Below are positions 1-64,000 of a stretch of DNA of 64,000 bases, one piece after another (the first letter of the stretch is position 1; the number at the start of each line of letters is the position of its first letter). The DNA is taken from NCBI GenBank assembly GCA_029262275.1, contig JAJCZS010000029.1, positions 206,514 to 270,513 on the forward strand, read 5' to 3'. The notes below the pieces were generated by a model, which had not been told where the DNA came from, did not search any database, and worked only from the letters and a program-made list of their open reading frames with translations. Origin of the DNA: Deltaproteobacteria bacterium (GTDB taxonomy: Bacteria > Desulfobacterota_D > UBA1144 > Nemesobacterales > UBA2774). The translations under genes and the position numbers were made by a program.

Positions 1-231
1 GAAGGTCTGTGGCAGGTAAAAACAGTTGGTCTCGATATGTTTAATGTAAACCTATTCTTTTTTGAGTATCCTATAATAGGTGTAAATGAAGAGGGAGAAC
101 CTGTGGAACCTCCTGATGATCCTAGGTCTGTACCTACCTTATCACAATGGGGATTAATTGCCACTGCTGGATTATTAGGAATCATCGGTTTTATAGTAAT
201 TCGTAGAAGACAATTAACAACAAATAGCTAA
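1..231 (+). CDS. C-terminal end of an IPTL-CTERM sorted surface/exported protein (5' truncated)
   Basis: The frame is open from the first base, so only the last 76 codons of a larger gene are present. The C-terminus has the layout of an IPTL-CTERM sorting signal: a VPTLSQWG motif, a hydrophobic helix (LIATAGLLGIIGFIVI) and a terminal basic cluster RRRQ. In this family the tail is thought to be recognised and processed by a rhombosortase/exosortase-like protease so that the cargo ends up at or beyond the outer membrane. The preceding residues are acidic and proline-rich (EEGEPVEPPDDP), typical of a linker. What the missing N-terminal part does cannot be told. Confidence 0.8.
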   Translation, partial: EGLWQVKTVGLDMFNVNLFFFEYPIIGVNEEGEPVEPPDDPRSVPTLSQWGLIATAGLLGIIGFIVIRRRQLTTNS

Positions 232-248
232 TCAAAGAGTAAACAATC

Positions 249-275
249 GGGGGGCCTAATCATGGCTCCCTTTCT
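249..275 (+). terminator. Probable Rho-independent terminator of the IPTL-CTERM gene
   Basis: A 7-bp stem (250-256 with 264-270, GC-rich with one G-T pair, 7-nt loop) is followed directly by TTTCT. It lies 18 bases after the stop codon of the upstream gene. The T-tract is short, so termination may be incomplete. Confidence 0.55.
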
Positions 276-487
276 ATATCAAATCTCCTCGTCGGCCCCA
301 TTCAAACCTTTAATCTCCAGGAAATATTCATTTCATACAATCAAAACAAATAGAAAAGTCTTACAAAAGTCCCATATAGTCGCCTAAAATATTAGACATT
401 GTTTGGACTTTACACGCCCTTCCCCATTTGATAAAAATTGTTTATAGGACAGTGTGACAGTACAAATCTGATTTAATGGAGGTAATT

Positions 488-928
488 ATGAGTAAAAGCA
501 TAACAAAGGGTGGCATATTCACAATACAAACTGACACAAATGTAGCTGCATGGGAAGATTGTTATTTATCTGTTGATAAAAATGGACTTACATTAACAGA
601 ATCCCCTATTAGAACAGGGGGGCATAAGTGGAAGTTAATAAAGAATGAAGGATGCTTTTATTTACAAACTCAAACTACCATTGCTGCTTACAAAAACTGT
701 TATTTAGGTATTGACAAGAATACCGGTGCTGTACGTTTACTTGAAGACAATACAAACGAAACTCTATGGTTTATAACAAGTTTTGCGGGTGATTACAGGT
801 TACAAAATCAGACTTATGTTGCTGAATATAGGGACGACTATTTAACACTAAATAAATATGGTCGTTTCATTCTGACAGAAGAGCCTACAACGTTTAAATC
901 GGACTGGGATTTTTCTTCAGTCAAATAA
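488..928 (+). CDS. Small three-repeat protein, probable beta-trefoil (fascin/ricin-like)
   Basis: The start is placed at the ATG at 488 because GGAGG (478-482) sits 5 bases ahead; an in-frame ATG at 476 overlaps that ribosome site. The 146-residue product is three copies of a roughly 45-residue unit: FTIQTDTNVAAWEDCYLSVD, FYLQTQTTIAAYKNCYLGID and YRLQNQTYVAEYRDDYLTLN, each followed by a short strand ending in LTE or LLE. Threefold internal symmetry with the pattern F-x-LQT-x-T-x-VA-x-Y-x-x-x-YL-x-x-(D/N)K fits a beta-trefoil such as the fascin/actin-crosslinking or ricin-lectin fold. There is no signal peptide. Function is unknown; carbohydrate or protein binding is a family-level guess. Confidence 0.7.
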   Translation: MSKSITKGGIFTIQTDTNVAAWEDCYLSVDKNGLTLTESPIRTGGHKWKLIKNEGCFYLQTQTTIAAYKNCYLGIDKNTGAVRLLEDNTNETLWFITSFAGDYRLQNQTYVAEYRDDYLTLNKYGRFILTEEPTTFKSDWDFSSVK

Positions 929-990
929 TGCCAGACATTTTTGTTAATGTTGTCTTCAAATCTAATAGGGTTGCATATTATAGCTTGGGG

Positions 991-2004
991 CTAATTGAAT
1001 AGTTCTTCTCTTTCTTTTTGCAGGATTTCTTGGGGTAAAGCAACAAGCCCAGCTTCGGTGATAGCTTCCTGGCCATTCTTGCTCAAGATATATTCCACAA
1101 ACTTCCTTGTTACATTTTTCATCCCTTCTGAAGGATTTTCCCTCAAATATAGATAAAGGTCTCTGGTTAAGGGGTATTGCTTAGATCTGGCATACCGAGT
1201 TTCTGGTGGGAAGCACTTATCTTCTGATTCGCCTATATTAATCGCTTTCACTCTGGACGGTAGCAATCCTGCGCCGGTGTATCCTATCGAAGAAATGTCA
1301 CGCGAAACAAAATCAACAATGTCTCTTGAGCTTGCCAGATCTGTAATGCTTTGTTTGTATGTCCCGTCGCATAGGGCTATCTTTCTAAAAACATCATATG
1401 TGCCAGATGTTGAGGTTCTCCCATATACTCGAATAGGAGTATTTAACCATTCGCCCACAAGGTTTAATCCTCCCCAAGTTGTGATATCAGCTGACCCCTT
1501 ACAGGAGTAACTATTTGAAAATACTCCGTCTAATTCATCTATTGTCATACAATTTATGGGGTTTTCTATATTCACCAGAACAGCAATCATATTGATTGCG
1601 ACCTTAATTTCCACCGGTTCATAACCGTATACATTCTTAAAATCCTGTTTTTCCTGATTTGACATAGGCTCTGACATAGCCCCTATATCAACATTGCCTG
1701 TTTCTAGATCTTGTGGAGCCTTGCGGGAGCCGAAGTTTTCGACCATACAATTGGTATTATGATATATATCCGAGAAACCTTTACACCAAAGAGACAAAAT
1801 ATTGCTCATAGTTGATGAGCCTGAGATAGATATTGTGCCGTAAACTTTTGCTCTTTGAACCGAACTTGTATCTGAGCTGCAGCTGGTGGCGACCATAGAC
1901 ATGAACAACAAGCTCAACAATATGCAAACGTTCCTATGTCTGCCAATATTGTTTTGCACTTGTATGATATTAAAACATCCGGATGATTCCAATATTATTC
2001 TCAT
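991..2004 (-). CDS. PstS-like phosphate/anion-binding periplasmic lipoprotein paired with a pLGIC
   Basis: A 337-residue type II solute-binding protein. The N-terminus carries a hydrophobic stretch ending in a lipobox-like MVATSC (Cys42), so a lipid-anchored protein is likely; the 34 residues before it are unusually long and a later start is possible. Family marks are GSSTM near the start of the mature protein, DIGAMSEPM (compare D-I-x-x-(A/S)-S-R-P in PstS), and YGRTSTSGTYDVF, matching the SGT phosphate-contact loop of PstS-type proteins. Its ATG overlaps the stop of the upstream pLGIC gene (ATGA, 2004-2001), so the two should be co-translated. No pstC/A/B genes are adjacent, which argues for a sensing role rather than import (inference). 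The ligand is not proven; phosphate or another small oxyanion is most likely. Confidence 0.85.
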   Translation of the reverse strand: MRIILESSGCFNIIQVQNNIGRHRNVCILLSLLFMSMVATSCSSDTSSVQRAKVYGTISISGSSTMSNILSLWCKGFSDIYHNTNCMVENFGSRKAPQDLETGNVDIGAMSEPMSNQEKQDFKNVYGYEPVEIKVAINMIAVLVNIENPINCMTIDELDGVFSNSYSCKGSADITTWGGLNLVGEWLNTPIRVYGRTSTSGTYDVFRKIALCDGTYKQSITDLASSRDIVDFVSRDISSIGYTGAGLLPSRVKAINIGESEDKCFPPETRYARSKQYPLTRDLYLYLRENPSEGMKNVTRKFVEYILSKNGQEAITEAGLVALPQEILQKEREELFN

Positions 2005-3077
2005 TTGATTAGATCCACTATTTGCAGCTCCTTGGTATCAAATATGTAATAAATCAAAAGCCATACAGATATCATAAATACCGGGAAAGCAAATCTGCAA
2101 ATATTGTTACCAAGACTCCATACTCTCTCACGTCCTCTTTGCTTAAATAATTCAAAAATAATGATTGCTATAATTATCATCCCGCACATAAAATATCCGG
2201 AAGTTATTATAGCGTTTAACATTGTTTTATACGGAACACTTGGGAGATACTTTAGGACTAAAAAATTAAAGGCAACTGATGTAAGAGCAAAGGATACTAC
2301 AATGCTAGTCCGGCCGCTTATAAAAGACGAGTTTATCCAGAACACGCAGGTCGCCATCAGTATGAAGAAGCAAAACGGTATTATAATCCGTAATATGTAG
2401 AATGCAGACCTACGTTCTAGCTTCATTTCATAAAGTATGTACGCGCGGTCTTGGGTCTCAAATCCAAATGCCCTTTTAAATCCCGCAAATACAGATATAG
2501 GATAAGCAACCCAGTCATCACTCCTGAACAACTTGCTGATTCCTGTATATTGTTCAGACGCTATAAACACCAACTGGTCAGAATTATAAGTGAATGATTG
2601 TAATTCTAGCTTTAACTCCTGATCATCAAAAGGAAATCTTGTGTAGTCAAATTCTGTGAGAATATCGGCTGAGAATATGTATCTGTATACAATAGAGCCG
2701 TCAGGAAATATTGTGAGATTATTCTTCTGGATACTCGGTTTGCTGGCCTGATTGATAATCTCGGGGTCCGGATACCACATTGTAGCAAGCATCTTATCAG
2801 CCAGTGGTCCCGAATAGACCTTTGGAGCACCGTCCGGGCTTTGAAAAGATACTCTGTCATCCTTCCACAGCATAGTTATCTCAAAAAGACCGCTTAAAAT
2901 TTGATTAGGCTGGTCAATCTTTACAATGTGCAATAAGTATAAGCCCATCTCAACTTCAAAAGGCTGTTCTGTTGATGTGGGTATGGGTTTAGAGATGGGA
3001 AGACTTTGTGCAGCAGAATATACAGCAGCACAATATAGCACAATAATTGATGCACCAATAAATAGAAAATGTCTCAT
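2001..3077 (-). CDS. Pentameric ligand-gated ion channel (pro-loop/Cys-loop receptor homologue)
   Basis: The 358-residue product has a signal peptide (1-23), an extracellular beta-sandwich (about 38-222) and four helices: M1 224-248, M2 255-277, M3 284-310, M4 326-346. Family signatures are WYPDPEIIN (loop A region, 101-109), the pro-loop FDYTRFPFDDQ (143-153) and a Pro inside M1. M2 aligns without gaps to the GLIC pore helix through its AFN-x-LV-x-x-x-LP end. That places Ser at 2' and 6', Leu at 9', and Ser-Gly-Arg at -2'/-1'/0', so the acidic ring that gives GLIC cation selectivity is absent. Bacterial members gate on protons or small ligands in the periplasm. The following PstS-like gene overlaps it by ATGA, so that binding protein is a candidate partner or ligand donor (inference). 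Confidence 0.92.
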   Translation of the reverse strand: MRHFLFIGASIIVLYCAAVYSAAQSLPISKPIPTSTEQPFEVEMGLYLLHIVKIDQPNQILSGLFEITMLWKDDRVSFQSPDGAPKVYSGPLADKMLATMWYPDPEIINQASKPSIQKNNLTIFPDGSIVYRYIFSADILTEFDYTRFPFDDQELKLELQSFTYNSDQLVFIASEQYTGISKLFRSDDWVAYPISVFAGFKRAFGFETQDRAYILYEMKLERRSAFYILRIIIPFCFFILMATCVFWINSSFISGRTSIVVSFALTSVAFNFLVLKYLPSVPYKTMLNAIITSGYFMCGMIIIAIIIFELFKQRGRERVWSLGNNICRFAFPVFMISVWLLIYYIFDTKELQIVDLIK

Positions 3078-3322
3078 GGTTGTATTTTTTTAATACCGCT
3101 TCCTAAACTATACTACAAACATTAAATTTAAGCCATAAACGTATCAAAATTTGATTATTTCTCAATAGATATAGAGGTTTTCGAGATATGGATCAAAATA
3201 TCAGTCGGGTGTTCAATTCTCTTAGCAAGCTCTGCCGAGAAGTTCAAGCTTGCTTTCTTAGACTGGGGGTTGGCAGCGGTATGCCTACAAGGCAGGATTT
3301 CACATTGCCATAAAAGTACAAG

Positions 3323-3946
3323 TTATTTACTGCAATACTTCTTTATGAAATCGGGCGCAAGAATGTAGCCCATATCACCAGCTTTTTTCATATCCTTGCA
3401 GCCGGCTTCTGTCTGGCCTAATTTAAATTCGGAGAGTGCCCTACCCTCATAGGCTGGTACGTTCTCGGGATCTAGCTCTAGAGTCTTATCATAATCCTCA
3501 ATTGCTCCATTGTAGTCCCCAAGCAACCTCTTTGCCTTGGCCCTAAATCCATAGGGAAAGGGAGAGTCAGGTTTATGCTTAATGTAGATATTCAGATCTT
3601 TAATTGCAGCTTTGTAATTCTTAAGTTCAATTTCACAAATTGCTCTTGCGTAATAGGCTACGTACATATTTGGATCAAGCTCTGCTACTTTGCTATAGTT
3701 TGAGACTGCTTGTTCATAATTAGCCAACTCTTGATATGTGAATGCTAAGTTATAGTAAGCTTTGGCATAATTGGGGTCGAGCTCGATTGCTTTTTTATAA
3801 TCTTCAACAGCGCCCTTGTTATTGCCCTTCATGCCCTTGTTATCACCCATAGTGTTATATTGCTCGGCAGTTTGGGCAAAAGCTAAATTTATGGAGATAA
3901 AGCTAAGTAGAAATACAAATAGAAACAATCTTTTTAATGAAATCAT
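3323..3946 (-). CDS. Exported TPR-repeat protein (paralogue of the upstream gene)
   Basis: The product begins with a signal peptide (MISLKRLFLFVFLLSFISI, then AFAQ) and holds about five tetratricopeptide units, each with the A-x-x-x-x-x-(A/G)-x-x-x-L-x-P pattern. The C-terminus ends in GCKDMKKAGDMGY and a final Cys-containing segment shared with the neighbouring paralogue. The ATG at 3946 is preferred; an in-frame TTG at 3952 abuts the previous stop codon. TPR arrays act as protein-protein scaffolds, here in the periplasm. It is co-directional with the downstream pLGIC/PstS pair, but a 245-base gap separates them, so a shared transcript is uncertain. No catalytic domain is seen. Confidence 0.85.
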   Translation of the reverse strand: MISLKRLFLFVFLLSFISINLAFAQTAEQYNTMGDNKGMKGNNKGAVEDYKKAIELDPNYAKAYYNLAFTYQELANYEQAVSNYSKVAELDPNMYVAYYARAICEIELKNYKAAIKDLNIYIKHKPDSPFPYGFRAKAKRLLGDYNGAIEDYDKTLELDPENVPAYEGRALSEFKLGQTEAGCKDMKKAGDMGYILAPDFIKKYCSK

Positions 3947-3952
3947 GGGCAA

Positions 3953-4585
3953 TTATTTGGTGCAATGTTCTTTTTTCAGCTGCCCTGCACCAGCAAATCC
4001 CATAGTCCCTGCTCTAGTTATATCTTTACACCCTGATTCTATTTGGTTTAGAGAAATTTTTGCAATACCCCTACCTGCATAAGCTGCAACATTATTAGGA
4101 TCTATGCCGATAGCTTTATTAAAATCTTTTAAAGCTCCTTCGTTGTCACCTATTGCGCCTTTCGCATTTGCCCTAAACACATATAGCAAAGAGTCGTTAG
4201 GGGTTAGCTTAATAGCTTGGTTATAATCCTGTATCGCTCCCTCACCGTCTCTCAACGACAACTTAGCGTTTGCTCTAAAAGTGAAATACACTGCATTCTT
4301 CGGGTCCAGCTCTATAGCTTTATTAAAGTCCTGTATTGCTCCTGGAAAATCATTTAGTATTGCTTTTGGAAAGCCTCTGCCTGCGTATAGAGCAGCATCA
4401 TTAGGATCTAGCTTTATGGCCTGGTTGAAGTCTAGTATTGATCCCTTATAATCGCCTCTTTCAAATTTGGCCCTGCCTTGAGCAACATACTGTTCTACAG
4501 TTTGGGCAAAACTAATATCTATAGATATTAGAACAGCAAGAATAACAAAGAGTATCGTCTTATTGGTTAGTTTATGTGTGATCAT
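3953..4585 (-). CDS. Exported TPR-repeat protein
   Basis: The ATG at 4585 gives a clear signal peptide (MITHKLTNKTILFVILAVLI, then SFAQ); an upstream in-frame TTG would add a non-hydrophobic leader. The mature protein is a run of about five TPR units, recognisable by repeated GAIQDFNKAIELDP-type sequences and AGRG/FRANAK helix starts. The end (SGCKDITRAGTMGF, later a Cys near the terminus) mirrors the next gene, so the two arose by tandem duplication. Only 6 bases separate the genes, which suggests one operon. Its likely role is a periplasmic scaffold; the partner is unknown. Confidence 0.85.
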   Translation of the reverse strand: MITHKLTNKTILFVILAVLISIDISFAQTVEQYVAQGRAKFERGDYKGSILDFNQAIKLDPNDAALYAGRGFPKAILNDFPGAIQDFNKAIELDPKNAVYFTFRANAKLSLRDGEGAIQDYNQAIKLTPNDSLLYVFRANAKGAIGDNEGALKDFNKAIGIDPNNVAAYAGRGIAKISLNQIESGCKDITRAGTMGFAGAGQLKKEHCTK

Positions 4586-4672
4586 ACGTGCAATTATAGA
4601 TGATGAAATATTGCATATCAAGGAATAAGAATTATGTGCAATAAATTAGGAATTCGATTAAAATAATTAACC

Positions 4673-5017
4673 ATGGCGTATGACGAAAAAATAGCAAAGC
4701 GTTTGAGCAAAACATTTGCCGACAATAAAAACGTTGTCGAGAAAAAGATGTTCGGCGGAATTGCTTATATGTACCAAGATCATATGTGTGTTGGGATTAT
4801 AGATGACATGCTAATGGTTAGGGTTGGCCCCGAGCAATACGAGGAAGCACTGTCCGAGAAATACGTAAAGCCTATGGACTTTACTGGAAGACCGATGAAG
4901 GGCTACATCTACGTCGAACCCGCAGGATTTAAGACTGAAAAGAATCTAGTTAAGTGGATTGAGAAAGGAATCGCTTTCGTTAAAACACTTCCACCCAAAA
5001 AGCCTAAGAAGAAATAG
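4673..5017 (+). CDS. TfoX N-terminal domain protein
   Basis: The 114-residue product matches the stand-alone TfoX/Sxy N-terminal domain: a KMFGGIAYM motif early on, a central (V/I)G(I/V)I-x-D-x-L-x-x-R(V/L) strand pair, then PMDFTGRPMKGYIYV and a basic Lys-rich tail. Full-length TfoX regulates competence with CRP in gammaproteobacteria, but the short single-domain form is common elsewhere and its role is unclear. There is no DNA-binding C-terminal domain. Its 3' end overlaps the convergent Ddn-like gene by 14 bases. Confidence 0.85.
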   Translation: MAYDEKIAKRLSKTFADNKNVVEKKMFGGIAYMYQDHMCVGIIDDMLMVRVGPEQYEEALSEKYVKPMDFTGRPMKGYIYVEPAGFKTEKNLVKWIEKGIAFVKTLPPKKPKKK

Positions 5018-5486
5018 GTTTTAAAACAACAATTGGAATCCTGCGATCCCCTGCCCTGCTCTTATAAGTTTCGTAACCTGAATATGTTTCAAGCGCTTTC
5101 TGCCAGAGCCTGTCATATTCCTCTTCATCTGCATCTGATGTAATGTAGTTATTTTTGTTTCCGTCAAGAAAAACTTCTACTTCGGGATTAGCTTTTAGGT
5201 TTAGATACCAAGCTGGGTGTTTGAGGTTTCCGCCCTTTGAGGCAATTAATGCAATATTGTCTCCATCTTTGATATAGACTAATGCGACTGTGCGTTGAAC
5301 TCCGCTTTTGGCACCTTTAGTTGTAAGAAGAAGACACGGCCATGCTAGAGTTGAATTGTAGCGTCCATCTGAAAACTTAATAAGCCATCTGTCTACTCTT
5401 GTACCCAGATTGATTATAGTCCATGCACCAGCTCTTGTTGAACCAAACCAAGTCAAAAAGTCTTTAAATGGGTTGCTTTGCTGCAT
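5004..5486 (-). CDS. Ddn/DUF385-type deazaflavin (F420)-dependent nitroreductase-family protein
   Basis: The 160-residue sequence follows the split-barrel Ddn family: an N-terminal helix with a Trp-rich segment, LLLTTKGAKSGVQRTVALVY (the conserved G-(R/A)-K-S-G-x-x-R cofactor/phosphate contact), LIASKGGNLKHPAWYLNL (S-x-G-G-x-x-x-H-P-x-W-x-x-N motif) and a final IPIVVL strand. Members bind F420, or flavin in some lineages, and reduce quinones or nitro compounds. It is 12 bases downstream of the exported unknown at 5499 and may share its transcript. Whether this organism makes F420 cannot be judged from the window. Confidence 0.85.
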   Translation of the reverse strand: MQQSNPFKDFLTWFGSTRAGAWTIINLGTRVDRWLIKFSDGRYNSTLAWPCLLLTTKGAKSGVQRTVALVYIKDGDNIALIASKGGNLKHPAWYLNLKANPEVEVFLDGNKNNYITSDADEEEYDRLWQKALETYSGYETYKSRAGDRRIPIVVLKPISS

Positions 5487-5498
5487 TATAAATTTTGT

Positions 5499-6140
5499 TT
5501 ACTTAATATTGTATCTTTCGTCATAACCAGTTGGCTTGCTGTAATCACCCTCCAGAAACATTTCTTTGGCAGGATCTCTTTTAATTGTACCTCTTTTATA
5601 ATCCATATCATCCTCAAATCTATCTTCAAGGCCGGGTTTATATTTATATTGGATTTTAATACTATGATCTTTTTCATTCGTATGAACAACTAGCATCACA
5701 TCTTGCGTATGCCATGTTGCGGTGGTGAAGTGCAACATGCTGTCTCGTTCTACAGGCTCACCATATTGAGATATAAAATATTGATCAAATTCAGTCTCAA
5801 GTTGAGTTTTCTCGGCTTCGTCTGCGGATGCAAAAATTAAAGAGGTAGACAGCAACTTCTTATCGTAGAATTCAAGCTCTGTCATAACATCCCTACCTGA
5901 TATATCTACTGGAAGATCAACAATCACTCCCTGCATTAAGAGTACTTGCATCTCCTTATGATCTTTGTGATCTTTTACAATCCTCTTGCCCGTTGAATCT
6001 ATAACTTTCTCAGCCTTTTTCTTATCTATACCAAACTCAAAGCCCAAAGGAGATAAATTGCTTTCCTGAGCAAAGGAACTCCAGGGCAAGCACAAAGCTA
6101 CAGAAACCAATAGCAAAAAGGATATTTTTATATATTTCAT
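5499..6140 (-). CDS. Exported protein of unknown function
   Basis: GGAGG stands 6 bases before the ATG at 6140. A signal peptide (MKYIKISFLLLVSVALCLPW, then SSFAQ) leads into a soluble domain of about 190 residues with alternating strands and helices. The layout, an early GFEFGIDKKKAEKVI segment followed by strands and a central FDQYFISQYGEP helix, recalls periplasmic proteins that track a short substrate profile, but no family was recognised. The C-terminus is charged (DPAKEMFLEGDYSKPTGYDE). Probably periplasmic. The Ddn-like gene follows closely on the same strand. Confidence 0.7.
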   Translation of the reverse strand: MKYIKISFLLLVSVALCLPWSSFAQESNLSPLGFEFGIDKKKAEKVIDSTGKRIVKDHKDHKEMQVLLMQGVIVDLPVDISGRDVMTELEFYDKKLLSTSLIFASADEAEKTQLETEFDQYFISQYGEPVERDSMLHFTTATWHTQDVMLVVHTNEKDHSIKIQYKYKPGLEDRFEDDMDYKRGTIKRDPAKEMFLEGDYSKPTGYDERYNIK

Positions 6141-6198
6141 AGTGATCCTCCAAAACTACTTATAATATATTGTAAAGCCTGGACAAGATATCAAAAGT

Positions 6199-7785
6199 CT
6201 ACCCAAGCCAGAATCTTTCCACTGCATAGCTTATTATAATAATCAAGAAAAAGTATACAATCAGAAAAATATATCTCCACTTCCATTTTCGATCCACACC
6301 GGGTCTATACAACAAAGAAGCGGGAACTGTTTTAATAGATGGAGAAAATGAGCTCCAAATAACGCCTATAATAATTGCAGAAAGACAACCTGTAACGTTC
6401 CACCACAGCCACGAAATACTTGGAAAGCCAACCCAGAGAACAAAATTTACAACCACCCCTAGCAAAACCCCTAATTTAACAGCTGTTGCACTAGTTCTTT
6501 TAAAAAGTATCCCAAGCACAAATGCTGCTAAAATAGGTCCATAAAAAAGAGAGCCTACTTTATTTATAGCCTCTATAACCGTATCGGAGATACTACCAAC
6601 CGTAAAAGCAAAACCTGTACAAACAACTCCCCAAAATATGGTTAAAGCCCTAGACATCATAAAGTTATGCTTATCACTCCCATCGGGCTTAATGTAGCGC
6701 TGGTATACATCTCTCATTGTGGCTGCGCTAAGGGAGTTAATTGCTGAGTCAAGGCTAGACATAAATGCTGCTATAAGAGCTACAACAATGAACCCAATCA
6801 GTCCATGCGGCAAGTAATTAAGCACAAAGATAGGAACCATGGAGTCTAATTTGTCTTTGGGAATAAGACTCATGAACGATTCATTCTGAAGTGCAAAAGC
6901 GCCTATTAAAAGGCCCATGCTTAAATATGCCGCTACAACTAAAACACGAGCATAACCATTTAGCATTAGGGACTTCTTAGCCTCATCAAGTGTCTTAGCG
7001 CTCATTTCCCTTTGTATCTGGCTTTGATCACAGCCATAGTAAGCAACATATAAAAAGAATCCGCCCACTACAAGCGCCCAAAAACTGTAGTTATCTCCGT
7101 CTCCAAAACCGTGGGAGGACATATTGAGCATTTGGAGACGCTCACTCTCAAACCCCAAAAGCAAGTTCTCTGATCCGCCTATCAGATAATAGGCTGTAAA
7201 TCCTGTAATCAAGATGCCAAATGTTAGGAGAAACATCTGAATCACATCCGTATATATAACAGCCTTAATTCCACCTAGAACATCATAAACTATGGTTACA
7301 AAGCCTATTATCAAGATTGTAGGAGTCATGGGGACATTCAGTATTGCAGAAAGCACTATGCCAATTGCGTAGATTCCAACCCCAGTTGCTAGAGCCCTGC
7401 TAATTTGAAAAATAAAACTGACGATTAGCCTTGTAGATGCGTCAAAGCGTTTCTCAAGGTACGCATACAAGCTAACTACACCCGTTCCATAAATAACTGG
7501 AATCAAGACAATCATAATGAAGACCATTGCTATTGGAACTGCAAACTCGAAACCCACCCATTTGAGACCGCCGTCGGGCTTAAGGGCTACAAAAGCGGGG
7601 GCAGAGATAAAACTAATTGCACCAAGCTGCGTGGCCATGGTAGAGACTCCAATTGCCCACCAGGGTACTGTTCTTCCACCAAGATAATAATCCTCTACAC
7701 TTCTCTGTCCTCTGCTTAGATAAGCACTGAGACCTATTAGAAAACATATGTAGATAGCTATAACAATCCAATCTAGATAATTCAT
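6199..7785 (-). CDS. Sodium:solute symporter (SSS/SGLT family)
   Basis: The 528-residue protein has about 13-14 membrane helices. N-terminal SSS hallmarks are VEDYYLGGRTVPWWAIGVS, where the unwound first core helix lies, ATQLGAISFI, and GGIKAVIYTDVIQ in the fifth core helix. It couples Na+ entry to uptake of an organic solute across the inner membrane. The substrate cannot be read from the sequence; the family includes sugar, proline, pantothenate and carboxylate transporters. It lies just upstream of the exported protein at 5499 on the same strand, 58 bases apart. A second member is present at 29980. Confidence 0.9.
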   Translation of the reverse strand: MNYLDWIVIAIYICFLIGLSAYLSRGQRSVEDYYLGGRTVPWWAIGVSTMATQLGAISFISAPAFVALKPDGGLKWVGFEFAVPIAMVFIMIVLIPVIYGTGVVSLYAYLEKRFDASTRLIVSFIFQISRALATGVGIYAIGIVLSAILNVPMTPTILIIGFVTIVYDVLGGIKAVIYTDVIQMFLLTFGILITGFTAYYLIGGSENLLLGFESERLQMLNMSSHGFGDGDNYSFWALVVGGFFLYVAYYGCDQSQIQREMSAKTLDEAKKSLMLNGYARVLVVAAYLSMGLLIGAFALQNESFMSLIPKDKLDSMVPIFVLNYLPHGLIGFIVVALIAAFMSSLDSAINSLSAATMRDVYQRYIKPDGSDKHNFMMSRALTIFWGVVCTGFAFTVGSISDTVIEAINKVGSLFYGPILAAFVLGILFKRTSATAVKLGVLLGVVVNFVLWVGFPSISWLWWNVTGCLSAIIIGVIWSSFSPSIKTVPASLLYRPGVDRKWKWRYIFLIVYFFLIIIISYAVERFWLG

Positions 7786-7878
7786 ATTTGCCTACTATAG
7801 TTATAATTGTTGATATAATCTTGTATTTAGAAACCGGCTAAACTAATATAAAACACTAACTAGGGATTCACAACGAGA

Positions 7879-8346
7879 ATGAACAAACAAAAAATTATAG
7901 GAGTAATAGGAGCTGGGGACGCGGGAGAAGAAGACCTCAAATTGGCACAAGCCGTTGGAGAGGATATTGCTCTACGAGGATATACGCTGCTTTGCGGAGG
8001 CATGGGTGGCGTGATGGAAGCCGCATGTAGAGGCGCAAAATCACAACATGGCACAACAATCGGCATACTCCCAGGAAACTCTAAGGAAGACAGTAACCCA
8101 TACATAGATTATCCTATTGTCACAGGTATGGGACACGGCAGAAATGTTATCGTAGCCGGATCATCCGATGCCATAATTGCAATAGGGGGAAGCTTCGGTA
8201 CATTATCTGAAATAGCCTTCGCTTTAAGACTAGAAATACCAATAATAGGACTCAAAACTTGGGATGTATCATCAAACATTAAAAAAGCTCAAACTCCAGA
8301 ACAGGCAGTTAAATTGGCTATTGGGCTTATTGGTTCTAATACTTAG
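7879..8346 (+). CDS. LOG-like SLOG-superfamily protein (TIGR00725 type)
   Basis: The 155-residue Rossmann-like protein opens with IGVIGAGDAGEEDL and contains LLCGGMGGVMEAACRGAK and IAIGGSFGTLSEIAFAL. These are the GG-x-G-G-(V/I)-M and G-G-x-G-T-L-x-E motifs that bind nucleotide phosphates in LOG phosphoribohydrolases and related SLOG proteins. It is shorter than typical LOG enzymes and matches the TIGR00725 subgroup, whose reaction is not established. Its last 83 bases are overlapped in another frame by the start of the LysM-M23 lipoprotein gene, so the two are surely co-transcribed. Confidence 0.88.
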   Translation: MNKQKIIGVIGAGDAGEEDLKLAQAVGEDIALRGYTLLCGGMGGVMEAACRGAKSQHGTTIGILPGNSKEDSNPYIDYPIVTGMGHGRNVIVAGSSDAIIAIGGSFGTLSEIAFALRLEIPIIGLKTWDVSSNIKKAQTPEQAVKLAIGLIGSNT

Positions 8347-8980
8347 TGGAGCTTGCGCCAAAAGTCCTCCACCTGCTCCACCACCACCTACGGACCCTCA
8401 GGTGCAAAAATGCTTACCTGCTGATTTCTCAGCTACAACAACATATACGTATCACACACTTGAACTGGGACAAACATTATATAGAGTATCCAAAATGTAT
8501 AATACCACCGTTAATGATCTAATAGAGCTAAACGGTATAGAAGATCATACGGATATTGATGTTGGAACAAGGCTCAGAATTCCAGGAACAGTAGTAAGTG
8601 GATCGGGATTAATATGGCCAGTTTCCGGGAAAATATCCTCTCCCTACGGACCCAGATGGGGAAGAATGCATGATGGTATAGATATCCCAGCTCCAAGAGG
8701 CACACCCATACGGGCTGCTGCAAATGGCTTAATTATTGCCAGCTCACCAAATCTCAAAGGATATGGTGGATATGGAAAAGTAGTCATAATTGATCATGGC
8801 AAAGGTATAAGAACACTATATGCACATAACAGCAAAAACAGAGTTAGATCAGGGAGTTGCATCAGATCGGGTGAAATAATAGGCGAAGTGGGTTCTACAG
8901 GAAAATCAACAGGAAATCATCTTCATTTTGAAGTTAGAAAAAACGGAAGACCTGTAAATCCGCTAAATTACTTGCCATAA
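8264..8980 (+). CDS. LysM-M23 peptidoglycan endopeptidase/activator lipoprotein (NlpD-like)
   Basis: The 238-residue product has a basic leader and hydrophobic core ending in the lipobox LSGAC (Cys31), a Pro-rich linker, a LysM domain (about 62-110, ending RLRIPG) and a C-terminal M23 domain. Zinc-ligand motifs are intact: HDGIDI (H-x-x-x-D) and HLHFE, so hydrolase activity is plausible, unlike the degenerate NlpD of enterobacteria. It probably sits at the outer membrane and trims or activates trimming of peptidoglycan cross-links. The only in-frame ATG that includes a signal peptide is 8264, inside the preceding gene, so nearly the whole signal peptide is encoded in the alternative frame of that gene. 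Confidence 0.88.
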   Translation: MYHQTLKKLKLQNRQLNWLLGLLVLILSGACAKSPPPAPPPPTDPQVQKCLPADFSATTTYTYHTLELGQTLYRVSKMYNTTVNDLIELNGIEDHTDIDVGTRLRIPGTVVSGSGLIWPVSGKISSPYGPRWGRMHDGIDIPAPRGTPIRAAANGLIIASSPNLKGYGGYGKVVIIDHGKGIRTLYAHNSKNRVRSGSCIRSGEIIGEVGSTGKSTGNHLHFEVRKNGRPVNPLNYLP

Positions 8981-9001
8981 ATACAAAAAGGAGAATACAG
9001 A

Positions 9002-9523
9002 ATGGAAGATATTAAACAGCATATCAGAGACATCCCGGGATTCCCGAAAGAGGGGATTGTTTTTCATGACATAACCCCACTATTACAAAATGCAAAAGCT
9101 TTTGAAGCTGCCGTAGATCAAATGGCTGATCTTTTGAAAGGGAAGGAAATAGACTACTTAGTTGGCATAGAAGCCAGAGGTTTTATATTCGCCTCAGCCC
9201 TTGCTATGAAGCTTGGGTGCGGGCTTGTAGTGGTAAGAAAACCAGGAAAGCTGCCATATGTAACAATAAATGCATCTTATGACTTGGAATACGGCTCTGA
9301 CACTCTTGAAGTGCACAGAGACGCGATCCACGAGGGCAGTAAGGTTGTAATTATTGATGATCTACTTGCAACAGGTGGCACTGCAGCAGCCACTGGTGAT
9401 CTTATAGAACAGCTAGGTGGAGAAGTACTTGGTTACTGTTTTCTAGTAGAGCTTACCGCACTTGGAGGAGACAAAAAACTGGAGCCACATCCGGTTTGGT
9501 CAGTTGTAAAATACTCAGAATGA
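9002..9523 (+). CDS. apt: Adenine phosphoribosyltransferase
   Basis: The ATG is preceded by AAGGAGA at proper spacing. The 173-residue length is standard. Typical Apt sequences are IRDIPGFPKEGIVFHDITPL at the N-terminus, GIEARGFIFA, and VVIIDDLLATGGTAAA, the PRPP-binding loop. The enzyme salvages adenine with PRPP to AMP in the cytosol. Its TGA stop overlaps the ATG of the lipid-kinase-like gene (ATGA at 9520-9523), so they are translationally coupled. Confidence 0.97.
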   Translation: MEDIKQHIRDIPGFPKEGIVFHDITPLLQNAKAFEAAVDQMADLLKGKEIDYLVGIEARGFIFASALAMKLGCGLVVVRKPGKLPYVTINASYDLEYGSDTLEVHRDAIHEGSKVVIIDDLLATGGTAAATGDLIEQLGGEVLGYCFLVELTALGGDKKLEPHPVWSVVKYSE

Positions 9524-10494
9524 CATCAATTGGAATCATTCTAAATCCTCTAGCTAGGATTAATAAGAAAAAAACCGCCGATATCACCCGTGAGTTAAAA
9601 GATATCTTCGGCTCTAAGGCACTGCTATGTCCAACCACTGATAAAGAAGAAATTCCTCAGGTAATTAAAGACTTTCACAAAGAAGGGATTAAATACCTAC
9701 TCATCAGTGGTGGAGATGGAACTATCTGTAGTGTGCTTAGCTGGTATATAAACCTATTTGGAGAGGAGAAGCTACCTGTAATAGTTCCTCTTATGGGTGG
9801 GACTATAAACATGATAGGATCTGACGTAGGTCTTAGGAAAAGCCAGCTTTCGGTGTGCAAAGACTTAAATGAATTGATTAGTAACAACAAAAAAATCCCT
9901 GTAACTGAAAGAGGACTCCTAAGAGTTGAAGACACACATTTGGGACAGCCTACTTTTGGATTTACATGGATTGACGGGCTTCTATATAAATTCATGCTCG
10001 ACTACTACACCAAAGGAGCGGGAGTACAGGTTGCATCAATGCTGGCAATCAAAACTGTCTTGATGTCAATCGCTGATTCTGAAAATGGAATATTTAAACA
10101 AGTGGACTCAGTTGTGGATATTGACGGAAAAGAACTGCCGAGTAAAGATCATATCTTTTTAGTTTCATCCTACCTAAAAAGGTTTGTATTTGGATTTAAT
10201 ATTTTTCATGATAAGCCTGAGCCCGGAGTCTCATTCAGTACAGTATTAATGAGAGAGCCTTATTTGAGAAAGTCAAAACATAAAATCCCACTTGGCCTAT
10301 ATAAAGGACTTGAGTCAGATGACTCGGGAGATTTTATAAATCAATCAGTAAAAAACTTGCGCATACAAAGAAATAAAGGCTATATAATTGATGGTGAGAT
10401 ATATGAGCATGATAAGGAGACAGAGATCACTATCAGCTCGGGACCCAAAATAAATATATACTCTCCCCATGGGGAAAAAGAACTATTAATATAG
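9520..10494 (+). CDS. Diacylglycerol kinase-family lipid kinase
   Basis: The start at 9520 (MTSIGIILNPLARINKKK) is chosen over an upstream TTG because it forms an ATGA overlap with apt and begins directly at the first family strand. The ATP-loop ISGGDGTICSVL is the GGDGT motif of DAGK catalytic domains, preceded by the IILNP(L/F) strand. The C-terminal half is beta-rich, ending in GYIIDGEIYEH, the D-G-E motif of the YegS/DgkB fold. It probably phosphorylates a lipid such as diacylglycerol at the inner membrane; the exact substrate is unknown. It differs from common DgkB in its central region. Confidence 0.85.
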   Translation: MTSIGIILNPLARINKKKTADITRELKDIFGSKALLCPTTDKEEIPQVIKDFHKEGIKYLLISGGDGTICSVLSWYINLFGEEKLPVIVPLMGGTINMIGSDVGLRKSQLSVCKDLNELISNNKKIPVTERGLLRVEDTHLGQPTFGFTWIDGLLYKFMLDYYTKGAGVQVASMLAIKTVLMSIADSENGIFKQVDSVVDIDGKELPSKDHIFLVSSYLKRFVFGFNIFHDKPEPGVSFSTVLMREPYLRKSKHKIPLGLYKGLESDDSGDFINQSVKNLRIQRNKGYIIDGEIYEHDKETEITISSGPKINIYSPHGEKELLI

Positions 10495-10503
10495 GAAATT
10501 TAA

Positions 10504-11598
10504 ATGGCAGAGATAAGAGTAAATCTAAAGAAAACAGAAGATAAGTCCTACAATATAATCATTGAAGAGGGAGTATTAAAAAAAATTCCAGAGAAGTTAA
10601 AAGAAGCTGGACTTGGTCATAAATTTGCCATCATCACAGATTCAACAGTAAAAACCCTATATGCTGAGGATTTATCAGAAGCAATTACAAAAACAGATAT
10701 AGACAATAAGATAATCTCCTTTCCTGCGGGTGAAGAAAATAAGAGTAGAGAGGTAAAGGCCTGGATAGAAGATCAAATGCTCGAGGATAAATTTGGTCGG
10801 GACTCCGCAGTAATCGCTCTTGGTGGAGGAGTCGTGGGTGACATAGCAGGTTATGTAGCTGCAAGCTACACGCGTGGGCTTCCTTATGTGCAGATACCAA
10901 CAACATTGGTCGCATGTGTTGACAGCTCTATAGGCGGAAAAACTGCTGTTGATACCCCTCATGGAAAGAACTTAATAGGAGCGTTTTATCAACCCTGGGC
11001 TGTTTTTATAGATGTAAACACACTTTTAACACTTAACAAGAAGGAAATACAAGAAGGGCTAGCTGAGGTAATAAAGTATGGTGTTATAAAAGATGCTGAA
11101 CTTTTCTCGTTTTTAGAAGAAAAAATGGACCTTGTTTTTTCCTACGACAAAGCGGCTCTCACTTATATTATCAAAACCGGATGTGAGATAAAGGGTCATG
11201 TTGTAGAGAATGATGAGAGGGAATCAAACCTCAGAAAAATTTTAAATTTTGGACATACTGTCGGACACGCAGTTGAGAACCTATCTAACTATAAGATTTC
11301 TCATGGGCAAGCTATATCAATAGGAATGGTTGCAGAGGGAAAGCTGGCTGTAGAGATGGGGATATGGAATGAAACTGAGCTCATACAAATGACCAAACTA
11401 ATAGAGAAGGCTGGACTTCCAACTGATATACCCGATTATATGAAAGTAGATCAGATCATAGACGCCATGGTACTGGACAAAAAATCCAGAGGAGGTCATA
11501 TTGAGATGGTACTACCAAATAGAATTGGCGATATGGCCACTATAGATAGAGGCTACGGAATTAAAATAGAAGAAGCAGTGATAAAAAAAGTAATTTAA
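10504..11598 (+). CDS. aroB: 3-dehydroquinate synthase
   Basis: The 364-residue product is full length. Recognised segments are ALGGGVVGDIAGYVAASYTR (NAD-binding Gly-rich region), PTTLVACVDSSIGGKTAVD and NLIGAFYQP with substrate contacts, EGLAEVIKYGVI, and the zinc ligands in ILNFGHTVGHAVE and ISHGQAISIGM. The enzyme converts DAHP to 3-dehydroquinate, the second step of the shikimate pathway. It starts 9 bases after the lipid kinase and runs into trmB, in a housekeeping operon. Confidence 0.97.
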   Translation: MAEIRVNLKKTEDKSYNIIIEEGVLKKIPEKLKEAGLGHKFAIITDSTVKTLYAEDLSEAITKTDIDNKIISFPAGEENKSREVKAWIEDQMLEDKFGRDSAVIALGGGVVGDIAGYVAASYTRGLPYVQIPTTLVACVDSSIGGKTAVDTPHGKNLIGAFYQPWAVFIDVNTLLTLNKKEIQEGLAEVIKYGVIKDAELFSFLEEKMDLVFSYDKAALTYIIKTGCEIKGHVVENDERESNLRKILNFGHTVGHAVENLSNYKISHGQAISIGMVAEGKLAVEMGIWNETELIQMTKLIEKAGLPTDIPDYMKVDQIIDAMVLDKKSRGGHIEMVLPNRIGDMATIDRGYGIKIEEAVIKKVI

Positions 11599-11616
11599 TC
11601 CCCCTAAATATTTAAA

Positions 11617-12246
11617 ATGCAACAAAAGATGATTAGAGAAAACTCGAGCAAAACTGGGCTTGATATTTCAGAGGGTCACATACCCCTTGATCTACCCCAA
11701 ATTTTTGGAAACCACAGTGACTTTGTGCTGGAAATTGGTTTTGGAGATGGCGACTTCCTAATTGAAATGACTGAGCGTCATACGGAGAAGAATTTTCTAG
11801 GCATAGAGATTAAGACTAAAAGATTCAACATAGCTGTAAAAAAATCCAAAAATACTCAGAGTGAAAATATTAAATTTCTTCATATGAATGCAAATATTGC
11901 TGTTGAAGAGATATTTCCTGAAGATGTTTTCTCGTTAGTATATATTAATTTTCCAGACCCCTGGCCCAAGGACAAACACCACAAACATAGAATTATAAAT
12001 ACAGACTTCTTGGCAAAACTCTCAAAAATCATGAAGAAAGACGGAGTGTTAGAGCTCGCAAGCGATCACAAGGATTATATAGAACACTCATTTGATGTTT
12101 TTAATAAAGTCTCTTTTTTCAAATCCCAATATCCGGCCCCCGGATACTTACAGAATATTCCAAACCGCCCCTACACTAAATACGAAAAAGAATTTAGAGC
12201 AGAAGGAAAAGAAATATTCTATTTAATGTTTGCAAACAACAAATGA
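11617..12246 (+). CDS. trmB: tRNA (guanine-N7-)-methyltransferase
   Basis: The 209-residue class I SAM methyltransferase has LEIGFGDGDFLIEM (SAM-binding motif I), FLGIEIKTKR, and the TrmB signature YINFPDPWPKDKHHKHRI. The late RPYTKYEKEFRAEGKEIFYL segment is also diagnostic. It forms m7G46 in the variable loop of tRNAs. It is 18 bases downstream of aroB. Confidence 0.96.
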   Translation: MQQKMIRENSSKTGLDISEGHIPLDLPQIFGNHSDFVLEIGFGDGDFLIEMTERHTEKNFLGIEIKTKRFNIAVKKSKNTQSENIKFLHMNANIAVEEIFPEDVFSLVYINFPDPWPKDKHHKHRIINTDFLAKLSKIMKKDGVLELASDHKDYIEHSFDVFNKVSFFKSQYPAPGYLQNIPNRPYTKYEKEFRAEGKEIFYLMFANNK

Positions 12247-12314
12247 ATATTGTCAGGTAAAATAAATGCTTATAGTCAGTTAGGATGTAGAATTACTAAT
12301 TAAAGGAGGAAATA

Positions 12315-12599
12315 ATGAGAAACGCAATTCTAGCTATAGCAATAATTTTAATAGGTTTCAATGTAACCAGCTGTGCAGGTGGTAGCGGCGGCGGACCAGG
12401 TTATTTATTTCAGCTTATATTCATTGTTGTTCCTTTAGTTGGTTTAGGCATACTGCTCTTAAAGAGAACAGAAAGCGCTAATGATTCTCTTTATATTCTT
12501 GAAGGACAAATCAAGAGACTATCTGCAAAAATTGACGCTATTGAGGAAAAGCTGTCAGACTCAAAACCTAAAACGACAAAGAGGACACCTAAAAAGTAG
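12315..12599 (+). CDS. Small lipoprotein with one membrane helix and coiled coil
   Basis: AAAGGAGG precedes the ATG. The leader ends in the lipobox NVTSC (Cys20), followed by a Gly-rich spacer GGSGGGPG, a hydrophobic helix (about 33-50), a short heptad-like helix (ILEGQIKRLSAKIDAIEEKL) and a basic tail. The product is 94 residues. No family is recognised. It could tether the outer or inner membrane to another component, but this is only suggested by the layout. Confidence 0.7.
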   Translation: MRNAILAIAIILIGFNVTSCAGGSGGGPGYLFQLIFIVVPLVGLGILLLKRTESANDSLYILEGQIKRLSAKIDAIEEKLSDSKPKTTKRTPKK

Positions 12600-12621
12600 C
12601 TTTTTTTTAATAAAATTTAAT

Positions 12622-12670
12622 GAGCATACGGGGTCCATATTACCAATAAACCTCGTATGCTCTTATTTTT
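12622..12670. terminator. Convergent bidirectional terminator hairpin
   Basis: A 12-bp stem (12622-12633 with 12651-12662, one G-T pair, 17-nt loop) is followed on the plus strand by TTATTTTT. It serves the plus-strand small lipoprotein. On the minus strand it also covers the last codons of the facing gene and is followed by an AT-rich run. Confidence 0.65.
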
Positions 12671-13074
12671 ACTGTTTTTTCATTATCGCTAATTACGATA
12701 TTTATCACCTCAGACTCATCACTATTCAATGCTGAGTATTCTCCTTCAACAATTTGTTTTTCTTGGATAACAAACCCCTGTTTGTTGAGTTCATTTGATA
12801 GAGTTGTATGAACTGCATCATAGTCCAAACGTGTTTCATAAGTCACACCGTTGTAACCAGGATGAACATCAATTGGAATACTGTAATATTTTGGATCCGA
12901 GACAGAATCAATAATTGGGAAGTCTCTTATCGTTTTAGGAATATAAATGTAATAGCTTAAAGAGCCTTTCTTAATATCATACTGGGTTTCAAATAACGTT
13001 GAGCAAGTGTAAAAAGTTACACCAGTCATTACTATCACAAAAAGAATTAATACTATAGTGACCAGTTTTCTCAT
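12640..13074 (-). CDS. Membrane-anchored or exported protein of unknown function
   Basis: The 144-residue product has an N-terminal hydrophobic helix (LVTIVLILFVIVMTGVTFY) followed by a Cys; the sequence around it (YTCS) is a poor lipobox, so an uncleaved anchor is equally likely. The rest is a small alpha-beta domain, with a strand-rich end (EVINIVISDNEKTVKIRAYE). No family is recognised. Its 3' end lies inside the loop and stem of the convergent terminator. Confidence 0.65.
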   Translation of the reverse strand: MRKLVTIVLILFVIVMTGVTFYTCSTLFETQYDIKKGSLSYYIYIPKTIRDFPIIDSVSDPKYYSIPIDVHPGYNGVTYETRLDYDAVHTTLSNELNKQGFVIQEKQIVEGEYSALNSDESEVINIVISDNEKTVKIRAYEVYW

Positions 13075-13090
13075 AAGAACAAAGTGATTA

Positions 13091-13633
13091 CTATTTATTT
13101 TCGTACAGGCTGTGGTAGTAAAATGCAGCTACAACAAGGCTGTGTGTGATTTTTCCTTCAGTTACTAAAGCAGGTATATCAGATAGTAGTTTGGTATAAG
13201 TTTCAATATATTCAGTAGTGTCAAAATTGGTATCTCCAACCTTCTTACAGTTTGTTACTAAAAACATGTGGCATTTATTATTTTGCATAGCTGGATTTGG
13301 ATAAACCTCTCCTATTTTAACCCAGTTCTCTCCTGCATAACCGGTCTCCTCTAAAAGCTCTCTTTTGGCAGTCTCCATTGGTTCTTCTCCCGGATCTACC
13401 ATCCCCCCCGGGATCTCGACAGTAACCGACTCGCTTCCGTGTCTATATTGTTCTATAAGTACAACTTCATCATTCTCCGTAATTGCCACCACATTGATCC
13501 AATCTGGAGCCTCAACAATATAGAAGTCATATTCGCTGGCATTTATTGGAGATACACAGGTGTCAGTTCTCACAGAAAAAATCTTATTTGATAGAATATC
13601 TTCAGATTTAACTATATCCCATTTTTTAATCAT
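13091..13633 (-). CDS. NUDIX hydrolase, ADP-ribose pyrophosphatase-like
   Basis: The 180-residue protein carries a complete Nudix box, GMVDPGEEPMETAKRELLEE followed by TGY, meeting G-x5-E-x7-R-E-U-x-E-E-x-G-U. The upstream segment VVAITENDEVVLIEQYRHG is typical of ADP-sugar pyrophosphatases, which cleave nucleoside-diphosphate sugars with Mg2+. The substrate is inferred only from this subgroup resemblance. AGAGGA precedes the ATG. The gene is 28 bases downstream of the crotonase gene on the same strand. Confidence 0.9.
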   Translation of the reverse strand: MIKKWDIVKSEDILSNKIFSVRTDTCVSPINASEYDFYIVEAPDWINVVAITENDEVVLIEQYRHGSESVTVEIPGGMVDPGEEPMETAKRELLEETGYAGENWVKIGEVYPNPAMQNNKCHMFLVTNCKKVGDTNFDTTEYIETYTKLLSDIPALVTEGKITHSLVVAAFYYHSLYENK

Positions 13634-13661
13634 ATTAGTCCTCTTTAGTAAGTTGAATTTT

Positions 13662-14414
13662 TCAGCCTCTTATTTCAATCTTTGCCAGCTGTTCACGTGT
13701 AGAGTCAGAGTACCAGATATCTACAAACTCTGAAATCGATCTACTCTCATCACTCTCTATTTTTGCTAATGTATCTAATTTAAAAAGCCTCTTAATACTA
13801 GCAAAAGCAGCAAGGTCCTTTTTGGCAAAATCCTCGGCTACTTCTGCTATGGCTTTGTGAAATTGATCTTCGCTGGCAACTCTGTCGATCATACCTAGGG
13901 AATGCGCTTGCTCTGCAGAATGCATTTTGCCCGAGTAGATTATTTGCTCAGTCTTTTTGGTTCCTACGGCATATTTTAGAGTCTCTGTAACACAAGAGAA
14001 CAAGCTTGAACCAAAGGTCATTTCATTTAATGCAATTTTAGGCTTTCCAGAAATCATAACTCTGTAGTCGCAGGCCATTGCTAGAACGCATCCTCCGGCC
14101 ACAGTGTGTCCGTTCAAAGCAGCTATAACAGGCTTTGGGAACATAAATATAGTTTTAACTAACTCTGAGTATCTGAGAACATAACGTTGAAAGGAATCCC
14201 TCGGATATGACATAAACCCCGGCACGTCAAAGCCAAAAGAGAAGAAGCTCTCCTGCCCTGTTAAGACAACAGCACTGACATTATCAGCATCTCGGACATC
14301 CTCGAAAGTTTCTTGTAATTTATCCACTACTGCGTCATTTAGAGCGTTTACTTTTGGTCTATTTAATGTAATAGTAGCTATTTTTTGATTAATTTTAAGC
14401 TTAACAAGGCACAT
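13662..14414 (-). CDS. Enoyl-CoA hydratase/isomerase family protein
   Basis: The 250-residue crotonase-fold protein has the oxyanion-hole regions AVVLTGQESFFSFGFDVPGF and NGHTVAGGCVLAMACDYRV. The usual first catalytic Glu region reads ALNEMTFGSSLF. The Phe-rich FSFGFD in place of the common FSAGAD suggests the delta3,delta2-enoyl-CoA isomerase or an unassigned subgroup rather than a classical hydratase. It acts on a CoA thioester in fatty-acid or related metabolism. A GGAGG run lies right before the ATG. Confidence 0.85.
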   Translation of the reverse strand: MCLVKLKINQKIATITLNRPKVNALNDAVVDKLQETFEDVRDADNVSAVVLTGQESFFSFGFDVPGFMSYPRDSFQRYVLRYSELVKTIFMFPKPVIAALNGHTVAGGCVLAMACDYRVMISGKPKIALNEMTFGSSLFSCVTETLKYAVGTKKTEQIIYSGKMHSAEQAHSLGMIDRVASEDQFHKAIAEVAEDFAKKDLAAFASIKRLFKLDTLAKIESDESRSISEFVDIWYSDSTREQLAKIEIRG

Positions 14415-14546
14415 TCCTCCCTCCCTAAAAACATTTTAAATCATTATCACATCCACTATAGAATTCTGCAAGAAATATCACTATACAAAACCAATAATAC
14501 AGTTAGAATATGACTATTAAATCACCTTAGTATTGGAGGCTCTCAA

Positions 14547-14933
14547 ATGAACAAACTCTTAACAACCACTTTACTATTAGCTTTAACAATAGGGGCTACG
14601 GCATCTATTAGCTTTGCGGAGAATAAGGGTAATGCAGCAGAGGGTAAGACACAGTATGAGAATATATGCGCTGCTTGTCACGGACCAGGAGGTAAAGGCG
14701 ATGGTGTAGCATCTGCAGCACTTGACCCAAAACCAAGAGATCTAAGTGACGCCTCATACGTCTCCACACTAAGCAATGAACATCTCTATAAAGTCATTAA
14801 CGAAGGCGGGGCTGCCGTAGGACTATCCCCAATGATGGCCGCATGGGGCGGAGTTCTCTCTGAACAGCAAACATGGGACGTAATAGCATATATTCATGAG
14901 GATCTATGCAAGTGCGAATATAAGGGTGAATAA
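14547..14933 (+). CDS. Periplasmic monohaem cytochrome c (class I)
   Basis: A GGAGG box precedes the ATG. The signal peptide ends near ISFAEN. One haem site CAACH is followed by GPGGKGDG, and SPMMAAWGGVLSEQQTWDVI contains the likely distal Met ligand. The 128-residue protein resembles small c-type electron carriers. It probably shuttles electrons in the periplasm. It is followed 6 bases later by a tiny lipoprotein gene, so they likely form an operon. Confidence 0.93.
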   Translation: MNKLLTTTLLLALTIGATASISFAENKGNAAEGKTQYENICAACHGPGGKGDGVASAALDPKPRDLSDASYVSTLSNEHLYKVINEGGAAVGLSPMMAAWGGVLSEQQTWDVIAYIHEDLCKCEYKGE

Positions 14934-14939
14934 GAAATT

Positions 14940-15137
14940 ATGATAAAAAACACAAGAAACTATATTAAAATTTTTAGCTTGATGATTATACTGGTAGCAG
15001 TATTCTCAACCGGCTGCTCTTGGCTAAGTCCGGGATCAGTTGAAGATCCTGGAGAAGCTGTTGGTGCACCTACAATGCCTGAGAATATAAGAGAAGGATA
15101 TGAAGAAGGTGCTCAGTACCCAGAAGAAAGCTTTTAA
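14940..15137 (+). CDS. Very small lipoprotein
   Basis: The 65-residue product has a basic start, a hydrophobic core and the lipobox FSTGC (Cys27); only about 39 residues follow. The mature part is acidic and Pro/Glu-rich (EDPGEAVGAPTMPENIREGY) with no fold visible. Tight spacing to the cytochrome c gene suggests an accessory role, possibly membrane tethering, but this is inference. Confidence 0.75.
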   Translation: MIKNTRNYIKIFSLMIILVAVFSTGCSWLSPGSVEDPGEAVGAPTMPENIREGYEEGAQYPEESF

Positions 15138-15242
15138 ACTTGTAAACTTCTAATAAGTACTTTTAATAAGAGTTGTTGTCTTTATTTTTGAACAATTCCA
15201 TCTAAATGTTACAATCTTTGTCTCATTTTTGAAGGTTTTGCT

Positions 15243-15334
15243 GGAGAGGTGACCGAGTGGCCGAAGGTGCTCGCCTGGAAAGCGTGTAGGGGGTTCACGC
15301 TCCCTCGAGGGTTCGAATCCCTCCCTCTCCGCCA
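15243..15334 (+). tRNA. tRNA-Ser (anticodon GGA)
   Basis: A 92-base class II tRNA with encoded CCA. The acceptor stem pairs GGAGAGG (15243-15249) with CCTCTCC (15324-15330). The anticodon loop CTGGAAA places GGA at 15277-15279. A long variable arm (AGGGGGTTCACGCTCCCT) and the T arm GGGTTCGAATCCC follow. One T-T mismatch is present in the anticodon stem. It decodes UCC and UCU. Confidence 0.95.
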
Positions 15335-15371
15335 GATTTAAGCGTTAATTTCCAGATTTAAGTGTTAATTT
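15332..15371 (+). repeat. Two 20-bp tandem copies starting at the tRNA-Ser CCA end
   Basis: CCAGATTTAAGCGTTAATTT is repeated at once with one change (C to T). The first copy begins with the CC of the tRNA CCA terminus. It could be a simple slippage duplication or the trace of an integration event at the tRNA end; no integrase is present. Confidence 0.7.
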
Positions 15372-15436
15372 ATAGAGTAAATGCTCGCATATTGTATAAT
15401 ATGTTTTTGAAATCATATTATAGGAAATAAACTTCT

Positions 15437-15541
15437 GGTTAGCCAGGCCCGTACGGCAAGAGATTGTGAAATCCGCCAGGCCTGGAAGGGAGCAACGGTA
15501 GCAAACCCTCGCGCGCGTTGCGGGTACCTGGCTAACTGGTT
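15437..15541 (+). ncRNA. ffs: Signal recognition particle RNA (4.5S/scRNA, small bacterial type)
   Basis: The conserved apical domain GAAATCCGCCAGGCCTGGAA, then GGGAGCAACGGTAGC, is the SRP-RNA hallmark bound by Ffh. The terminal stem pairs GTTAGCCAGG (15438-15447) with CCTGGCTAAC (15527-15536). Being about 100 nt without the Alu domain marks it as the short form usual in Gram-negative bacteria. It lies immediately upstream of dnaX. Confidence 0.96.
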
Positions 15542-15553
15542 TTAAGGTGAGAA

Positions 15554-17233
15554 ATGTCCTACGTAGTTCTGGCTAGAAAGTGGAGACCCAAGACTTTTGA
15601 TGACCTAATAGGTCAGGACTATATAACCCAAACCCTTAAAAACGCAATATCTACCGGCAGAATAGCCCACGCATTCATATTATCAGGACCTAGAGGAGTT
15701 GGAAAAACCTCTACAGCTAGAATAGTAGCCAAAGCTGTAAACTGTATAAATGGTCCCACTCCTGATCCATGCTCGACTTGCTCGTTCTGCACTGAAATAT
15801 CCGAGGGAAAATCTCTTGATGTAATGGAAATAGACGCTGCTTCCCACACCGGAGTAAACGATGTAAGAGAGATTATAGAGAATATCAAATACCTTCCCGC
15901 ATCGGGGAAAAACAAGATATACATTATTGATGAAGCTCATATGCTATCTCAATCAGCATTCAACGCTCTTTTGAAAACTCTAGAAGAGCCCCCTCCTAAT
16001 GTATTGTTTATTCTGGCTACAACAGAAGTGCACAAGATACCTGTAACAATTCTATCTAGGTGTCAAAGATATGACTTTAAAAAAGTATCTGTTGATAAAA
16101 TCAAGGAGCAGCTTGCCTTTATTACAGCAAAAGAAGAAATAGAAATAGATGATGAAACACTATATGTTATAGCTCAGGAAGCTGACGGAAGCCTGCGTGA
16201 TTCGCTGAGCTTAATGGATCAGCTAATCGCAACCTTCGGCAGTAATATCAAGCACGAAGATGCTCTAAATATTCTTGGAATATTAGATCGGCATCTAATC
16301 AAAACCGCCCTTGAAGGCATTGTAAACAAAGATCCCAGATTTTGTATAAATGTATTGAACCAAGCTATAGAAAAGGGAATAAGCCCTAAACGGTTTGCAG
16401 AAGACCTGCTTAGGACGCTGCGGTATGCACTTCTCATTAAAACTTGCGGAAAAGATTTAATAACCGAGCTCTCTGAAGAAGATAAAACATCTATCGACAA
16501 CTTATTAAAGGACGTAAGCACCGAGACACTAGAGTCTTTATTTAATCTTATGCTAGAAGGAACTGAGAATATACAGAGATCCTTTTACCCTCAGATGGCT
16601 CTCGAATTAATACTAATAAAGCTCTCAACTCTAGAAAATATTGTTCCGCTTGAAGACATAATTAAAAAGCTAGACAACTTAAGTAAAAGAGCAGGAACTA
16701 CTGAGAAATCAAGTGGTCGTTTTGATGAACCTACTCACTCTTATAAATCTGCCCCCACTCCTAAACAAGCACCCAAAAAGCTAGAGACCGAAACGACAAC
16801 AAAGATTGAGACAAAAGAAGCTGAGGCTCCGCAAGTCAAGACAAGCCCACCCGGCAGCAAATCAATGGAAGACTTTATTCAATTTGTAAAATCTACAAAG
16901 CCCGTTATTGGGAGAAGGCTAGAGCAGGTTAACAACCTAACTATTGATAGTTCAGTCATACAAATTGTCTGTGAAGCTGATTCAGCACCTCTTGATTACC
17001 TAAAAAGAAAGGAGACACAAATCACACTGAACACTCTAATTAAAGAGTTCTTCAGTGAAGATATGAGATTGCAAATTGAAGAGGTCAAGGGTAAGGCTCC
17101 TGGGAACAATAAAACCAAAGTAGAACAAAAAGCTGAGAAGAAAGAAAAGATAAAAAATGACCCTGTTTTAAAAGAAGCTTTAGATATTTTCGGTGGCAGG
17201 GTTATAAGTATAAAACCTAATAACAAGGAGTAG
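15554..17233 (+). CDS. dnaX: DNA polymerase III subunit gamma/tau
   Basis: The 559-residue clamp-loader ATPase begins MSYVVLARKWRPKTFDDLIG. Walker A is GPRGVGKTSTAR, the zinc module is C-x8-C-x2-C-x2-C type (CINGPTPDPCSTCSFC), Walker B is IYIIDEAHMLS, and sensor 1 follows in FILATTEVHKIP. It loads the beta clamp at the replication fork. The tail after about residue 370 is charged and low in complexity, ending in a small conserved domain. No canonical A-AAA-AAG slip site was found in the tail-coding region. It heads the scRNA-dnaX-ybaB-recR cluster known from many bacteria. Confidence 0.97.
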   Translation: MSYVVLARKWRPKTFDDLIGQDYITQTLKNAISTGRIAHAFILSGPRGVGKTSTARIVAKAVNCINGPTPDPCSTCSFCTEISEGKSLDVMEIDAASHTGVNDVREIIENIKYLPASGKNKIYIIDEAHMLSQSAFNALLKTLEEPPPNVLFILATTEVHKIPVTILSRCQRYDFKKVSVDKIKEQLAFITAKEEIEIDDETLYVIAQEADGSLRDSLSLMDQLIATFGSNIKHEDALNILGILDRHLIKTALEGIVNKDPRFCINVLNQAIEKGISPKRFAEDLLRTLRYALLIKTCGKDLITELSEEDKTSIDNLLKDVSTETLESLFNLMLEGTENIQRSFYPQMALELILIKLSTLENIVPLEDIIKKLDNLSKRAGTTEKSSGRFDEPTHSYKSAPTPKQAPKKLETETTTKIETKEAEAPQVKTSPPGSKSMEDFIQFVKSTKPVIGRRLEQVNNLTIDSSVIQIVCEADSAPLDYLKRKETQITLNTLIKEFFSEDMRLQIEEVKGKAPGNNKTKVEQKAEKKEKIKNDPVLKEALDIFGGRVISIKPNNKE

Positions 17234-17237
17234 CGAT

Positions 17238-17567
17238 ATGAAATTTGGCGGCGGTGGTAATATGAAGAATTTAATGAAGCAGGCCAACCAGATGAAGGAG
17301 AAAATGGATAAACTTCAGGCAGAGGCTGGAGAAAAAGTCGTTGAGGCAACCTCCGGTGGTGGAATGGTAACGGTTGAGGCTAAGGCTAAGGGAGAGGTAA
17401 TATCCATTAAAATTGAGCCTGAGATAGTCCAGGACAGTGATATTGATATGCTTCAAGACTTAATCACTGCAGCTGTTAACGAAGCACTTAAGCGTGGTCA
17501 AGATATCATGCAGGATGAGGTATCAAAGGCTGCAGGCGGTATGGGTATTCCTCCCGGGCTGCTTTAA
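17238..17567 (+). CDS. ybaB: YbaB/EbfC nucleoid-associated protein
   Basis: The 109-residue product starts MKFGGGGNMKNLMKQANQMK with the typical helix, then ATSGGGMVTVEAKAKGEVIS, and ends with a GMGIPPGLL tail. EbfC-type proteins form dimers that bind DNA and are encoded between dnaX and recR in many genomes. It starts 4 bases after dnaX and is followed 3 bases later by recR. Confidence 0.96.
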   Translation: MKFGGGGNMKNLMKQANQMKEKMDKLQAEAGEKVVEATSGGGMVTVEAKAKGEVISIKIEPEIVQDSDIDMLQDLITAAVNEALKRGQDIMQDEVSKAAGGMGIPPGLL

Positions 17568-17570
17568 AAT

Positions 17571-18176
17571 ATGAGAAGATCAGGACTTCCAGAATCAATC
17601 TCTAGACTTATTGGTGAATTAGCCAAACTGCCTGGTATTGGAGAGAAAAACGCCACTAGGCTTGCTTTTCACATTTTTAGGTCACCTAAGATATATTCCG
17701 AGAACCTGGCTCAAGCAATTCTTGAGACTAAAACCAAAGTCATACTATGTGACACTTGTTTTAACTTTGCCTCAGAATCCCCATGCTATATATGCTCTAA
17801 TACGGACAGAGGCAATTCCTCAATTTGTGTTGTTGAAGAGCCACTGGACCAGTTGGCAATAGAAAAAAGCAAGGAATTTAGTGGGAGATATCACATTTTG
17901 CACGGTGTAATTTCTCCAATGGATGGTGTAGGGCCTGAGGATTTAAGGATTAAGGAGCTCATTACAAGACTGGAGCAAGAAAATATAAAAGAGGTGATAG
18001 TTGCCACAAACCCCAGCGTTGAGGGAGAAGCAACGTCACTTTATCTATCAAAATTAATAAAACCGCTAGGAATTGAAGTTAGTCGAATTGCATATGGTGT
18101 ACCTATGGGTGGGGACATTGAATATATAGATGAAATCACACTTGGCAAAGCAATTCGTGATAGGAAATTCATTTAG
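17571..18176 (+). CDS. recR: Recombination protein RecR
   Basis: The 201-residue protein has the helix-hairpin-helix LPGIGEKNATRLAFH, a four-Cys zinc finger (CDTCFNFASESPCYIC), and a TOPRIM domain (SSICVVEEPLDQLAIE and YHILHGVISPMDGVGPEDL). It acts with RecO and RecF to load RecA on gapped DNA; recO is also in this window at 50930. It is in operon with ybaB. Confidence 0.97.
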   Translation: MRRSGLPESISRLIGELAKLPGIGEKNATRLAFHIFRSPKIYSENLAQAILETKTKVILCDTCFNFASESPCYICSNTDRGNSSICVVEEPLDQLAIEKSKEFSGRYHILHGVISPMDGVGPEDLRIKELITRLEQENIKEVIVATNPSVEGEATSLYLSKLIKPLGIEVSRIAYGVPMGGDIEYIDEITLGKAIRDRKFI

Positions 18177-18202
18177 AATGAAAAATTGTTATGGAGAATA
18201 GC

Positions 18203-18649
18203 ATGGTAAGGATTGGAAGAGCATTTAACGAGCTTAATTTAGGTGACATTTTATCTGAGAAAATGACTATAACAGAGACACATGTTGTTAGAGCAGCAGG
18301 TCTCTTCAATGATTACAACGCACTTCATACAAATGAGCTCGACATGAAGAACTCTAGGTTTGGCAAGAGAATAGTCCACGGGGCACTTATGTTCAGCTTA
18401 ATAGTTGGAGTCTACAGTAAGGCTTTCCATGATACTGACATTTCAACGGTTGAAGCATCTATAAAATTTACAGCTCCAGTTTATATAGACGACACAGTCA
18501 CTATGGAATGGACAGTGACAGAGCTTGATGAAAAACCAAAACTAAACGGTGGGCTTGTTACTCTTTCAGGAGAGATAAGAAATACTGAAGGTACTGTGCA
18601 GGCTACACTGGCAGCTAAAATCCTAGTAGGAAATGAAGTTGTTTTTTAG
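18203..18649 (+). CDS. MaoC-like hotdog-fold (R)-specific enoyl-CoA hydratase
   Basis: The ATG at 18203 is chosen because GGAG at 18193 is 6 bases upstream; an ATG at 18191 overlaps that site. The hydratase-2 motif is present as LFNDYNALHTNE and FGKRIVHGALMFSLIVGVYS (D-x-x-x-x-H and G-x-x-x-x-H-G hallmarks). MaoC-type enzymes hydrate 2-enoyl-CoA to (R)-3-hydroxyacyl-CoA. It follows recR by 26 bases and may share the transcript. A dehydratase role in an unknown pathway is equally possible. Confidence 0.88.
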   Translation: MVRIGRAFNELNLGDILSEKMTITETHVVRAAGLFNDYNALHTNELDMKNSRFGKRIVHGALMFSLIVGVYSKAFHDTDISTVEASIKFTAPVYIDDTVTMEWTVTELDEKPKLNGGLVTLSGEIRNTEGTVQATLAAKILVGNEVVF

Positions 18650-18692
18650 TTTATGGATTATATGATTCTAATTAGTACTATGGGAGGCATAA

Positions 18693-19076
18693 ATGCGCTT
18701 TTTACATACAATGATAAGAGTTGGAGACCTGGATAAATCAATTAAATTCTACACTGAAGTGCTTGGACTTAAATTCCACAGACAAACAGAATACCCTGAG
18801 GGAAAATTCACGCTGGCATTCCTAGGATATGGGGATGACACCGAGCCATTTTTAGAACTAACTCACAATTGGGAAACAGATAGTTATGACCTAGGAAACG
18901 CATATGGTCATATGGCATTTGGTGTTGAAGATATTTATGCCACATGTGAGAAAATTGAGGCACTTGGTGGTAAGATAATCCGCCCTCCTGGGCCAATGAA
19001 ACATGGCACTACAGTAATTGCATTTATTGAGGATCCAGATAACTATAAAGTTGAATTGATTGAAAGAAAGGATTAG
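18693..19076 (+). CDS. gloA: Lactoylglutathione lyase (glyoxalase I)
   Basis: The 127-residue VOC-fold protein starts [20 protein letters not shown] and has [21 protein letters not shown] and [13 protein letters not shown]. The four metal ligands expected in GloA are all visible: His5, Glu55, His73 and the Glu of KVELIE. It converts the methylglyoxal-glutathione hemithioacetal to lactoylglutathione, or uses an equivalent thiol. GGGAGG precedes the ATG. Confidence 0.92.
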
Positions 19077-19080
19077 ATGA

Positions 19081-20391
19081 CTAGTCTTTTTTCTGACGCT
19101 TTTTCCATTTACGGTCTAAGTATTTTTTAAGTGCAGCTTCCCTGCCGATTTCTGTAGGCTCATAGAAAATACTGTTTTTAATTTCCTCAGGTAAAAAATC
19201 CTGCTCTATGAAATGCTCATCGTAGTCATGAGAATATTTGTAGTGCTTCCCATACCCAATGTCTTTCATAAGCTGAGTAGGTGCAGGCCGCAAATGAAAG
19301 GGTATCTTCAAATTTGGCTGATTTCTTACTTCTGCCGTTGCTATTCCAATTGCTTTATATGAGGCGTTACTCTTGGGGCAGCTTGCTAAATATGTAGCTG
19401 CTTGTGCAAGAATTATGCTGGCTTCAGGCATACCTACATAATCTACCGCAGTGAATGTGGCTGTAGCCAAACTAAGTGAATAAGGCTCAGCATTTCCTAT
19501 ATCCTCTGACGCTAAAACTATTAACCTTCTGGCGATAAATTTTGGGTCTTCACCTGCTTCGAGCATGCGGGCTAGGTAATAGACCGCGGCATCAGGGTCA
19601 CTACCCCGTACACTTTTAATAAAAGCTGAGATGGTGTTGTAGTGCTCCTCCCCTGCCCTATCATATCTGTAATTATGTGTTTGGTATGCCTCACGAATGG
19701 TATCTCTTGTGATAATAGATTCTCTTAAATCACTGATATCGACCGCGACCTCAAGGGCATTTAACATTATGCGGGCATCCCCACCGCTTTGTCTGACAAG
19801 CTCTTCTTTAGCATCCGGATCAATTGCTACCTCACCAATTAAATCATCTTCGCTAAGCGCTTTATCCAATATTTTCTCAAGATCATCTTCAGTGAGGGCT
19901 TCTAACACATACACCCGGCATCTGGATAAGAGAGGTGAGATGACTTCAAAAGATGGGTTCTCTGTAGTGGCGCCAATAAGAACTAGAGTTCCATTCTCAA
20001 CGCTTTTAAGAAGTGCTGCCTGCTGAGATTTATTAAAACGGTGAATCTCGTCAATAAAAAGTACAGTCCTCTTTCCCATACTAAGAGTATTCTCAGCTTC
20101 TGAGATAATTTCCCTTAGCTCTTTTACCCCAGAGGAGATCGCATTTATCTGTACAAACTCAGCATCTATTTTTGTAGCAAGCAGTCTTGCAAGTGTAGTT
20201 TTGCCGGTTCCTGGAGGTCCCCAATAGATCATTGAGCGGATATTCTTCCCGCTCAGCATTTTGCGGATTACTCCCTCTTCACCAAGTAGATGATCCTGTC
20301 CTACAAAATCATCGAACACTTTAGGGCGCATCCTCTCTGCTAGAGGTGCTGCACCTTCTGGAGGCTTAAAAAGTGAAGGCTCTTTTTCCAT
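19081..20391 (-). CDS. rarA: Replication-associated recombination protein RarA (MgsA)
   Basis: The 436-residue AAA+ ATPase has GPPGTGKTTLARLLA (Walker A), LFIDEIHRFNKSQQ (Walker B) and the C-terminal MgsA domain (FIKSVRGSDPDAAVYYLARM, then DPKFIARRLIVLASEDIGNA). It acts at stalled replication forks and resembles clamp-loader subunits. It is convergent with gloA, with only 4 bases between stops. Confidence 0.96.
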   Translation of the reverse strand: MEKEPSLFKPPEGAAPLAERMRPKVFDDFVGQDHLLGEEGVIRKMLSGKNIRSMIYWGPPGTGKTTLARLLATKIDAEFVQINAISSGVKELREIISEAENTLSMGKRTVLFIDEIHRFNKSQQAALLKSVENGTLVLIGATTENPSFEVISPLLSRCRVYVLEALTEDDLEKILDKALSEDDLIGEVAIDPDAKEELVRQSGGDARIMLNALEVAVDISDLRESIITRDTIREAYQTHNYRYDRAGEEHYNTISAFIKSVRGSDPDAAVYYLARMLEAGEDPKFIARRLIVLASEDIGNAEPYSLSLATATFTAVDYVGMPEASIILAQAATYLASCPKSNASYKAIGIATAEVRNQPNLKIPFHLRPAPTQLMKDIGYGKHYKYSHDYDEHFIEQDFLPEEIKNSIFYEPTEIGREAALKKYLDRKWKKRQKKD

Positions 20392-20472
20392 AGATATAGA
20401 GATTAGAGGGTTAGATCAAATAAATCAATACGTATCATCCATGGTGCAATAGCGGTATTAACAAATTATAGC

Positions 20473-21018
20473 CTACTGCTGGTCTTTTAGGGCGAAGGAG
20501 AACATTATGAGTCCGAACCCATTGATAAGGAAGTAAATTCCAAACAGAAGGCCTATTATGAAGGCGCTGCTTTGGGGAAATTCGGCCCAGATCATTGCTC
20601 CTAAAATTACTGAGGCGATACCGCTTATAAGTAACCATATCCAGTTCTGTGCCGGTTTAACTTGAAAAGCGTTGATGATTTTGAAAAATCCCTCAACAAA
20701 TAGAAAAGCTGCTATAAGGAGAGTAAGTGCAATAATTCCTTCCTTGAGGTTTGTAACTAGGAGAAAGCCTACAATTAAATACAAAATACCGCTTAATAGT
20801 ATTAGGACAAGATTTTTCCAATTCCCAGAGAAGAAAGCTCCAACTATAGAAACTATTCCAGCCACTACTAAGATATAGCCAATCAATAGCTCAACAGCTA
20901 CAGTGGCTGCCATGGGATAGCCAATAGCGACCCATCCAAAAATCACATATGCAATTCCTAATACAAGCAACCATCCCCTGTGTGCGCTCAAACGTCCTGC
21001 AATCGAAGTTCCACTCAT
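20473..21018 (-). CDS. HdeD/DUF308 family membrane protein
   Basis: The 181-residue protein has six predicted membrane helices arranged as three helix pairs with repeated G-(I/L)-xx-(I/L)-(I/V)-x-G motifs (RGWLLVLGIAYVIFGWVAIG, LVLILLSGILYLIVGFLLV, WLLISGIASVILGAMIWAEF). This matches HdeD-type proteins, linked in E. coli to acid resistance. The function here is unknown. GAGGAG precedes the ATG. Confidence 0.88.
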   Translation of the reverse strand: MSGTSIAGRLSAHRGWLLVLGIAYVIFGWVAIGYPMAATVAVELLIGYILVVAGIVSIVGAFFSGNWKNLVLILLSGILYLIVGFLLVTNLKEGIIALTLLIAAFLFVEGFFKIINAFQVKPAQNWIWLLISGIASVILGAMIWAEFPQSSAFIIGLLFGIYFLINGFGLIMFSFALKDQQ

Positions 21019-21111
21019 TTAAAATTTCTCCTCTATATAATCTAGAATTGTTGATTTCTTATTTACCCTACTGCCGTCGCTACATAGTATATCATTATTT
21101 TCCTTATGTAA

Positions 21112-22578
21112 TTAAGCGACCTGTAGACCCATTATGGATTTTATTTTAGGGATATCATTATTCTCAGCAAGGAAAAGCAGCTTGTCACCAGGCTCAATTA
21201 CGGTTCCACCACTTGGGACAATCGAGCTACTCTCTCTTTTAATTAAAATAATTATTGCACTACTTGGAAGTCCAAGCTCCACTACTTGTTTACCAATAGC
21301 CAAAGAATCAACTGGTATTACAAGCTCTATCTTTTGACTATTACCATCGTAGCTAAATTCAAACTCCACATGCTCAGTTTTAGTCTTAGTATCCGGAGCA
21401 TCAACTCCTAACCATTTGGCCACAAGAGGAATAGTTGTTCCTTGAATGATTACCGATGTGATTACGATAAAGAATACTAAGTTAAATAGGATGTCCGCAT
21501 TAGGAACCCCTGCAAGAAGTGGAAAAGTGGCAAGGATAATAGGAACTGCACCTCTGAGGCCTACCCATGAGATAAAAGTTTTCTCCTTCATATTTGTTTT
21601 TCCAAATGACAATGACGCAAATACACCGATTGGGCGTGCAACAAAAATTAGGAATAGGGAAATCAAGATTCCGACCATCATCACCGGCAGAAGCTGTGAA
21701 GGAAAAACCAGAAGACCCAATATTAGAAACATTGTGATCTGCATGAGCCAAGCAAGACCATCATGAAAGCGAGTTAGGCTCTGTTTGTTAATAAAATCAC
21801 TTCCGCCCATTATTAGCCCCGCTATGTATACAGCCAAGAAACCGCTTCCACCAACAGTTGCTGTTAGTCCGTAGGTAAAAATGACTAGTGAGAGTGTTAG
21901 TACAGGATATAAGCCCTCATAATCTAGCCTCAGCTTATTTACTTTAAACACAATTGCTTTACCCATAACAAAGCCTATTACGATACCAAGCACCATCTGT
22001 TGAAGAAGCAAAAAGACCATACTCCAGACAGATGCCTCAGGATTTGTAATTAGATGAATGAACCCCAGGGTCAAAATAACAGCCATAGGATCGTTACTTG
22101 CAGATTCAAACTCAAGAAGGTTCTTGAGGCTGCTTTTTAATTGTGTGCCGCTTGAACTCATCACTGAAAACACTGCAGCTGCATCAGTGGAAGAGACAAT
22201 TGCTCCAAGTAAGAGTGCTGTTAGGATTGAGAAATCAAAGAAATAATGGACAAAGAGCCCGACAAGAATGGCGGTAAGAAAAACCCCGATAGTAGACAAA
22301 GAAACACCTGTCCACAAAACCGGCCTAACCTGCCTCCAGCTTGAATGGAGACCACCTGAGAAAATAATGAATGCAAGAGCTATTACTCCTAATAACTGAG
22401 CCGCCCAAGCATCATCAAACTCAATCCCTCCAGGCCCTTCAGAGCCTGCAATAATACCTACTAATATGAATATTATTAGTGCAGGAACACGCACTTTGGA
22501 GGCTACTTTGCTTGCAATAATGCTTAAAAGTAACAGTAAAGAGGCGCCAAAAAGTATATATTCAACAGGATAGTTCAA
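21112..22578 (-). CDS. cvrA: NhaP2/CvrA-type K+/H+ antiporter with TrkA-C domain
   Basis: The 488-residue protein has about 12-13 helices of the CPA family with IFILVGIIAGSEGPGG, FIIFSGGLHSSW and GAIVSSTDAAAVFSVM (the acidic ion-binding helix), then a cytosolic RCK_C/TrkA-C domain after about residue 400 (VELGLPSSAIIILIKRE, IEPGDKLLFLAE). It expels K+ or Na+ in exchange for protons and is regulated through the TrkA-C domain. The start is a TTG; a weak AGAGA stands upstream. Confidence 0.92.
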   Translation of the reverse strand: MNYPVEYILFGASLLLLLSIIASKVASKVRVPALIIFILVGIIAGSEGPGGIEFDDAWAAQLLGVIALAFIIFSGGLHSSWRQVRPVLWTGVSLSTIGVFLTAILVGLFVHYFFDFSILTALLLGAIVSSTDAAAVFSVMSSSGTQLKSSLKNLLEFESASNDPMAVILTLGFIHLITNPEASVWSMVFLLLQQMVLGIVIGFVMGKAIVFKVNKLRLDYEGLYPVLTLSLVIFTYGLTATVGGSGFLAVYIAGLIMGGSDFINKQSLTRFHDGLAWLMQITMFLILGLLVFPSQLLPVMMVGILISLFLIFVARPIGVFASLSFGKTNMKEKTFISWVGLRGAVPIILATFPLLAGVPNADILFNLVFFIVITSVIIQGTTIPLVAKWLGVDAPDTKTKTEHVEFEFSYDGNSQKIELVIPVDSLAIGKQVVELGLPSSAIIILIKRESSSIVPSGGTVIEPGDKLLFLAENNDIPKIKSIMGLQVA

Positions 22579-22712
22579 TTATAGATCTCTTCTTCCCCGT
22601 TTCTCCTTATAGTTATTAATACTGGGAAACTGATATGGCCAATATAATTATAACCAATTACAATAGCCCGGAAATGAAAAGATCTAGGAATGTCTAATTT
22701 ATGAATGATCCT

Positions 22713-23264
22713 TTATTGAACTCTGGTAAATGTCATTGTGGTTGCTCCTTCCATGGCTTTACCATCTTGGTATGGAGTCCAGGTCTGTTTCATATTATTA
22801 TCATCTACGAATGTGAAAACAGCTGAGTGCATATGCATATCTTTTGATTCATCCATATTTGTACCACCAGCGTAATCAAATTCAATTGTATCTTCAGTAG
22901 AGTTGATGAGTTTCATCTCAGGCTGATTTTTCAACATACAGAAATGCTTCATTACTAGTTTGCCGTCTTCCTCATAGTAAATAGAAACCATTTCCATGGG
23001 AGTCCCTGGGAATGCTGTCTCCACTACGGCACTGCCTCCAGCTGTTGTCTTATATTCATAAGTGACTTGCTGCTCTTCACCATGCATCATGCCTGTACCT
23101 GTCCATGTACCTGATAGAGACTTAATCTTCTCAAGCTCAGCAGATCCGGTGTAGGGCTTCATATAATCCATTTTGTGCTCTTTACTAGGATCAGCGTCAG
23201 CAAAACTAAATGCAGTAAACATTAAACAAAGTGTTAAAATTGAGAAACTAAATAATCTATACAT
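22713..23264 (-). CDS. Exported DUF1579-like (lipocalin-type) protein
   Basis: TAGGAGG precedes the ATG. A signal peptide ends at SFADA. The mature protein (about 160 residues) has LSGTWTGTGMMHGEEQQVTY, TAFPGTPMEMVSIYYEEDGK and a final TMTFTRV strand, the layout of DUF1579/DUF1794-like barrels that bind small hydrophobic ligands or have no known function. It is on the same strand downstream of the AHSA1 gene with 48 bases between, so it may belong to the arsR-AHSA1 transcript. Confidence 0.8.
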   Translation of the reverse strand: MYRLFSFSILTLCLMFTAFSFADADPSKEHKMDYMKPYTGSAELEKIKSLSGTWTGTGMMHGEEQQVTYEYKTTAGGSAVVETAFPGTPMEMVSIYYEEDGKLVMKHFCMLKNQPEMKLINSTEDTIEFDYAGGTNMDESKDMHMHSAVFTFVDDNNMKQTWTPYQDGKAMEGATTMTFTRVQ

Positions 23265-23312
23265 ATTACACCTCCTAAATATAGTGTTATATCGAGATTT
23301 TAAACTATTTTT

Positions 23313-23735
23313 TTAACTTACCATAGTACTTTCTAATCTATTCAAACAACCGCCCCAACCCTTGCGGTGGTTCTCGGTCATCTCTCCTGTAGGCAGAAGA
23401 TCATGAGAAATTGTTACTTCAGTACCTGAATCAACACCGCTGAAAGTTACTGTGACCACTGTGTTCTGAACAAAATCAGAGTTCCAGGTAAAAACCAGCT
23501 TCTCTGGAGGGGCTATTTCCATATATTCTCCAACATGGGTGTATATCTCCCCATTTTTACAATGCATTTTGATTACATATCCTCCCCCTACATTGAAGGT
23601 GTTGGTAACTTCGGCGGACATATCTTCTTCTGGATAAAACCACTTGCTCATAATGTTTGGATTAGTAAAAGCTTCAAATAACTCTTCTCTTGATGTGTTT
23701 ATTACTTTGCTTACAACAACTGGATTGTCACTCAT
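23313..23735 (-). CDS. SRPBCC/AHSA1 domain protein
   Basis: The 140-residue protein has the START-like fold signature of the AHSA1 family: VSKVINTSREELFEAFTNPN, MSKWFYPEE, EYMEIAPPEKLVFTW and TVTFSGVDSGTEVTISHD, then HRKGWGGCLNRLE. The ligand is unknown. Its AGGAGG lies in the end of the ArsR gene, 2 bases upstream on the same strand. Pairs of ArsR regulator and AHSA1 protein are very common, with the ArsR member regulating the pair. Confidence 0.93.
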   Translation of the reverse strand: MSDNPVVVSKVINTSREELFEAFTNPNIMSKWFYPEEDMSAEVTNTFNVGGGYVIKMHCKNGEIYTHVGEYMEIAPPEKLVFTWNSDFVQNTVVTVTFSGVDSGTEVTISHDLLPTGEMTENHRKGWGGCLNRLESTMVS

Positions 23736-23737
23736 AA

Positions 23738-24082
23738 TTAATCCTCCTCCTTCTTCTTACGTTTTTCAATAAACTTTTCTAATGCATCCAGCCTTTTCTC
23801 CCAAAAAGCTCTATACTTTTCAAGAAGTTCAGTAACTTTGCTTAGATGCTGATAATTGAATTTGCAGTATTTCGTTCTACCCTGCTTCTCCTGAGAAACT
23901 AGACCTGATTTGATCAACACATGTATGTGCTTTGATACTCCTTGGAGAGTCATATCGTATTTATCTGCAAGCTCGTTGACGGTTAAATCTTTTTTAGTAA
24001 GCTCCAAAATAATCTCTCTACGTGTTGTATTTGATAAAGCATAAAAAACTCTGTCCATAAACTCTGCATTATTTTCAACCAT
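23738..24082 (-). CDS. ArsR-family winged-helix transcriptional regulator
   Basis: The HTH reads MDRVFYALSNTTRREIILEL, LTVNELADKYDMTLQGVSKH and IHVLIKSGLVSQEKQGRTKY, with a basic C-terminal helix. No Cys metal site is visible, so metal sensing is unlikely. Start codons further upstream (ATG 24109, TTG 24118) lie inside a consensus promoter and cannot be used by that transcript. The ATG at 24082 lies 8 bases past the -10 box, implying a leaderless or nearly leaderless message; the ATG at 24058 is the alternative. It probably represses its own operon through the repeats over the promoter. Confidence 0.9.
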   Translation of the reverse strand: MVENNAEFMDRVFYALSNTTRREIILELTKKDLTVNELADKYDMTLQGVSKHIHVLIKSGLVSQEKQGRTKYCKFNYQHLSKVTELLEKYRAFWEKRLDALEKFIEKRKKKEED

Positions 24083-24122
24083 GTGGTTGATTATAAACAA
24101 AGCAAGCATTATTGTCAACCAT
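24066..24122. promoter_or_regulatory. Duplicated operator around the arsR promoter
   Basis: The 17-base word GCATTATTTTCAACCAT (24066-24082) recurs at 24106-24122 with a single change (T to G), exactly 40 bases apart. The palindrome TCAACC-ATGT-GGTTGA (24075-24090) joins the inner copy and spans the start codon and the edge of the -10 box; the outer copy covers the -35 box. Such spacing (about four helical turns) suits a dimeric repressor binding on one DNA face. ArsR is the likely binder. Confidence 0.75.
24090..24118 (-). promoter_or_regulatory. Consensus sigma-70 promoter of the arsR-AHSA1 operon
   Basis: Read on the minus strand: TTGACA (24118-24113), exactly 17 bases, TATAAT (24095-24090). 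Both boxes match the consensus in every position. Transcription should begin near 24083, beside the arsR ATG at 24082. Confidence 0.9.
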
Positions 24123-24189
24123 TTAGTTTAATATTTTCTGATACTTGGTCTTGGATTCAAGGCTGAGGGTGATAATATATTCAACAACT

Positions 24190-25002
24190 ATGAGGCTACT
24201 ATTTCTTCTCTCTGTATTACTATTAACATTCGCCACAGACTCCGATGCAAAAGACATAAATTCGGAATCAATTGGCTCTTACACTGCAGGCTGCATAAGG
24301 AACTCCTCCGCACTTAATTTAGATGGTGAAGGGTATCAAGTGATACGGCCAAGCAGAGGACGTTACTACGGTCATCCCGAGACAATAGAATTTATAGAAT
24401 ATCTAAGTGAAATAGCAAAGAAGGACCACAGTGCAACTCTCTTAATAGCAGATATATCCCAACAAACAGGAGGTCCTATGCCAGATGACCACAGCAGCCA
24501 TCAAATAGGACTTGATGCAGATATTTTGCTATGGCAGCATCCAATTGCGACGAATTATATCCTTACAACTACACAACGTGAACACATACACCCCCAGTCA
24601 GTTCTCAATAGTAACAAAACCGGAGTTGATGATTTTAAATGGGCTTCAGTTAACGAAGATATCGTAAGAATTACAGCATCAGATAGTAGAGTGGACAGAA
24701 TTTTCTTGAACCCTGTGATAAAGAAAAAATTATGTTCGGAATACTCCGGAGAATCATGGCTTGGTAAAGTAAGACCATGGTATGGTCACGATGGTCATTT
24801 CCACGTACGACTAAAGTGCCCTGATGGAAATTCTTTATGCCAATCTCAAAAACCAATTGAAGTAAACGGGGATGGATGCGGGGCTGATCTTGCGTCCTGG
24901 TTTAAACCTGACGGAACGATCAAAACTAGAAAGAAAAGCGGACCAAGCATTCAAAAGAAGCTTCCGGATGAATGTATTTCAATAATGAATGGGCAAGAAT
25001 AA
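24190..25002 (+). CDS. mepA: Penicillin-insensitive murein endopeptidase (MepA/M74)
   Basis: The ATG at 24190 starts a good signal peptide (MRLLFLLSVLLLTFATDSDA); an upstream TTG would add a non-hydrophobic leader. The zinc-ligand motifs of the family are intact: DDHSSHQIGLDADI and WYGHDGHFHVRLKCP. The 270-residue size is standard. MepA cleaves D-Ala-meso-DAP cross-links in the periplasm. It is divergent from the arsR operon with a 107-base gap that contains the arsR promoter. Confidence 0.93.
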   Translation: MRLLFLLSVLLLTFATDSDAKDINSESIGSYTAGCIRNSSALNLDGEGYQVIRPSRGRYYGHPETIEFIEYLSEIAKKDHSATLLIADISQQTGGPMPDDHSSHQIGLDADILLWQHPIATNYILTTTQREHIHPQSVLNSNKTGVDDFKWASVNEDIVRITASDSRVDRIFLNPVIKKKLCSEYSGESWLGKVRPWYGHDGHFHVRLKCPDGNSLCQSQKPIEVNGDGCGADLASWFKPDGTIKTRKKSGPSIQKKLPDECISIMNGQE

Positions 25003-25010
25003 ATTCAGAC

Positions 25011-26420
25011 TTAGCTCAATTCATACTTCTGGCCTAATTCTGGAATTTCGACACTTACAAATCCATCATTCTTTAAACCCTTCTTAAAATTTTCCTGGCG
25101 CTCAATATCGCCATGTACAAGAAATATATTCTTAAGCTTTTCTCTATCCAGATTAGAAAGGTAGTTAAGCATCTCGTCTTGATCCCCGTGCGCACTGTAG
25201 GAATCCATAACCTCAACTTTAGCTCTAACTCTTCTTTCAACGCCAAAGATTCTAACTTTTTTATCACCACGTCTTATCTTTGCACCCAAAGTATGAGGAG
25301 CACAATATCCTACAACCAAAATAGTATTATTAGGATTCTCTATATGATTTATAAGATGATGTACAATCCTGCCCCCTGTCATCATCCCTGAGGCGCTAAT
25401 TATAATTGCTGGTCCTTTCAAATAGTTTAGCTTTTTAGAATCCTCTGTTTTCCTAATATATTTTAGATCATTAAATCTAAAGGGATTAGGATCATCAATC
25501 ATGTACTCCAAGATCTCCGAATCAAAACACTCAGGATGAAGTCTGAATACTTCAGTTGCGTTTACTGCCATAGGGCTGTCTACAAAAACTGGGAGGCTAG
25601 GCAGGCGACCTTCTGTTTCTAATTTATCTAGAGTGTGAACAAGCTCCTGTGTTCTACCTACGCTAAATGCGGGAATAATGAGTTTCCCTTTATTTTGAAC
25701 ACATGTCTCTTCAATTATCTTGAGCAAATCTTCTACGTCTTGAGGCAGCTGGTTATGTTTCCTTCCCCCATAGGTAGATTCACAAATAAGATAGTCCAAA
25801 TTTTCCATCGGTTTTGGGTCTTTTAAAATAGGCCTATCAGGTCTTCCTATATCACCACTGAATCCAAAATAGGTTGGGGATTTCCCTTTTTGCTCTATTT
25901 TAAGAGTAACACTAGCACTCCCAAAAATATGACCACTGTCTCTAAACTCTACATGGACTCCGGGTTTGATTTGGAACCATTTATCATAACTAATCCCAAT
26001 AAATCCCTCGAGTGCATCATAGGCGTCTTCGTGGGTGTAGAGAGGTTTGGCATCAGGAGGAAGTCCTCTCTTTTTTAGTCTTTTATTTGTATAATACGCA
26101 TCATTTTCTTGAATCTTTGCGCTGTCTATTAACATAACGGCTGAGAGGTCTCTGGTTGCACTAGTGCATATAATATCACCCCTGTAGCCATCCTTAACCA
26201 ATTTTGGAATGCGCCCGCTATGGTCTATATGAGCGTGGGAAAGTATCATGCAATCAACACTAGAAGGATCAAATATCCACTCTGAGTTAAAATCCTCAAA
26301 TTCCTCATCCCTACCCTGATATAGTCCACAGTCCAGAAGAATTTTATATCCATCATCAAGAGTAAGAAGATGACAGCTTCCTGTTACAGTTTGTGCGGCT
26401 CCGCAAAATTGAATCTCCAT
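25011..26420 (-). CDS. MBL-fold beta-CASP RNA exonuclease/CPSF-like hydrolase
   Basis: The 469-residue protein opens MEIQFCGAAQTVTGSCHLL and contains the metal motif LSHAHIDHSGRIP, then ATRDLSAVMLID, FGFSGDIGRPDRPIL, the beta-CASP segment with LIIPAFSVGRTQELV, IIISASGMMTGGRIVHHL, and the RMMBL end MDSYSAHGDQDEML. These are the full set of motifs of bacterial/archaeal aCPSF-like RNases. The start ATG (26420) is preferred over an adjacent TTG. Confidence 0.95.
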   Translation of the reverse strand: MEIQFCGAAQTVTGSCHLLTLDDGYKILLDCGLYQGRDEEFEDFNSEWIFDPSSVDCMILSHAHIDHSGRIPKLVKDGYRGDIICTSATRDLSAVMLIDSAKIQENDAYYTNKRLKKRGLPPDAKPLYTHEDAYDALEGFIGISYDKWFQIKPGVHVEFRDSGHIFGSASVTLKIEQKGKSPTYFGFSGDIGRPDRPILKDPKPMENLDYLICESTYGGRKHNQLPQDVEDLLKIIEETCVQNKGKLIIPAFSVGRTQELVHTLDKLETEGRLPSLPVFVDSPMAVNATEVFRLHPECFDSEILEYMIDDPNPFRFNDLKYIRKTEDSKKLNYLKGPAIIISASGMMTGGRIVHHLINHIENPNNTILVVGYCAPHTLGAKIRRGDKKVRIFGVERRVRAKVEVMDSYSAHGDQDEMLNYLSNLDREKLKNIFLVHGDIERQENFKKGLKNDGFVSVEIPELGQKYELS

Positions 26421-26562
26421 CAAAACCCCCAGCTAGAATAAGATTATCGGACAATTATACACAATCGGGTCAAGAAATATTGATTTTTACTCCAGTATCT
26501 TTATTATGATATAAAATAACTCAATTAAATTGAGCAAACCAAAATATGTTAATTTATAATCA

Positions 26563-27576
26563 ATGAGCACAATAGCCCAACCCAAAAACATCTGGATCAA
26601 GGACCCAACATTTGACCTTGGATATTTGAGCTTTGGATGGATACCCATCTACCTTGCGTTCATTCTGTTTGAGAATTACTTTGCCACCATTCTAATTATA
26701 GTGGCAGCAACAAGCTTCGTTCATAGACACTACACATTTGCCCTTGTGTATGGACAGAGGGAAGAGTTTGATAAGCGAAAATGGGCATACATTTTACTTC
26801 CTGTCGCTTTTTTAATAATCGCGGTCACATTTTATAAGCTCAATATATTTTCCATTCTACTTGCTGCCTCAATAATATGGCTTATGTTCCACACCATAGC
26901 CCAAAAGTATGGGCTTACCAGAATATACTCAAGGAAAGCAGGATACGGGATAGCTTGGCTGGATAAGGGAATAATATATTCATGGTTTGCTTATCTGTTC
27001 TTTGCACTAGGGGAAAGAAACCAGGGTCTAATGAGTGAGTATCATGAAGGCCGGACATTAATTAAGTATCTGGGAGAGTATTTACCCATATTTACATTGA
27101 TATCCTATGTTGCACTTGCAGTAGCTATCGCTTTCACTGTCGCATACATATATGTGGAGCTTAAGAACTGGGACAAAATCAGTCTGCCAAAAAATATTTT
27201 TGTATTCTCGATATTACTGCTGTACGCAATATTCTTTCAAAACCTGGTTATAGGGTTTTTAGTATTCGGGTTCTCACACGCAATCGAATATATAGCATTT
27301 GTGAATGTCTTCGTTAACTCAAAGTACAAGAAGAGGCCAGACAGTAGAAGTTTCTTCTCACGAATAACCAAAAAGCAGTGGCTGTATGCAGGTATATTCA
27401 CGGTTGTTCTTGCCGGAATCAGCGTTGCAGGTAACAACTATAACCAATACATACTCGGGCTTTATATAACTGGCTCATCTTTCCTCCACTTCATTTACGA
27501 CGGCTGGATATGGAAAGTGAGTAAGCCTGAGGTTGGAAAACCGCTGGACATAAAATACTCTCCTACATCAAATTAG
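26563..27576 (+). CDS. Polytopic His-rich membrane protein of unknown function
   Basis: The 337-residue protein has about 8-9 membrane helices. Conserved-looking His clusters sit at helix ends: SFVHRHYTFAL, LMFHTIAQKYGLTRIY, FGFSHAIEYI and FLHFIYDGWIWKVSKPEVGK. Paired helical histidines suggest a metal (di-iron or haem) site as in membrane desaturase- or carotene-oxygenase-like enzymes, but no named family was recognised. The start is the ATG after a long AT-rich leader. No neighbour hints at a pathway. Confidence 0.75.
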   Translation: MSTIAQPKNIWIKDPTFDLGYLSFGWIPIYLAFILFENYFATILIIVAATSFVHRHYTFALVYGQREEFDKRKWAYILLPVAFLIIAVTFYKLNIFSILLAASIIWLMFHTIAQKYGLTRIYSRKAGYGIAWLDKGIIYSWFAYLFFALGERNQGLMSEYHEGRTLIKYLGEYLPIFTLISYVALAVAIAFTVAYIYVELKNWDKISLPKNIFVFSILLLYAIFFQNLVIGFLVFGFSHAIEYIAFVNVFVNSKYKKRPDSRSFFSRITKKQWLYAGIFTVVLAGISVAGNNYNQYILGLYITGSSFLHFIYDGWIWKVSKPEVGKPLDIKYSPTSN

Positions 27577-27642
27577 CCTTGTTTTATAGGAGATTCAGAC
27601 TATGTTATTAGTGGTACTAAATTAGAGAAAAATAGTTGTTGA

Positions 27643-27654
27643 TTGATCGTTCAA
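27643..27654. promoter_or_regulatory. Putative TetR operator upstream of the regulator gene
   Basis: TTGATCGTTCAA lies 23 bases before the tetR start codon. It differs by one base in its core from the perfect palindrome TGAACGTTCA found upstream of the downstream gene. Confidence 0.55.
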
Positions 27655-27677
27655 CATAGGATATATTGTAAATAGAT

Positions 27678-28256
27678 ATGGGTAGACCGTACGAATTTGA
27701 CAGAGAAGAGACACTTTCAAAAGCCATGGATGTTTTTTGGGAAAAGGGATATAAGGCAACTAGCATTCAAGACCTTGTTGACCACATGGGCATAAAAAGA
27801 GGGAGTATTTACAATACTTTCGGCGATAAACATTCTTTATTTATTGCAGCTATTAAATATTACGGCGAAGAAGTTACATCTAGAACCATTAAAGTGCTTG
27901 AATCTGAAGGCTCACCAGTTGGAAATATACGATTATTTTTTGAAACCATAGTAAACACACCATCGGACAGAAAAACCAGAGGCTGCCTAATAAGCAATAC
28001 CGTGGTTGAGCTTGCTCCACATGATGAGCAGGTAGCTGAGACTGTCAGACAGATCCTAGAGAAAATACAAACTGCCTTTCTAAACTGCCTAAATAGAGCT
28101 GTTGAGTTTGGTGAACTGCCAAAAGATACTAATACTAAAGTGCTTTCACATTTTCTTGCTACAAGCACCCATGGGCTGATTGTTACTGGAAAATCGACGT
28201 TAAATCCTAAAGAAGTAAAAGATGTAGTAGATATAATTTTATCGACATTGCATTAG
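27678..28256 (+). CDS. TetR/AcrR-family transcriptional regulator
   Basis: The 192-residue protein begins MGRPYEFDREETLSKAMDVF, with the HTH ATSIQDLVDHMGIKRGSIYN and TFGDKHSLFIAAIKYY, typical of the TetR subgroup with G-R-P start. The C-terminal ligand domain is of the TetR_C_11-like type (IRLFFETIVN, TRGCLISNTVVELAP). It probably controls itself and the CMD gene 69 bases downstream; related palindromes lie before both genes. Confidence 0.93.
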   Translation: MGRPYEFDREETLSKAMDVFWEKGYKATSIQDLVDHMGIKRGSIYNTFGDKHSLFIAAIKYYGEEVTSRTIKVLESEGSPVGNIRLFFETIVNTPSDRKTRGCLISNTVVELAPHDEQVAETVRQILEKIQTAFLNCLNRAVEFGELPKDTNTKVLSHFLATSTHGLIVTGKSTLNPKEVKDVVDIILSTLH

Positions 28257-28280
28257 AGAGAAAAAAAATTTTGGTCGTTA

Positions 28281-28296
28281 TTGAACGTTCATTCAA
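28281..28296. promoter_or_regulatory. Putative TetR operator upstream of the CMD gene
   Basis: TTGAACGTTCATTCAA contains the perfect 10-base palindrome TGAACGTTCA (28282-28291) and lies about 30 bases before the CMD start codon. The same core, with one change, occurs upstream of the regulator gene. Confidence 0.65.
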
Positions 28297-28325
28297 ATAA
28301 AACACTTTATAGGAGGTATTACCGT

Positions 28326-28847
28326 ATGGCCAGAATAGGATATGTAGAAAAGGAGAATGCTCCTGAGAATGTTAAAGCTGTTTATGAGCAGCTTGAGAAA
28401 ACTTTTGGAATAGTCCCAAATGTACTAAAAGGCATGGCAAATAGTACCGAGTTATTTATGGGCTTTATGCCGTTTCTAGGAGCTGCATTAGGACCAAGCA
28501 AGGTTGATAATGCTACAAAAGAGCTTGCGATTCTTACAACATCCAAGCTCAACGGATGTACCTATTGTGCCGCCCATCACACTGCAGCGGGAAAGCGTGC
28601 CGGGCTCACTGATGAAAAAATTGATGCTACACCTGATGAAAACAGCCCCGCATTAGATGATAGGGAAAAAGCTGTAGTCAGATTTTCTAAGGAATTAGCT
28701 CAGAATGTTGCAGCAAGCCAGGAATCACTAGATGAGTTGGCTAAGCACTTTGATGAGGGGCAAATTGCAGAGCTAAATATGGTAAATGGTGTCTTTCATG
28801 TCTTGACAAGATTTGCTGATACATTTAAAGTAGAACTTGAAAGGTAG
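28326..28847 (+). CDS. AhpD-like carboxymuconolactone decarboxylase-family peroxidase
   Basis: AGGAGG (28311-28316) precedes the ATG at 28326, which is preferred over an upstream TTG inside the operator. The 173-residue protein has the all-helical AhpD/CMD fold with the redox motif LNGCTYCAAHHTAAGKRAG (C-x-x-C-x-x-x-H). Such proteins reduce peroxides or act as disulfide-linked adaptors. It lies downstream of, and is probably repressed by, the TetR gene. Confidence 0.92.
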   Translation: MARIGYVEKENAPENVKAVYEQLEKTFGIVPNVLKGMANSTELFMGFMPFLGAALGPSKVDNATKELAILTTSKLNGCTYCAAHHTAAGKRAGLTDEKIDATPDENSPALDDREKAVVRFSKELAQNVAASQESLDELAKHFDEGQIAELNMVNGVFHVLTRFADTFKVELER

Positions 28848-28882
28848 TCCGTATAAGACTGCTATCATTAAAATAAATGGGG

Positions 28883-28942
28883 AGGCTTGGTTTGAACCAA
28901 CTATTATTAACTTCCAACCCGACTTAAATTCAAACCAAGCCT
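28883..28942. repeat. 14-bp perfect inverted repeat with 32-base loop
   Basis: AGGCTTGGTTTGAA (28883-28896) is complementary to TTCAAACCAAGCCT (28929-28942). It lies between the 3' ends of the CMD gene and the convergent minus-strand lipoprotein. There is no U-tract directly after it on either strand, so it is not a classical Rho-independent terminator. Confidence 0.8.
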
Positions 28943-29004
28943 TGTATTGATTAGTTTCGAGCAATACTTTATCTATGTGTTCTTTAGGAAAGTCACAAGC
29001 AAGT

Positions 29005-29181
29005 CTATTTACCGCACATTTTATCACATATTTCCGAATCAGCAGTCTTCAGAACACACTCTCTGATACAGGATGCTGTAAGCTTTTCCTTGGTATCATC
29101 TGAACCGCCTTCTTGACTACAAGAAAAAGCAAATACAAATAGTACTAAAACCAGCATACAACATAATATGTTCTTAACCAA
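29005..29181 (-). CDS. Small Cys-rich lipoprotein (twin CX3C)
   Basis: The TTG at 29181 follows an AGG at good spacing and gives a 58-residue product that does not overlap the upstream gene; an upstream start would run into it. The leader ends in the lipobox FAFSC, and the mature part has C-x3-C-x9-C-x3-C (CIREC and CDKMC), a layout expected to form two disulfides in a helical hairpin. No family is recognised. It is 13 bases downstream of the exported protein at 29195 and likely in its operon. Confidence 0.7.
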   Translation of the reverse strand: MVKNILCCMLVLVLFVFAFSCSQEGGSDDTKEKLTASCIRECVLKTADSEICDKMCGK

Positions 29182-29194
29182 ATGTTGCCTAAAG

Positions 29195-29803
29195 TTAGTC
29201 AAGGCTGATAACCTCGGACTTCTTACGGTACTGAGATTCACCAAGGATTAATTTGTCATTTTTTAGTTCAATTGTTCCTAGATCTCTATCACCCCTGACT
29301 ATCTGCCCAACGCTTTTCAATATAAGTCTTTTTTCAATTTTTAATTTTCCTTGCTCATCAAAAAATCTATATTTCTCTATCCCGAACCTTGTCAAAAAAA
29401 CTGTCTTTGCCACCATGGTTCCACCACCGCTCCACCTAGTATCTAGTATGTGGAGTCCACCCTTTGCTTTGCCTATATATTTATACCCAAAATAGTTCTT
29501 TTCCCCAGAGTCTTCATACTCATACCCTATGTAGCCATCATCTGACATCTGATATTCCACAGAAAAGAATTCGTTACTAGATACACAAGCTGCAACGTCA
29601 ATAGCCCTTACAATAGGAGGGCCTGAATCGGCCATATTCACACTAAACTCATTCACGCAACCAGGATGTATGGGGGTTGCATTGAAAGTAAAGTTTTTAT
29701 TTGCCTCATTTAATGCTGATTTTGGTCCGTGTGATTTATCCTCATCACAAACCCCCTGTGCAACAAAACTAAGCAGTAATATTAATGTCCAAAGCACCTT
29801 CAT
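29195..29803 (-). CDS. Exported protein of unknown function
   Basis: AAGGAG precedes the ATG. The signal peptide MKVLWTLILLLSFVAQGVCD is followed by a beta-rich soluble domain with WSGGGTMVAKTVFLTRFGIE and GDRDLGTIELKNDKLILGES. The 202-residue size and many antiparallel strands suggest a periplasmic barrel or sandwich. No known family was recognised. Two Cys (GCVNEF and AACVSS) may form a disulfide. Confidence 0.7.
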   Translation of the reverse strand: MKVLWTLILLLSFVAQGVCDEDKSHGPKSALNEANKNFTFNATPIHPGCVNEFSVNMADSGPPIVRAIDVAACVSSNEFFSVEYQMSDDGYIGYEYEDSGEKNYFGYKYIGKAKGGLHILDTRWSGGGTMVAKTVFLTRFGIEKYRFFDEQGKLKIEKRLILKSVGQIVRGDRDLGTIELKNDKLILGESQYRKKSEVISLD

Positions 29804-29979
29804 CTTTATTCTCCTTTCTAAAGAAACTCATACAACCATACCTCACAGGCAAGTTGGCTACAATCACAATATTTCTGAGCTCATATTTATATACCCACTC
29901 TATTTCTAACTTGTAGATAATGGTTAAAATTTAAATATTAATTCATACCACAAACCATCTTGGTAAAACATAAAGAAAA

Positions 29980-31536
29980 ATGATTATTGATTTAGCAATT
30001 ATAGTTACATACTTTGTTGTAATAATGATTATTGGCATCTGGAGTAGAGCAAAATCAGATGTCGGAGTGGAAGAATACTTTCTAAGCTCAAGATCGCTTA
30101 AGTGGCCATATATTGCCGTCTCTACAATCGCAACCAATGTTCAAGCTAATCATTTTATTGCTATGGCAGGCTCTGCTTATATCTTCGGTCTGGCTCAGGC
30201 AAACCTAGAGATAAACGCTATTTTTGGAATACTGATCGCAGCATTTGTTTTCGTGCCTATTTATCTAAGAATGAAGGTGATAACGATCACACAGTTCTTT
30301 GAGGCTCGTCTGGGAGCTAAGGTAGCCCTCACCTATTCCGTATTCATGATCATACTCTACTCATTTATGTATCTGGGAACAGCTCTTTTCTGGGCTGCTT
30401 ATGCTGCTAACGCTGTTTTTGGGGAGCTGCTTAATTCCACAAACCTAAGTGTTCCAACAAGACTAGGAATTCTAATAATTTTCACAGGTGCCTTTTCAGC
30501 CATCTACACTTATATGGGTGGCTTAAGAGCCGTTGTAAGAACTGATGTAGTGCAGTTCATCCTCTTAGTCTTAGGCGGATTCGTCATATTATTTGTAGCA
30601 ATTCACCACCTAGGCGGCTGGGGTGAGCTCTGGAACACTACAGGGGACTTAATGCACTTGCATCTTCCAAGTGATCACGACACCCTACCCTGGATTGGAA
30701 TATTTGGCATGCTCCTTTTGAATTTAAATTACTGGGGCGCAAATCAGGTTATTCTCCAAAGAGCACTTGCTGCAAAGGATTTAAAACAGGCACAAATTGG
30801 GCTCCTCGTAGGAGGTGTCTTAAAATATGTGATGGCTCTAATCATAATAGTTCCTGGAATTGCTCTTGCTGGAATACTAAAGGATGATCCCCTTAGAGAC
30901 CCGGATCTCACTTATCTCACTTTGGTAAATGATTTTCTTCCTGCAGGTGTAAGTGGGATAATCCTAACTGGACTATTTGCCTCTCTTATGAGCACACTGG
31001 ACTCGATCTACAACTCCGTATCAACCCTTTGGTCTATTGATATATACAAGAGGTATCTAAACCCTTCGGCTACAGAAAGACAAGTTGTACGTATGGGAAG
31101 GTATTCAATAATAGCTTCATTTATAACTGGGGCTCTATTTTCTTTCATAGTTGTATACGTAAAATTCGGGAATCCTGAATTCCCACTCACTCACTGGTTT
31201 AATGCAATGTCATACTATATCAAAATTGGGTTTGTAATAATCATAATGTCAGCAATGTTCCTCTATTCTCCTTCAAAGAGACTTGTTCTAGCAACTATGA
31301 TTGGGAGCGTTCTTATTGCATTGATATTCCAGACCAGCCTGCCTGAACTTAATTATTTTGTAAGAACGGCTTGGGTAATTGTTATAGGCTTTGGAATAAT
31401 AGCCGTGCCTACAATATTACAAAATGGGCTCAGGTTGCCTGAAGGGCTATTTTTTGAAGTCTCACACAAAAGCGTGCTGCACTTTGGGATCATATTAGCT
31501 CTATCTCTTATAGCAGCTCATATAATCTTTCATTAG
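29980..31536 (+). CDS. Sodium:solute symporter (SSS family), second copy
   Basis: The 518-residue protein has about 13-14 helices and the SSS marks VEEYFLSSRSLKWPYIAVS, ATNVQANHFIAMAGSAY and GGLRAVVRTDVVQFI. It differs much from the member at 6199, so it probably carries a different solute. It resembles SGLT-type sugar/solute transporters. It ends 4 bases inside the convergent gene at 31533. Confidence 0.9.
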   Translation: MIIDLAIIVTYFVVIMIIGIWSRAKSDVGVEEYFLSSRSLKWPYIAVSTIATNVQANHFIAMAGSAYIFGLAQANLEINAIFGILIAAFVFVPIYLRMKVITITQFFEARLGAKVALTYSVFMIILYSFMYLGTALFWAAYAANAVFGELLNSTNLSVPTRLGILIIFTGAFSAIYTYMGGLRAVVRTDVVQFILLVLGGFVILFVAIHHLGGWGELWNTTGDLMHLHLPSDHDTLPWIGIFGMLLLNLNYWGANQVILQRALAAKDLKQAQIGLLVGGVLKYVMALIIIVPGIALAGILKDDPLRDPDLTYLTLVNDFLPAGVSGIILTGLFASLMSTLDSIYNSVSTLWSIDIYKRYLNPSATERQVVRMGRYSIIASFITGALFSFIVVYVKFGNPEFPLTHWFNAMSYYIKIGFVIIIMSAMFLYSPSKRLVLATMIGSVLIALIFQTSLPELNYFVRTAWVIVIGFGIIAVPTILQNGLRLPEGLFFEVSHKSVLHFGIILALSLIAAHIIFH

Positions 31537-32114
31537 GAATCACTCTTTTTCATGACAATCGGGAACACACATTTAGGTGCTCCATAGCCCTGGGTTTGAT
31601 AGCGAGATTTATCAAAAGTAAAACCGTGCTTTTTCGGATCAACCATCTCAAACCAAATTGAGTCCAGTTGGCAGAGTATAGGAGTCAGGAATGCTACATT
31701 ATTAGATGAGAAGAAATTAAAATAAAAGCACCCATCAATTTCTATTGAAAAACTATCTTCTTGCTCCGTCTCTCTATGAAGAGCTGTCCAATTAAAGGTG
31801 GCTCCATACTGCGTCATGAGCCAGCTAAAGATATCTTTTAATCTATCAGGGTTATTTTTACAGGAACTGAGGATTAAAGATAAAGACGTTCTCATGCTTA
31901 AATTATTCACCCCAGTCATCATTGCTTTTGAAATAAACTCGAGGGTCTTTTCTTTTTCACCCAATATAGGGAGCAAGTTATTATAGGCTGATATTACAGC
32001 GGAGCATAACTCTATATGACCGTGTGAGGGAGCATCCACAACTGAGGAAGCATTCGCCTCCTCAATCTCTTTAGCTTCTTTCCGGATAGCCTCAATCGTG
32101 GAGTTAGTATCCAC
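31533..32114 (-). CDS. ATC-hydrolase-like (L-2-amino-thiazoline-4-carboxylate hydrolase family) protein
   Basis: The 193-residue protein has IDGCFYFNFFSSNNVAFL, then LDSIWFEMVDPKKHGFTFDK and YGAPKCVFPIV at the end, matching the family pattern of a central Cys, a later Asp and a terminal (G)-x-x-C-x-F. Family members open the thiazoline ring of ATC to cysteine precursors or have unknown roles. The GTG start (32114) has no ribosome site, yet the frame stays open 46 codons further upstream to a GGAGGG at 32220-32225; no ATG/GTG/TTG lies between. The true N-terminus is therefore uncertain. Confidence 0.6.
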   Translation of the reverse strand: MDTNSTIEAIRKEAKEIEEANASSVVDAPSHGHIELCSAVISAYNNLLPILGEKEKTLEFISKAMMTGVNNLSMRTSLSLILSSCKNNPDRLKDIFSWLMTQYGATFNWTALHRETEQEDSFSIEIDGCFYFNFFSSNNVAFLTPILCQLDSIWFEMVDPKKHGFTFDKSRYQTQGYGAPKCVFPIVMKKSDS

Positions 32115-32238
32115 TTCTAGTGAATCATTAATCTCTGATTTGAGCCCCGCTATGAACTGAGATGGGGCCTGATGGCCAAATAAATAATGTTTTATAAAAT
32201 CGCTGACTTTGCTTATAAACCCTCCATCAACAATTATT

Positions 32239-34494
32239 TTAAAAATCTGCCTTTAAATCCAAATCGCCTTGGCTTTCTAGATCAATATTAAATACTTTCT
32301 CTGGCTTGCCATCTATTCCAGAAGCTTCAACCACTATATCATATTTCCCGGGAGGAAGGATAAACTCTATTGGGTTTTTATTAGTTTTGATACCTGTATA
32401 GCCAGTCGTAAGCTGTTCACCGGTTTTAGAGTCTTTGACCCTTATGGTGGACTTTATATTTTGCTCAGACTGTGTAGCAAACACTTTTATGACTCCTCTT
32501 GGAAACTGTACAATTTCTTCGATTGTATCTCCAGCTTTTAGTTCAATACTCTTAAACTCTTTAGATGGCGCAGTATTCATCTTAAGAGCATTCACTGACA
32601 CATCATATACACCCGGAGACAATACAATCTCTTTGGGATTAGACTTAGCTTGTGGATAGGTACGAGCGCTTGTAACGTTTTCTCCAGTTGTTGAGTTTGT
32701 AATCGTTATCATAGTATCAACTAGTCTCTCGCCATCTTTAGCACCTATTTTAAAAGTACCACTCTCAAACTGTGCTTCTTTAACCAGAGTCTCTGCAGGC
32801 GTAATTTCGATTCCTTTAAACTCCTGTATCGGATTGTTTGTTATACCAAGAGCCTTTACATTTACATCATAGACACCCGGAGAAAGCTCAAATGTTTTGG
32901 GATTTGTTTTAGAGCTTTTATATGTACGTCCTTGGGCAACCTGCTCTCCCGTTTCAAGATTTTTAATATGTACTACAGCATCGAGAAATCTTTCTCCCTC
33001 AAAAGCACCCACTTTTAATGTACCGCCTGAGAACTGAGCGGTTTCCTCGACTATCTCACCTGCTTTTACTTCTATATTGTCAAAAGACAGGGGAGAGACA
33101 CCTTTTATTCCTAATGGCTCAACAACAATACTGTATACACCCGGAGGAAGCTCAAATGTTTTGGGATTTGATTTAGGCCCTGTATAAGTGCGACCCTGGG
33201 CCACTTGTTCCTCGGTTGATGTATCTATAATCCTTACAACAGAATCATGGAGTTTCTCTCCTTTTAGAGAGCCTATTTTTATTGTACCGCTTGAATAATC
33301 AACAACTTTTTCTACCATTTCACCACTTACAATCTCAACACCTTCCAACACCTGTTTAGGGCTAGTCTTAATCTCAAGCGCAGTGACTTCTATGTTATAT
33401 ATTCCTGGCTCAAGCTTCATTACTTTAGGATTAGAGGTGGGTTTTGTGTAAGTACGTCCTTGAGCAATCCCCTCTTCTGTCTCAGAGTTAAGCACATGAA
33501 CAGTAGCATCCGTTAATTTTTCGTTTCGGACGACTTTAATAGACAGCTCACCGAAGCCAAAATTGATTTCTTTCTCAACCACTTCCCCTTCCTTAATCTC
33601 AATGCCACTAAGAGTCTTGTTTTGTACCCCTTTCATACCTTGGGGTCTGATCTCTAGATCGTAAACTCCATCGGGAAGTGAAATTATTCTCGGGTTTGTC
33701 GTAGGCTTTGTATAGGTTCTCTGTGCTTTTAATTCTTCGCCTGTTGATGTATTAGTCAGTACCAAATATGCATCCTGCAGCTTGCCCTCACCTGTAACTT
33801 TTACAGATAGCTTGCCCATTGGGAGCTCGGCAGGAATCTCTACCGCTGTCTCAAGAGCTTCTGTTAGCTCACTTGCATTCTGAGCGCTAAGATATAGACC
33901 ACCTCCTGCCTGTGCAGCGCATTCGAGTTCTGAGACATCCACATCACCAACATCAAACCCCACAACATGCATTATAAAATTAATGCCAGCATCCTTGGCT
34001 TCTTTAACGGCCTGACATGGGTCACCACCACAAGTCTCTATACCATCACTAACGAGTATTACGGTTGTAGCATTCTCATTCGCTTTAACAAGATCAAATG
34101 CCATTAAAACAGAATCTGTAATTGGTGTTTTCCCTTTGGGATTGAGAGCATCTATTTTTTGATTGATTGCGGCTTTATCCAGAGGACCTGGCTGAACAAT
34201 AGTCTCAATATCATTACAATCGCCTTTCTTATTGTGACCATAAGCTATTAGACCAACTTCACTATTGTCCGGTAGCTCACCAATAAGATTTTTGAGTACA
34301 GACTTCGCAATAGAAATTTTGTTTTCGCCCTCAATTTGTCCCCACATAGAACCAGAGGCATCTAAGATAAGCAGCAACTCAGATGCAGAAGTTGCATTAT
34401 CCTCTTGGGCATAGGAATTAATAGATATATGACCAATGAGTAGGAATCCAGCAAGAAGAATTAAAAATAGTCTTTGTGAACAGTAAGATCTCAT
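32239..34494 (-). CDS. Secreted VWA-domain protein with six 88-residue repeats
   Basis: The 751-residue protein has a signal peptide, a VWA domain (about 38-215) with the MIDAS motif LILDASGSMWG and later T and D residues (GKTPITDS, LVSDGIETCGGDP), and six tandem repeats of about 88 residues from 228 to the end. Each repeat carries G-x-(L/I)-K-(I/V), (T)G-E-x-(V/L)-A-x-x-R-T-Y, NP-K-x-x-x-L-x-P-G-x-Y-(D/N)-(I/V) and ends E-(I/L)-x-x-G-(E/D). These units resemble carboxypeptidase-regulatory or PEGA-like beta-sandwiches. VWA domains bind partner proteins via a metal ion. Likely periplasmic or cell-surface; its target is unknown. GGGAG precedes the ATG. Confidence 0.9.
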   Translation of the reverse strand: MRSYCSQRLFLILLAGFLLIGHISINSYAQEDNATSASELLLILDASGSMWGQIEGENKISIAKSVLKNLIGELPDNSEVGLIAYGHNKKGDCNDIETIVQPGPLDKAAINQKIDALNPKGKTPITDSVLMAFDLVKANENATTVILVSDGIETCGGDPCQAVKEAKDAGINFIMHVVGFDVGDVDVSELECAAQAGGGLYLSAQNASELTEALETAVEIPAELPMGKLSVKVTGEGKLQDAYLVLTNTSTGEELKAQRTYTKPTTNPRIISLPDGVYDLEIRPQGMKGVQNKTLSGIEIKEGEVVEKEINFGFGELSIKVVRNEKLTDATVHVLNSETEEGIAQGRTYTKPTSNPKVMKLEPGIYNIEVTALEIKTSPKQVLEGVEIVSGEMVEKVVDYSSGTIKIGSLKGEKLHDSVVRIIDTSTEEQVAQGRTYTGPKSNPKTFELPPGVYSIVVEPLGIKGVSPLSFDNIEVKAGEIVEETAQFSGGTLKVGAFEGERFLDAVVHIKNLETGEQVAQGRTYKSSKTNPKTFELSPGVYDVNVKALGITNNPIQEFKGIEITPAETLVKEAQFESGTFKIGAKDGERLVDTMITITNSTTGENVTSARTYPQAKSNPKEIVLSPGVYDVSVNALKMNTAPSKEFKSIELKAGDTIEEIVQFPRGVIKVFATQSEQNIKSTIRVKDSKTGEQLTTGYTGIKTNKNPIEFILPPGKYDIVVEASGIDGKPEKVFNIDLESQGDLDLKADF

Positions 34495-34602
34495 AAAACG
34501 CTCCCTTGTTTTGCGATAATATAAAGCATAGTGCTATTGAGAAATCTTACACAATTTGAGGTGAGAGTTACAACTAGAAATTAGAGAGAAAATTCATACT
34601 AA

Positions 34603-37600
34603 TCATTCTGCTAGACTTTGAGTCTCACTCGTTAAATAGAGCTTCCAGTCTTTTAGTACCTGATTGCCATCTTCGTCTACTACGTCATCTACATTTAAAT
34701 GACTGGTTAAGTAAAAAAGTCTCTCAATTTCATCCTTTTTAGCTGGGCCACGATTAGCATCACGAAACCTTTCCTGAAGATAATAAGGCGGAATGGACTG
34801 GTTATAGAGAGTTACCTTGATATCATGAACTTGGCTCAACATATCTTCATCAAGCGATATGAGATATTCAATTACATCAGCCCCTGTTAGAGACGGGTCA
34901 GTGTAATAAGGATCAAATTTAGCCTGACCATGGGTTTCTCCAAGCGCTTGAATAAAAGGTGACTCAGGAAACAGATCGACAAAAAGCTGAGGGTCGTATC
35001 CACTAGGCCTTAATCTATTGTCTTTAAGATCTTCTATTCGTCTTAAAAAGCTCGTAGTAAGATTGCCATCGGAATCCTTTAGTAGCTCCTGATAAATCTG
35101 AACTTGGTCATCTTGTGTTATAACCTGGTAATGAGGCTGAAACGGGTTGTCAGAGTATTTAATTGGCTCTTCACTCCGCAGCACTTCATTTGTAGTACCT
35201 TTTAAAATAGCACCCAACTCATTAGTACGTCCTGAGGCCCATAGCACATTCCCATCAATATCTCTTACCAAAAACTCTATAAATACACGTCTAAAACTAA
35301 CACCTGATGGGAGATAATGCCCAACTAAGTTTACAACCTTCACCACTGCTCGAACTTCTCCCTCTGGTGTAATTTCTAAATTTTGTATTTCAATTTCTGC
35401 TGTCTCTCTTTGTGCCATATAGATCATAGACTTCTCACCAGTAACTAGCGAGGGAACTATAGAAGTTCCAGTCATATAATCAATCTGACGATAACCGAGC
35501 ATCACAGGGAATTGCTGAAATATTTGGTTAAGAAAGATATTGAGGCCATGAAGAGAATGACGAGCAAATTCATCTCTTTTGGTCAACTGAACATCCTCAT
35601 CGGGCAATCGGTGTGTGGTAGGGGCAAAATCACTAGATTGTATATTTGCAATTTTAAAGGAAAGATCTTCATCTTTAAATTTCTGAGGCATATGACAATC
35701 GGCACATGACAGGAAATTATTTCCAGTAGGGGCAAAATCACTATTTACCCATTCAAGATGTGTGGTTTGCTCGTAGCTGTGACCTACAATTTCTCCATCA
35801 TTAGTTATTTTTGGTAAAAGAATATTATGGCAATTAGCGCATAAATCTGAACTTAAAGCATCCCGACCAATAAAATTACGCCTAAACTTAGGTGTAATAC
35901 CTAGTGCATGCTCCATAGATTTGGGAACAATTGTTTCATCAGGATAAGGACCATAAATCTCATCGGGTGGTCCTGTAACGAAATTACCTGTGTAACCAGC
36001 CTCTTCACCTAAATCATCGCCTGTCATTCGATGGCAAACAGTGCATGAAATACCATCTCTTGCTAGTCCACCATACTTTTGATACTCATTGTTTGCAGCA
36101 TTTGGCCACTGCCCGACCATATCGAGACTAAACGGCTTTCCAAATGGAACTTCAGGAGGTGGAGGTATCCCAAACAGCTCCTCACAACCTTCCGTGTCCT
36201 GTCCTAACGTATCTATAGCCAATTGGCGCTGTCCCATTACACCGTGGCAGTGAAGACATGTAGTTTCAATACAAGTAGCAAGATCTGGAAGATTATTAGT
36301 TTCACTTTGAAGCTGTGAGAAGAATATTGGATCACGTCCAGCAAGACCCATAGGAGATGCGCTCCATTCTCCATATGGAGAGAGGTTTATTAATTCACTT
36401 GACTCTTGATCTTTAAATACCATATTCGGAAGTGAGGCATTTGAATAAGTGGCATCATGACATCCTATACACTGATTAGATGTGAGAAACAGATCAGGAC
36501 CTTCTGCGGCCGACACATGATGATCGTAGGTTTGTGCAGGCAGGCGATTAGGCCAGACGTCACTGTATCCTATTTCATCTAATTGATCATAAAACTCTAG
36601 AAAATTGTTACTTGGTCCGGGCAAAGGGTGAGTGAATGGAGAATCATATCCGTCAACACCACCTTGTTCTCGTGTTGAAATGGTTTCTAGCAACCCAAGA
36701 GGGTCCTGAGTAATTAAACCAATTAACCCCGGTTGGTGTCCTTCTAGAAATTCCTCCGGAATAATCTCTTGAGGCTGATTAGATCTGTATTGTTTATATC
36801 CAATCCCTGGGCTTAATATATTTTCTAATGAAGAGAATGTTGACTCGTTTATTGCAGAAGCATGACAATTTACACAGTAGTTTCCATATTCATTATAGGG
36901 AAATACAATGTTTGGTATCTTGTTGGTACTAGAGAATACATAGCCTGTAGGAAACCATAGCGGATCTGGCATATTAGGAGTAAATCCGTTTTGAAAGAAT
37001 TCATTTGAAGTAATACCTGATGCATTAAATATTGGTGGATTCCCTACTTGCCAGGCAAAAGTTATTGGATTCTCCTCTTCTGAAAAACCGACCCAATACC
37101 ATCCGTCATAAGACTCATCGTTTTGCTTAACCATTATTGCCCAGGAATCAGGTTCAACACCAGCTCTTACCTCCATACAGCTTTGGCTATTTAGCTTGAT
37201 ATTGAGATCATCATCGATTCCATGCATCTCTTTGATAATCATTGCGCCATCAGGAATTTCACCAAACCTGTCATTACAAAGCCAATCCACTATTTCAGGA
37301 GAATAATAAATCCTTACTGCTGGATGCACTCCAAAACTATCCCCACTACCAATCTCTCCAACATAGGGACCTGTCATTCGCCAAGTCATGTCACCTATCC
37401 AACCTAACTCAGCTACATAGGTACGATTTCTAATAAAGCTTTGAAATGCTTGGTCATATTGATTTTTAGCATTGAGATCGGAAAGTGGCGGTGGATTTTG
37501 AAGATTTATTGGAGCCGGGTCTCCAAAACCTAAGGCGTTCTCACAAAAAAGTTCTATTTCTTCTTCACTAACAGTATCTATGGAATCCTGGCAAACCCAT

Positions 37601-37719
37601 TCATTTGGGTCTTCAGGTAGTGGTCCATTAATGGGTTGATTAGTATTATTTTCGTCACAAGCGGCAAGAACAATTACAAGAACACAGATATAAAATATGG
37701 CTCTATAGCCCAACTTCAT
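34603..37719 (-). CDS. Hexahaem c-type cytochrome lipoprotein
   Basis: The 1038-residue protein starts with a lipobox (VLAAC, Cys20), then has six CXXCH haem sites in order: CVNCH, CIGCH, CLHCH, CTVCH, CANCH and CADCH, the last followed by MPQ. Between them are long soluble segments, and the C-terminal third lacks haem sites but has a beta-rich domain (RAVVKVVNLVGHYLPSGVSF). This looks like a large periplasmic/outer-membrane electron carrier or oxidoreductase of the multihaem cytochrome family. The electron donor or acceptor is not shown. The adjacent VWA protein is on the same strand after 108 bases, not necessarily co-transcribed. Confidence 0.9.
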   Translation of the reverse strand: MKLGYRAIFYICVLVIVLAACDENNTNQPINGPLPEDPNEWVCQDSIDTVSEEEIELFCENALGFGDPAPINLQNPPPLSDLNAKNQYDQAFQSFIRNRTYVAELGWIGDMTWRMTGPYVGEIGSGDSFGVHPAVRIYYSPEIVDWLCNDRFGEIPDGAMIIKEMHGIDDDLNIKLNSQSCMEVRAGVEPDSWAIMVKQNDESYDGWYWVGFSEEENPITFAWQVGNPPIFNASGITSNEFFQNGFTPNMPDPLWFPTGYVFSSTNKIPNIVFPYNEYGNYCVNCHASAINESTFSSLENILSPGIGYKQYRSNQPQEIIPEEFLEGHQPGLIGLITQDPLGLLETISTREQGGVDGYDSPFTHPLPGPSNNFLEFYDQLDEIGYSDVWPNRLPAQTYDHHVSAAEGPDLFLTSNQCIGCHDATYSNASLPNMVFKDQESSELINLSPYGEWSASPMGLAGRDPIFFSQLQSETNNLPDLATCIETTCLHCHGVMGQRQLAIDTLGQDTEGCEELFGIPPPPEVPFGKPFSLDMVGQWPNAANNEYQKYGGLARDGISCTVCHRMTGDDLGEEAGYTGNFVTGPPDEIYGPYPDETIVPKSMEHALGITPKFRRNFIGRDALSSDLCANCHNILLPKITNDGEIVGHSYEQTTHLEWVNSDFAPTGNNFLSCADCHMPQKFKDEDLSFKIANIQSSDFAPTTHRLPDEDVQLTKRDEFARHSLHGLNIFLNQIFQQFPVMLGYRQIDYMTGTSIVPSLVTGEKSMIYMAQRETAEIEIQNLEITPEGEVRAVVKVVNLVGHYLPSGVSFRRVFIEFLVRDIDGNVLWASGRTNELGAILKGTTNEVLRSEEPIKYSDNPFQPHYQVITQDDQVQIYQELLKDSDGNLTTSFLRRIEDLKDNRLRPSGYDPQLFVDLFPESPFIQALGETHGQAKFDPYYTDPSLTGADVIEYLISLDEDMLSQVHDIKVTLYNQSIPPYYLQERFRDANRGPAKKDEIERLFYLTSHLNVDDVVDEDGNQVLKDWKLYLTSETQSLAE

Positions 37720-37816
37720 CCATCCTTCTCCTAAAAATGCTAAGACTCACCATCTAATAGAAAATTATTCAGGATCAGACCTTACTATGTCAAGCTAGGG
37801 GATTAAAACGCTTGTT

Positions 37817-38806
37817 CTAATTAGAAGGAAGTTTGGAATATGTTCTGATATTCGAAATTAACTCTGAGCGAGAGAGTTCAAGGTATCCCGTTTCACAAAA
37901 TAGATCGAGCAGTGCACGGAACTGAAGTTTGGGTGCAGCGCAGATATAAACTGGTCTCCACTCAGGATTAAATTTGTCCTTGAAATCAAAGAGCCCATTG
38001 TAGTTAAAAGCGTATCTCAAGAAACGTCCTATTTTAAATGTTAGTTGTTCCTGAGCTGATTGCTTAATTTTAGTTCCTAAATCAGCTCTAATCATTCCTT
38101 GAGGTGACACAAAAGGCACTTCTCCAAGGCTGAAGTACTTATAACCTTCATCTCTATAGGTAATCATAACTGAGTGCAATAATAGTTCCATAACACCAAC
38201 AGGCGCATTGCTATTTCTGAGAATCATCTCTGTATGGCAAGAATTTTCACCAGACACAGATACTGTAAGAACCCCAAACCATTTGTCTTCTGGCGAGCTC
38301 ACTACAAAACATCTAGTATTGGAATCAAAGGTGTTATTAAATAGATAATTCAAGTTTGGCTTGGACCCATATGGAGTAAGCTTAATAAACTCTGAGACAC
38401 GTATGTGATTTGCTTGGTTAAGAGGTATCTCTTTTACAATGCCCCATCTATTTCCCCTAGCTACAAGCTCGTATACTGATTTTGAGACTTTATCTAAATT
38501 ATCCAAATCAACTACTGCTTCTGCACCAGATCTAATTATTTCATGTCCCATCTTATTGAAGTAGTTGGCTATCTGAGTACTGCACCCGCGCAGTAAAAAG
38601 CCATTTGGGAATTTCCCCTCCAGCTGATTATACAATTGTTCTACCTTGTACTTAGCCGGCACATCTGCACTATACACCCATGGGAGTCCGGACAAAGGGA
38701 GTTTTATCCAATTGAAAGTGGGGGTTTCTATATCTTTGCGAGACCAGCTTAGGGGTATATTTTCTTTCACAATCTGAACCAAGAGTAAGATCTTGGAGGA
38801 AATCAT
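37817..38806 (-). CDS. DUF2156/MprF C-terminal-like acyl-transferase domain protein
   Basis: The 329-residue cytosolic protein has VMELLLHSVMITYRDEGYKY, FSLGEVPFVSPQG, RFLRYAFNYNGLFDFKDKF and NPEWRPVYICAAP, matching the DUF2156 domain of MprF (K-F-x-P-x-W-x-x-x-Y motif), a GNAT-like fold that transfers aminoacyl groups from tRNA to lipids. The membrane flippase part of MprF is absent. It may aminoacylate a small molecule or lipid; the substrate is unknown. Confidence 0.85.
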   Translation of the reverse strand: MISSKILLLVQIVKENIPLSWSRKDIETPTFNWIKLPLSGLPWVYSADVPAKYKVEQLYNQLEGKFPNGFLLRGCSTQIANYFNKMGHEIIRSGAEAVVDLDNLDKVSKSVYELVARGNRWGIVKEIPLNQANHIRVSEFIKLTPYGSKPNLNYLFNNTFDSNTRCFVVSSPEDKWFGVLTVSVSGENSCHTEMILRNSNAPVGVMELLLHSVMITYRDEGYKYFSLGEVPFVSPQGMIRADLGTKIKQSAQEQLTFKIGRFLRYAFNYNGLFDFKDKFNPEWRPVYICAAPKLQFRALLDLFCETGYLELSRSELISNIRTYSKLPSN

Positions 38807-38904
38807 ACATTAACTAAGATAGCTTGCAAACCTGGAAATCTGTTGGGAATCCTGTCTATCTCCTTTATACTTTATTCAATATAAAAACTCTATTGGAGGG
38901 AAAA

Positions 38905-39447
38905 TTGAATATCAGAACGATAAACCCAACATTACCAGTCTTATTTATTGCATTAATTCTAGTAGCATGCAGCTCAGGTGAGAATACAGATAACGAAAGC
39001 GCCCAAAGCTCATATGACAACCCCTTTGAATACTGCAAAGCTGTGGGAACGGTGGATATACCCGGGACTGAATATACCGGCACAAAAGTTCCAGAAGAGA
39101 TATCTCAGAAGCTAAGAAACGATATGGGAGTTTCCGATACTATGCCCAAGGATATGTTTGATGATGGAACATCATGGCGCTGTATGGACGGGAGTGTTTA
39201 TGCATGTAACGTTGGCAATAATCTTCCATGTCAGGATAGAGCAAATGCAAGTAAAATCCCAAACGATGGAATGCTAAATTACTGTGGCGAGAACCCGGAT
39301 GCGGACCTTATCCCTATGTATGCAAGTGGACGTACAACTGTATATGAATGGAAATGTGATAACGGCACACCGGAGATAACAAAACAGATTGCAGAGACGG
39401 ATAAAGCGGGCTATATAAAAGACATTTGGTACGAGATTAAGCCTTGA
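38905..39447 (+). CDS. Lipoprotein of unknown function
   Basis: The TTG at 38905 is the likely start, with GGAGGG at 38895-38900; longer upstream frames lack this support. The lipobox is LVACS (Cys22). The 180-residue product has several Cys in the mature part (FEYCKAVGTVDIPGTEY, SWRCMDGSVYACNVGNNLPC, NYCGENPDADLIP, EWKCDNG) that probably form disulfides. No family name was recognised, but the Cys spacing resembles small secreted domains. It is divergent from the DUF2156 gene and convergent with the split transketolase. Confidence 0.8.
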   Translation: MNIRTINPTLPVLFIALILVACSSGENTDNESAQSSYDNPFEYCKAVGTVDIPGTEYTGTKVPEEISQKLRNDMGVSDTMPKDMFDDGTSWRCMDGSVYACNVGNNLPCQDRANASKIPNDGMLNYCGENPDADLIPMYASGRTTVYEWKCDNGTPEITKQIAETDKAGYIKDIWYEIKP

Positions 39448-39460
39448 GTATATGAGGAAG

Positions 39461-40450
39461 CTACTTACGTTTTAGAACATTTTTAACTGCTTTGATGATT
39501 CCCTTTGAATCAAGTCCGAATTTGTGCATGAGTTCATTTGGCTCACCGGACTCTCCAAATCTATCCATCATTGCAACATACTCCATTGGAACGGGGCTAT
39601 ATTTTGCTACAACCTCTGCAACCGCACTACCAAGCCCGCCGTGAACCTGATGTTCCTCTGCAGTAACAATTGCCCCTGTTTCGTTGGCTGCCTTAATAAT
39701 TGCTTTCTCATCAATAGGCTTAATTGTATGAGAATTTATGACTCTTGCATCTATGCCATCGTCACTAAGTTTTTGTGCTGCAATTAGCGCTTCATAAACC
39801 AAAGACCCGCATGAGATAATAGTTACGTCCTTTCCATCCCTATATGTATCAGCTCTACCAATTTGAAATGGAGTTTTCTCGGTTGTAATAACCGGAATCT
39901 TCTCTCTTCCAAATCTCATATAAACCGGGCTTTTAATACCAGCAATTGCTACTGCAGCTTTCTTAGTCTCCCAATAATCAGATGGAACAATAACAGTTAA
40001 ATTAGGGAGACATCTGGTTATGGCAACATCTTCCATAGCCTGATGAGTCGCACCGTCAGGTCCAACCGAAATTCCTGCATGGGCACCCATGATCTTAACA
40101 TTTGCCATACTGTAACAAATGCTAACTCGTATCTGATCCCAGTTTCTTCCGGGACTAAATGTTGCATAGGAAGAGATGTAGGGAATCTTGCCAGAAAACG
40201 CCATTCCGGCTGCAATACCTGCCATATTCTGCTCAGCTATCCCTATCTCAACGAACCTGTTTGGAAATGTTTCTTTAAACTTAGCGTTGCGAGTAGATTC
40301 CGTTAGATCACAGCATAAAACCACAACATTTTCATCGGCCTCCCCTGCCTCCACAACGCCTTCGCCGTAACCATTTCTAGCAGGCACCTGATCTGGGGTG
40401 TCAAAAATATTGTCAGCCAAATGAAATTTTTTATTTAGACCTTTACTCAT
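39461..40450 (-). CDS. Transketolase, C-terminal subunit
   Basis: The 329-residue subunit contains the central pyrimidine-binding domain (VLCCDLTESTRNAKFKETFP, VEIGIAEQNMAGIAAGMAFS) and the C-terminal domain (DVTIISCGSLVYEALIAAQK, VTAEEHQVHGGLGSAVAEV). It begins 8 bases inside the end of the N-terminal subunit, so the two make one split enzyme, found in many bacteria and archaea. It transfers two-carbon ketol units in the pentose phosphate pathway. Confidence 0.94.
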   Translation of the reverse strand: MSKGLNKKFHLADNIFDTPDQVPARNGYGEGVVEAGEADENVVVLCCDLTESTRNAKFKETFPNRFVEIGIAEQNMAGIAAGMAFSGKIPYISSYATFSPGRNWDQIRVSICYSMANVKIMGAHAGISVGPDGATHQAMEDVAITRCLPNLTVIVPSDYWETKKAAVAIAGIKSPVYMRFGREKIPVITTEKTPFQIGRADTYRDGKDVTIISCGSLVYEALIAAQKLSDDGIDARVINSHTIKPIDEKAIIKAANETGAIVTAEEHQVHGGLGSAVAEVVAKYSPVPMEYVAMMDRFGESGEPNELMHKFGLDSKGIIKAVKNVLKRK

Positions 40451-41303
40451 GCTCGCACGTTATCTTCCCACCTAAGGATCTTAGCTCCTCAAGCTCTGAT
40501 ATTGCTTTTTCTGCTTCTTCTTTATTTGGTGGCTTACCATGCCACTCGGGTTTAAATTCCATAAAGTCCACGCCTTTACCAGGAATTGTGTGTGCTAAAA
40601 GAACTTTAGGTTTCTCAAAAATTGTCTCTTCAAAGGCTTCAATTAGTCTTCTGATATTATGGCCATCCACTTCAATCACATGGAAGCCAAAAGACGAAAG
40701 CTTATCCTTTAATGGCTCAAGAGGCATAACATCCTCCGTGAACCCATCAATTTGAATATTATTTCTATCCACAATAAGAGTGAAGTTATGAAGACGGTTT
40801 TTACCTATAAACATCAGGGCTTCCCAAATCTGCCCCTCGTTCATTTCACCATCTCCAACCATACAATACACTTTGGTTCGCTTTTTATTTATATTAGCGG
40901 CGATCGCCATCCCTGCTGCAATTGATATGCCCTGTGCTAAGGGGCCGCCTGAGGCTTCTAACCCTGGGAGCGCTCCACGATGTGGGTGCCCTTGAAGTCT
41001 AGAGCCTAGTTTTCTAAGTGTAGTAATTTCTTTCTTAGGATAGTAGCCCGCCTCTGCAAGTGTGGCATAGAGAACGGGACATATGTGAGCATTACTTAAT
41101 ACGAACTTATCCCTCTCATCCCAGTCAGGATTTTTAGGGTCATGCTTCATTATATGGAAATATAGTGTTGAGAAAATATCTGCAGTACCAAGTGAGCCCG
41201 CAGAATGACCGGAGCCTGCTTTCTCAAGCATGATGATAATGTCCTCACGTATGTGAGTCGCCATATCTTCAAGGTATTCTATTTGAGTATCTGTAACCGC
41301 CAA
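40443..41303 (-). CDS. Transketolase, N-terminal (thiamine diphosphate-binding) subunit
   Basis: The 286-residue subunit has SGHSAGSLGTADIFSTLYFH, SGGPLAQGISIAAGMAIA, and the ThDP motif GDGEMNEGQIWEALMFIG ending with DRNNIQIDG. The start is a TTG (41303) with a GGGGAT upstream. It is the first gene of the pair with the C-terminal subunit. Confidence 0.94.
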   Translation of the reverse strand: MAVTDTQIEYLEDMATHIREDIIIMLEKAGSGHSAGSLGTADIFSTLYFHIMKHDPKNPDWDERDKFVLSNAHICPVLYATLAEAGYYPKKEITTLRKLGSRLQGHPHRGALPGLEASGGPLAQGISIAAGMAIAANINKKRTKVYCMVGDGEMNEGQIWEALMFIGKNRLHNFTLIVDRNNIQIDGFTEDVMPLEPLKDKLSSFGFHVIEVDGHNIRRLIEAFEETIFEKPKVLLAHTIPGKGVDFMEFKPEWHGKPPNKEEAEKAISELEELRSLGGKITCEHE

Positions 41304-41404
41304 TATGCAATCCCCTCAAATCTATTATGTCTTTCCTAATATAATCAATACTTTATTAGAATTCCATACTTAGAAAAAGATGCACTGAAATGTAAAATAG
41401 GGGA

Positions 41405-41731
41405 TTATTCCAATTCGCTGGCGCAGCTAAAACAGCGGTTGGTATAAGGGAGTGCTTCAAGGCGTTCAGATCTTATGGGACCATCGCATATCTCGCAGAT
41501 GCCATATTGATTCTTTTCTGCTCGGGACAGTGCTTCGTGTATTTGGTTTAATTCGACACGTATACTTTGATCTAGTTGTTCAACTACTTCTTCATTTTCA
41601 CGTTCCTGGGCCTGCTCACTCCAATCCTTAGCGTGAGTTTTTCTGAGCGAACCCTCAACCCTGTCTAGACGTTCCTCTAGCTCTTGTTTCTTCAAGTTCA
41701 GTTTTTCTATTATAGCGCCGTATTCACTCAT
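41405..41731 (-). CDS. DksA/TraR-type zinc-finger protein
   Basis: AGGAGC precedes the ATG. The 108-residue protein has a long helical coiled coil (KLNLKKQELEERLDRVEGSL) and a C-terminal C4 finger, CEICDGPIRSERLEALPY then CFSC. DksA-like proteins bind RNA polymerase in the secondary channel and modulate transcription; the acidic tip residues are not obvious here, so the DksA function is inferred. It precedes the transketolase genes by about 100 bases on the same strand. Confidence 0.9.
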   Translation of the reverse strand: MSEYGAIIEKLNLKKQELEERLDRVEGSLRKTHAKDWSEQAQERENEEVVEQLDQSIRVELNQIHEALSRAEKNQYGICEICDGPIRSERLEALPYTNRCFSCASELE

Positions 41732-41776
41732 AATTAGCTCCTATGTAGAATAGTAACACATTTCTTAGCGAAGAAA

Positions 41777-41838
41777 ATAAAAAAGCCGGAATCAATACTA
41801 AAATCTGAGGACAGAAATAATAATATTGAATCCGGCTT
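41777..41838 (-). terminator. Rho-independent terminator of the gene at 41866
   Basis: A 15-bp stem (41838-41824 with 41797-41783 on the minus strand, one mismatch, 26-base loop) ends in GCCGGCTT-type pairing and is followed by TTTTTTATTTT. It is 28 bases after the stop codon of the upstream minus-strand gene. Confidence 0.8.
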
Positions 41839-41865
41839 AACTAGTTAAATTGAATCTACGCTTTG

Positions 41866-42150
41866 TTAAAGTACTTCTAGTATAGTTTGTTTGAAAATCG
41901 GGTTTAGCTTATCCATATCGGCACCTCTGATCATCCAGCAGTCTACCTTTCCTGTATCTTTTGTGAGAACCAGATTAAACCCATTTTCTTTGCCCCAAAA
42001 CATTTGCTCCTGAAGAGATGTATAATCCTGCCTCTCGCTTTCATCGAGATCTTCTACCGGTTTGTTAAGAGTGGTTCTCTTAAGCTCACCGATGTAGATA
42101 TGTCTTGAGTTTTTAGCTCTATAGTTTTCTAAGTTTTCTGTGTTAAGCAT
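41866..42150 (-). CDS. Small cytosolic protein of unknown function
   Basis: The start ATG at 42150 is chosen over an in-frame TTG at 42183 because GGGGAG stands before it; both begin MLNT. The 94-residue product is soluble (YRAKNSRHIYIGELKRTTLN; later GFNLVLTKDTGKVDCWMIRG) with no signal peptide. No family recognised. A strong terminator follows. Confidence 0.65.
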   Translation of the reverse strand: MLNTENLENYRAKNSRHIYIGELKRTTLNKPVEDLDESERQDYTSLQEQMFWGKENGFNLVLTKDTGKVDCWMIRGADMDKLNPIFKQTILEVL

Positions 42151-42339
42151 GATTTCTTTACTCTCCCCTTTTGTGTTTAACAAACAATGCTTGTTAACCC
42201 ATCTTTTCTAACGCACTGATATGATAAGCACAAAATTCCCCATTTCAAGAGGTTTTTTCAAAATTATGGAAAATTCACCTAGATTTAAGCAAGAATTAAC
42301 TAAAATTTAACCCGGTTGGACAAATACTGTCGTAAGTAA

Positions 42340-42642
42340 CTAACAAGGATCGCCTTTTTTACAGGATGAAACACAGTTGTTATCAACGTCATCCCTGCAG
42401 CATTGTGCTCCTGTATCAGTGTTCAAGCAGCAGCACTGGCTGTCAGTACAAGTCTCGCTACCGCAAGTGTTTTGTGCTATTTCAATCCCTGTGTCAGGAA
42501 AAACATTGAAATCCGCATCAACAAAAGTGATTAGTTGTGGTTCGGGTGATTCCGCCTGTACATTATTGATAAATAGGAAACCACCTGCCAAGATTACTAC
42601 CAATACTGCATTTAATATTAGCGCTTTAGATAAATTTGTCAT
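42340..42642 (-). CDS. Small exported Cys-rich protein (10 Cys)
   Basis: AGGAGG precedes the ATG. A signal peptide ends about NNVQAE. The last 45 residues hold ten Cys: TCGSETCTDSQCCCLN, QCCRDD, NCVSSCKKGDPC. Such density suggests a disulfide-bonded miniature fold or a metal-binding module in the periplasm or outside. No family was recognised. It is followed on the minus strand, after about 190 bases, by the gene at 41866. Confidence 0.75.
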   Translation of the reverse strand: MTNLSKALILNAVLVVILAGGFLFINNVQAESPEPQLITFVDADFNVFPDTGIEIAQNTCGSETCTDSQCCCLNTDTGAQCCRDDVDNNCVSSCKKGDPC

Positions 42643-42824
42643 ATTATTTCCTCCTATTAGGAGTATAAGTATTAAAAATTAGGAGTCAACGATAATTTTA
42701 TTCAATTCATTTACACTCAACTTTAAGAAAATACTTTGAAGCAATCTAGCAATTATTACAATCTAACAAGTTAAAAGCTGCATACATGATATACTTTAAA
42801 GCTTTTAGAACCTAAGGAGCATTC

Positions 42825-43751
42825 TTGAAGAACATTATTTCCGTCCAGAACTTAGATAAAACCTATGCTTCGGGGCTTAAGGCGTTAAGCAATATAAATC
42901 TTGATATCCACGAGGGAGAGATATTTGCACTCCTGGGTCCAAACGGGGCTGGCAAGACAACGCTTATTAATATAATTTGCGGAATAGTTAACCCAAGTGG
43001 GGGAACAGTTTTTGCTGACGGTCATAATATTATTACAGATTACAGAGCAGCAAGATCCAAGATTGGACTTGTTCCTCAGGAGTTAACCACTGATGTTTTC
43101 GAAGCTGTTATGTCCACAATGAATTTCAGCCGAGGTCTATTTGGAAAACCTCCAAACCCTGATCACATAGAAAAGGTTCTCAGAGACCTATCGCTGTGGG
43201 ACAAGAGGGATTCAAAAATCATCACCCTCTCTGGAGGGATGAAACGACGCGTGTTGATAGCAAAAGCTCTATCACATGAACCTAGGATATTGTTTCTTGA
43301 TGAACCCACCGCAGGGGTGGATGTAGAGCTAAGGCGCGATATGTGGGAGATGGTCCGCAAATTAAGAGAAAGTGGTGTAACTATAATTCTTACAACACAT
43401 TATATAGAAGAGGCCGAGGAGATGGCCGATAGAATTGGAATTATAAATAAGGGTGAGATAATTTTAGTTGAGGAAAAAGCCCATTTGATGCAAAAGTTGG
43501 GCAAGAAACAGATAAGACTTGAACTCCGCCGTTCATTAGAATCAATTCCAGAAGCACTATCTCAGCATTCACTTGAACTATCAAAGGACGGAGGCGAGCT
43601 AGTCTATACATTTGATGCACATAGTGAACAAACAGGTCTTACAGTGTTATTGAAAGACCTTAGTGAACATGGAATAGATTTTAGAGACCTCGACACAAGA
43701 GAGAGCACATTGGAAGAAATATTTGTAAGCTTGGTAACTGAGAAGAAATGA
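42825..43751 (+). CDS. ABC transporter ATP-binding protein (ABC-2 exporter type)
   Basis: The TTG start has AAGGAG 6 bases upstream. The 308-residue NBD has Walker [17 protein letters not shown], the signature [16 protein letters not shown], Walker [13 protein letters not shown] and an H-loop in [13 protein letters not shown]; after about residue 220 there is an extra C-terminal domain. It powers the ABC-2 permease encoded by the next gene (ATGA overlap at 43748-43751). The type is typical of drug, polysaccharide or O-antigen exporters; the substrate is unknown. Confidence 0.95.
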
Positions 43752-44509
43752 ACATACATGCAATAAAAGCAATATATAAATTCGAGATGGCACGCATGTG
43801 GCGCACACTGTTTCAGAGTGTAGCCTCACCCATCATCTCCACATCTTTATATTTTGTGGTCTTTGGAGCTGCTATAGGATCACGGATGGGAGAGATTGAA
43901 GGAATCAATTACGGAGCTTTCATTATTCCGGGGCTTATTATGCTCTCACTCATGACTGAGAGTATCTCAAATGCTTCTTTCGGCATTTACATGCCTAGGT
44001 TTGCAGGAACTATATTTGAAGTCCTCTCAGCACCAGTTTCATATCTAGAGATCATAATTGGATATGTAGGAGCTGCTGCTACAAAATCAGTAATCTTAGG
44101 GATACTAATATTGATTACTGCAAGGTTGTTTGTACCATACGAAATTGAGCATCCTATATGGATGTTTGGTTTTCTTATTCTAACCGCAGTTACATTTAGT
44201 TTGTTTGGATTCATTATTGGCTTATGGGCTGATGGTTTTGAGAAGCTGCAAGTTATACCTCTTATGATCATAACTCCGCTCACATTTCTAGGCGGAACCT
44301 TTTATTCGATCAATATGCTTCCACCAATATGGCAAAAGATCACTCTTTTTAATCCTGTTGTCTATCTAGTTAGCTGTTTTAGATGGAGCTTTTATGGAGT
44401 GGCGGATGTAAACGTAGTAGTCAGCTTTGGGATGACACTACTATTCCTTGTAATCTGCATAGTTATTGTGTGGTGGATGTTTAAAACTGGATACAAGCTT
44501 AAAACATGA
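43748..44509 (+). CDS. ABC-2 type transporter permease
   Basis: The 253-residue protein has six membrane helices and the ABC-2 pattern: [36 protein letters not shown] and [20 protein letters not shown] (the L-x-G-x-x-(Y/F)-x-x-x-x-L-P motif). It is translationally coupled to the ATPase gene. The two make an exporter of unknown substrate. Confidence 0.94.
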
Positions 44510-44523
44510 GCAAAGGAGTTTGC

Positions 44524-45633
44524 TTAGTTGTAAACTTGTACTTCGTTATATAGAGCGTCTCTTTCCACAGGAACAAACCCAGCATTCTTAATCATGTTTA
44601 TCATGAAATCGCGAGTATGTCCTAGTTCTGACGGGGCACCGGCGTCGTGAATAATCTTCTCACGCATAATTGTGCCGTCAGCATCGCTGCATCCATAATG
44701 AAGCGCGACCTGAGCCATCTTCTCACCAAGAGTGATCCAGTAGGATTTAATATGAGGGAAGTTATCAAGAAAGAGTCTCGCTAGCGCATGCACTTTAAGA
44801 TCGTATGATCCTGCGAAGAATTTAACTTCTTTTTTCATGCTTGTGTTCTCAGGTTGAAATAGAACTGGAATAAAAGCGAAGAACCCAGGGAATTCATCCT
44901 CAACTCTTCTCAATCTCTCTAAATGATCAACTACGTGAAAAGGCTCTTCTATATGACCGTAGAGAATAGTTGCATTTGTTGGGATCCCTATACGGTGGGC
45001 AATGCCGTGAATCTCTTCCCATCTTGTAGCTATGGTTTTTGGAGCACAGATTTTCTTACGCACGTCAGGGTGAAGAATCTCAGCCCCTCCGCCAGTAAGA
45101 GCATCAACACCGTTTTCTCTAAGTGTTTCTAGTACCCATTCAATGTTCTTGCCTGTAAGCTCTGTAAACCAATCAATCTCCACAGCAGTAAATGCTTTCA
45201 CATGCGTTTCAGGATAGTTATCTTTAACTAGTTTTATAATGTCTAAGTATTGTTGGAAATTCCAATCAGGGTGAAGGCCGCCTACAATATGCACTTCTCT
45301 GATATCATCATTTAGCATGGACAGAATCTGATCATGAGAAAGTTCATAGGCATTGGCTGATTTCTTGGTCACACCAAAAGCGCAAAACCTACATGATATA
45401 GCGCAAATGTTTGAAGGGTTAACGTGACGGTTTACAACAAAATAAACTTTGTCCCCTACCCTTTGCCTTTTAACATAATCAGCAAGCATACCAACGGTGT
45501 TTAAATCCTCAGTACCCATAATGGTCATGCCGTCTTCAAACGTGAGGCGCTCGCCCTTCTCTACTTTCTCAATTATTGGAAAAAGCTCTTTATCAAAACA
45601 AAGTTTTTCTATGTCTGCCAGTATTCTTCCCAT
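44524..45633 (-). CDS. mqnE: Aminofutalosine synthase
   Basis: The 369-residue radical-SAM enzyme has the CX3CX2C cluster site in NICAISCRFCAFGV, then HIVGGLHPDWNFQQYLDII, VKAFTAVEIDWF, ALTGGGAEILHPDVRKKICA and ATILYGHIEEP, the MqnE layout rather than the MqnC one. It joins 3-(1-carboxyvinyloxy)benzoate and SAM to form aminofutalosine, an early step in the futalosine route to menaquinone. It begins 25 bases inside the UbiD-type gene on the same strand. Confidence 0.93.
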   Translation of the reverse strand: MGRILADIEKLCFDKELFPIIEKVEKGERLTFEDGMTIMGTEDLNTVGMLADYVKRQRVGDKVYFVVNRHVNPSNICAISCRFCAFGVTKKSANAYELSHDQILSMLNDDIREVHIVGGLHPDWNFQQYLDIIKLVKDNYPETHVKAFTAVEIDWFTELTGKNIEWVLETLRENGVDALTGGGAEILHPDVRKKICAPKTIATRWEEIHGIAHRIGIPTNATILYGHIEEPFHVVDHLERLRRVEDEFPGFFAFIPVLFQPENTSMKKEVKFFAGSYDLKVHALARLFLDNFPHIKSYWITLGEKMAQVALHYGCSDADGTIMREKIIHDAGAPSELGHTRDFMINMIKNAGFVPVERDALYNEVQVYN

Positions 45634-47384
45634 CTATCTTCAACTATCTCCTTGATATCGTCGGACATTTCGATCACCTTAGGATACCAGCTTTTCATGG
45701 TTGCATCTATACCCATTCTTCCACCATAAATAACAGCAGAGCCTTTGAGCTCAGTGTGCTCAAAAATCACATCCAAATACGGATCAAAGCGTGTAAATAT
45801 GCCCCATATAAGCTCTGTGTTATTATGAATATCAATATCTTTATCTACAACAGCTATGATGCGAACATCTTCATAACCTTTTGTCTTAAACAGTTTCTTT
45901 ATTAAGTCTTTTGGCTTTTTCTCTGCCTTCACAGCAAGTATGCCTCCAGGCCAAAGTCTCCAGTCTATAATCTCTTTATGTTTGTTGCGTGGATCAGGCA
46001 ATTTTGTTGGTATTGTTTTTTTCTTATGGGGTGAATGCTGTTTTCTAACTGCATTAATACCCATTTTGCTACCAACATTGAATTTTCCGCTTGTGAAATC
46101 AAGGGTATCCAAAGGCGCCCAGGGAATCATAAGGAAATCTTCGTTTGGATCAAAATTCTCACCTATCTCTCTAAGCACAGCGTTCCAGTCTCTTGGGTCA
46201 ACATCACTTGAGACAATGATCATAACTTTAGTTAGTACAAGCTGCCCTGTGCCCCACAGTGCAAGCATAGCTTTTATGCCGTTTTTTGGATAACGCTCAT
46301 CAACAGAGACAACTAGCAAATTATGAAAACCTGCCTCAGGATAAGCCCACATGTCTTTAACCTCAGGATGAATTATCCTGGCAAGTGGGGAAAACATATC
46401 CCCTGCCGCCATGCCTAAAAAAACATCTTCCATAGGTGGCTTGCCAACAATTGTGGCTGGGAATATAGGATTTATACGGTGAGTAATACGGCTTAGGTTG
46501 TAAATTGGAAAATCTGCTTCCATAGAGTAATGACCAAAATGGTCGCCAAATGGACCTTCTTCTCTAAGTTCATTTTGAGGTACAACGCCCTCTATTATAA
46601 ATTCAGCATTTGCAGGAACACTCAAATCAACGCTCTTGGCTTTGACCATTGGGATAGGCTTGCCTCTAAGAAAACTAGCAAATGCCAGCTCATCCATCCC
46701 CTCTGGTAAAGGAGCAATGGCAGAGAAAATCATTTTAGGGTCTCCACCTAACACAACAGCTACTTCAAGATCTTTTCCAAGCTTCCCTGCTTCGTGATAA
46801 TGGGCAGCCCCGCCCTTATGAGCGTGCCAGTGCATCCCTGTGGTTTTCTCATCATAGACCTGCATTCTATATATACCAAGATTTCGTTTGTTAGTATTGG
46901 GATCTTGTGTCAGCACTAAGCCAAGTGTAACAAAGCGGCCGCCATCAAGGGGCCAACATTTTATAATAGGCAATTTATTTAAATTGGGCTGCTCTTCAAT
47001 CTCTTGTGAAAAACCCCACTTGACCTTTTTAGTTCTCATTGAGAGCAGGTCATAGGCCTTGGGTAGAACTGAAAAAAATGATTTAAGAGATGGGGGATTT
47101 AATTTATGGAATAGATCAACTAGCTCTTCTCCTACTTCTCTAGGCTTGCGGCCTAGTGCTAATTCGACCCTCTCTTCAGTGCCAAAGAGGTTAATAGCAA
47201 GTGGGAAAGAAGCGCCTTTTACATTTTCAAAAATTAGCGCAGGGCCACCTTCTTTTACGGTCCGGTCGGCAATTTCTGCAATCTCTAAAACTGGATCAAC
47301 TTCAGCTTTGATATGCTTTACATCACCTATTCTCTCTAGATACGAAATGTACTCTCTAAGGTCATAAAACTGCTTTTTAGCCAT
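45609..47384 (-). CDS. mqnL: UbiD-family decarboxylase of the menaquinone pathway (MqnL type)
   Basis: The 591-residue protein starts MAKKQFYDLREYISYLERIG (ATG at 47384; an adjacent TTG at 47387 is dropped). UbiD marks are HWHAHKGGAAHYHEAG and FIIEGVVPQNELREEGPFGD, with AMLALWGTGQLVLTKVMIIV. UbiD enzymes use prenylated FMN made by UbiX. In the futalosine pathway an MqnL-type UbiD acts late on 1,4-dihydroxy-6-naphthoate derivatives. Its position next to mqnE, a UbiX-type and a UbiA-type gene supports this role. Confidence 0.92.
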   Translation of the reverse strand: MAKKQFYDLREYISYLERIGDVKHIKAEVDPVLEIAEIADRTVKEGGPALIFENVKGASFPLAINLFGTEERVELALGRKPREVGEELVDLFHKLNPPSLKSFFSVLPKAYDLLSMRTKKVKWGFSQEIEEQPNLNKLPIIKCWPLDGGRFVTLGLVLTQDPNTNKRNLGIYRMQVYDEKTTGMHWHAHKGGAAHYHEAGKLGKDLEVAVVLGGDPKMIFSAIAPLPEGMDELAFASFLRGKPIPMVKAKSVDLSVPANAEFIIEGVVPQNELREEGPFGDHFGHYSMEADFPIYNLSRITHRINPIFPATIVGKPPMEDVFLGMAAGDMFSPLARIIHPEVKDMWAYPEAGFHNLLVVSVDERYPKNGIKAMLALWGTGQLVLTKVMIIVSSDVDPRDWNAVLREIGENFDPNEDFLMIPWAPLDTLDFTSGKFNVGSKMGINAVRKQHSPHKKKTIPTKLPDPRNKHKEIIDWRLWPGGILAVKAEKKPKDLIKKLFKTKGYEDVRIIAVVDKDIDIHNNTELIWGIFTRFDPYLDVIFEHTELKGSAVIYGGRMGIDATMKSWYPKVIEMSDDIKEIVEDRWEEYWQT

Positions 47385-47468
47385 CAATTGATCCTTTTTT
47401 AAGAATGATATAGAGTAGGAATTCTCTTAAGTTATAAAACTAGTTAAGCTGCAAAAACTAGAGCATTA

Positions 47469-48020
47469 TTATTCTAACTCTTCTTGTCTCCAACCATTAC
47501 CCGTATCGACACCGACTAGATTTAAGAGTTTATCCACATAGCCCCCAATTATCTGGTCTACAGTGTCAGCACCCATGTAATTAGGCGGACAAACTGGAGC
47601 TATAATCACACCTTCTTTTGATAGCTTTAAAGCATTTTCTAATGCAATTGAGCTTAGAGGTGTTTCTCTTAAAGCAATAACCAGTCTTCTTCTCTCTTTT
47701 AGAGCTACTTGAGCAATTCTTGTAATCAGTGTGTCAGCAATCCCATTTGCTATCTTTGCAAGAGTTGATACAGAGCAAGGAACAATCACCAGGGTATCAA
47801 AATGATTACTTCCTGAGGAAAAAGGCGCACCCAAGTCATTATCACTATATATTTCATTTACCCATGGGCGCAGTTCTTCAACTTTGAGACCAAGCTCATC
47901 ATGAAGTACTCTTTTGCCCCATTTACTGGCAATTGCATATTTGTCTCCCGGGCATCTTCTTAAAAAATCAACACCATAAGCTACGCCGGAAGCCCCTGTA
48001 AAACCTACTATAGTTCTCAT
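47469..48020 (-). CDS. ubiX: UbiX-type flavin prenyltransferase (MqnM role)
   Basis: The 183-residue Rossmann-like protein has IVGFTGASGVAYGVDFLRR, LVIVPCSVSTLAKIANGIAD, and RRRLVIALRETPLSSIALEN. These mark UbiX/Pad1. It makes prenylated FMN for the adjacent UbiD-type enzyme, which follows 82 bases later on the same strand. Confidence 0.95.
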   Translation of the reverse strand: MRTIVGFTGASGVAYGVDFLRRCPGDKYAIASKWGKRVLHDELGLKVEELRPWVNEIYSDNDLGAPFSSGSNHFDTLVIVPCSVSTLAKIANGIADTLITRIAQVALKERRRLVIALRETPLSSIALENALKLSKEGVIIAPVCPPNYMGADTVDQIIGGYVDKLLNLVGVDTGNGWRQEELE

Positions 48021-48022
48021 AA

Positions 48023-48865
48023 CTAAGGTAAGTATATCCCAGAGAGCACAAAAAGGAAGACAGCAAAACCCACCAATATGTTTATTTTAAAGAAAGCTAG
48101 ATCAACATTCGCAGCTTTTCTATGTTCTAAGAATAAAAGAGCTCCTATGATAACTAAGAAAATTCCAGCTACAATCGATCTGAACATAAAGAAATAAAGG
48201 AAAGCTATAAAGAAGAATGCGGACTGGTGAAGAGCGCTTGATACAATTAGGGCAATATCCCGCCCATAGATGGAAACCATAGAATAAATTCCAGCTCTCC
48301 TATCAAACTCCTCGTCCAGAGTTGCATAGATAATATCAAATCCCGATACCCAGCATAGGGTAAAAAGCGAGAGTACAACTGCTGGCAAAATTCCCTCAAA
48401 TGAGCAAGTTACGGCAACATAACCACCAAGCGGTGCAAGCGCGAGCCCGAGCCCTACCCCAAAATGGCAAAGAGGGGTGAACCTTTTCATGAGTGGGTAG
48501 AAGATAAATACCACAAGCGGTATCGGAGAGAGGTATAAAACCAGATCACAGATCAGATAGGCTGAGACGAAGTAAAGTAAAAGACCTAATAGGGTAATAG
48601 CATAGGCCTTTGATAGACTGATCTTGCCCGAGGGCAACTCCCTATCCTCGGTTCTAGGATTACCAGCATCTATCTTGCGGTCTAATATCCTGTTTATAGC
48701 CAAAGCAGCTGTTCTTGCTCCTGTCCCAGCTAAAACAATTAACAACAATAATCTCCACTCCGGCAACCCTTTAGCAGCAAGAAAAGTTCCTGCTAAAATA
48801 AGCGGCAAGGAGAAGAGCGTGTGCTCGAATTTTATGAAGTTTGCGTAGTTCTTTAATCTATCCAT
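48023..48865 (-). CDS. mqnP: UbiA-family prenyltransferase (MqnP role)
   Basis: The 280-residue polytopic protein has NYANFIKFEHTLFSLPLILA and ALAINRILDRKIDAGNPRTE (first Asp-rich site N-x-x-x-D-x-x-x-D), with YATLDEEFDRRAG as the second. The size and context match MqnP, which prenylates the naphthoate ring in the futalosine pathway. It is 2 bases upstream of the ubiX gene; the group mqnP-ubiX-ubiD-mqnE reads as one minus-strand operon. Confidence 0.93.
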   Translation of the reverse strand: MDRLKNYANFIKFEHTLFSLPLILAGTFLAAKGLPEWRLLLLIVLAGTGARTAALAINRILDRKIDAGNPRTEDRELPSGKISLSKAYAITLLGLLLYFVSAYLICDLVLYLSPIPLVVFIFYPLMKRFTPLCHFGVGLGLALAPLGGYVAVTCSFEGILPAVVLSLFTLCWVSGFDIIYATLDEEFDRRAGIYSMVSIYGRDIALIVSSALHQSAFFFIAFLYFFMFRSIVAGIFLVIIGALLFLEHRKAANVDLAFFKINILVGFAVFLFVLSGIYLP

Positions 48866-48962
48866 TGGGGGTAATGGATTTTACCTGAAAAATCAGATGA
48901 TTTACTTTACTTTTACTTGTTCTTCTATAGAATAACCAACTAACTCATCTGGGGGATACAAA

Positions 48963-50315
48963 ATGTCCAGACCTGACCTCACTCAAAGAGTTTCCGAAGA
49001 CCTAATAAATGGAAATATTGAAGGCATAAAGGAAGCTCTAACTAATGTCCATCCTTCAGAAATCGCAAGTATTCTGCAAAATTTCGACCCTGATGACCAT
49101 GCTAAAATCCTAGAAGCATTGGACAATGAAACAGCCTCTGAAGTTATTCTGGAATTAGACCCGGAACAAAGAGAGGACATACTCGAAGATTTCGATGCGG
49201 ATAAGATTGCAGATATCGCAGATGAGATGGATTCTGATGATGCTGCTGACTTATTAGGTGAGCTTCCCGAGCAGACTGCAAAAACTGTCCTTGATAAAAT
49301 GGACCCCGAGGAAGCAAAAGATGTAAAACCGCTCCTCAAATACCCTGAAGATACCGCAGGCGGAATCATGCAGACTGAGCTTGTAAAAGTCAGTCAAAAC
49401 TCAACTGTCCAAGATACAATCAATTGGATCAGATTGATTGCGGATGAGGTTGAAGATTTTCTTATGATATTTGTCACAGATGAGGATGATAAGCTTGTCG
49501 GAGAAATTTCGCTTAGCAAACTAATACTAGCTTCACCAAGCACTCAAGTAACTGGCATTATGGAACCTGTAGAGGTTACTGTAACACCATATGTAGACCA
49601 AGAAGAAGTAGCTAAAATATTCCAAAAATATGACGTATTATCTCTCCCTGTAATTGATGGCACCGGGTCTCTATTGGGAAGAATTACAGCTGATGACGTG
49701 CTTGACGTTATAAGCGAAGAAGCATCAGAGGATATGCTGCAAATGGCTGGTGTGGGGGATAGTTTGCACCCTTTATTTACTCCGACTGTAAGCAGAATCA
49801 AATTAAGAACACCTTGGTTACTACTAACTCTTATTGGTGAGCTGTTTATTGCGTTTATTATTGTAACGGCTTTCCAGCCTACTTTGGAAAAAGTTGCTAT
49901 ACTGGCTGCTTTTATGCCCGCCATTATGGCCACTGGAGGTAATGTTGGTCTTCAAACAACCACAATTATTATAAGAAGCCTTGGGATGGGTACCATAAAT
50001 GTAAAACAGATATTTAAAATTATAGTATCCGAATTAAGAGTTGGACTTGCGTTAGGTCTAATATGCGGATCCATAGCAGCTCTAATCGGTGCGCTTATAA
50101 GCTACAATCAGCCTGAGGTATTTAAACTATCCCTTGCCGTATTTATAGCTATGGTATCAGCAACTCTAGCAACCTCTTTTATCGGAGTCGCAGCTCCACT
50201 TACTCTCCAAAAACTAAATTTTGACCCTGCTGCAGCCTCCGGCCCTTTCCTCACAATGTTCAATGATATATTTGGCTCGGTATTTTATCTACTTATTGCT
50301 ATGCTGATTTTTTAA
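48963..50315 (+). CDS. mgtE: Magnesium transporter MgtE
   Basis: The 450-residue protein has the MgtE N-domain (superhelix with repeated ILEALDNETASEVILELDPE-type units), two CBS domains (DTINWIRLIADEVEDFLMIF, VTPYVDQEEVAKIFQKYDVL), and a C-terminal five-helix pore domain (FMPAIMATGGNVGLQTTTII). Mg2+ binding to the N and CBS domains gates the channel in known members. GGGGGA precedes the ATG. No Mg2+ riboswitch was recognised upstream. Confidence 0.95.
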   Translation: MSRPDLTQRVSEDLINGNIEGIKEALTNVHPSEIASILQNFDPDDHAKILEALDNETASEVILELDPEQREDILEDFDADKIADIADEMDSDDAADLLGELPEQTAKTVLDKMDPEEAKDVKPLLKYPEDTAGGIMQTELVKVSQNSTVQDTINWIRLIADEVEDFLMIFVTDEDDKLVGEISLSKLILASPSTQVTGIMEPVEVTVTPYVDQEEVAKIFQKYDVLSLPVIDGTGSLLGRITADDVLDVISEEASEDMLQMAGVGDSLHPLFTPTVSRIKLRTPWLLLTLIGELFIAFIIVTAFQPTLEKVAILAAFMPAIMATGGNVGLQTTTIIIRSLGMGTINVKQIFKIIVSELRVGLALGLICGSIAALIGALISYNQPEVFKLSLAVFIAMVSATLATSFIGVAAPLTLQKLNFDPAAASGPFLTMFNDIFGSVFYLLIAMLIF

Positions 50316-50386
50316 ATCTTTCGATTTGCCAATTTAAAATCTTATCAAAGATAAGAATTCTGCGGTAACTAGTTTATAATTTTATT

Positions 50387-50884
50387 ATGAACAAAGTTCA
50401 AATCAGACCTCGTTATACATTCTCTACCCAACTCAAGAAAGAAGAAGTCATAGAGAAGTTGAAAGAAGCTCTTGAAAAAGATGCTTCAGGATTAAACGGT
50501 AAATTTGTAAAACCGCTCGTAGTGATATCTACAAATGAAACTGACCAACATTTTTGGTCCCCTGAGCTAACACTAGACATTGAAGAAAAAGGGAGTGAAA
50601 CAGAAATCAGATGCACCCTAGGACCACGTTCGAGCCTATGGACTATGTTTGCTACTTTCTATGGGTTCTCAGTTCTTATAGGAGTAGCTGGCCTGATTTT
50701 GGGATTCTCTCAATTAACCCTAGGAATGAACACCTATGGTTTCTGGCTAGTCCCAGTTTCTATTATTCTTCTAATAAGTGCATACGGGATTGCCCTTGCC
50801 GGCCAAAAACTCGCATACGAGCAGATGCTAGAATTACGCTCATTTATAAAAAGAACTTTGAAAGACCAGCATTCTAAAAATTAA
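50387..50884 (+). CDS. Two-helix membrane protein of unknown function
   Basis: The 165-residue protein has a soluble N-terminal domain (about 90 residues, ending EIRCTLGPRSSLWTMFATFY), then two helices (YGFSVLIGVAGLILGFSQLT and FWLVPVSIILLISAYGIALA) and a short C-terminal helix. The GP-x-x-x-x-W-T-x-F-x-x-x-Y segment before the first helix recalls a family seen in Bacteroidetes and others, without a known function. It lies 71 bases after mgtE. Confidence 0.7.
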   Translation: MNKVQIRPRYTFSTQLKKEEVIEKLKEALEKDASGLNGKFVKPLVVISTNETDQHFWSPELTLDIEEKGSETEIRCTLGPRSSLWTMFATFYGFSVLIGVAGLILGFSQLTLGMNTYGFWLVPVSIILLISAYGIALAGQKLAYEQMLELRSFIKRTLKDQHSKN

Positions 50885-50929
50885 GAGCTCATAGCCTAAC
50901 CCTTACTTTTAAGGAATAATATCAATTCT

Positions 50930-51637
50930 ATGGATTCAAGTGATGCGCTTTTACTTAGGAAAATCCCTTATCGAGACTCAGACTTCATTCTAAGCTTATT
51001 TACAAAGGATCTAGGCAAGATAAGTGGGATAGCTAGAAATGCAAAAAATAGCATAAGAAGATTTGGTGCAAGACTTGAGCCTTTTGTACTTTTCACAGTA
51101 AGCTTCAAGGACACAGGAAGAGATTTTAAATTAATTCAAGATACAGAGACGGTTCAAGTCTTTTCATCATTCATGGAGAACATAGAGCTATTCTCATTAG
51201 GCAATTTGCTCTTAGAGACAACCGATGCCCTAACTCCGAGAGAATCTCCAAATGAGGAAATGTTTGAGATATTAACCCAAGCTCTCACAGAAATGAACTC
51301 CAAACAAAGCCCTCTACCTATTGTTCTAGAATTCCAACTTAGAGCACTTTCTATATCTGGATATGAACCTAATTTACATTCATGCGCTAAATGTGAGAAA
51401 CCTATTGAAGGGGATTCTTATTTCAGTATCAATGGTGGAGGAGCCATTTGTTTTGATTGTGGAGGGGAGAAGAAACGTGGTTTCATTTTCAATAAGGATT
51501 TTATACAAGACCACTCATTAATGGAGACTGAACTTGAAAAAGTTCTAAAATATATAAAACTTTTCACTAAATTTACAGAACGTCATACGGAAAAAGAATT
51601 AAAATCAGCAAGATTCATTGAGGAGCTTAAATTATGA
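50930..51637 (+). CDS. recO: DNA repair protein RecO
   Basis: The 235-residue protein has the OB-fold N-terminus (DALLLRKIPYRDSDFILSLF, GKISGIARNAKNSIRRFGAR), a helical middle and a C4 zinc site (CAKCEKPIEGDSYF, CFDCGGEKK). It anneals ssDNA-SSB complexes and acts with RecR in RecA loading. Its stop overlaps the start of argJ (ATGA). Confidence 0.95.
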   Translation: MDSSDALLLRKIPYRDSDFILSLFTKDLGKISGIARNAKNSIRRFGARLEPFVLFTVSFKDTGRDFKLIQDTETVQVFSSFMENIELFSLGNLLLETTDALTPRESPNEEMFEILTQALTEMNSKQSPLPIVLEFQLRALSISGYEPNLHSCAKCEKPIEGDSYFSINGGGAICFDCGGEKKRGFIFNKDFIQDHSLMETELEKVLKYIKLFTKFTERHTEKELKSARFIEELKL

Positions 51638-52812
51638 TAAAAGTCCCAGGTTTTCTAGGAAGCGCGGTATCATCCGGAGTCAAGAAGAAAGGCAAGAAGG
51701 ATCTTGCGCTGATATATTCCGAGAATCCTGCCAAGGCTGCTGCTGTTTTCACTACTAACATTGTTAAAGCACCACCAGTGCTTCTTGGAATGGATAGAAT
51801 AAAAGGTGGGTTTTGCCAAGCTGTTCTTATTAACAGCGGTGTAGCCAATGCATTTACAGGGAAAGCCGGCCTAGGAGATTCAATTTCAACTTCTAAGGAC
51901 GCGGCAAAGGAATTGGGCATTGATGAGAATCTAGTGATACCCTCATCAACTGGAGTTATAGGAGGGCGCCTTCCATTAGACAAAATGAAAAAGGCTCTCC
52001 CTAAACTTGTGAAAAATCTTAAAAATGACGGCTTTCTAGATGTGGCGGAGGGTATAATGACTACAGATGCCTTCCCTAAATATGCGAGCAAGACTATTAA
52101 TATTGGCGGCAAAAAAGGCACGATCTGTGTAATAGGAAAAGGGGCAGGCATGATCGCACCCAATATGGCGACAATGCTTGCATACATACTTACCGATATC
52201 AATATTGGAAAAAGAGCACTCAACAAAGCACTTAAAAATTCTGTAAACAACTCATTTAACAAAATCATCGTTGATGGAGACACTTCGACTAATGATACGG
52301 TATTAATGTTGGCCAATGGAAAACTTGGAAACACCGCTATAAAAGAAAGCGGCGCTGAATATAAAAAATTTGAGAGTGCTGTGACAGAGGTTGCTACTGA
52401 AGTTGCTGAAATGATAGTTAAAGACGGAGAAGGTGCTACAAAAGTTGCTAAGATAATTGTTAAAGGCGCCAAAACGCAAAAAGACGCGGAGAAGATAGCA
52501 CGTGTTTTAGGAACATCTTCTTTAGTAAAGACTGCCTTTTTTGGAGAAGATCCCAACTGGGGAAGGATAGTTGCAGCAGCCGGTCGAGCTGGAGTAGATT
52601 TTGATCCAGACAAATTAGATTTATTTTTTGATGATCAAAAAATTCTAAGCAACTCTAAAGAAGTAATGAATGAAGCTAAAGCTAAGAGCGTTCTTAAAAA
52701 ACCTAAGTTTGAAATTACGCTTAATATTAAAAGCGGGAAGGCAAGTTCATTTGTAATTGCTAGTGACTTAACCTTTGATTATATAAAAATTAATTCACAT
52801 TATCGGACTTAA
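51634..52812 (+). CDS. argJ: Bifunctional glutamate N-acetyltransferase/ornithine acetyltransferase ArgJ
   Basis: The 392-residue protein has LINSGVANAFTGKAGLGDS and the autoprocessing site AGMIAPNMATMLAYILTDI, cleaved before the Thr of ATML to give two subunits. It moves the acetyl group from N-acetylornithine to glutamate in arginine synthesis. Its 3' end overlaps pyrD by 4 bases on the opposite strand. It is translationally coupled to recO. Confidence 0.95.
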   Translation: MIKVPGFLGSAVSSGVKKKGKKDLALIYSENPAKAAAVFTTNIVKAPPVLLGMDRIKGGFCQAVLINSGVANAFTGKAGLGDSISTSKDAAKELGIDENLVIPSSTGVIGGRLPLDKMKKALPKLVKNLKNDGFLDVAEGIMTTDAFPKYASKTINIGGKKGTICVIGKGAGMIAPNMATMLAYILTDINIGKRALNKALKNSVNNSFNKIIVDGDTSTNDTVLMLANGKLGNTAIKESGAEYKKFESAVTEVATEVAEMIVKDGEGATKVAKIIVKGAKTQKDAEKIARVLGTSSLVKTAFFGEDPNWGRIVAAAGRAGVDFDPDKLDLFFDDQKILSNSKEVMNEAKAKSVLKKPKFEITLNIKSGKASSFVIASDLTFDYIKINSHYRT

Positions 52813-53912
52813 CCCTTAGAATCAATACCTACAATTTCTAAAAGAGAAGAAACCCCTTCCCTCTCCATGTAATCCACAATACCGCGGTTTATTTTCCCAG
52901 CGACAGCTGGCCCCTCTCCCCTTATTGCTGTTACCAACTGAAGTGCTTTTGCACCGGCTTTAATTTTTTCAATTGCTGACTCTGCACTATTGATTCCACC
53001 CACGCCTATAATATCGAGTTTGTCACCAGCCTGTTTGTAGATATGAGAAATGATTTCAGTTGTGATTCTTCTATAATCCTCATCATCACCACTGAGCCCT
53101 CCAGGGCTGTTTTTCCACTTTGCACCATATTTGCCTTTTAGCTCAGTATTAATTGTAGTGTTGGATGCAATAATTCCTGTTATATCGTGATCTATGGCAA
53201 CTTGCAAAAGCTCGTCAATAGCTTCATAACTAAGATCGGGTGCGATTTTAACAAAAAGAGGTTTTCTTGAACCAAGCTCATCCATAGCTACATTTACCGC
53301 TTCTATAATATGTACTGTATGTTCTTTATCTTGCAGTTTTCTAAGTCCAGGTGTATTAGGCGAGCTTACATTTATAGCAAAATAGCCTGCATACTCATAC
53401 ATCCTTTTGGCAACCGTGCCGTATGCCTTAGGAGCATCATCATGTTCTACGTCTTTATTTAATCCAAGACTGATTCCAATAGGAATGTTTGCATGCTTAT
53501 ACGTGTCGAGATTCTTTGCAACGACATCCATCCCTGGGCTGTTAAATCCAAGCCAGTTTATAGCCACTCCAGAGGAAACCATAAAAAGCCTTGGCTTAGA
53601 GCTACCTGGCTGACCGTATTCTAAAACCGACCCTACTTCCACTGACGCAAACCCAAGATGCCAGAGCCCCAAAACCGCGCGCCCCTTCTTATCCCAGCCT
53701 GCACCTACAATAAGTGGGTTCTCTAATTCAAGACCGCCTAGGGTTGTTTTAAGACGGTTATCCTGAAACCTTTTATGTTTATCACCAAATAGTTCAAGAA
53801 TTCTAAGTGTTATAGGAGACAGCTCTGCAAAATGTAGGGATTCACGAGCTAGGTCGTGAAAAGTTTCGGAATCAAACTTACTTAGTATGGGTTGTATTAT
53901 CTCTTTATACAT
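52809..53912 (-). CDS. pyrD: Dihydroorotate dehydrogenase (quinone), class 2
   Basis: The 367-residue TIM-barrel enzyme has the class 2 N-terminal helix pair (FDSETFHDLARESLHFAELS), ENPLIVGAGWDKKGRAVLG (FMN contact), INVSSPNTPGLRKLQ, LFVKIAPDLSYEAIDEL and IIGVGGINSAESAIEKIKAG. It oxidises dihydroorotate to orotate and passes electrons to the quinone pool, here menaquinone made by the nearby operon. The catalytic Ser of class 2 enzymes lies in NVSSPNTPG. Overlaps ychF by 8 bases. Confidence 0.95.
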   Translation of the reverse strand: MYKEIIQPILSKFDSETFHDLARESLHFAELSPITLRILELFGDKHKRFQDNRLKTTLGGLELENPLIVGAGWDKKGRAVLGLWHLGFASVEVGSVLEYGQPGSSKPRLFMVSSGVAINWLGFNSPGMDVVAKNLDTYKHANIPIGISLGLNKDVEHDDAPKAYGTVAKRMYEYAGYFAINVSSPNTPGLRKLQDKEHTVHIIEAVNVAMDELGSRKPLFVKIAPDLSYEAIDELLQVAIDHDITGIIASNTTINTELKGKYGAKWKNSPGGLSGDDEDYRRITTEIISHIYKQAGDKLDIIGVGGINSAESAIEKIKAGAKALQLVTAIRGEGPAVAGKINRGIVDYMEREGVSSLLEIVGIDSKG

Positions 53913-55005
53913 TGAACCTAAAAAGTATTATATCACCATCTTTGACAATGTAATCCTTGCCTTCTGATCTCATTTTGCCAGCGTCTTTTAATGCAGACTC
54001 AGTACCTGCTTCAAGGAAGTCATCATAACCAGCTATCTCGGCCCTTATAAAACCTCTCTCAAAATCAGAATGTATCACACCAGCAGCCTGAGGTGCTTTA
54101 GCATCTTTTTTTACAGTCCATGCCCTAACCTCAGTAGGACCTTGTGTAAAGTACGTGATAAGACCTAATTCTCTATACGCCTCTTTAACAAGTCTGTCCA
54201 TACCTGAGTACTGAAGCCCAAGGTCTTCTAGAAACATTTTCTTTTCATCATAAGGCAGCTCAGCTATCTCAGCCTCGATCTGTGCTGATAGCACTATTAC
54301 ATCTGCGCCTTCATTTTTGGCATACTCTTTTACCTTATTTACCTCTTCATTCCCAGATGAATCAGCAATATCCTCTTCAGAAACATTACATACATACATA
54401 ACAGGGATAGCTGTTAGAAGATACATTTCCCTTACAACTTCCGAGAACTGATCATCAACCTCAAAGTTAATTGCCTTATTCCCTTCTTCAAGAAACTTCC
54501 GAAGGTTTGTAACAACTTCGAGTTTATCTTTCATTGCTTTATCGCCGCTTTTGGACTGGGAAGTCAATCGATCTTCACGCTTCTCTACGGTCTCAAGATC
54601 TTTTAGAAGCAGCTCATCTTCTATAATTTTGATATCCCGCATAGCATTGGTTGAGCCTTCAACATGCATCACATTATCATCTACAAAACATCTTACAGTA
54701 TGAAGAATTAGGTCTACCTCACGGATACTTGCCAGAAAAGCATTACCACGCCCCTTTCCCTCGGATGCTCCCTTAACCAAACCCGCAATATCGACCATTT
54801 CTAGAAAAGTGGGGGTAATTTTCTCAGGCTTTACTAGCTCAGCTAGCTTATGAAGCCTCTCATCAGCAATGGCTATGATCCCAACATTGTCATCAATTGT
54901 GCAAAAAGGGAAATTACCAACCTCGGCCCCAGCATTTGTAAGCGCATTAAAAAGTGTGGACTTTCCTACATTTGGAAGCCCTACTATTCCACATTTAAGT
55001 CCCAT
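53905..55005 (-). CDS. ychF: Redox-regulated ATPase/GTPase YchF
   Basis: The 366-residue OBG-family P-loop NTPase has [15 protein letters not shown] (Walker A/G1), [19 protein letters not shown], and the C-terminal TGS domain ([35 protein letters not shown]). It binds the ribosome and hydrolyses ATP. It is the first gene of a two-gene minus-strand unit with pyrD. Confidence 0.96.
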
Positions 55006-55139
55006 AGTTTGAGTGATATCCTGTGATCAATGAAATTTAATAGGTATGCAAAAATATAATTTATGCTACCCAAAGGCAGGTTTCAGTCAAGAAGTACACA
55101 CCCTGAGGTATAGAATATTAAGTTATTTGAGATCCGTGG

Positions 55140-56423
55140 TTATTTTTGATTATGTTCTTTTCCAGAAAGCATTTCATAGAATTTACTATTACCATTTTGT
55201 CTCATCATCTGATTCCACCTCTCTATTAAGTAGTACTTGGTTTCTTCAAAACGACGTGATCTGTCTTCCAGATAGAGCTCTGTTTCAGCATCATCCATCT
55301 TTGAAACTCTGTTTACAAACGATAAAGTGCAAGAGTAATATAGGGGTATCAAAGCCTCTAATAGCTTTTCATTATCTATCTCTTTATTAAAAACAGATGC
55401 AAGGGCAAAATCAAAAAGCACCCTTACCCATTCATCATCCTCATAGTGAAACTGCTCAGGATCAGCCTCAGCTAGACGGTTTACTACCTGAAGGTTTGAA
55501 GGCATAAGAACCTGCTGCCAAATTTCCCCATATTCTTCAAAACCTTGTAAGAACGATTTATGAAGGAGCTCTGTATTGACCTTCACCTCTTCACTTACTC
55601 CTGACTGACCAAGACCGAAGCCATAAATCACACTAGGGCGGGACTCATTTTTATACTTCCATACATATTCAAAGTTTTTCATTAACTTAAATATTGTCCC
55701 AACCACCTGAGAAAACATTGGTCCTAAGTCACTTGCAGGATCCTTAGGGCGGTGGGTTTTAGTTGACCCCAGAAATGCCTGGCAGACATTAAAATTGCGG
55801 GATATCGCTACAGTGGTCATCCATATATCAATTCCAAAGTTATAAATATCCTCATCCCATGTGGGCTCTGAAAGCAGACAATTAGCAAGCCTTCCAGAAA
55901 TAGCAAAGTCACCAGCTATCGGTTGGCGAATTCTAAGTCCAAAAAGAGTCCTAAGCATAGGGTAGGCAATATTATTTGTAATTGTTCCATCATATTTATG
56001 TCTCATATAGATAGGTACAACAAAATCGTATCCATCCGTCAATGGTTCCATAAAATATTTAATCCATCTTGGCGTTAAGCTTTTAAGATCGGCGTCCAAA
56101 AGTATGATTGAATGAGCTCCTAAACCTGTCGCAATTTCAAACAGATTACGAATATTTCTACCCTTTCCCTTAACCCCTTTCTCTGTTGATGCATAAATTT
56201 TTGGAACTTTTGTGGGTGTATTGAGAAATACTTCTTTAGTGTCATCTTCAGAGCAGTTATCTACGTTAACAATAACAGAGGATTGATGAGGGAAATAAAT
56301 ACTAAGCCCCTTACTTGCCTGCTCCACGGGAAAGAATATGGAATCCGCCTCATTATAAGAAGGAATTCCTACAACTATATCCGCAGATTTTATGTTGGAT
56401 GGGTTAACTATTTCAGCAATCAT
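55140..56423 (-). CDS. GT-A glycosyltransferase, glucosylglycerate synthase-like
   Basis: AAGGAG precedes the ATG. The 427-residue protein has VVGIPSYNEADSI, IVNVDNCSEDDT, LLDADLKSLTPRWIKYFMEP (D-x-D metal site), FVVPIYMRHKYDGTITNNIA and RIRQPIAGDFAISGRLANCL, matching GT81/GT2 enzymes such as glucosyl-3-phosphoglycerate/glucosylglycerate synthases. These make compatible solutes or polar-head precursors. The exact donor and acceptor are inferred, not proven. Confidence 0.85.
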   Translation of the reverse strand: MIAEIVNPSNIKSADIVVGIPSYNEADSIFFPVEQASKGLSIYFPHQSSVIVNVDNCSEDDTKEVFLNTPTKVPKIYASTEKGVKGKGRNIRNLFEIATGLGAHSIILLDADLKSLTPRWIKYFMEPLTDGYDFVVPIYMRHKYDGTITNNIAYPMLRTLFGLRIRQPIAGDFAISGRLANCLLSEPTWDEDIYNFGIDIWMTTVAISRNFNVCQAFLGSTKTHRPKDPASDLGPMFSQVVGTIFKLMKNFEYVWKYKNESRPSVIYGFGLGQSGVSEEVKVNTELLHKSFLQGFEEYGEIWQQVLMPSNLQVVNRLAEADPEQFHYEDDEWVRVLFDFALASVFNKEIDNEKLLEALIPLYYSCTLSFVNRVSKMDDAETELYLEDRSRRFEETKYYLIERWNQMMRQNGNSKFYEMLSGKEHNQK

Positions 56424-56827
56424 GGTTTTTCTCCTTTGTCTCCTTCGGTACTAAAACAAAAAATCTCAACTTCAACAAAATCAAATATTATCAATATATT
56501 AATTGCAATTTTAGTGCCAATAAAAGAATTCCTATAATCGTCAAATATTACTTGAGAAGGGAAAATATATACTGGATTTACAAAAGATCTATAGCTTAAA
56601 GAATAAGCAAACCAAGCCACTTTATTAAACAAAAATTCAACCTAAAAGTGTTACAGATATTAAGAAGATTTAATTTTGATATTTGATACAGAAGAGATAA
56701 TCTTCCTAACACAAAGGGCTTGCATATCTTGATTCATTCACCTTTTCTATTCATAATAAAAATATTAAGCAATATTAGCAACTTGCTTTATTTCCCTCGT
56801 TGTCATGTTGGGCGGAATAACATACTT
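56424..56827. other. Divergent intergenic region
   Basis: This 404-base AT-rich stretch separates the divergent glycosyltransferase and the binding-protein gene and must hold both promoters. No RNA gene, repeat or clear operator was recognised, and reading frames inside it lack ribosome sites and family features. Confidence 0.6.
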
Positions 56828-58090
56828 ATGAAAAACAATGTTCTCATTCTAATAGTTCTTAGCCTTATCCTTTTAGTATCAGAAACCACAACCCTAGCTC
56901 AAGAAAATGGCAGCATACCTATTGGTATGTCGGCAGCGTTTAGTGGACCTGCCAAACAACTTGGGCTCAACATGAGGGAGGGGGTTGAAGCTTATTTTAA
57001 CAAGATAAACAATCAGGGTGGTGTAAACGGCAAGAAGTTAGAACTTATATCTATAGATGACAGCTACGAGCCAAAGTATGCGGCATCTAATGTATATAAT
57101 TTAATTAACAAAAACGGTGTAACGGCATTTATAGGAAATGTAGGAACACCAACCGCAAAAGCTGCGACTCCAATAACTTTGGAGAATGAAATTTTGTATT
57201 ATGCTCCTTTTAGTGGGTCGTCACTGCTGAGACCCTATGACAAAAGAGAATTTCTAATTAAGACTAAAAGCTCAAGGGAATACCACGCAAACAAATATAT
57301 AATCAACTTCAGAGCAAGTTATGCCCAGGAAACTGAAAAAATTATTGAGAATCTCATAAAAAGTGGAATTAAACCTTACGAAATAGCTATATTCACACAA
57401 GACGACAGCTACGGTTATGATGGATATAGAGGAGCCGTAGAAGCTCTTGAGAACAGGGGATATATTAACTCAAAAGAGATTCCCTACGGCACATACAAAA
57501 GAAATTCCCTAAATATTGAAAATGGATTGCTTGAGATACTCCACTCTAGAAGAACTATTAGGGCAGTTGTGATAGTAGGATCTTACAAACCAGTTGCCAA
57601 GTTTATTAAGTTTGCAAGCAAATTAATACCCCACGCAGTTTTTATAAATGTCTCATTCGTAGGGTGCCTTCCACTTGCAGAGTTACTCGACAACACTACT
57701 GATGATGTTTTTGTCACGCAAGTTGTGCCCCATTTCAATTCTGATCTTCAGTTGGTTAAAGAATATAAGCAAGATTTGAAAAAATATTTCCCAGATGCTG
57801 AACCAAATTTTGTCTCTTTAGAGGGATACATTTCAGCATATTTATTTGTGGAAGGATTGAAGAAATCAAATGGTGATTACTCCTCAGATGGAATTATCAA
57901 AGGCATAGAAAAAATAGATTTTGAGAATTTAAAACTTGGATTTGATTTGTCTCTAGACGAATTAGATCATCAAATAAGTGACAATGTATGGCTTACAAAG
58001 ATCAATAAAGACACTTGCGAAGAAGTAAGCTGGAGTGAGTTTCGAAACTACATAGAGGAAATGAATAGTCAGCAATACTACCAAGAATAA
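56828..58090 (+). CDS. LivK-type periplasmic substrate-binding protein paired with a Cache-pLGIC fusion
   Basis: The ATG at 56828 begins a clean signal peptide (MKNNVLILIVLSLILLVSE, then TTTLAQ); the longer frame from 56720 has no such leader at its start. The 420-residue protein has PIGMSAAFSGPAKQLGLNMR, EAYFNKINNQGGVNGKKLEL and FIGNVGTPTAKAATPI, the layout of Peripla_BP_6 (type I) proteins for amino acids and similar ligands. The stop TAA overlaps the next ATG (TAATG, 58088-58092), so the binding protein and the Cache-pLGIC protein are co-translated. No ABC permease or ATPase is near. A ligand-presenting role to the receptor is inferred. Confidence 0.9.
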   Translation: MKNNVLILIVLSLILLVSETTTLAQENGSIPIGMSAAFSGPAKQLGLNMREGVEAYFNKINNQGGVNGKKLELISIDDSYEPKYAASNVYNLINKNGVTAFIGNVGTPTAKAATPITLENEILYYAPFSGSSLLRPYDKREFLIKTKSSREYHANKYIINFRASYAQETEKIIENLIKSGIKPYEIAIFTQDDSYGYDGYRGAVEALENRGYINSKEIPYGTYKRNSLNIENGLLEILHSRRTIRAVVIVGSYKPVAKFIKFASKLIPHAVFINVSFVGCLPLAELLDNTTDDVFVTQVVPHFNSDLQLVKEYKQDLKKYFPDAEPNFVSLEGYISAYLFVEGLKKSNGDYSSDGIIKGIEKIDFENLKLGFDLSLDELDHQISDNVWLTKINKDTCEEVSWSEFRNYIEEMNSQQYYQE

Positions 58091-60135
58091 TGTTCTCAAA
58101 ATTTAAAATATCCAATGATTTTATTATCTCCATACTAGTAATTCTATTTCTAGTATTCCTATACCTCCTATTTGATCTATTTCTTTATGATAGATTGAAT
58201 TCAAACCAGATAAAAGAAGAAGGCAGATTAGCCAGCAAAGAGCTAAATGTAAATGTTGAAGTTTTCTTAAAGGAAATTCAGGATGTCGCAGACGAAATCA
58301 CTGATCAAATTTCAACTGGGATAATAAACAAAGAAAACTTAGTTGAAGAATTAGAACAAACCCTAAAGTTTGAGTATGAAATATCCAGTATCGGAGTGCT
58401 GTTTAGTCCTTACTCCTATGACAAGAAATTAAGACTATATTCTCCCTATATAATAAAAAGTGGTAATGATACCAAGCAAGTGAGCTTTGATTCATTCTAT
58501 GATTACACAACACAAAGTACTCCCTGGTACGAGGAATCCACAAAGTTAGATGAGAATTGGACAAAACCTTTTTATGATGAAATTAGTGATAAAGAGTACA
58601 TATACTTCACCAAAACATTCACCATGACCTCAGAGAGTGGAGATGACAGCACTGGGCTATTATTTATTGGCATCTCCATAGAGGACCTAAGGGACAAATT
58701 ATCCTCACTCAACCTCGACTATCCCAGTCAGCCCTATTTAATCACCACTGAAGGACTCTACGTAGTTGAGCCCTCTGATATCAGAAGTCACAAAGAAGAT
58801 AGTTTAAAAGAAATCCAAGGGAGCAAATTTGAATTTTTAGTAACTAAGGACATCAACACCCAAGAGACTGTATACAAATTCCTCACTCCTTTAAAATCAA
58901 ACGATTGGGTAGTTGTTTTTGAAATTGTAGAAAGTGAGATACTGGAGAATTACTCATCGTATAGAAAAAAAATAATCAACATAATAATTTCGCTTACGAT
59001 CTTATTAACAGCACTGGCTTTTTATTTCATAAGAAGAATTACCAAAAATTATGAACCAAGTTATTTATTTTGGTTTTTCTCAACTCCATTATTCGCACTT
59101 TATATTCTTGGATCAATATATATATGCTATTTGGGATTAGATTATCAGGACAAATCTGATAAAGAACAAAATGCGATTTTAAATGAATCAATCCTTGAAG
59201 ATTTCAAGCTCGACTATATTAGAGAATCCTTAAACAAGAAAGAAGAACCTCCAATTTTTATCCCTACAGGTGTGTTCATAGAATCTGTAGATTTCAACTC
59301 CACGGGGACAGTTAATATCAAAGGGATAATATGGCAAAAATACTACAATGGGATTCATGATGACGTAGCTAGAAACGTTTCCATCTCAAATGCGAATGAC
59401 CAGAATCTAACTAAGTTTTTTGAAAAATCCTTTGGCAACTACAATTTGATTGAATGGGTGTTCAATATAAATATAAGCTCGGACTTTGATTACAGAAAAT
59501 ATCCGTTTAGCAATGAAAATATGTGGTTACAGCTTAAACATCAGGAGTTTGATAAAAATATAGTTCTCATACCGGATCTAGGCTCCTACAAACTAGGCTC
59601 ATCAAGATATCTGCCGGGACTTGATAAAAACATAACAATTAGAAATTGGGAAATTAAAAACTCATTTTTTAGCTACACATTCGACAGCTATAACACTAAT
59701 TTTGGCATCGACAATTTCATAGGCCAGTCCAATGTTCCTGAAATTTATTTCAACATAATCATGGGCCCAAACATAGTAAACGTGTTTATCTCCAACTTTC
59801 TACCTATAGCAATTGCACTATTTCTGATGTTTGCAATATTTAAAACCGCAAAAGGGCACTATGTTGTAAGACCTTATGCCACCCTATTCTTAGCTCTTAT
59901 CTTCTTACAAATAAGTTTAAGAAGAAACCTGGGAGCAAATGAGATTGTTTATATTGAATACTATTATTTCCTAACTTATTTCATAATGGCGGGTGTCAGC
60001 CTAAATGCAATCCTGCTTGAGAATTCCAAGCTTGGTATCGTTCAATACAAAAACAACTTAATTCCAAAATTACTCTTCTGGCCGTTTACAGGGCTTGCGA
60101 TACTTATCTTAAATATCATCGTATTTTATAACTAA
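58090..60135 (+). CDS. Membrane receptor fusing a Cache domain to a pLGIC-like ion channel
   Basis: The 681-residue protein reads in order: helix TM1 (11-33); periplasmic dCache-like domain (about 36-285, with YTTQSTPWYEES and LLFIGISIEDLRDKL); TM2 (294-314); short cytosolic turn RRITKNYEP; TM3 (325-349); a pLGIC-like extracellular domain (about 385-560); and four helices M1 561-584, M2 595-611, M3 618-643, M4 660-680. The pLGIC part is shown by PTGVFIESVDFNSTGTVNIK (strand beta1-beta2), the pro-loop DFDYRKYPFSNEN (465-477, Pro472) and the M1-M4 spacing. The WxPD loop A motif is missing and M2 is unusually hydrophobic with a Pro, so conduction is uncertain. Topology places both sensor domains in the periplasm. 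It probably senses the ligand brought by the upstream binding protein. Confidence 0.82.
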   Translation: MFSKFKISNDFIISILVILFLVFLYLLFDLFLYDRLNSNQIKEEGRLASKELNVNVEVFLKEIQDVADEITDQISTGIINKENLVEELEQTLKFEYEISSIGVLFSPYSYDKKLRLYSPYIIKSGNDTKQVSFDSFYDYTTQSTPWYEESTKLDENWTKPFYDEISDKEYIYFTKTFTMTSESGDDSTGLLFIGISIEDLRDKLSSLNLDYPSQPYLITTEGLYVVEPSDIRSHKEDSLKEIQGSKFEFLVTKDINTQETVYKFLTPLKSNDWVVVFEIVESEILENYSSYRKKIINIIISLTILLTALAFYFIRRITKNYEPSYLFWFFSTPLFALYILGSIYICYLGLDYQDKSDKEQNAILNESILEDFKLDYIRESLNKKEEPPIFIPTGVFIESVDFNSTGTVNIKGIIWQKYYNGIHDDVARNVSISNANDQNLTKFFEKSFGNYNLIEWVFNINISSDFDYRKYPFSNENMWLQLKHQEFDKNIVLIPDLGSYKLGSSRYLPGLDKNITIRNWEIKNSFFSYTFDSYNTNFGIDNFIGQSNVPEIYFNIIMGPNIVNVFISNFLPIAIALFLMFAIFKTAKGHYVVRPYATLFLALIFLQISLRRNLGANEIVYIEYYYFLTYFIMAGVSLNAILLENSKLGIVQYKNNLIPKLLFWPFTGLAILILNIIVFYN

Positions 60136-60146
60136 AGACAGACTAT

Positions 60147-60626
60147 ATGAACACACTTTTTACAATAAGACCTCTAAGAAATGGAGAAGAGGTTCCTATA
60201 TGCAACCTGGTTGCAAGATCTTTTAACGAATTTATTGCCCCTGAGTTTTCCGAAGAGGGTGTAGAAGAGTTCTTCAAGTATGCAAACCCTCGTGCTTTCA
60301 AGAAACGTTTGCAATCAGGATACTTTGCAATGGTCTCGGAATCCGAGGAAACGCTAGCTGGTGTTATAGAAGTTAAAGGAAATAACCACATATCTATGCT
60401 ATATGTAGACAAACTCTTTCACCGAAAAGGATTAGCAAAAGGGCTCATCAGAGAAATGATTAATATAATAGATACTAATTCTGACATAACTGTAAATTCC
60501 TCAAGATACGCTGTACCCTTTTATGAGAGTCTTGGATTTCTTCAATTTGAAGAGGAGAGAACAATATACGGCGTAATTCATGTGCCTATGATCGTTACAC
60601 ACTCCAAACTGAGTGAGTCATTATGA
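60147..60626 (+). CDS. GNAT-family N-acetyltransferase
   Basis: The 159-residue protein has FTIRPLRNGEEVPICNLVAR at the N-terminus and the acetyl-CoA loop ISMLYVDKLFHRKGLAKGLI (x-V-x-x-x-x-(R/Q)-x-x-G-x-(G/A) motif), ending AVPFYESLGFLQFEEE. It acetylates an unknown small molecule or protein N-terminus. It starts 11 bases after the receptor gene and overlaps the methyltransferase by ATGA, so it may belong to the same operon. Confidence 0.92.
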   Translation: MNTLFTIRPLRNGEEVPICNLVARSFNEFIAPEFSEEGVEEFFKYANPRAFKKRLQSGYFAMVSESEETLAGVIEVKGNNHISMLYVDKLFHRKGLAKGLIREMINIIDTNSDITVNSSRYAVPFYESLGFLQFEEERTIYGVIHVPMIVTHSKLSESL

Positions 60627-61348
60627 TGAAAACACCCCTTACTAAAAAATTTACAGTTGAGGAAATAAAGGAGCGCTTTGATCAGGATGTCGAGCGTTTC
60701 TCCAACCTGGAGACAGGCCAGCAAGCAGTAGTGGATGCTCCCATTATGCTTGAGCTCATATCCAAACTTGCAGGCGGCATTAAACCTGATGTGGTGAACA
60801 TGCTGGATATTGGCGCTGGTGCCGGCAATAACACGATCTCTATACTAAGAGAGCGGCCCGGAATTAATTGTGACCTAATTGATATTAGTGCGGCTATGCT
60901 TGAGAGGGCAAAAGAGCGAATATCCCAAGAACAAGTGGGCCAAGTCAGAATATTCCAGAGTGATTTTAGAGACCTCACCCTACCCCACTCTCATTATGAT
61001 CTGGTAATTGCTGCAGCCGTGCTGCATCACCTAAGAGATGATGAAGATTGGGAGAGCTCATTTAAAAAAATATATGATCTACTAAAACCTAGTGGAGCAT
61101 TTTTTATAAGTGACATGGTTCACCACCAGCATGAGGCGATTCATGGTGCAATGTGGGAGAGATATGGGAAGCACTTAGAATCCATTGGTGGCGCTGAGTA
61201 CAAAGAAAAAGTCTTTGATTATATAGATAAAGAGGACTCTCCAAGAAGCTTGTCTTATCAAATGGATCTTATGAAGAAAGTCGGGTTTAAAACTGTTGAT
61301 GTTCTGCATAAAAATTCGTGCTTTGCAGCTTTTGTCGGTATTAAATAA
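60623..61348 (+). CDS. Class I SAM-dependent methyltransferase
   Basis: The 241-residue protein has MLDIGAGAGNNTISILRER (SAM motif I), DLIDISAAMLERAKERIS, and YDLVIAAAVLHHLRDDEDWE (motifs II/III). The substrate is unknown; the type is that of small-molecule methyltransferases. Its ATG overlaps the GNAT stop (ATGA), so the pair is translationally coupled. Confidence 0.92.
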   Translation: MMKTPLTKKFTVEEIKERFDQDVERFSNLETGQQAVVDAPIMLELISKLAGGIKPDVVNMLDIGAGAGNNTISILRERPGINCDLIDISAAMLERAKERISQEQVGQVRIFQSDFRDLTLPHSHYDLVIAAAVLHHLRDDEDWESSFKKIYDLLKPSGAFFISDMVHHQHEAIHGAMWERYGKHLESIGGAEYKEKVFDYIDKEDSPRSLSYQMDLMKKVGFKTVDVLHKNSCFAAFVGIK

Positions 61349-61402
61349 TTCAAATTATGGTATATTAGCATGGCAGTTTAATTAAATTATTCGGAGGCTA
61401 CA

Positions 61403-61492
61403 ATGAGTGATCAACAAAGTGCAGGTGCTTTCCTATTTGTCTTGGGAATAGCAATATTCGCCGTGCTATCAATCTATCTAACATTCAGCTAA
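61403..61492 (+). CDS. 29-residue single-helix membrane peptide
   Basis: The frame MSDQQSAGAFLFVLGIAIFA, then VLSIYLTFS, is preceded by GGAGG 5 bases upstream of the ATG (61393-61397). A polar N-terminus is followed by one hydrophobic helix running nearly to the end. Size, ribosome site and helix suggest a real small membrane protein, as found for many short regulators of membrane complexes. It lies between the Cache-pLGIC operon and the separate pLGIC gene. No family is known. Confidence 0.65.
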   Translation: MSDQQSAGAFLFVLGIAIFAVLSIYLTFS

Positions 61493-61570
61493 AAATATCT
61501 CTACCTAATTAACATTTAACCTCTCAATGTTATTGGCATATTTGGACACCTTGCAACAGCCCTACCCCTT

Positions 61571-62611
61571 TTAGGTTAGAAAGGAAGCTACTAATATCAG
61601 TACAAATAAAACTATAAAAGCCCATCTGGCCCAATAATCCAGCTCGTGGGCTTGCTGCGGCTTATCAACACTTACAAATCTGGCGACAACGCAAGTTTCG
61701 ACAAGCACAGCAAATACTAAGAACATTGATCCGAACAAGAAATAGTCCATATGCGTTAGGTAAGAAATCTTGGGCAGAAGATTACCCAGCAGAAAACGAT
61801 AAGCTATAAGGGTAAGTATGGCAGTTATTGCAATGCTGAACTTCGGCCCCACGTGCACTGGATCAATAAAAAGTACAATTAAGGACATAAACACAATCAT
61901 GATTAGTGGTACGAGCACTTTAATAATATAAAATTTCACTAGCCTTTCAGCTTCTAATTCGAAAACCACTCCCGGTAACACTGGCAAATTCGGCCCAAGG
62001 TTTATAGGCTCAGCATATGCATTCCAGTTGACCACTTCCCAATCAGTTACAGTGAGCACATCAGCCATTCCAGTTCTTTCTGTATCAATAGTGAACTTAA
62101 TGTTTCTAGCATCTTTACCAACTGACACAAGTTTGATCTTAAGCGTATTCTTATCTAGTGGAAAGTCCCTTAGATCCATCGGATAGGAGATTGTTCCCCA
62201 GTAGCGTTGGCCTAAAGTTACAGTACCATCAGGCGCAACCTCAACCTGATCTGGAAAAGTTTCAAACAGTTTTTGCTGATTTAATATTTGCAGGTTTGGA
62301 GTCCATATATCATCTGTATCCATAGTGCGTATGTACTTAGTATCCATTGCCAAACGTGGGTCTATCCATGTTGCTATAACTGCGAAATTGGCAATAAAAG
62401 ATTGTTGAGCTCCATCGATGGTATCGATATCTATAACTACAAATCCAAGTTCAATTGGGAAATCCTGATCTTGCGGCCCTGGGCGTACCTCCGCCAGGTA
62501 TTCATCTTGAGTTAATTGTTCGGCTACAGTTGTCCCTGCCATAAAAACAACTAGAAGAAATAGAGAGCATAAACCTACGATTATCTTTGAATAATTATTG
62601 TTAATTTTCAT
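61571..62611 (-). CDS. Pentameric ligand-gated ion channel, solo gene
   Basis: The 346-residue protein has a signal peptide (1-31, cut near TTVAEQ), the extracellular domain with PIELGFVVIDIDTIDGAQQS, DIWTPNLQILNQ (loop A region, 101-112), the pro-loop YPMDLRDFPLDKN (143-155), and four helices M1 226-249, M2 256-275, M3 286-311, M4 328-345. In M2 the alignment to GLIC-type channels gives G-P-K at -2'/-1'/0', Ser 2', Thr 6' and Leu 9', with no acidic ring, so cation selectivity as in GLIC is not expected. The basic/Pro entry is more like anion channels, but this is inference. It is on the minus strand, 224 bases from the methyltransferase. Confidence 0.93.
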   Translation of the reverse strand: MKINNNYSKIIVGLCSLFLLVVFMAGTTVAEQLTQDEYLAEVRPGPQDQDFPIELGFVVIDIDTIDGAQQSFIANFAVIATWIDPRLAMDTKYIRTMDTDDIWTPNLQILNQQKLFETFPDQVEVAPDGTVTLGQRYWGTISYPMDLRDFPLDKNTLKIKLVSVGKDARNIKFTIDTERTGMADVLTVTDWEVVNWNAYAEPINLGPNLPVLPGVVFELEAERLVKFYIIKVLVPLIMIVFMSLIVLFIDPVHVGPKFSIAITAILTLIAYRFLLGNLLPKISYLTHMDYFLFGSMFLVFAVLVETCVVARFVSVDKPQQAHELDYWARWAFIVLFVLILVASFLT

Positions 62612-62943
62612 ATTTTATTGGAGCTCGCAAATAATTTATCTCAAGAATTGGATTCTTGTAAATAGGCACCCACTGCCCAGTTTAATAGCATAGTCATTAT
62701 AACAGGTTCTCTAGAAATTTAGAATTGGTCTAAGGTGGGGTCCCTTACTGGACACATTCCGAACGAAGATTCTTGAGTTAAATAAGCTAAATTTCATTCA
62801 GAATATTCAAAAATCATTTAAGATTAATGATTATCACCCAGCTATGACCTGAACATTTAATCCGGATTATGAAACACATATCTATTGGCTCGGGTTAGTT
62901 GATACACTTCGAACTCCTGATAATTACCCTTTGTTAACTGGCT
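62612..62943. other. Intergenic region with short inverted repeat
   Basis: This 332-base stretch lies between the pLGIC and PAP2 genes, both on the minus strand. CAAGAAT-TGG-ATTCTTG (62642-62658) is a perfect 7-bp inverted repeat about 31 bases upstream of the pLGIC start and could be an operator. No RNA gene or reading frame with a ribosome site was seen. Confidence 0.5.
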
Positions 62944-63771
62944 TCACCAGCTCAGGGTTATTGAAAGCCCTGAATTTATACCATCTGTATATGGAAGGAT
63001 AGTAAGCCTGCTCTCTTTATTTTCATTTTTATGGATCTTAGATACACCTCTTCCCACAGCTGTACCTAAGGCAGCTCCAAAAAGCACATCTGAAAGGAAG
63101 TGCTTATTATCTGATATACGTGATAAACCCACAAAACCAGCAAACACATATAGAGGTATTCCCACCTTATGTCCGTACATTGAGTCGAAAACTGATGCCA
63201 ATGTAAAACTCCCTGATACATGCCCAGAAGGAAAAGATGAATTAAAGCGGCTGCCACTTCCGTCAGGCCTTTCTCTTCCCACAGAAAGTTTTAGCCCTCC
63301 CGTCATCACAGAAGTTATGATATTTGCCTCAATCAGGGCTTTGCTTGTCTCAAGCAGCTTATTATTATCAGTTGCATCGCTAAAAATATATAGGGTGGCA
63401 TTTATTCCTGCCAGCGTTATCGCGCTTCCACCTATGTCGCCTATATCTGCAAAGTTTCCTAAGGAATTTTCTAATCTATCTTGTATTTCCTGATCTGCAT
63501 TAGTTTGAGAGAGGGGTATAACAGCTCCAGCACCGGCTCCTAGTATCACAAGGTTCCAACCCATAAAAGTATTCTTTGTGCCGAGTAGTAAGTTTTTTGG
63601 AAGAGTGTTAGAGAAATAATACAAATTACTTTCATCTCCAATCTCTTGGGCATAAATAGGGATATTAGAAAATATCATAACGCTAATTATAAAAAGAAGC
63701 GTCTTGATTGGGTTATTTCGCTCTACTGAATCAGTTATATGACCACCATAAATGACTACAATATAGAGCAA
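62944..63771 (-). CDS. PAP2-family membrane-associated phosphatase
   Basis: The 275-residue protein has a signal-anchor region (TLLFIISVMIFSNIPIYAQE) and the three acid-phosphatase motifs: KLSVGRERP, FPSGHVSGSF and SRISDNKHFLSD. All catalytic residues are present. The tail (RLTILPYTDGINSGLSITLS) is beta-like. PAP2 enzymes remove phosphate from lipids such as undecaprenyl pyrophosphate or phosphatidic acid. The start is uncertain: the frame opens at TTG 63771 and no ATG precedes the signal sequence. Confidence 0.88.
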   Translation of the reverse strand: MLYIVVIYGGHITDSVERNNPIKTLLFIISVMIFSNIPIYAQEIGDESNLYYFSNTLPKNLLLGTKNTFMGWNLVILGAGAGAVIPLSQTNADQEIQDRLENSLGNFADIGDIGGSAITLAGINATLYIFSDATDNNKLLETSKALIEANIITSVMTGGLKLSVGRERPDGSGSRFNSSFPSGHVSGSFTLASVFDSMYGHKVGIPLYVFAGFVGLSRISDNKHFLSDVLFGAALGTAVGRGVSKIHKNENKESRLTILPYTDGINSGLSITLSW

Positions 63772-63917
63772 CTATTACCGGGCCATTACGCTCAGATTAC
63801 AATCCTGTAATCTTCCACAAATAACCAAATAATAGATAGATTACGCTATAGCAATATAGTAGAATCTTAATTAGATAGGAGGTAGTTACTGCGACCCAAT
63901 CTGAAATTGAGAATACT

Positions 63918-64000
63918 ATGTTGAGCTTAAATAGAACCTTATTACCTACACTTATTATTTTGTTATCTTTGTTCATGTATGCATCCGAATCAAGTGGGCA
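63918..64000 (+). CDS. Start of an exported protein (3' truncated)
   Basis: The ATG at 63918 begins MLSLNRTLLPTLIILLSLFM, then YASESSG, a signal peptide, and the frame stays open to the end of the window. An AGGAGG lies at 63878-63883, too far away to serve this start; GAGA is nearer. The mature part is not visible. Confidence 0.6.
   Translation, partial: MLSLNRTLLPTLIILLSLFMYASESSG

What the first reader, a model, noticed from the sequence alone, without database searches (positions are those of the whole stretch)
56828..60135. Cache domain fused to a pentameric ligand-gated channel, co-translated with a LivK-type binding protein
Seen: the 681-residue product carries TM-Cache-TM-TM-pLGIC ectodomain-M1-M4 in a topologically consistent order, and the pro-loop and beta1-beta2 segments align with the two simpler pLGICs in the same window. 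The binding-protein stop and the receptor start share bases (TAATG), and no ABC permease or ATPase is nearby. Known: Cache domains sense small ligands in chemoreceptors and kinases, LuxP docks on the tandem PAS-like domain of LuxQ, and some bacterial pLGICs such as DeCLIC have extra N-terminal domains. Inference: a periplasmic binding protein hands ligand information to a Cache domain that gates or modulates a channel pore.
Basis: partly seen in the sequence, partly recalled or inferred. Interest (0 to 1): 0.93.

Follow-up and report, generated by a model that had tools for sequence, protein, structure and literature searches.

The report
Binding-protein-operated nerve-type channel in bacteria
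Two overlapping bacterial genes encode a predicted secreted solute-binding protein and a Cache sensor fused to a channel core of the nerve-receptor family; other bacteria fuse such binding proteins to the end of the same kind of receptor, so the binding protein likely controls the pore, a step that remains untested.

The parts
56828..58090 (+). Peripla_BP_6 (PBP type I) solute-binding protein, 420 aa; first 25 residues (56828-56902) look like a signal peptide
   Evidence: Pfam PF13458 E 6.6e-45; closest solved relative 4kv7 E 2.6e-81 over residues 30-405; hydropathy
58088..58092 (+). TAATG stop/start overlap of PBP and receptor (one shared base)
   Evidence: sequence
58090..60135 (+). 681-aa double-Cache/pLGIC fusion receptor with seven predicted membrane segments
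58114..58188 (+). TM1 (about residues 9-33), continuing into the long Cache helix
58183..58953 (+). double Cache domain (residues 32-288); W146/Y147 of the amino-acid motif kept, its Arg and Asp positions are T144 and G194
58951..59043 (+). TM2 (residues 288-318)
59056..59142 (+). TM3 (residues 323-351)
59239..59769 (+). pLGIC extracellular beta-sandwich domain with pro-loop (residues 384-560)
59773..60129 (+). M1-M4 channel domain (residues 562-680); R611 invariant in 95 of 95 aligned family cores, residue 623 is E in 93 and D in 2 of 95
60147..60626 (+). GNAT acetyltransferase, next gene of the likely operon; order kept in the congener G002
60623..61348 (+). SAM methyltransferase, overlapping next gene; order kept in G002

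Best explanation
The gene pair encodes a predicted secreted solute-binding protein and a membrane protein that joins a double Cache sensor to a pentameric-channel core, and the binding protein, with its ligand, is predicted to dock on the periplasmic face of the receptor and so likely gate the channel. Shown here: the domains (by sequence profile and predicted structure), the overlap of the genes, the absence of a Liv permease match in the genome, PBPs of several Pfam families fused behind M4 or encoded next to the same kind of receptor elsewhere, and the window PBP's relatives sitting beside sensor kinases and a phosphatase. Inferred: five subunits form the pore; each subunit carries its Cache on extra helices at the channel rim; the PBP closes on a ligand and contacts the Cache (as LuxP does on LuxQ and TorT on TorS) and/or the pLGIC ectodomain; this moves the ectodomain and opens or closes the pore, turning the ligand signal into ion flux and a change of membrane potential. 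The ligand, the ion and the sign of the response are unknown.
For: (1) Natural fusions: 13 of 65 proteins found with the P0019 core carry PBP domains C-terminal to M4 in the same chain, where the topology puts them in the periplasm: Peripla_BP_6 (P0019, P0040), Peripla_BP_5 (P0043, truncated at its end), SBP_bac_1 (P0042), Peripla_BP_5 plus SBP_bac_1 in tandem (P0046, P0047), SBP_bac_5 (P0051, P0052, P0054, P0055, P0061, P0062, P0066). (2) PBP swapping: P0019 and the Anaerolineales receptors L049/L054/L058 are 45-48% identical but end in Peripla_BP_6 versus SBP_bac_5. (3) Neighbours: 12 of 79 loci have a same-strand adjacent or fused PBP (L013, L014, L019, L020, L043, L049, L050, L054, L055, L058, L060, L079). 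On either strand, PBP-like genes are 15 of 147 at position +-1, 4 of 136 at +-2 and 1 of 341 further out, in 80 loci with the window's included. (4) Partner swapping of the window PBP's own family: of 17 matches in 16 of 100 genomes (own included) at E<=1e-30, 2 are beside Cache-pLGIC, 9 beside a kinase homologous to that of G020 (TorS-like sensor, HAMP, HisKA, HATPase), 1 beside a sCache-HAMP-PAS kinase, 1 beside a sCache-HAMP-SpoIIE phosphatase, 3 beside none of these, 1 cut by a contig end. (5) No PF02653 permease match in the genome. (6) Receptor (E<=0.001) and PBP (E<=1e-30) are present together in 2 and absent together from 5 of 7 genomes of the genus. (7) The window Cache lacks the Arg and Asp of the amino-acid motif, which fits indirect sensing.
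Against: In 67 of 79 related loci no same-strand adjacent or fused PBP was found, so the receptor can probably work without one (some flanks are missing). No complex was modelled; the PBP half of the P0019 model was unfolded (pLDDT under 50). Adjacency and fusion show association, not docking or gating. The phmmer screen used queries partly taken from +-1 genes and so favours them; its 15 include three opposite-strand genes (L029, L034 at 2.6 kb, L040) and a 93-aa fragment (L060). A Pfam control on 122 of 253 second and third neighbours showed no PBP family among those with two or more members, but single members beyond the first 25 families are hidden, and phmmer found two in that set (L049 -2, L029 +2). 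The TorS-like sensor match is below Pfam's cut-off (24.7 against 27 bits) and was tested on one of the nine kinases. The 13 of 65 fusions come from a search that started from a fused protein and admits only 603-1918 aa. Lacking the amino-acid motif does not exclude another direct Cache ligand.
Confidence: 0.62

Rival explanations
1. Ligand feeder: the PBP only concentrates a small molecule near the membrane and releases it to the pLGIC ectodomain or the Cache, which are the true sensors. This is the 2004 proposal for PBP and Cache domains with pLGICs.
For: Proposed in PMC549065 (passages). Many Cache-pLGICs show no PBP nearby, so the receptor probably has a ligand site of its own.
Against: Relatives of this PBP sit beside TorS-like and Cache kinases, and for TorT/TorS and LuxP/LuxQ the literature describes protein-protein complexes, also without ligand (PMC6321045 passages). 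The window Cache lacks the amino-acid pocket charges.
Confidence: 0.2
2. The Cache senses a small molecule directly and the PBP is unrelated or serves another use, the overlap reflecting compact genome layout only.
For: Cache domains bind ligands directly in many receptors (several of the solved Cache matches hold ligands); in 67 of 79 loci no same-strand PBP was found.
Against: 13 of 65 fusions, repeated pairing with PBPs of different families, no Liv permease match in the genome, joint presence and absence in the genus.
Confidence: 0.12
3. The core keeps the pLGIC fold but is no longer an ion channel; it is a conformational switch that signals to cytoplasmic partners such as the downstream GNAT or methyltransferase.
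For: The M2-M3 stretch of most family members lacks the proline seen in the simple pLGICs, and the window M2 is very hydrophobic with R594 near its inner end; Pfam pLGIC models do not recognise the core.
Against: No cytoplasmic signalling domain was detected; loops facing the cytoplasm are short; the core aligns through M1-M4 and the pro-loop across the family; GLIC fold match over 269 residues.
Confidence: 0.06

Closest known systems
Cache/MCP-N-fused prokaryotic ART-LGICs (Tasneem et al. 2004, PMC549065)
   Same: N-terminal Cache fused to a pLGIC core; named there from Methanosarcina, Cytophaga and Microbulbifer; our relatives include Methanosarcina loci L066 and L076
   Different: That paper (passages read) reports PBP-I fused at the N-terminus of other pLGICs and stand-alone PBP-II or Cache genes in operons; the passages do not report C-terminal PBP fusions or PBPs paired with the Cache-fused receptor
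LuxP-LuxQ, TorT-TorS, XylFII-LytS (PBP-dependent sensor kinases)
   Same: Signalling PBP working with a transmembrane receptor that has a periplasmic sensor; the window PBP's relatives pair with a TorS-like kinase
   Different: Output here is a channel core instead of a kinase
GLIC, ELIC, DeCLIC
   Same: pLGIC fold; DeCLIC has an extra N-terminal periplasmic domain
   Different: DeCLIC's extra domain is not described as Cache in the two papers checked (0 occurrences of Cache); no extra membrane helices or PBP partner known to me (recalled)
dCache_1 amino-acid sensors such as PctA
   Same: Double Cache fold; conserved W-Y pair
   Different: Arg and Asp of the amino-acid motif are T144 and G194
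Ionotropic glutamate receptors
   Same: PBP-type domains and a pore in one receptor (parallel drawn in PMC549065 passages)
   Different: Unrelated pore (recalled); here PBPs hang on the C-terminus of a pLGIC

Membership tests
[quoted passage not shown]
   Family profile finds GLIC and a GABA-A subunit at E 3.6e-4 and 7.5e-4; single sequence to a GLIC chimera E 0.0086; pro-loop YP motif in the alignment. Pfam's own models stay silent on the window protein
[quoted passage not shown]
   Needs structure of the oligomer and electrophysiology
Double Cache (dCache) sensor domains | Long N-terminal helix and two PAS-like lobes outside the membrane | tested here: met
dCache_1AA amino-acid sensors | Arg (PctA R126) and Asp (PctA D173) ligand-binding residues | tested here: not met
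   T144 and G194 in the window protein, by alignment with MCP Cache domains; motif residues from PMC10104139 passages
PBP-dependent transmembrane receptor systems (LuxPQ, TorTS type) | PBP encoded with the receptor and without a transporter of its own | tested here: met
   TAATG overlap; no PF02653 match in the genome; other permease families were not searched
PBP-dependent transmembrane receptor systems (LuxPQ, TorTS type) | PBP docks on the periplasmic sensor domain and changes output | not testable with these tools
   No complex prediction or binding assay was available
Liv-type ABC importers | Cognate LivHM-type permease | tested here: not met
   0 matches of PF02653 in the genome; control rings in 12 of 14 genomes
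Chemotaxis receptors (role proposed in 2004) | Host has MCP signalling proteins | tested here: not met
   0 matches of PF00015 in the genome; control rings in 7 of 14

The most novel reading that the evidence does not exclude
A widespread class of solute-binding-protein-operated ion channels: a Cache-pLGIC chassis on which periplasmic binding proteins of different families are exchanged like cartridges, beside the gene, overlapping it, or welded to the end of M4 singly or in tandem, so that any solute a PBP can recognise is turned directly into ion flux. It would add ion channels to the receptors that PBPs are known to drive and parallel, by an unrelated pore, the PBP logic of glutamate receptors.
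Probability: 0.5. Interest if true: 0.88.

Novelty: new variant of a known kind. Interest (0 to 1): 0.77.

Why it matters
The natural ligands of most bacterial pLGICs are unknown (recalled); a DeCLIC paper says that little is known about their N-terminal domains (passage). A survey of solute-binding proteins names chemoreceptors, sensor kinases, c-di-GMP enzymes and Ser/Thr kinases as the receptors they interact with, and the word channel does not occur in it (PMC9602780 passages). Here the binding protein itself gives a handle: its ligand can be found by ordinary binding screens, and the fused proteins are ready-made single-chain test objects. If true, it would make the ligand and role of a bacterial Cys-loop relative directly testable and show kinase, phosphatase and channel as interchangeable outputs of one PBP module.

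Tried and rejected
Rejected: that the C-terminal part is not a pLGIC (Pfam silence, overturned). Rejected: that the PBP belongs to a Liv importer. Rejected for this host: chemotaxis output (no MCP domain match). Considered: that the whole pattern is chance adjacency; the fusions speak against it. Tried with little gain: AlphaFold2 of the natural fusion P0019 gave a good Cache-pLGIC but an unfolded PBP half, probably because the added PBP rows were poorly aligned, so it says nothing on docking. A class-wide search around G100 (298 genomes, E<=1e-50) found a match in 14, several of them core only; among the matches whose short flanks were read, PBP fusions appeared only in the two genomes already known, and one more receptor (L136) has a weakly matching SBP_bac_5-like ORF upstream, in a neighbourhood that looks like that of L020. 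Tree (quick, 35 open forks of 92): labelling 12 rows as PBP-bearing gave a minimum of 5 changes; L020, L060 and L029 were labelled without, since the first two were recognised only later and L029 is on the other strand; seven P rows were left unlabelled. Literature: the library was searched for Cache plus pLGIC, PBP plus pLGIC and related terms; among the papers listed or opened, PMC549065 is the only one I saw deal with the Cache fusion; the lists are capped and most subscription papers are not held. Fisher tests use the query-biased counts and are not used as evidence.

Full report
What is there. The window encodes a 420-aa Peripla_BP_6 protein (56828-58090) and, overlapping by one base in TAATG, a 681-aa membrane protein (58090-60135). 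Two further same-strand genes follow closely, a GNAT acetyltransferase and a SAM methyltransferase; the order PBP-receptor-GNAT-methyltransferase is kept in a congener whose receptor is 80% identical.

Relatives. A genome scan confirmed 102 stretches, of which the best 80 were kept as 79 loci, in cyanobacteria, Methanosarcina, Proteobacteria, Chloroflexi, Bacteroidetes and others. Of 89 core-bearing ORFs in the loci then held, 71 also match the Cache profile (the 89 include the window's own gene and its congener's, the latter twice; some of the 18 others are truncated). The Cache-pLGIC fusion itself was described in 2004 from Methanosarcina, Cytophaga and Microbulbifer, as were N-terminal PBP-I fusions and PBP-II operons for other bacterial pLGICs (PMC549065, passages). 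A later inventory discarded flanking domains (PMC4795631, passage).

PBP association. Twelve of the 79 loci have a PBP fused or next to the receptor on the same strand: L013 (congener), L050 (Gammaproteobacteria, upstream, 37 bp), L014 and L019 (alphaproteobacteria, downstream, Peripla_BP_5), L020 (Anaerolineae, upstream, SBP_bac_5), L043 and L055 (Desulfoluna, downstream with 4-nt overlap, a Peripla_BP_6 fused to an MscS channel), L049, L054, L058 (Anaerolineales, SBP_bac_5 fused behind M4, with Peripla_BP_4 and, in two of the three, SBP_bac_1 encoded just upstream), L060 (broken SBP_bac_3/PBP_like_2 ORFs upstream) and L079 (Vibrio, downstream, SBP_bac_3 fused to a Gly_transporter domain). 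L029 and L040 have PBPs next door on the other strand. In the other loci none was found next door, though some flanks are cut. By position and on either strand, PBP-like genes are 15 of 147 at +-1, 4 of 136 at +-2 and 1 of 341 further out (80 loci, window included, L013 not; queries partly came from +-1 genes, so this is biased upward; Pfam control on 122 of 253 genes).

Fusions. Searching with the core of P0019 returned 65 proteins, all with the core. Thirteen carry PBP domains, in each case C-terminal to M4: Peripla_BP_6, Peripla_BP_5, SBP_bac_1, SBP_bac_5, and in P0046 and P0047 Peripla_BP_5 followed by SBP_bac_1 (five of the SBP_bac_5 cases rest and the precomputed domains). The search window (603-1918 aa) and the fused query favour such proteins, so 13 of 65 is not a population frequency. 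P0019 and L049/L054/L058 are 45-48% identical as receptors but bear PBPs of different Pfam families, so the PBP was exchanged on a conserved receptor. Across receptor lineages the eight Peripla_BP_6/5 proteins and the P0019 domain compared are 21-36% identical over the aligned stretch or not detectably similar, apart from the L029 protein, 46-47% identical to those of L014 and L019. A quick tree puts the PBP-bearing rows in several places (minimum 5 changes).

The window PBP's own family. Its closest solved relative is 4kv7 (E 2.6e-81). The genome has two Peripla_BP_6 genes and no match of the Liv permease family. In 100 genomes, the own one included, there were 17 matches in 16 at E<=1e-30: 2 beside the Cache-pLGIC; 9 directly upstream of a kinase homologous to that of G020, which has a TorS-like sensor domain (E 2e-5, below its curated cut-off), HAMP, HisKA and HATPase; 1 overlapping a sCache-HAMP-PAS kinase; 1 beside a sCache-HAMP-SpoIIE phosphatase with STAS and HATPase_c_2 partners; 3 beside none of these; 1 cut by a contig end. 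In the genus the receptor and the PBP occur together in 2 and are both missing from 5 of 7 genomes.

Reading. TorT/TorS, LuxP/LuxQ and XylFII/LytS are solved cases of a PBP docking on a kinase sensor (PMC6321045 passages). The window PBP belongs to a lineage whose neighbours are mostly such receptors, and in this clade the neighbour is a Cache-pLGIC. The simplest reading is that the PBP is the ligand-recognising subunit and the channel is the output. Steps shown: domain make-up, gene overlap, missing Liv permease, fusions, partner swapping. Steps inferred: secretion, docking, pentamer, gating, ion flux. Unknown: ligand, ion, direction. Chemotaxis, the role proposed in 2004, is unlikely in this host, since no MCP domain was found.

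Novelty. Known: Cache-pLGIC fusions, PBP-pLGIC links. Not seen in the results of the searches: C-terminal PBP fusions to Cache-pLGICs, tandem PBPs on one channel, exchange of PBP family on one receptor, or a PBP family shared between kinases and a pLGIC. I rate it a new variant of a known kind.

Noticed in passing
window 991-2004 and 2001-3077, minus strand: A simple pLGIC (Neur_chan_LBD E 2.9e-19) overlaps by 4 nt a PstS-like PBP_like_2 protein (E 6.5e-28), a second PBP-pLGIC gene pair in the same window.
   Followed up: partly
window 61571-62611, minus; genome contigs C7 and C13 (L002, L005): The genome carries four Pfam-visible pLGICs besides the Cache fusion, one of them 222 bp from the end of this gene cluster; five pLGICs in one 2.5-Mb genome seems many.
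   Followed up: partly
L043:8013-10874 and L055:8015-10882 (Desulfoluna): A Peripla_BP_6 domain fused to an MscS-type channel, overlapping the Cache-pLGIC gene by 4 nt: a second kind of PBP-linked channel beside the first.
   Followed up: no
L079:8163-9341 (Vibrio mexicanus): SBP_bac_3 fused to a Gly_transporter membrane domain, one base overlapping the Cache-pLGIC gene.
   Followed up: no
L034, L036, L041 (Okeania and a Microcoleaceae): An opposite-strand gene upstream of the Cache-pLGIC begins alike in the three loci; the L036 copy is an MscS channel by Pfam, and one search counts four MscS genes among 70 first neighbours.
   Followed up: no
L054:2570-5863 (Anaerolineales HSG25): A 1097-aa protein with two Peripla_BP_4 stretches and one SBP_bac_1 domain directly upstream of a Cache-pLGIC-SBP_bac_5 fusion.
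   Followed up: partly
L040:4243-8118 (Spirulina), L077:3463-7266 (Euryarchaeota): Cache-pLGICs with extra N-terminal parts: a TPR array in L040 and about 570 further residues with a second PDC match in L077.
   Followed up: no
P0048, P0050, P0053 (about 930 aa): Cache-pLGICs with roughly 200 extra N-terminal residues before the Cache and no Pfam family listed beyond Cache models.
   Followed up: no
L111, G020 and relatives of the same order: The window PBP's 43%-identical relative in G020 lies in a cluster with a response-regulator/SpoIIE phosphatase, an anti-sigma-type HATPase_c_2 protein and a TorS-like kinase; kinase neighbours recur in eight more genomes. The system is uncharacterised as far as I know (recalled).
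   Followed up: partly
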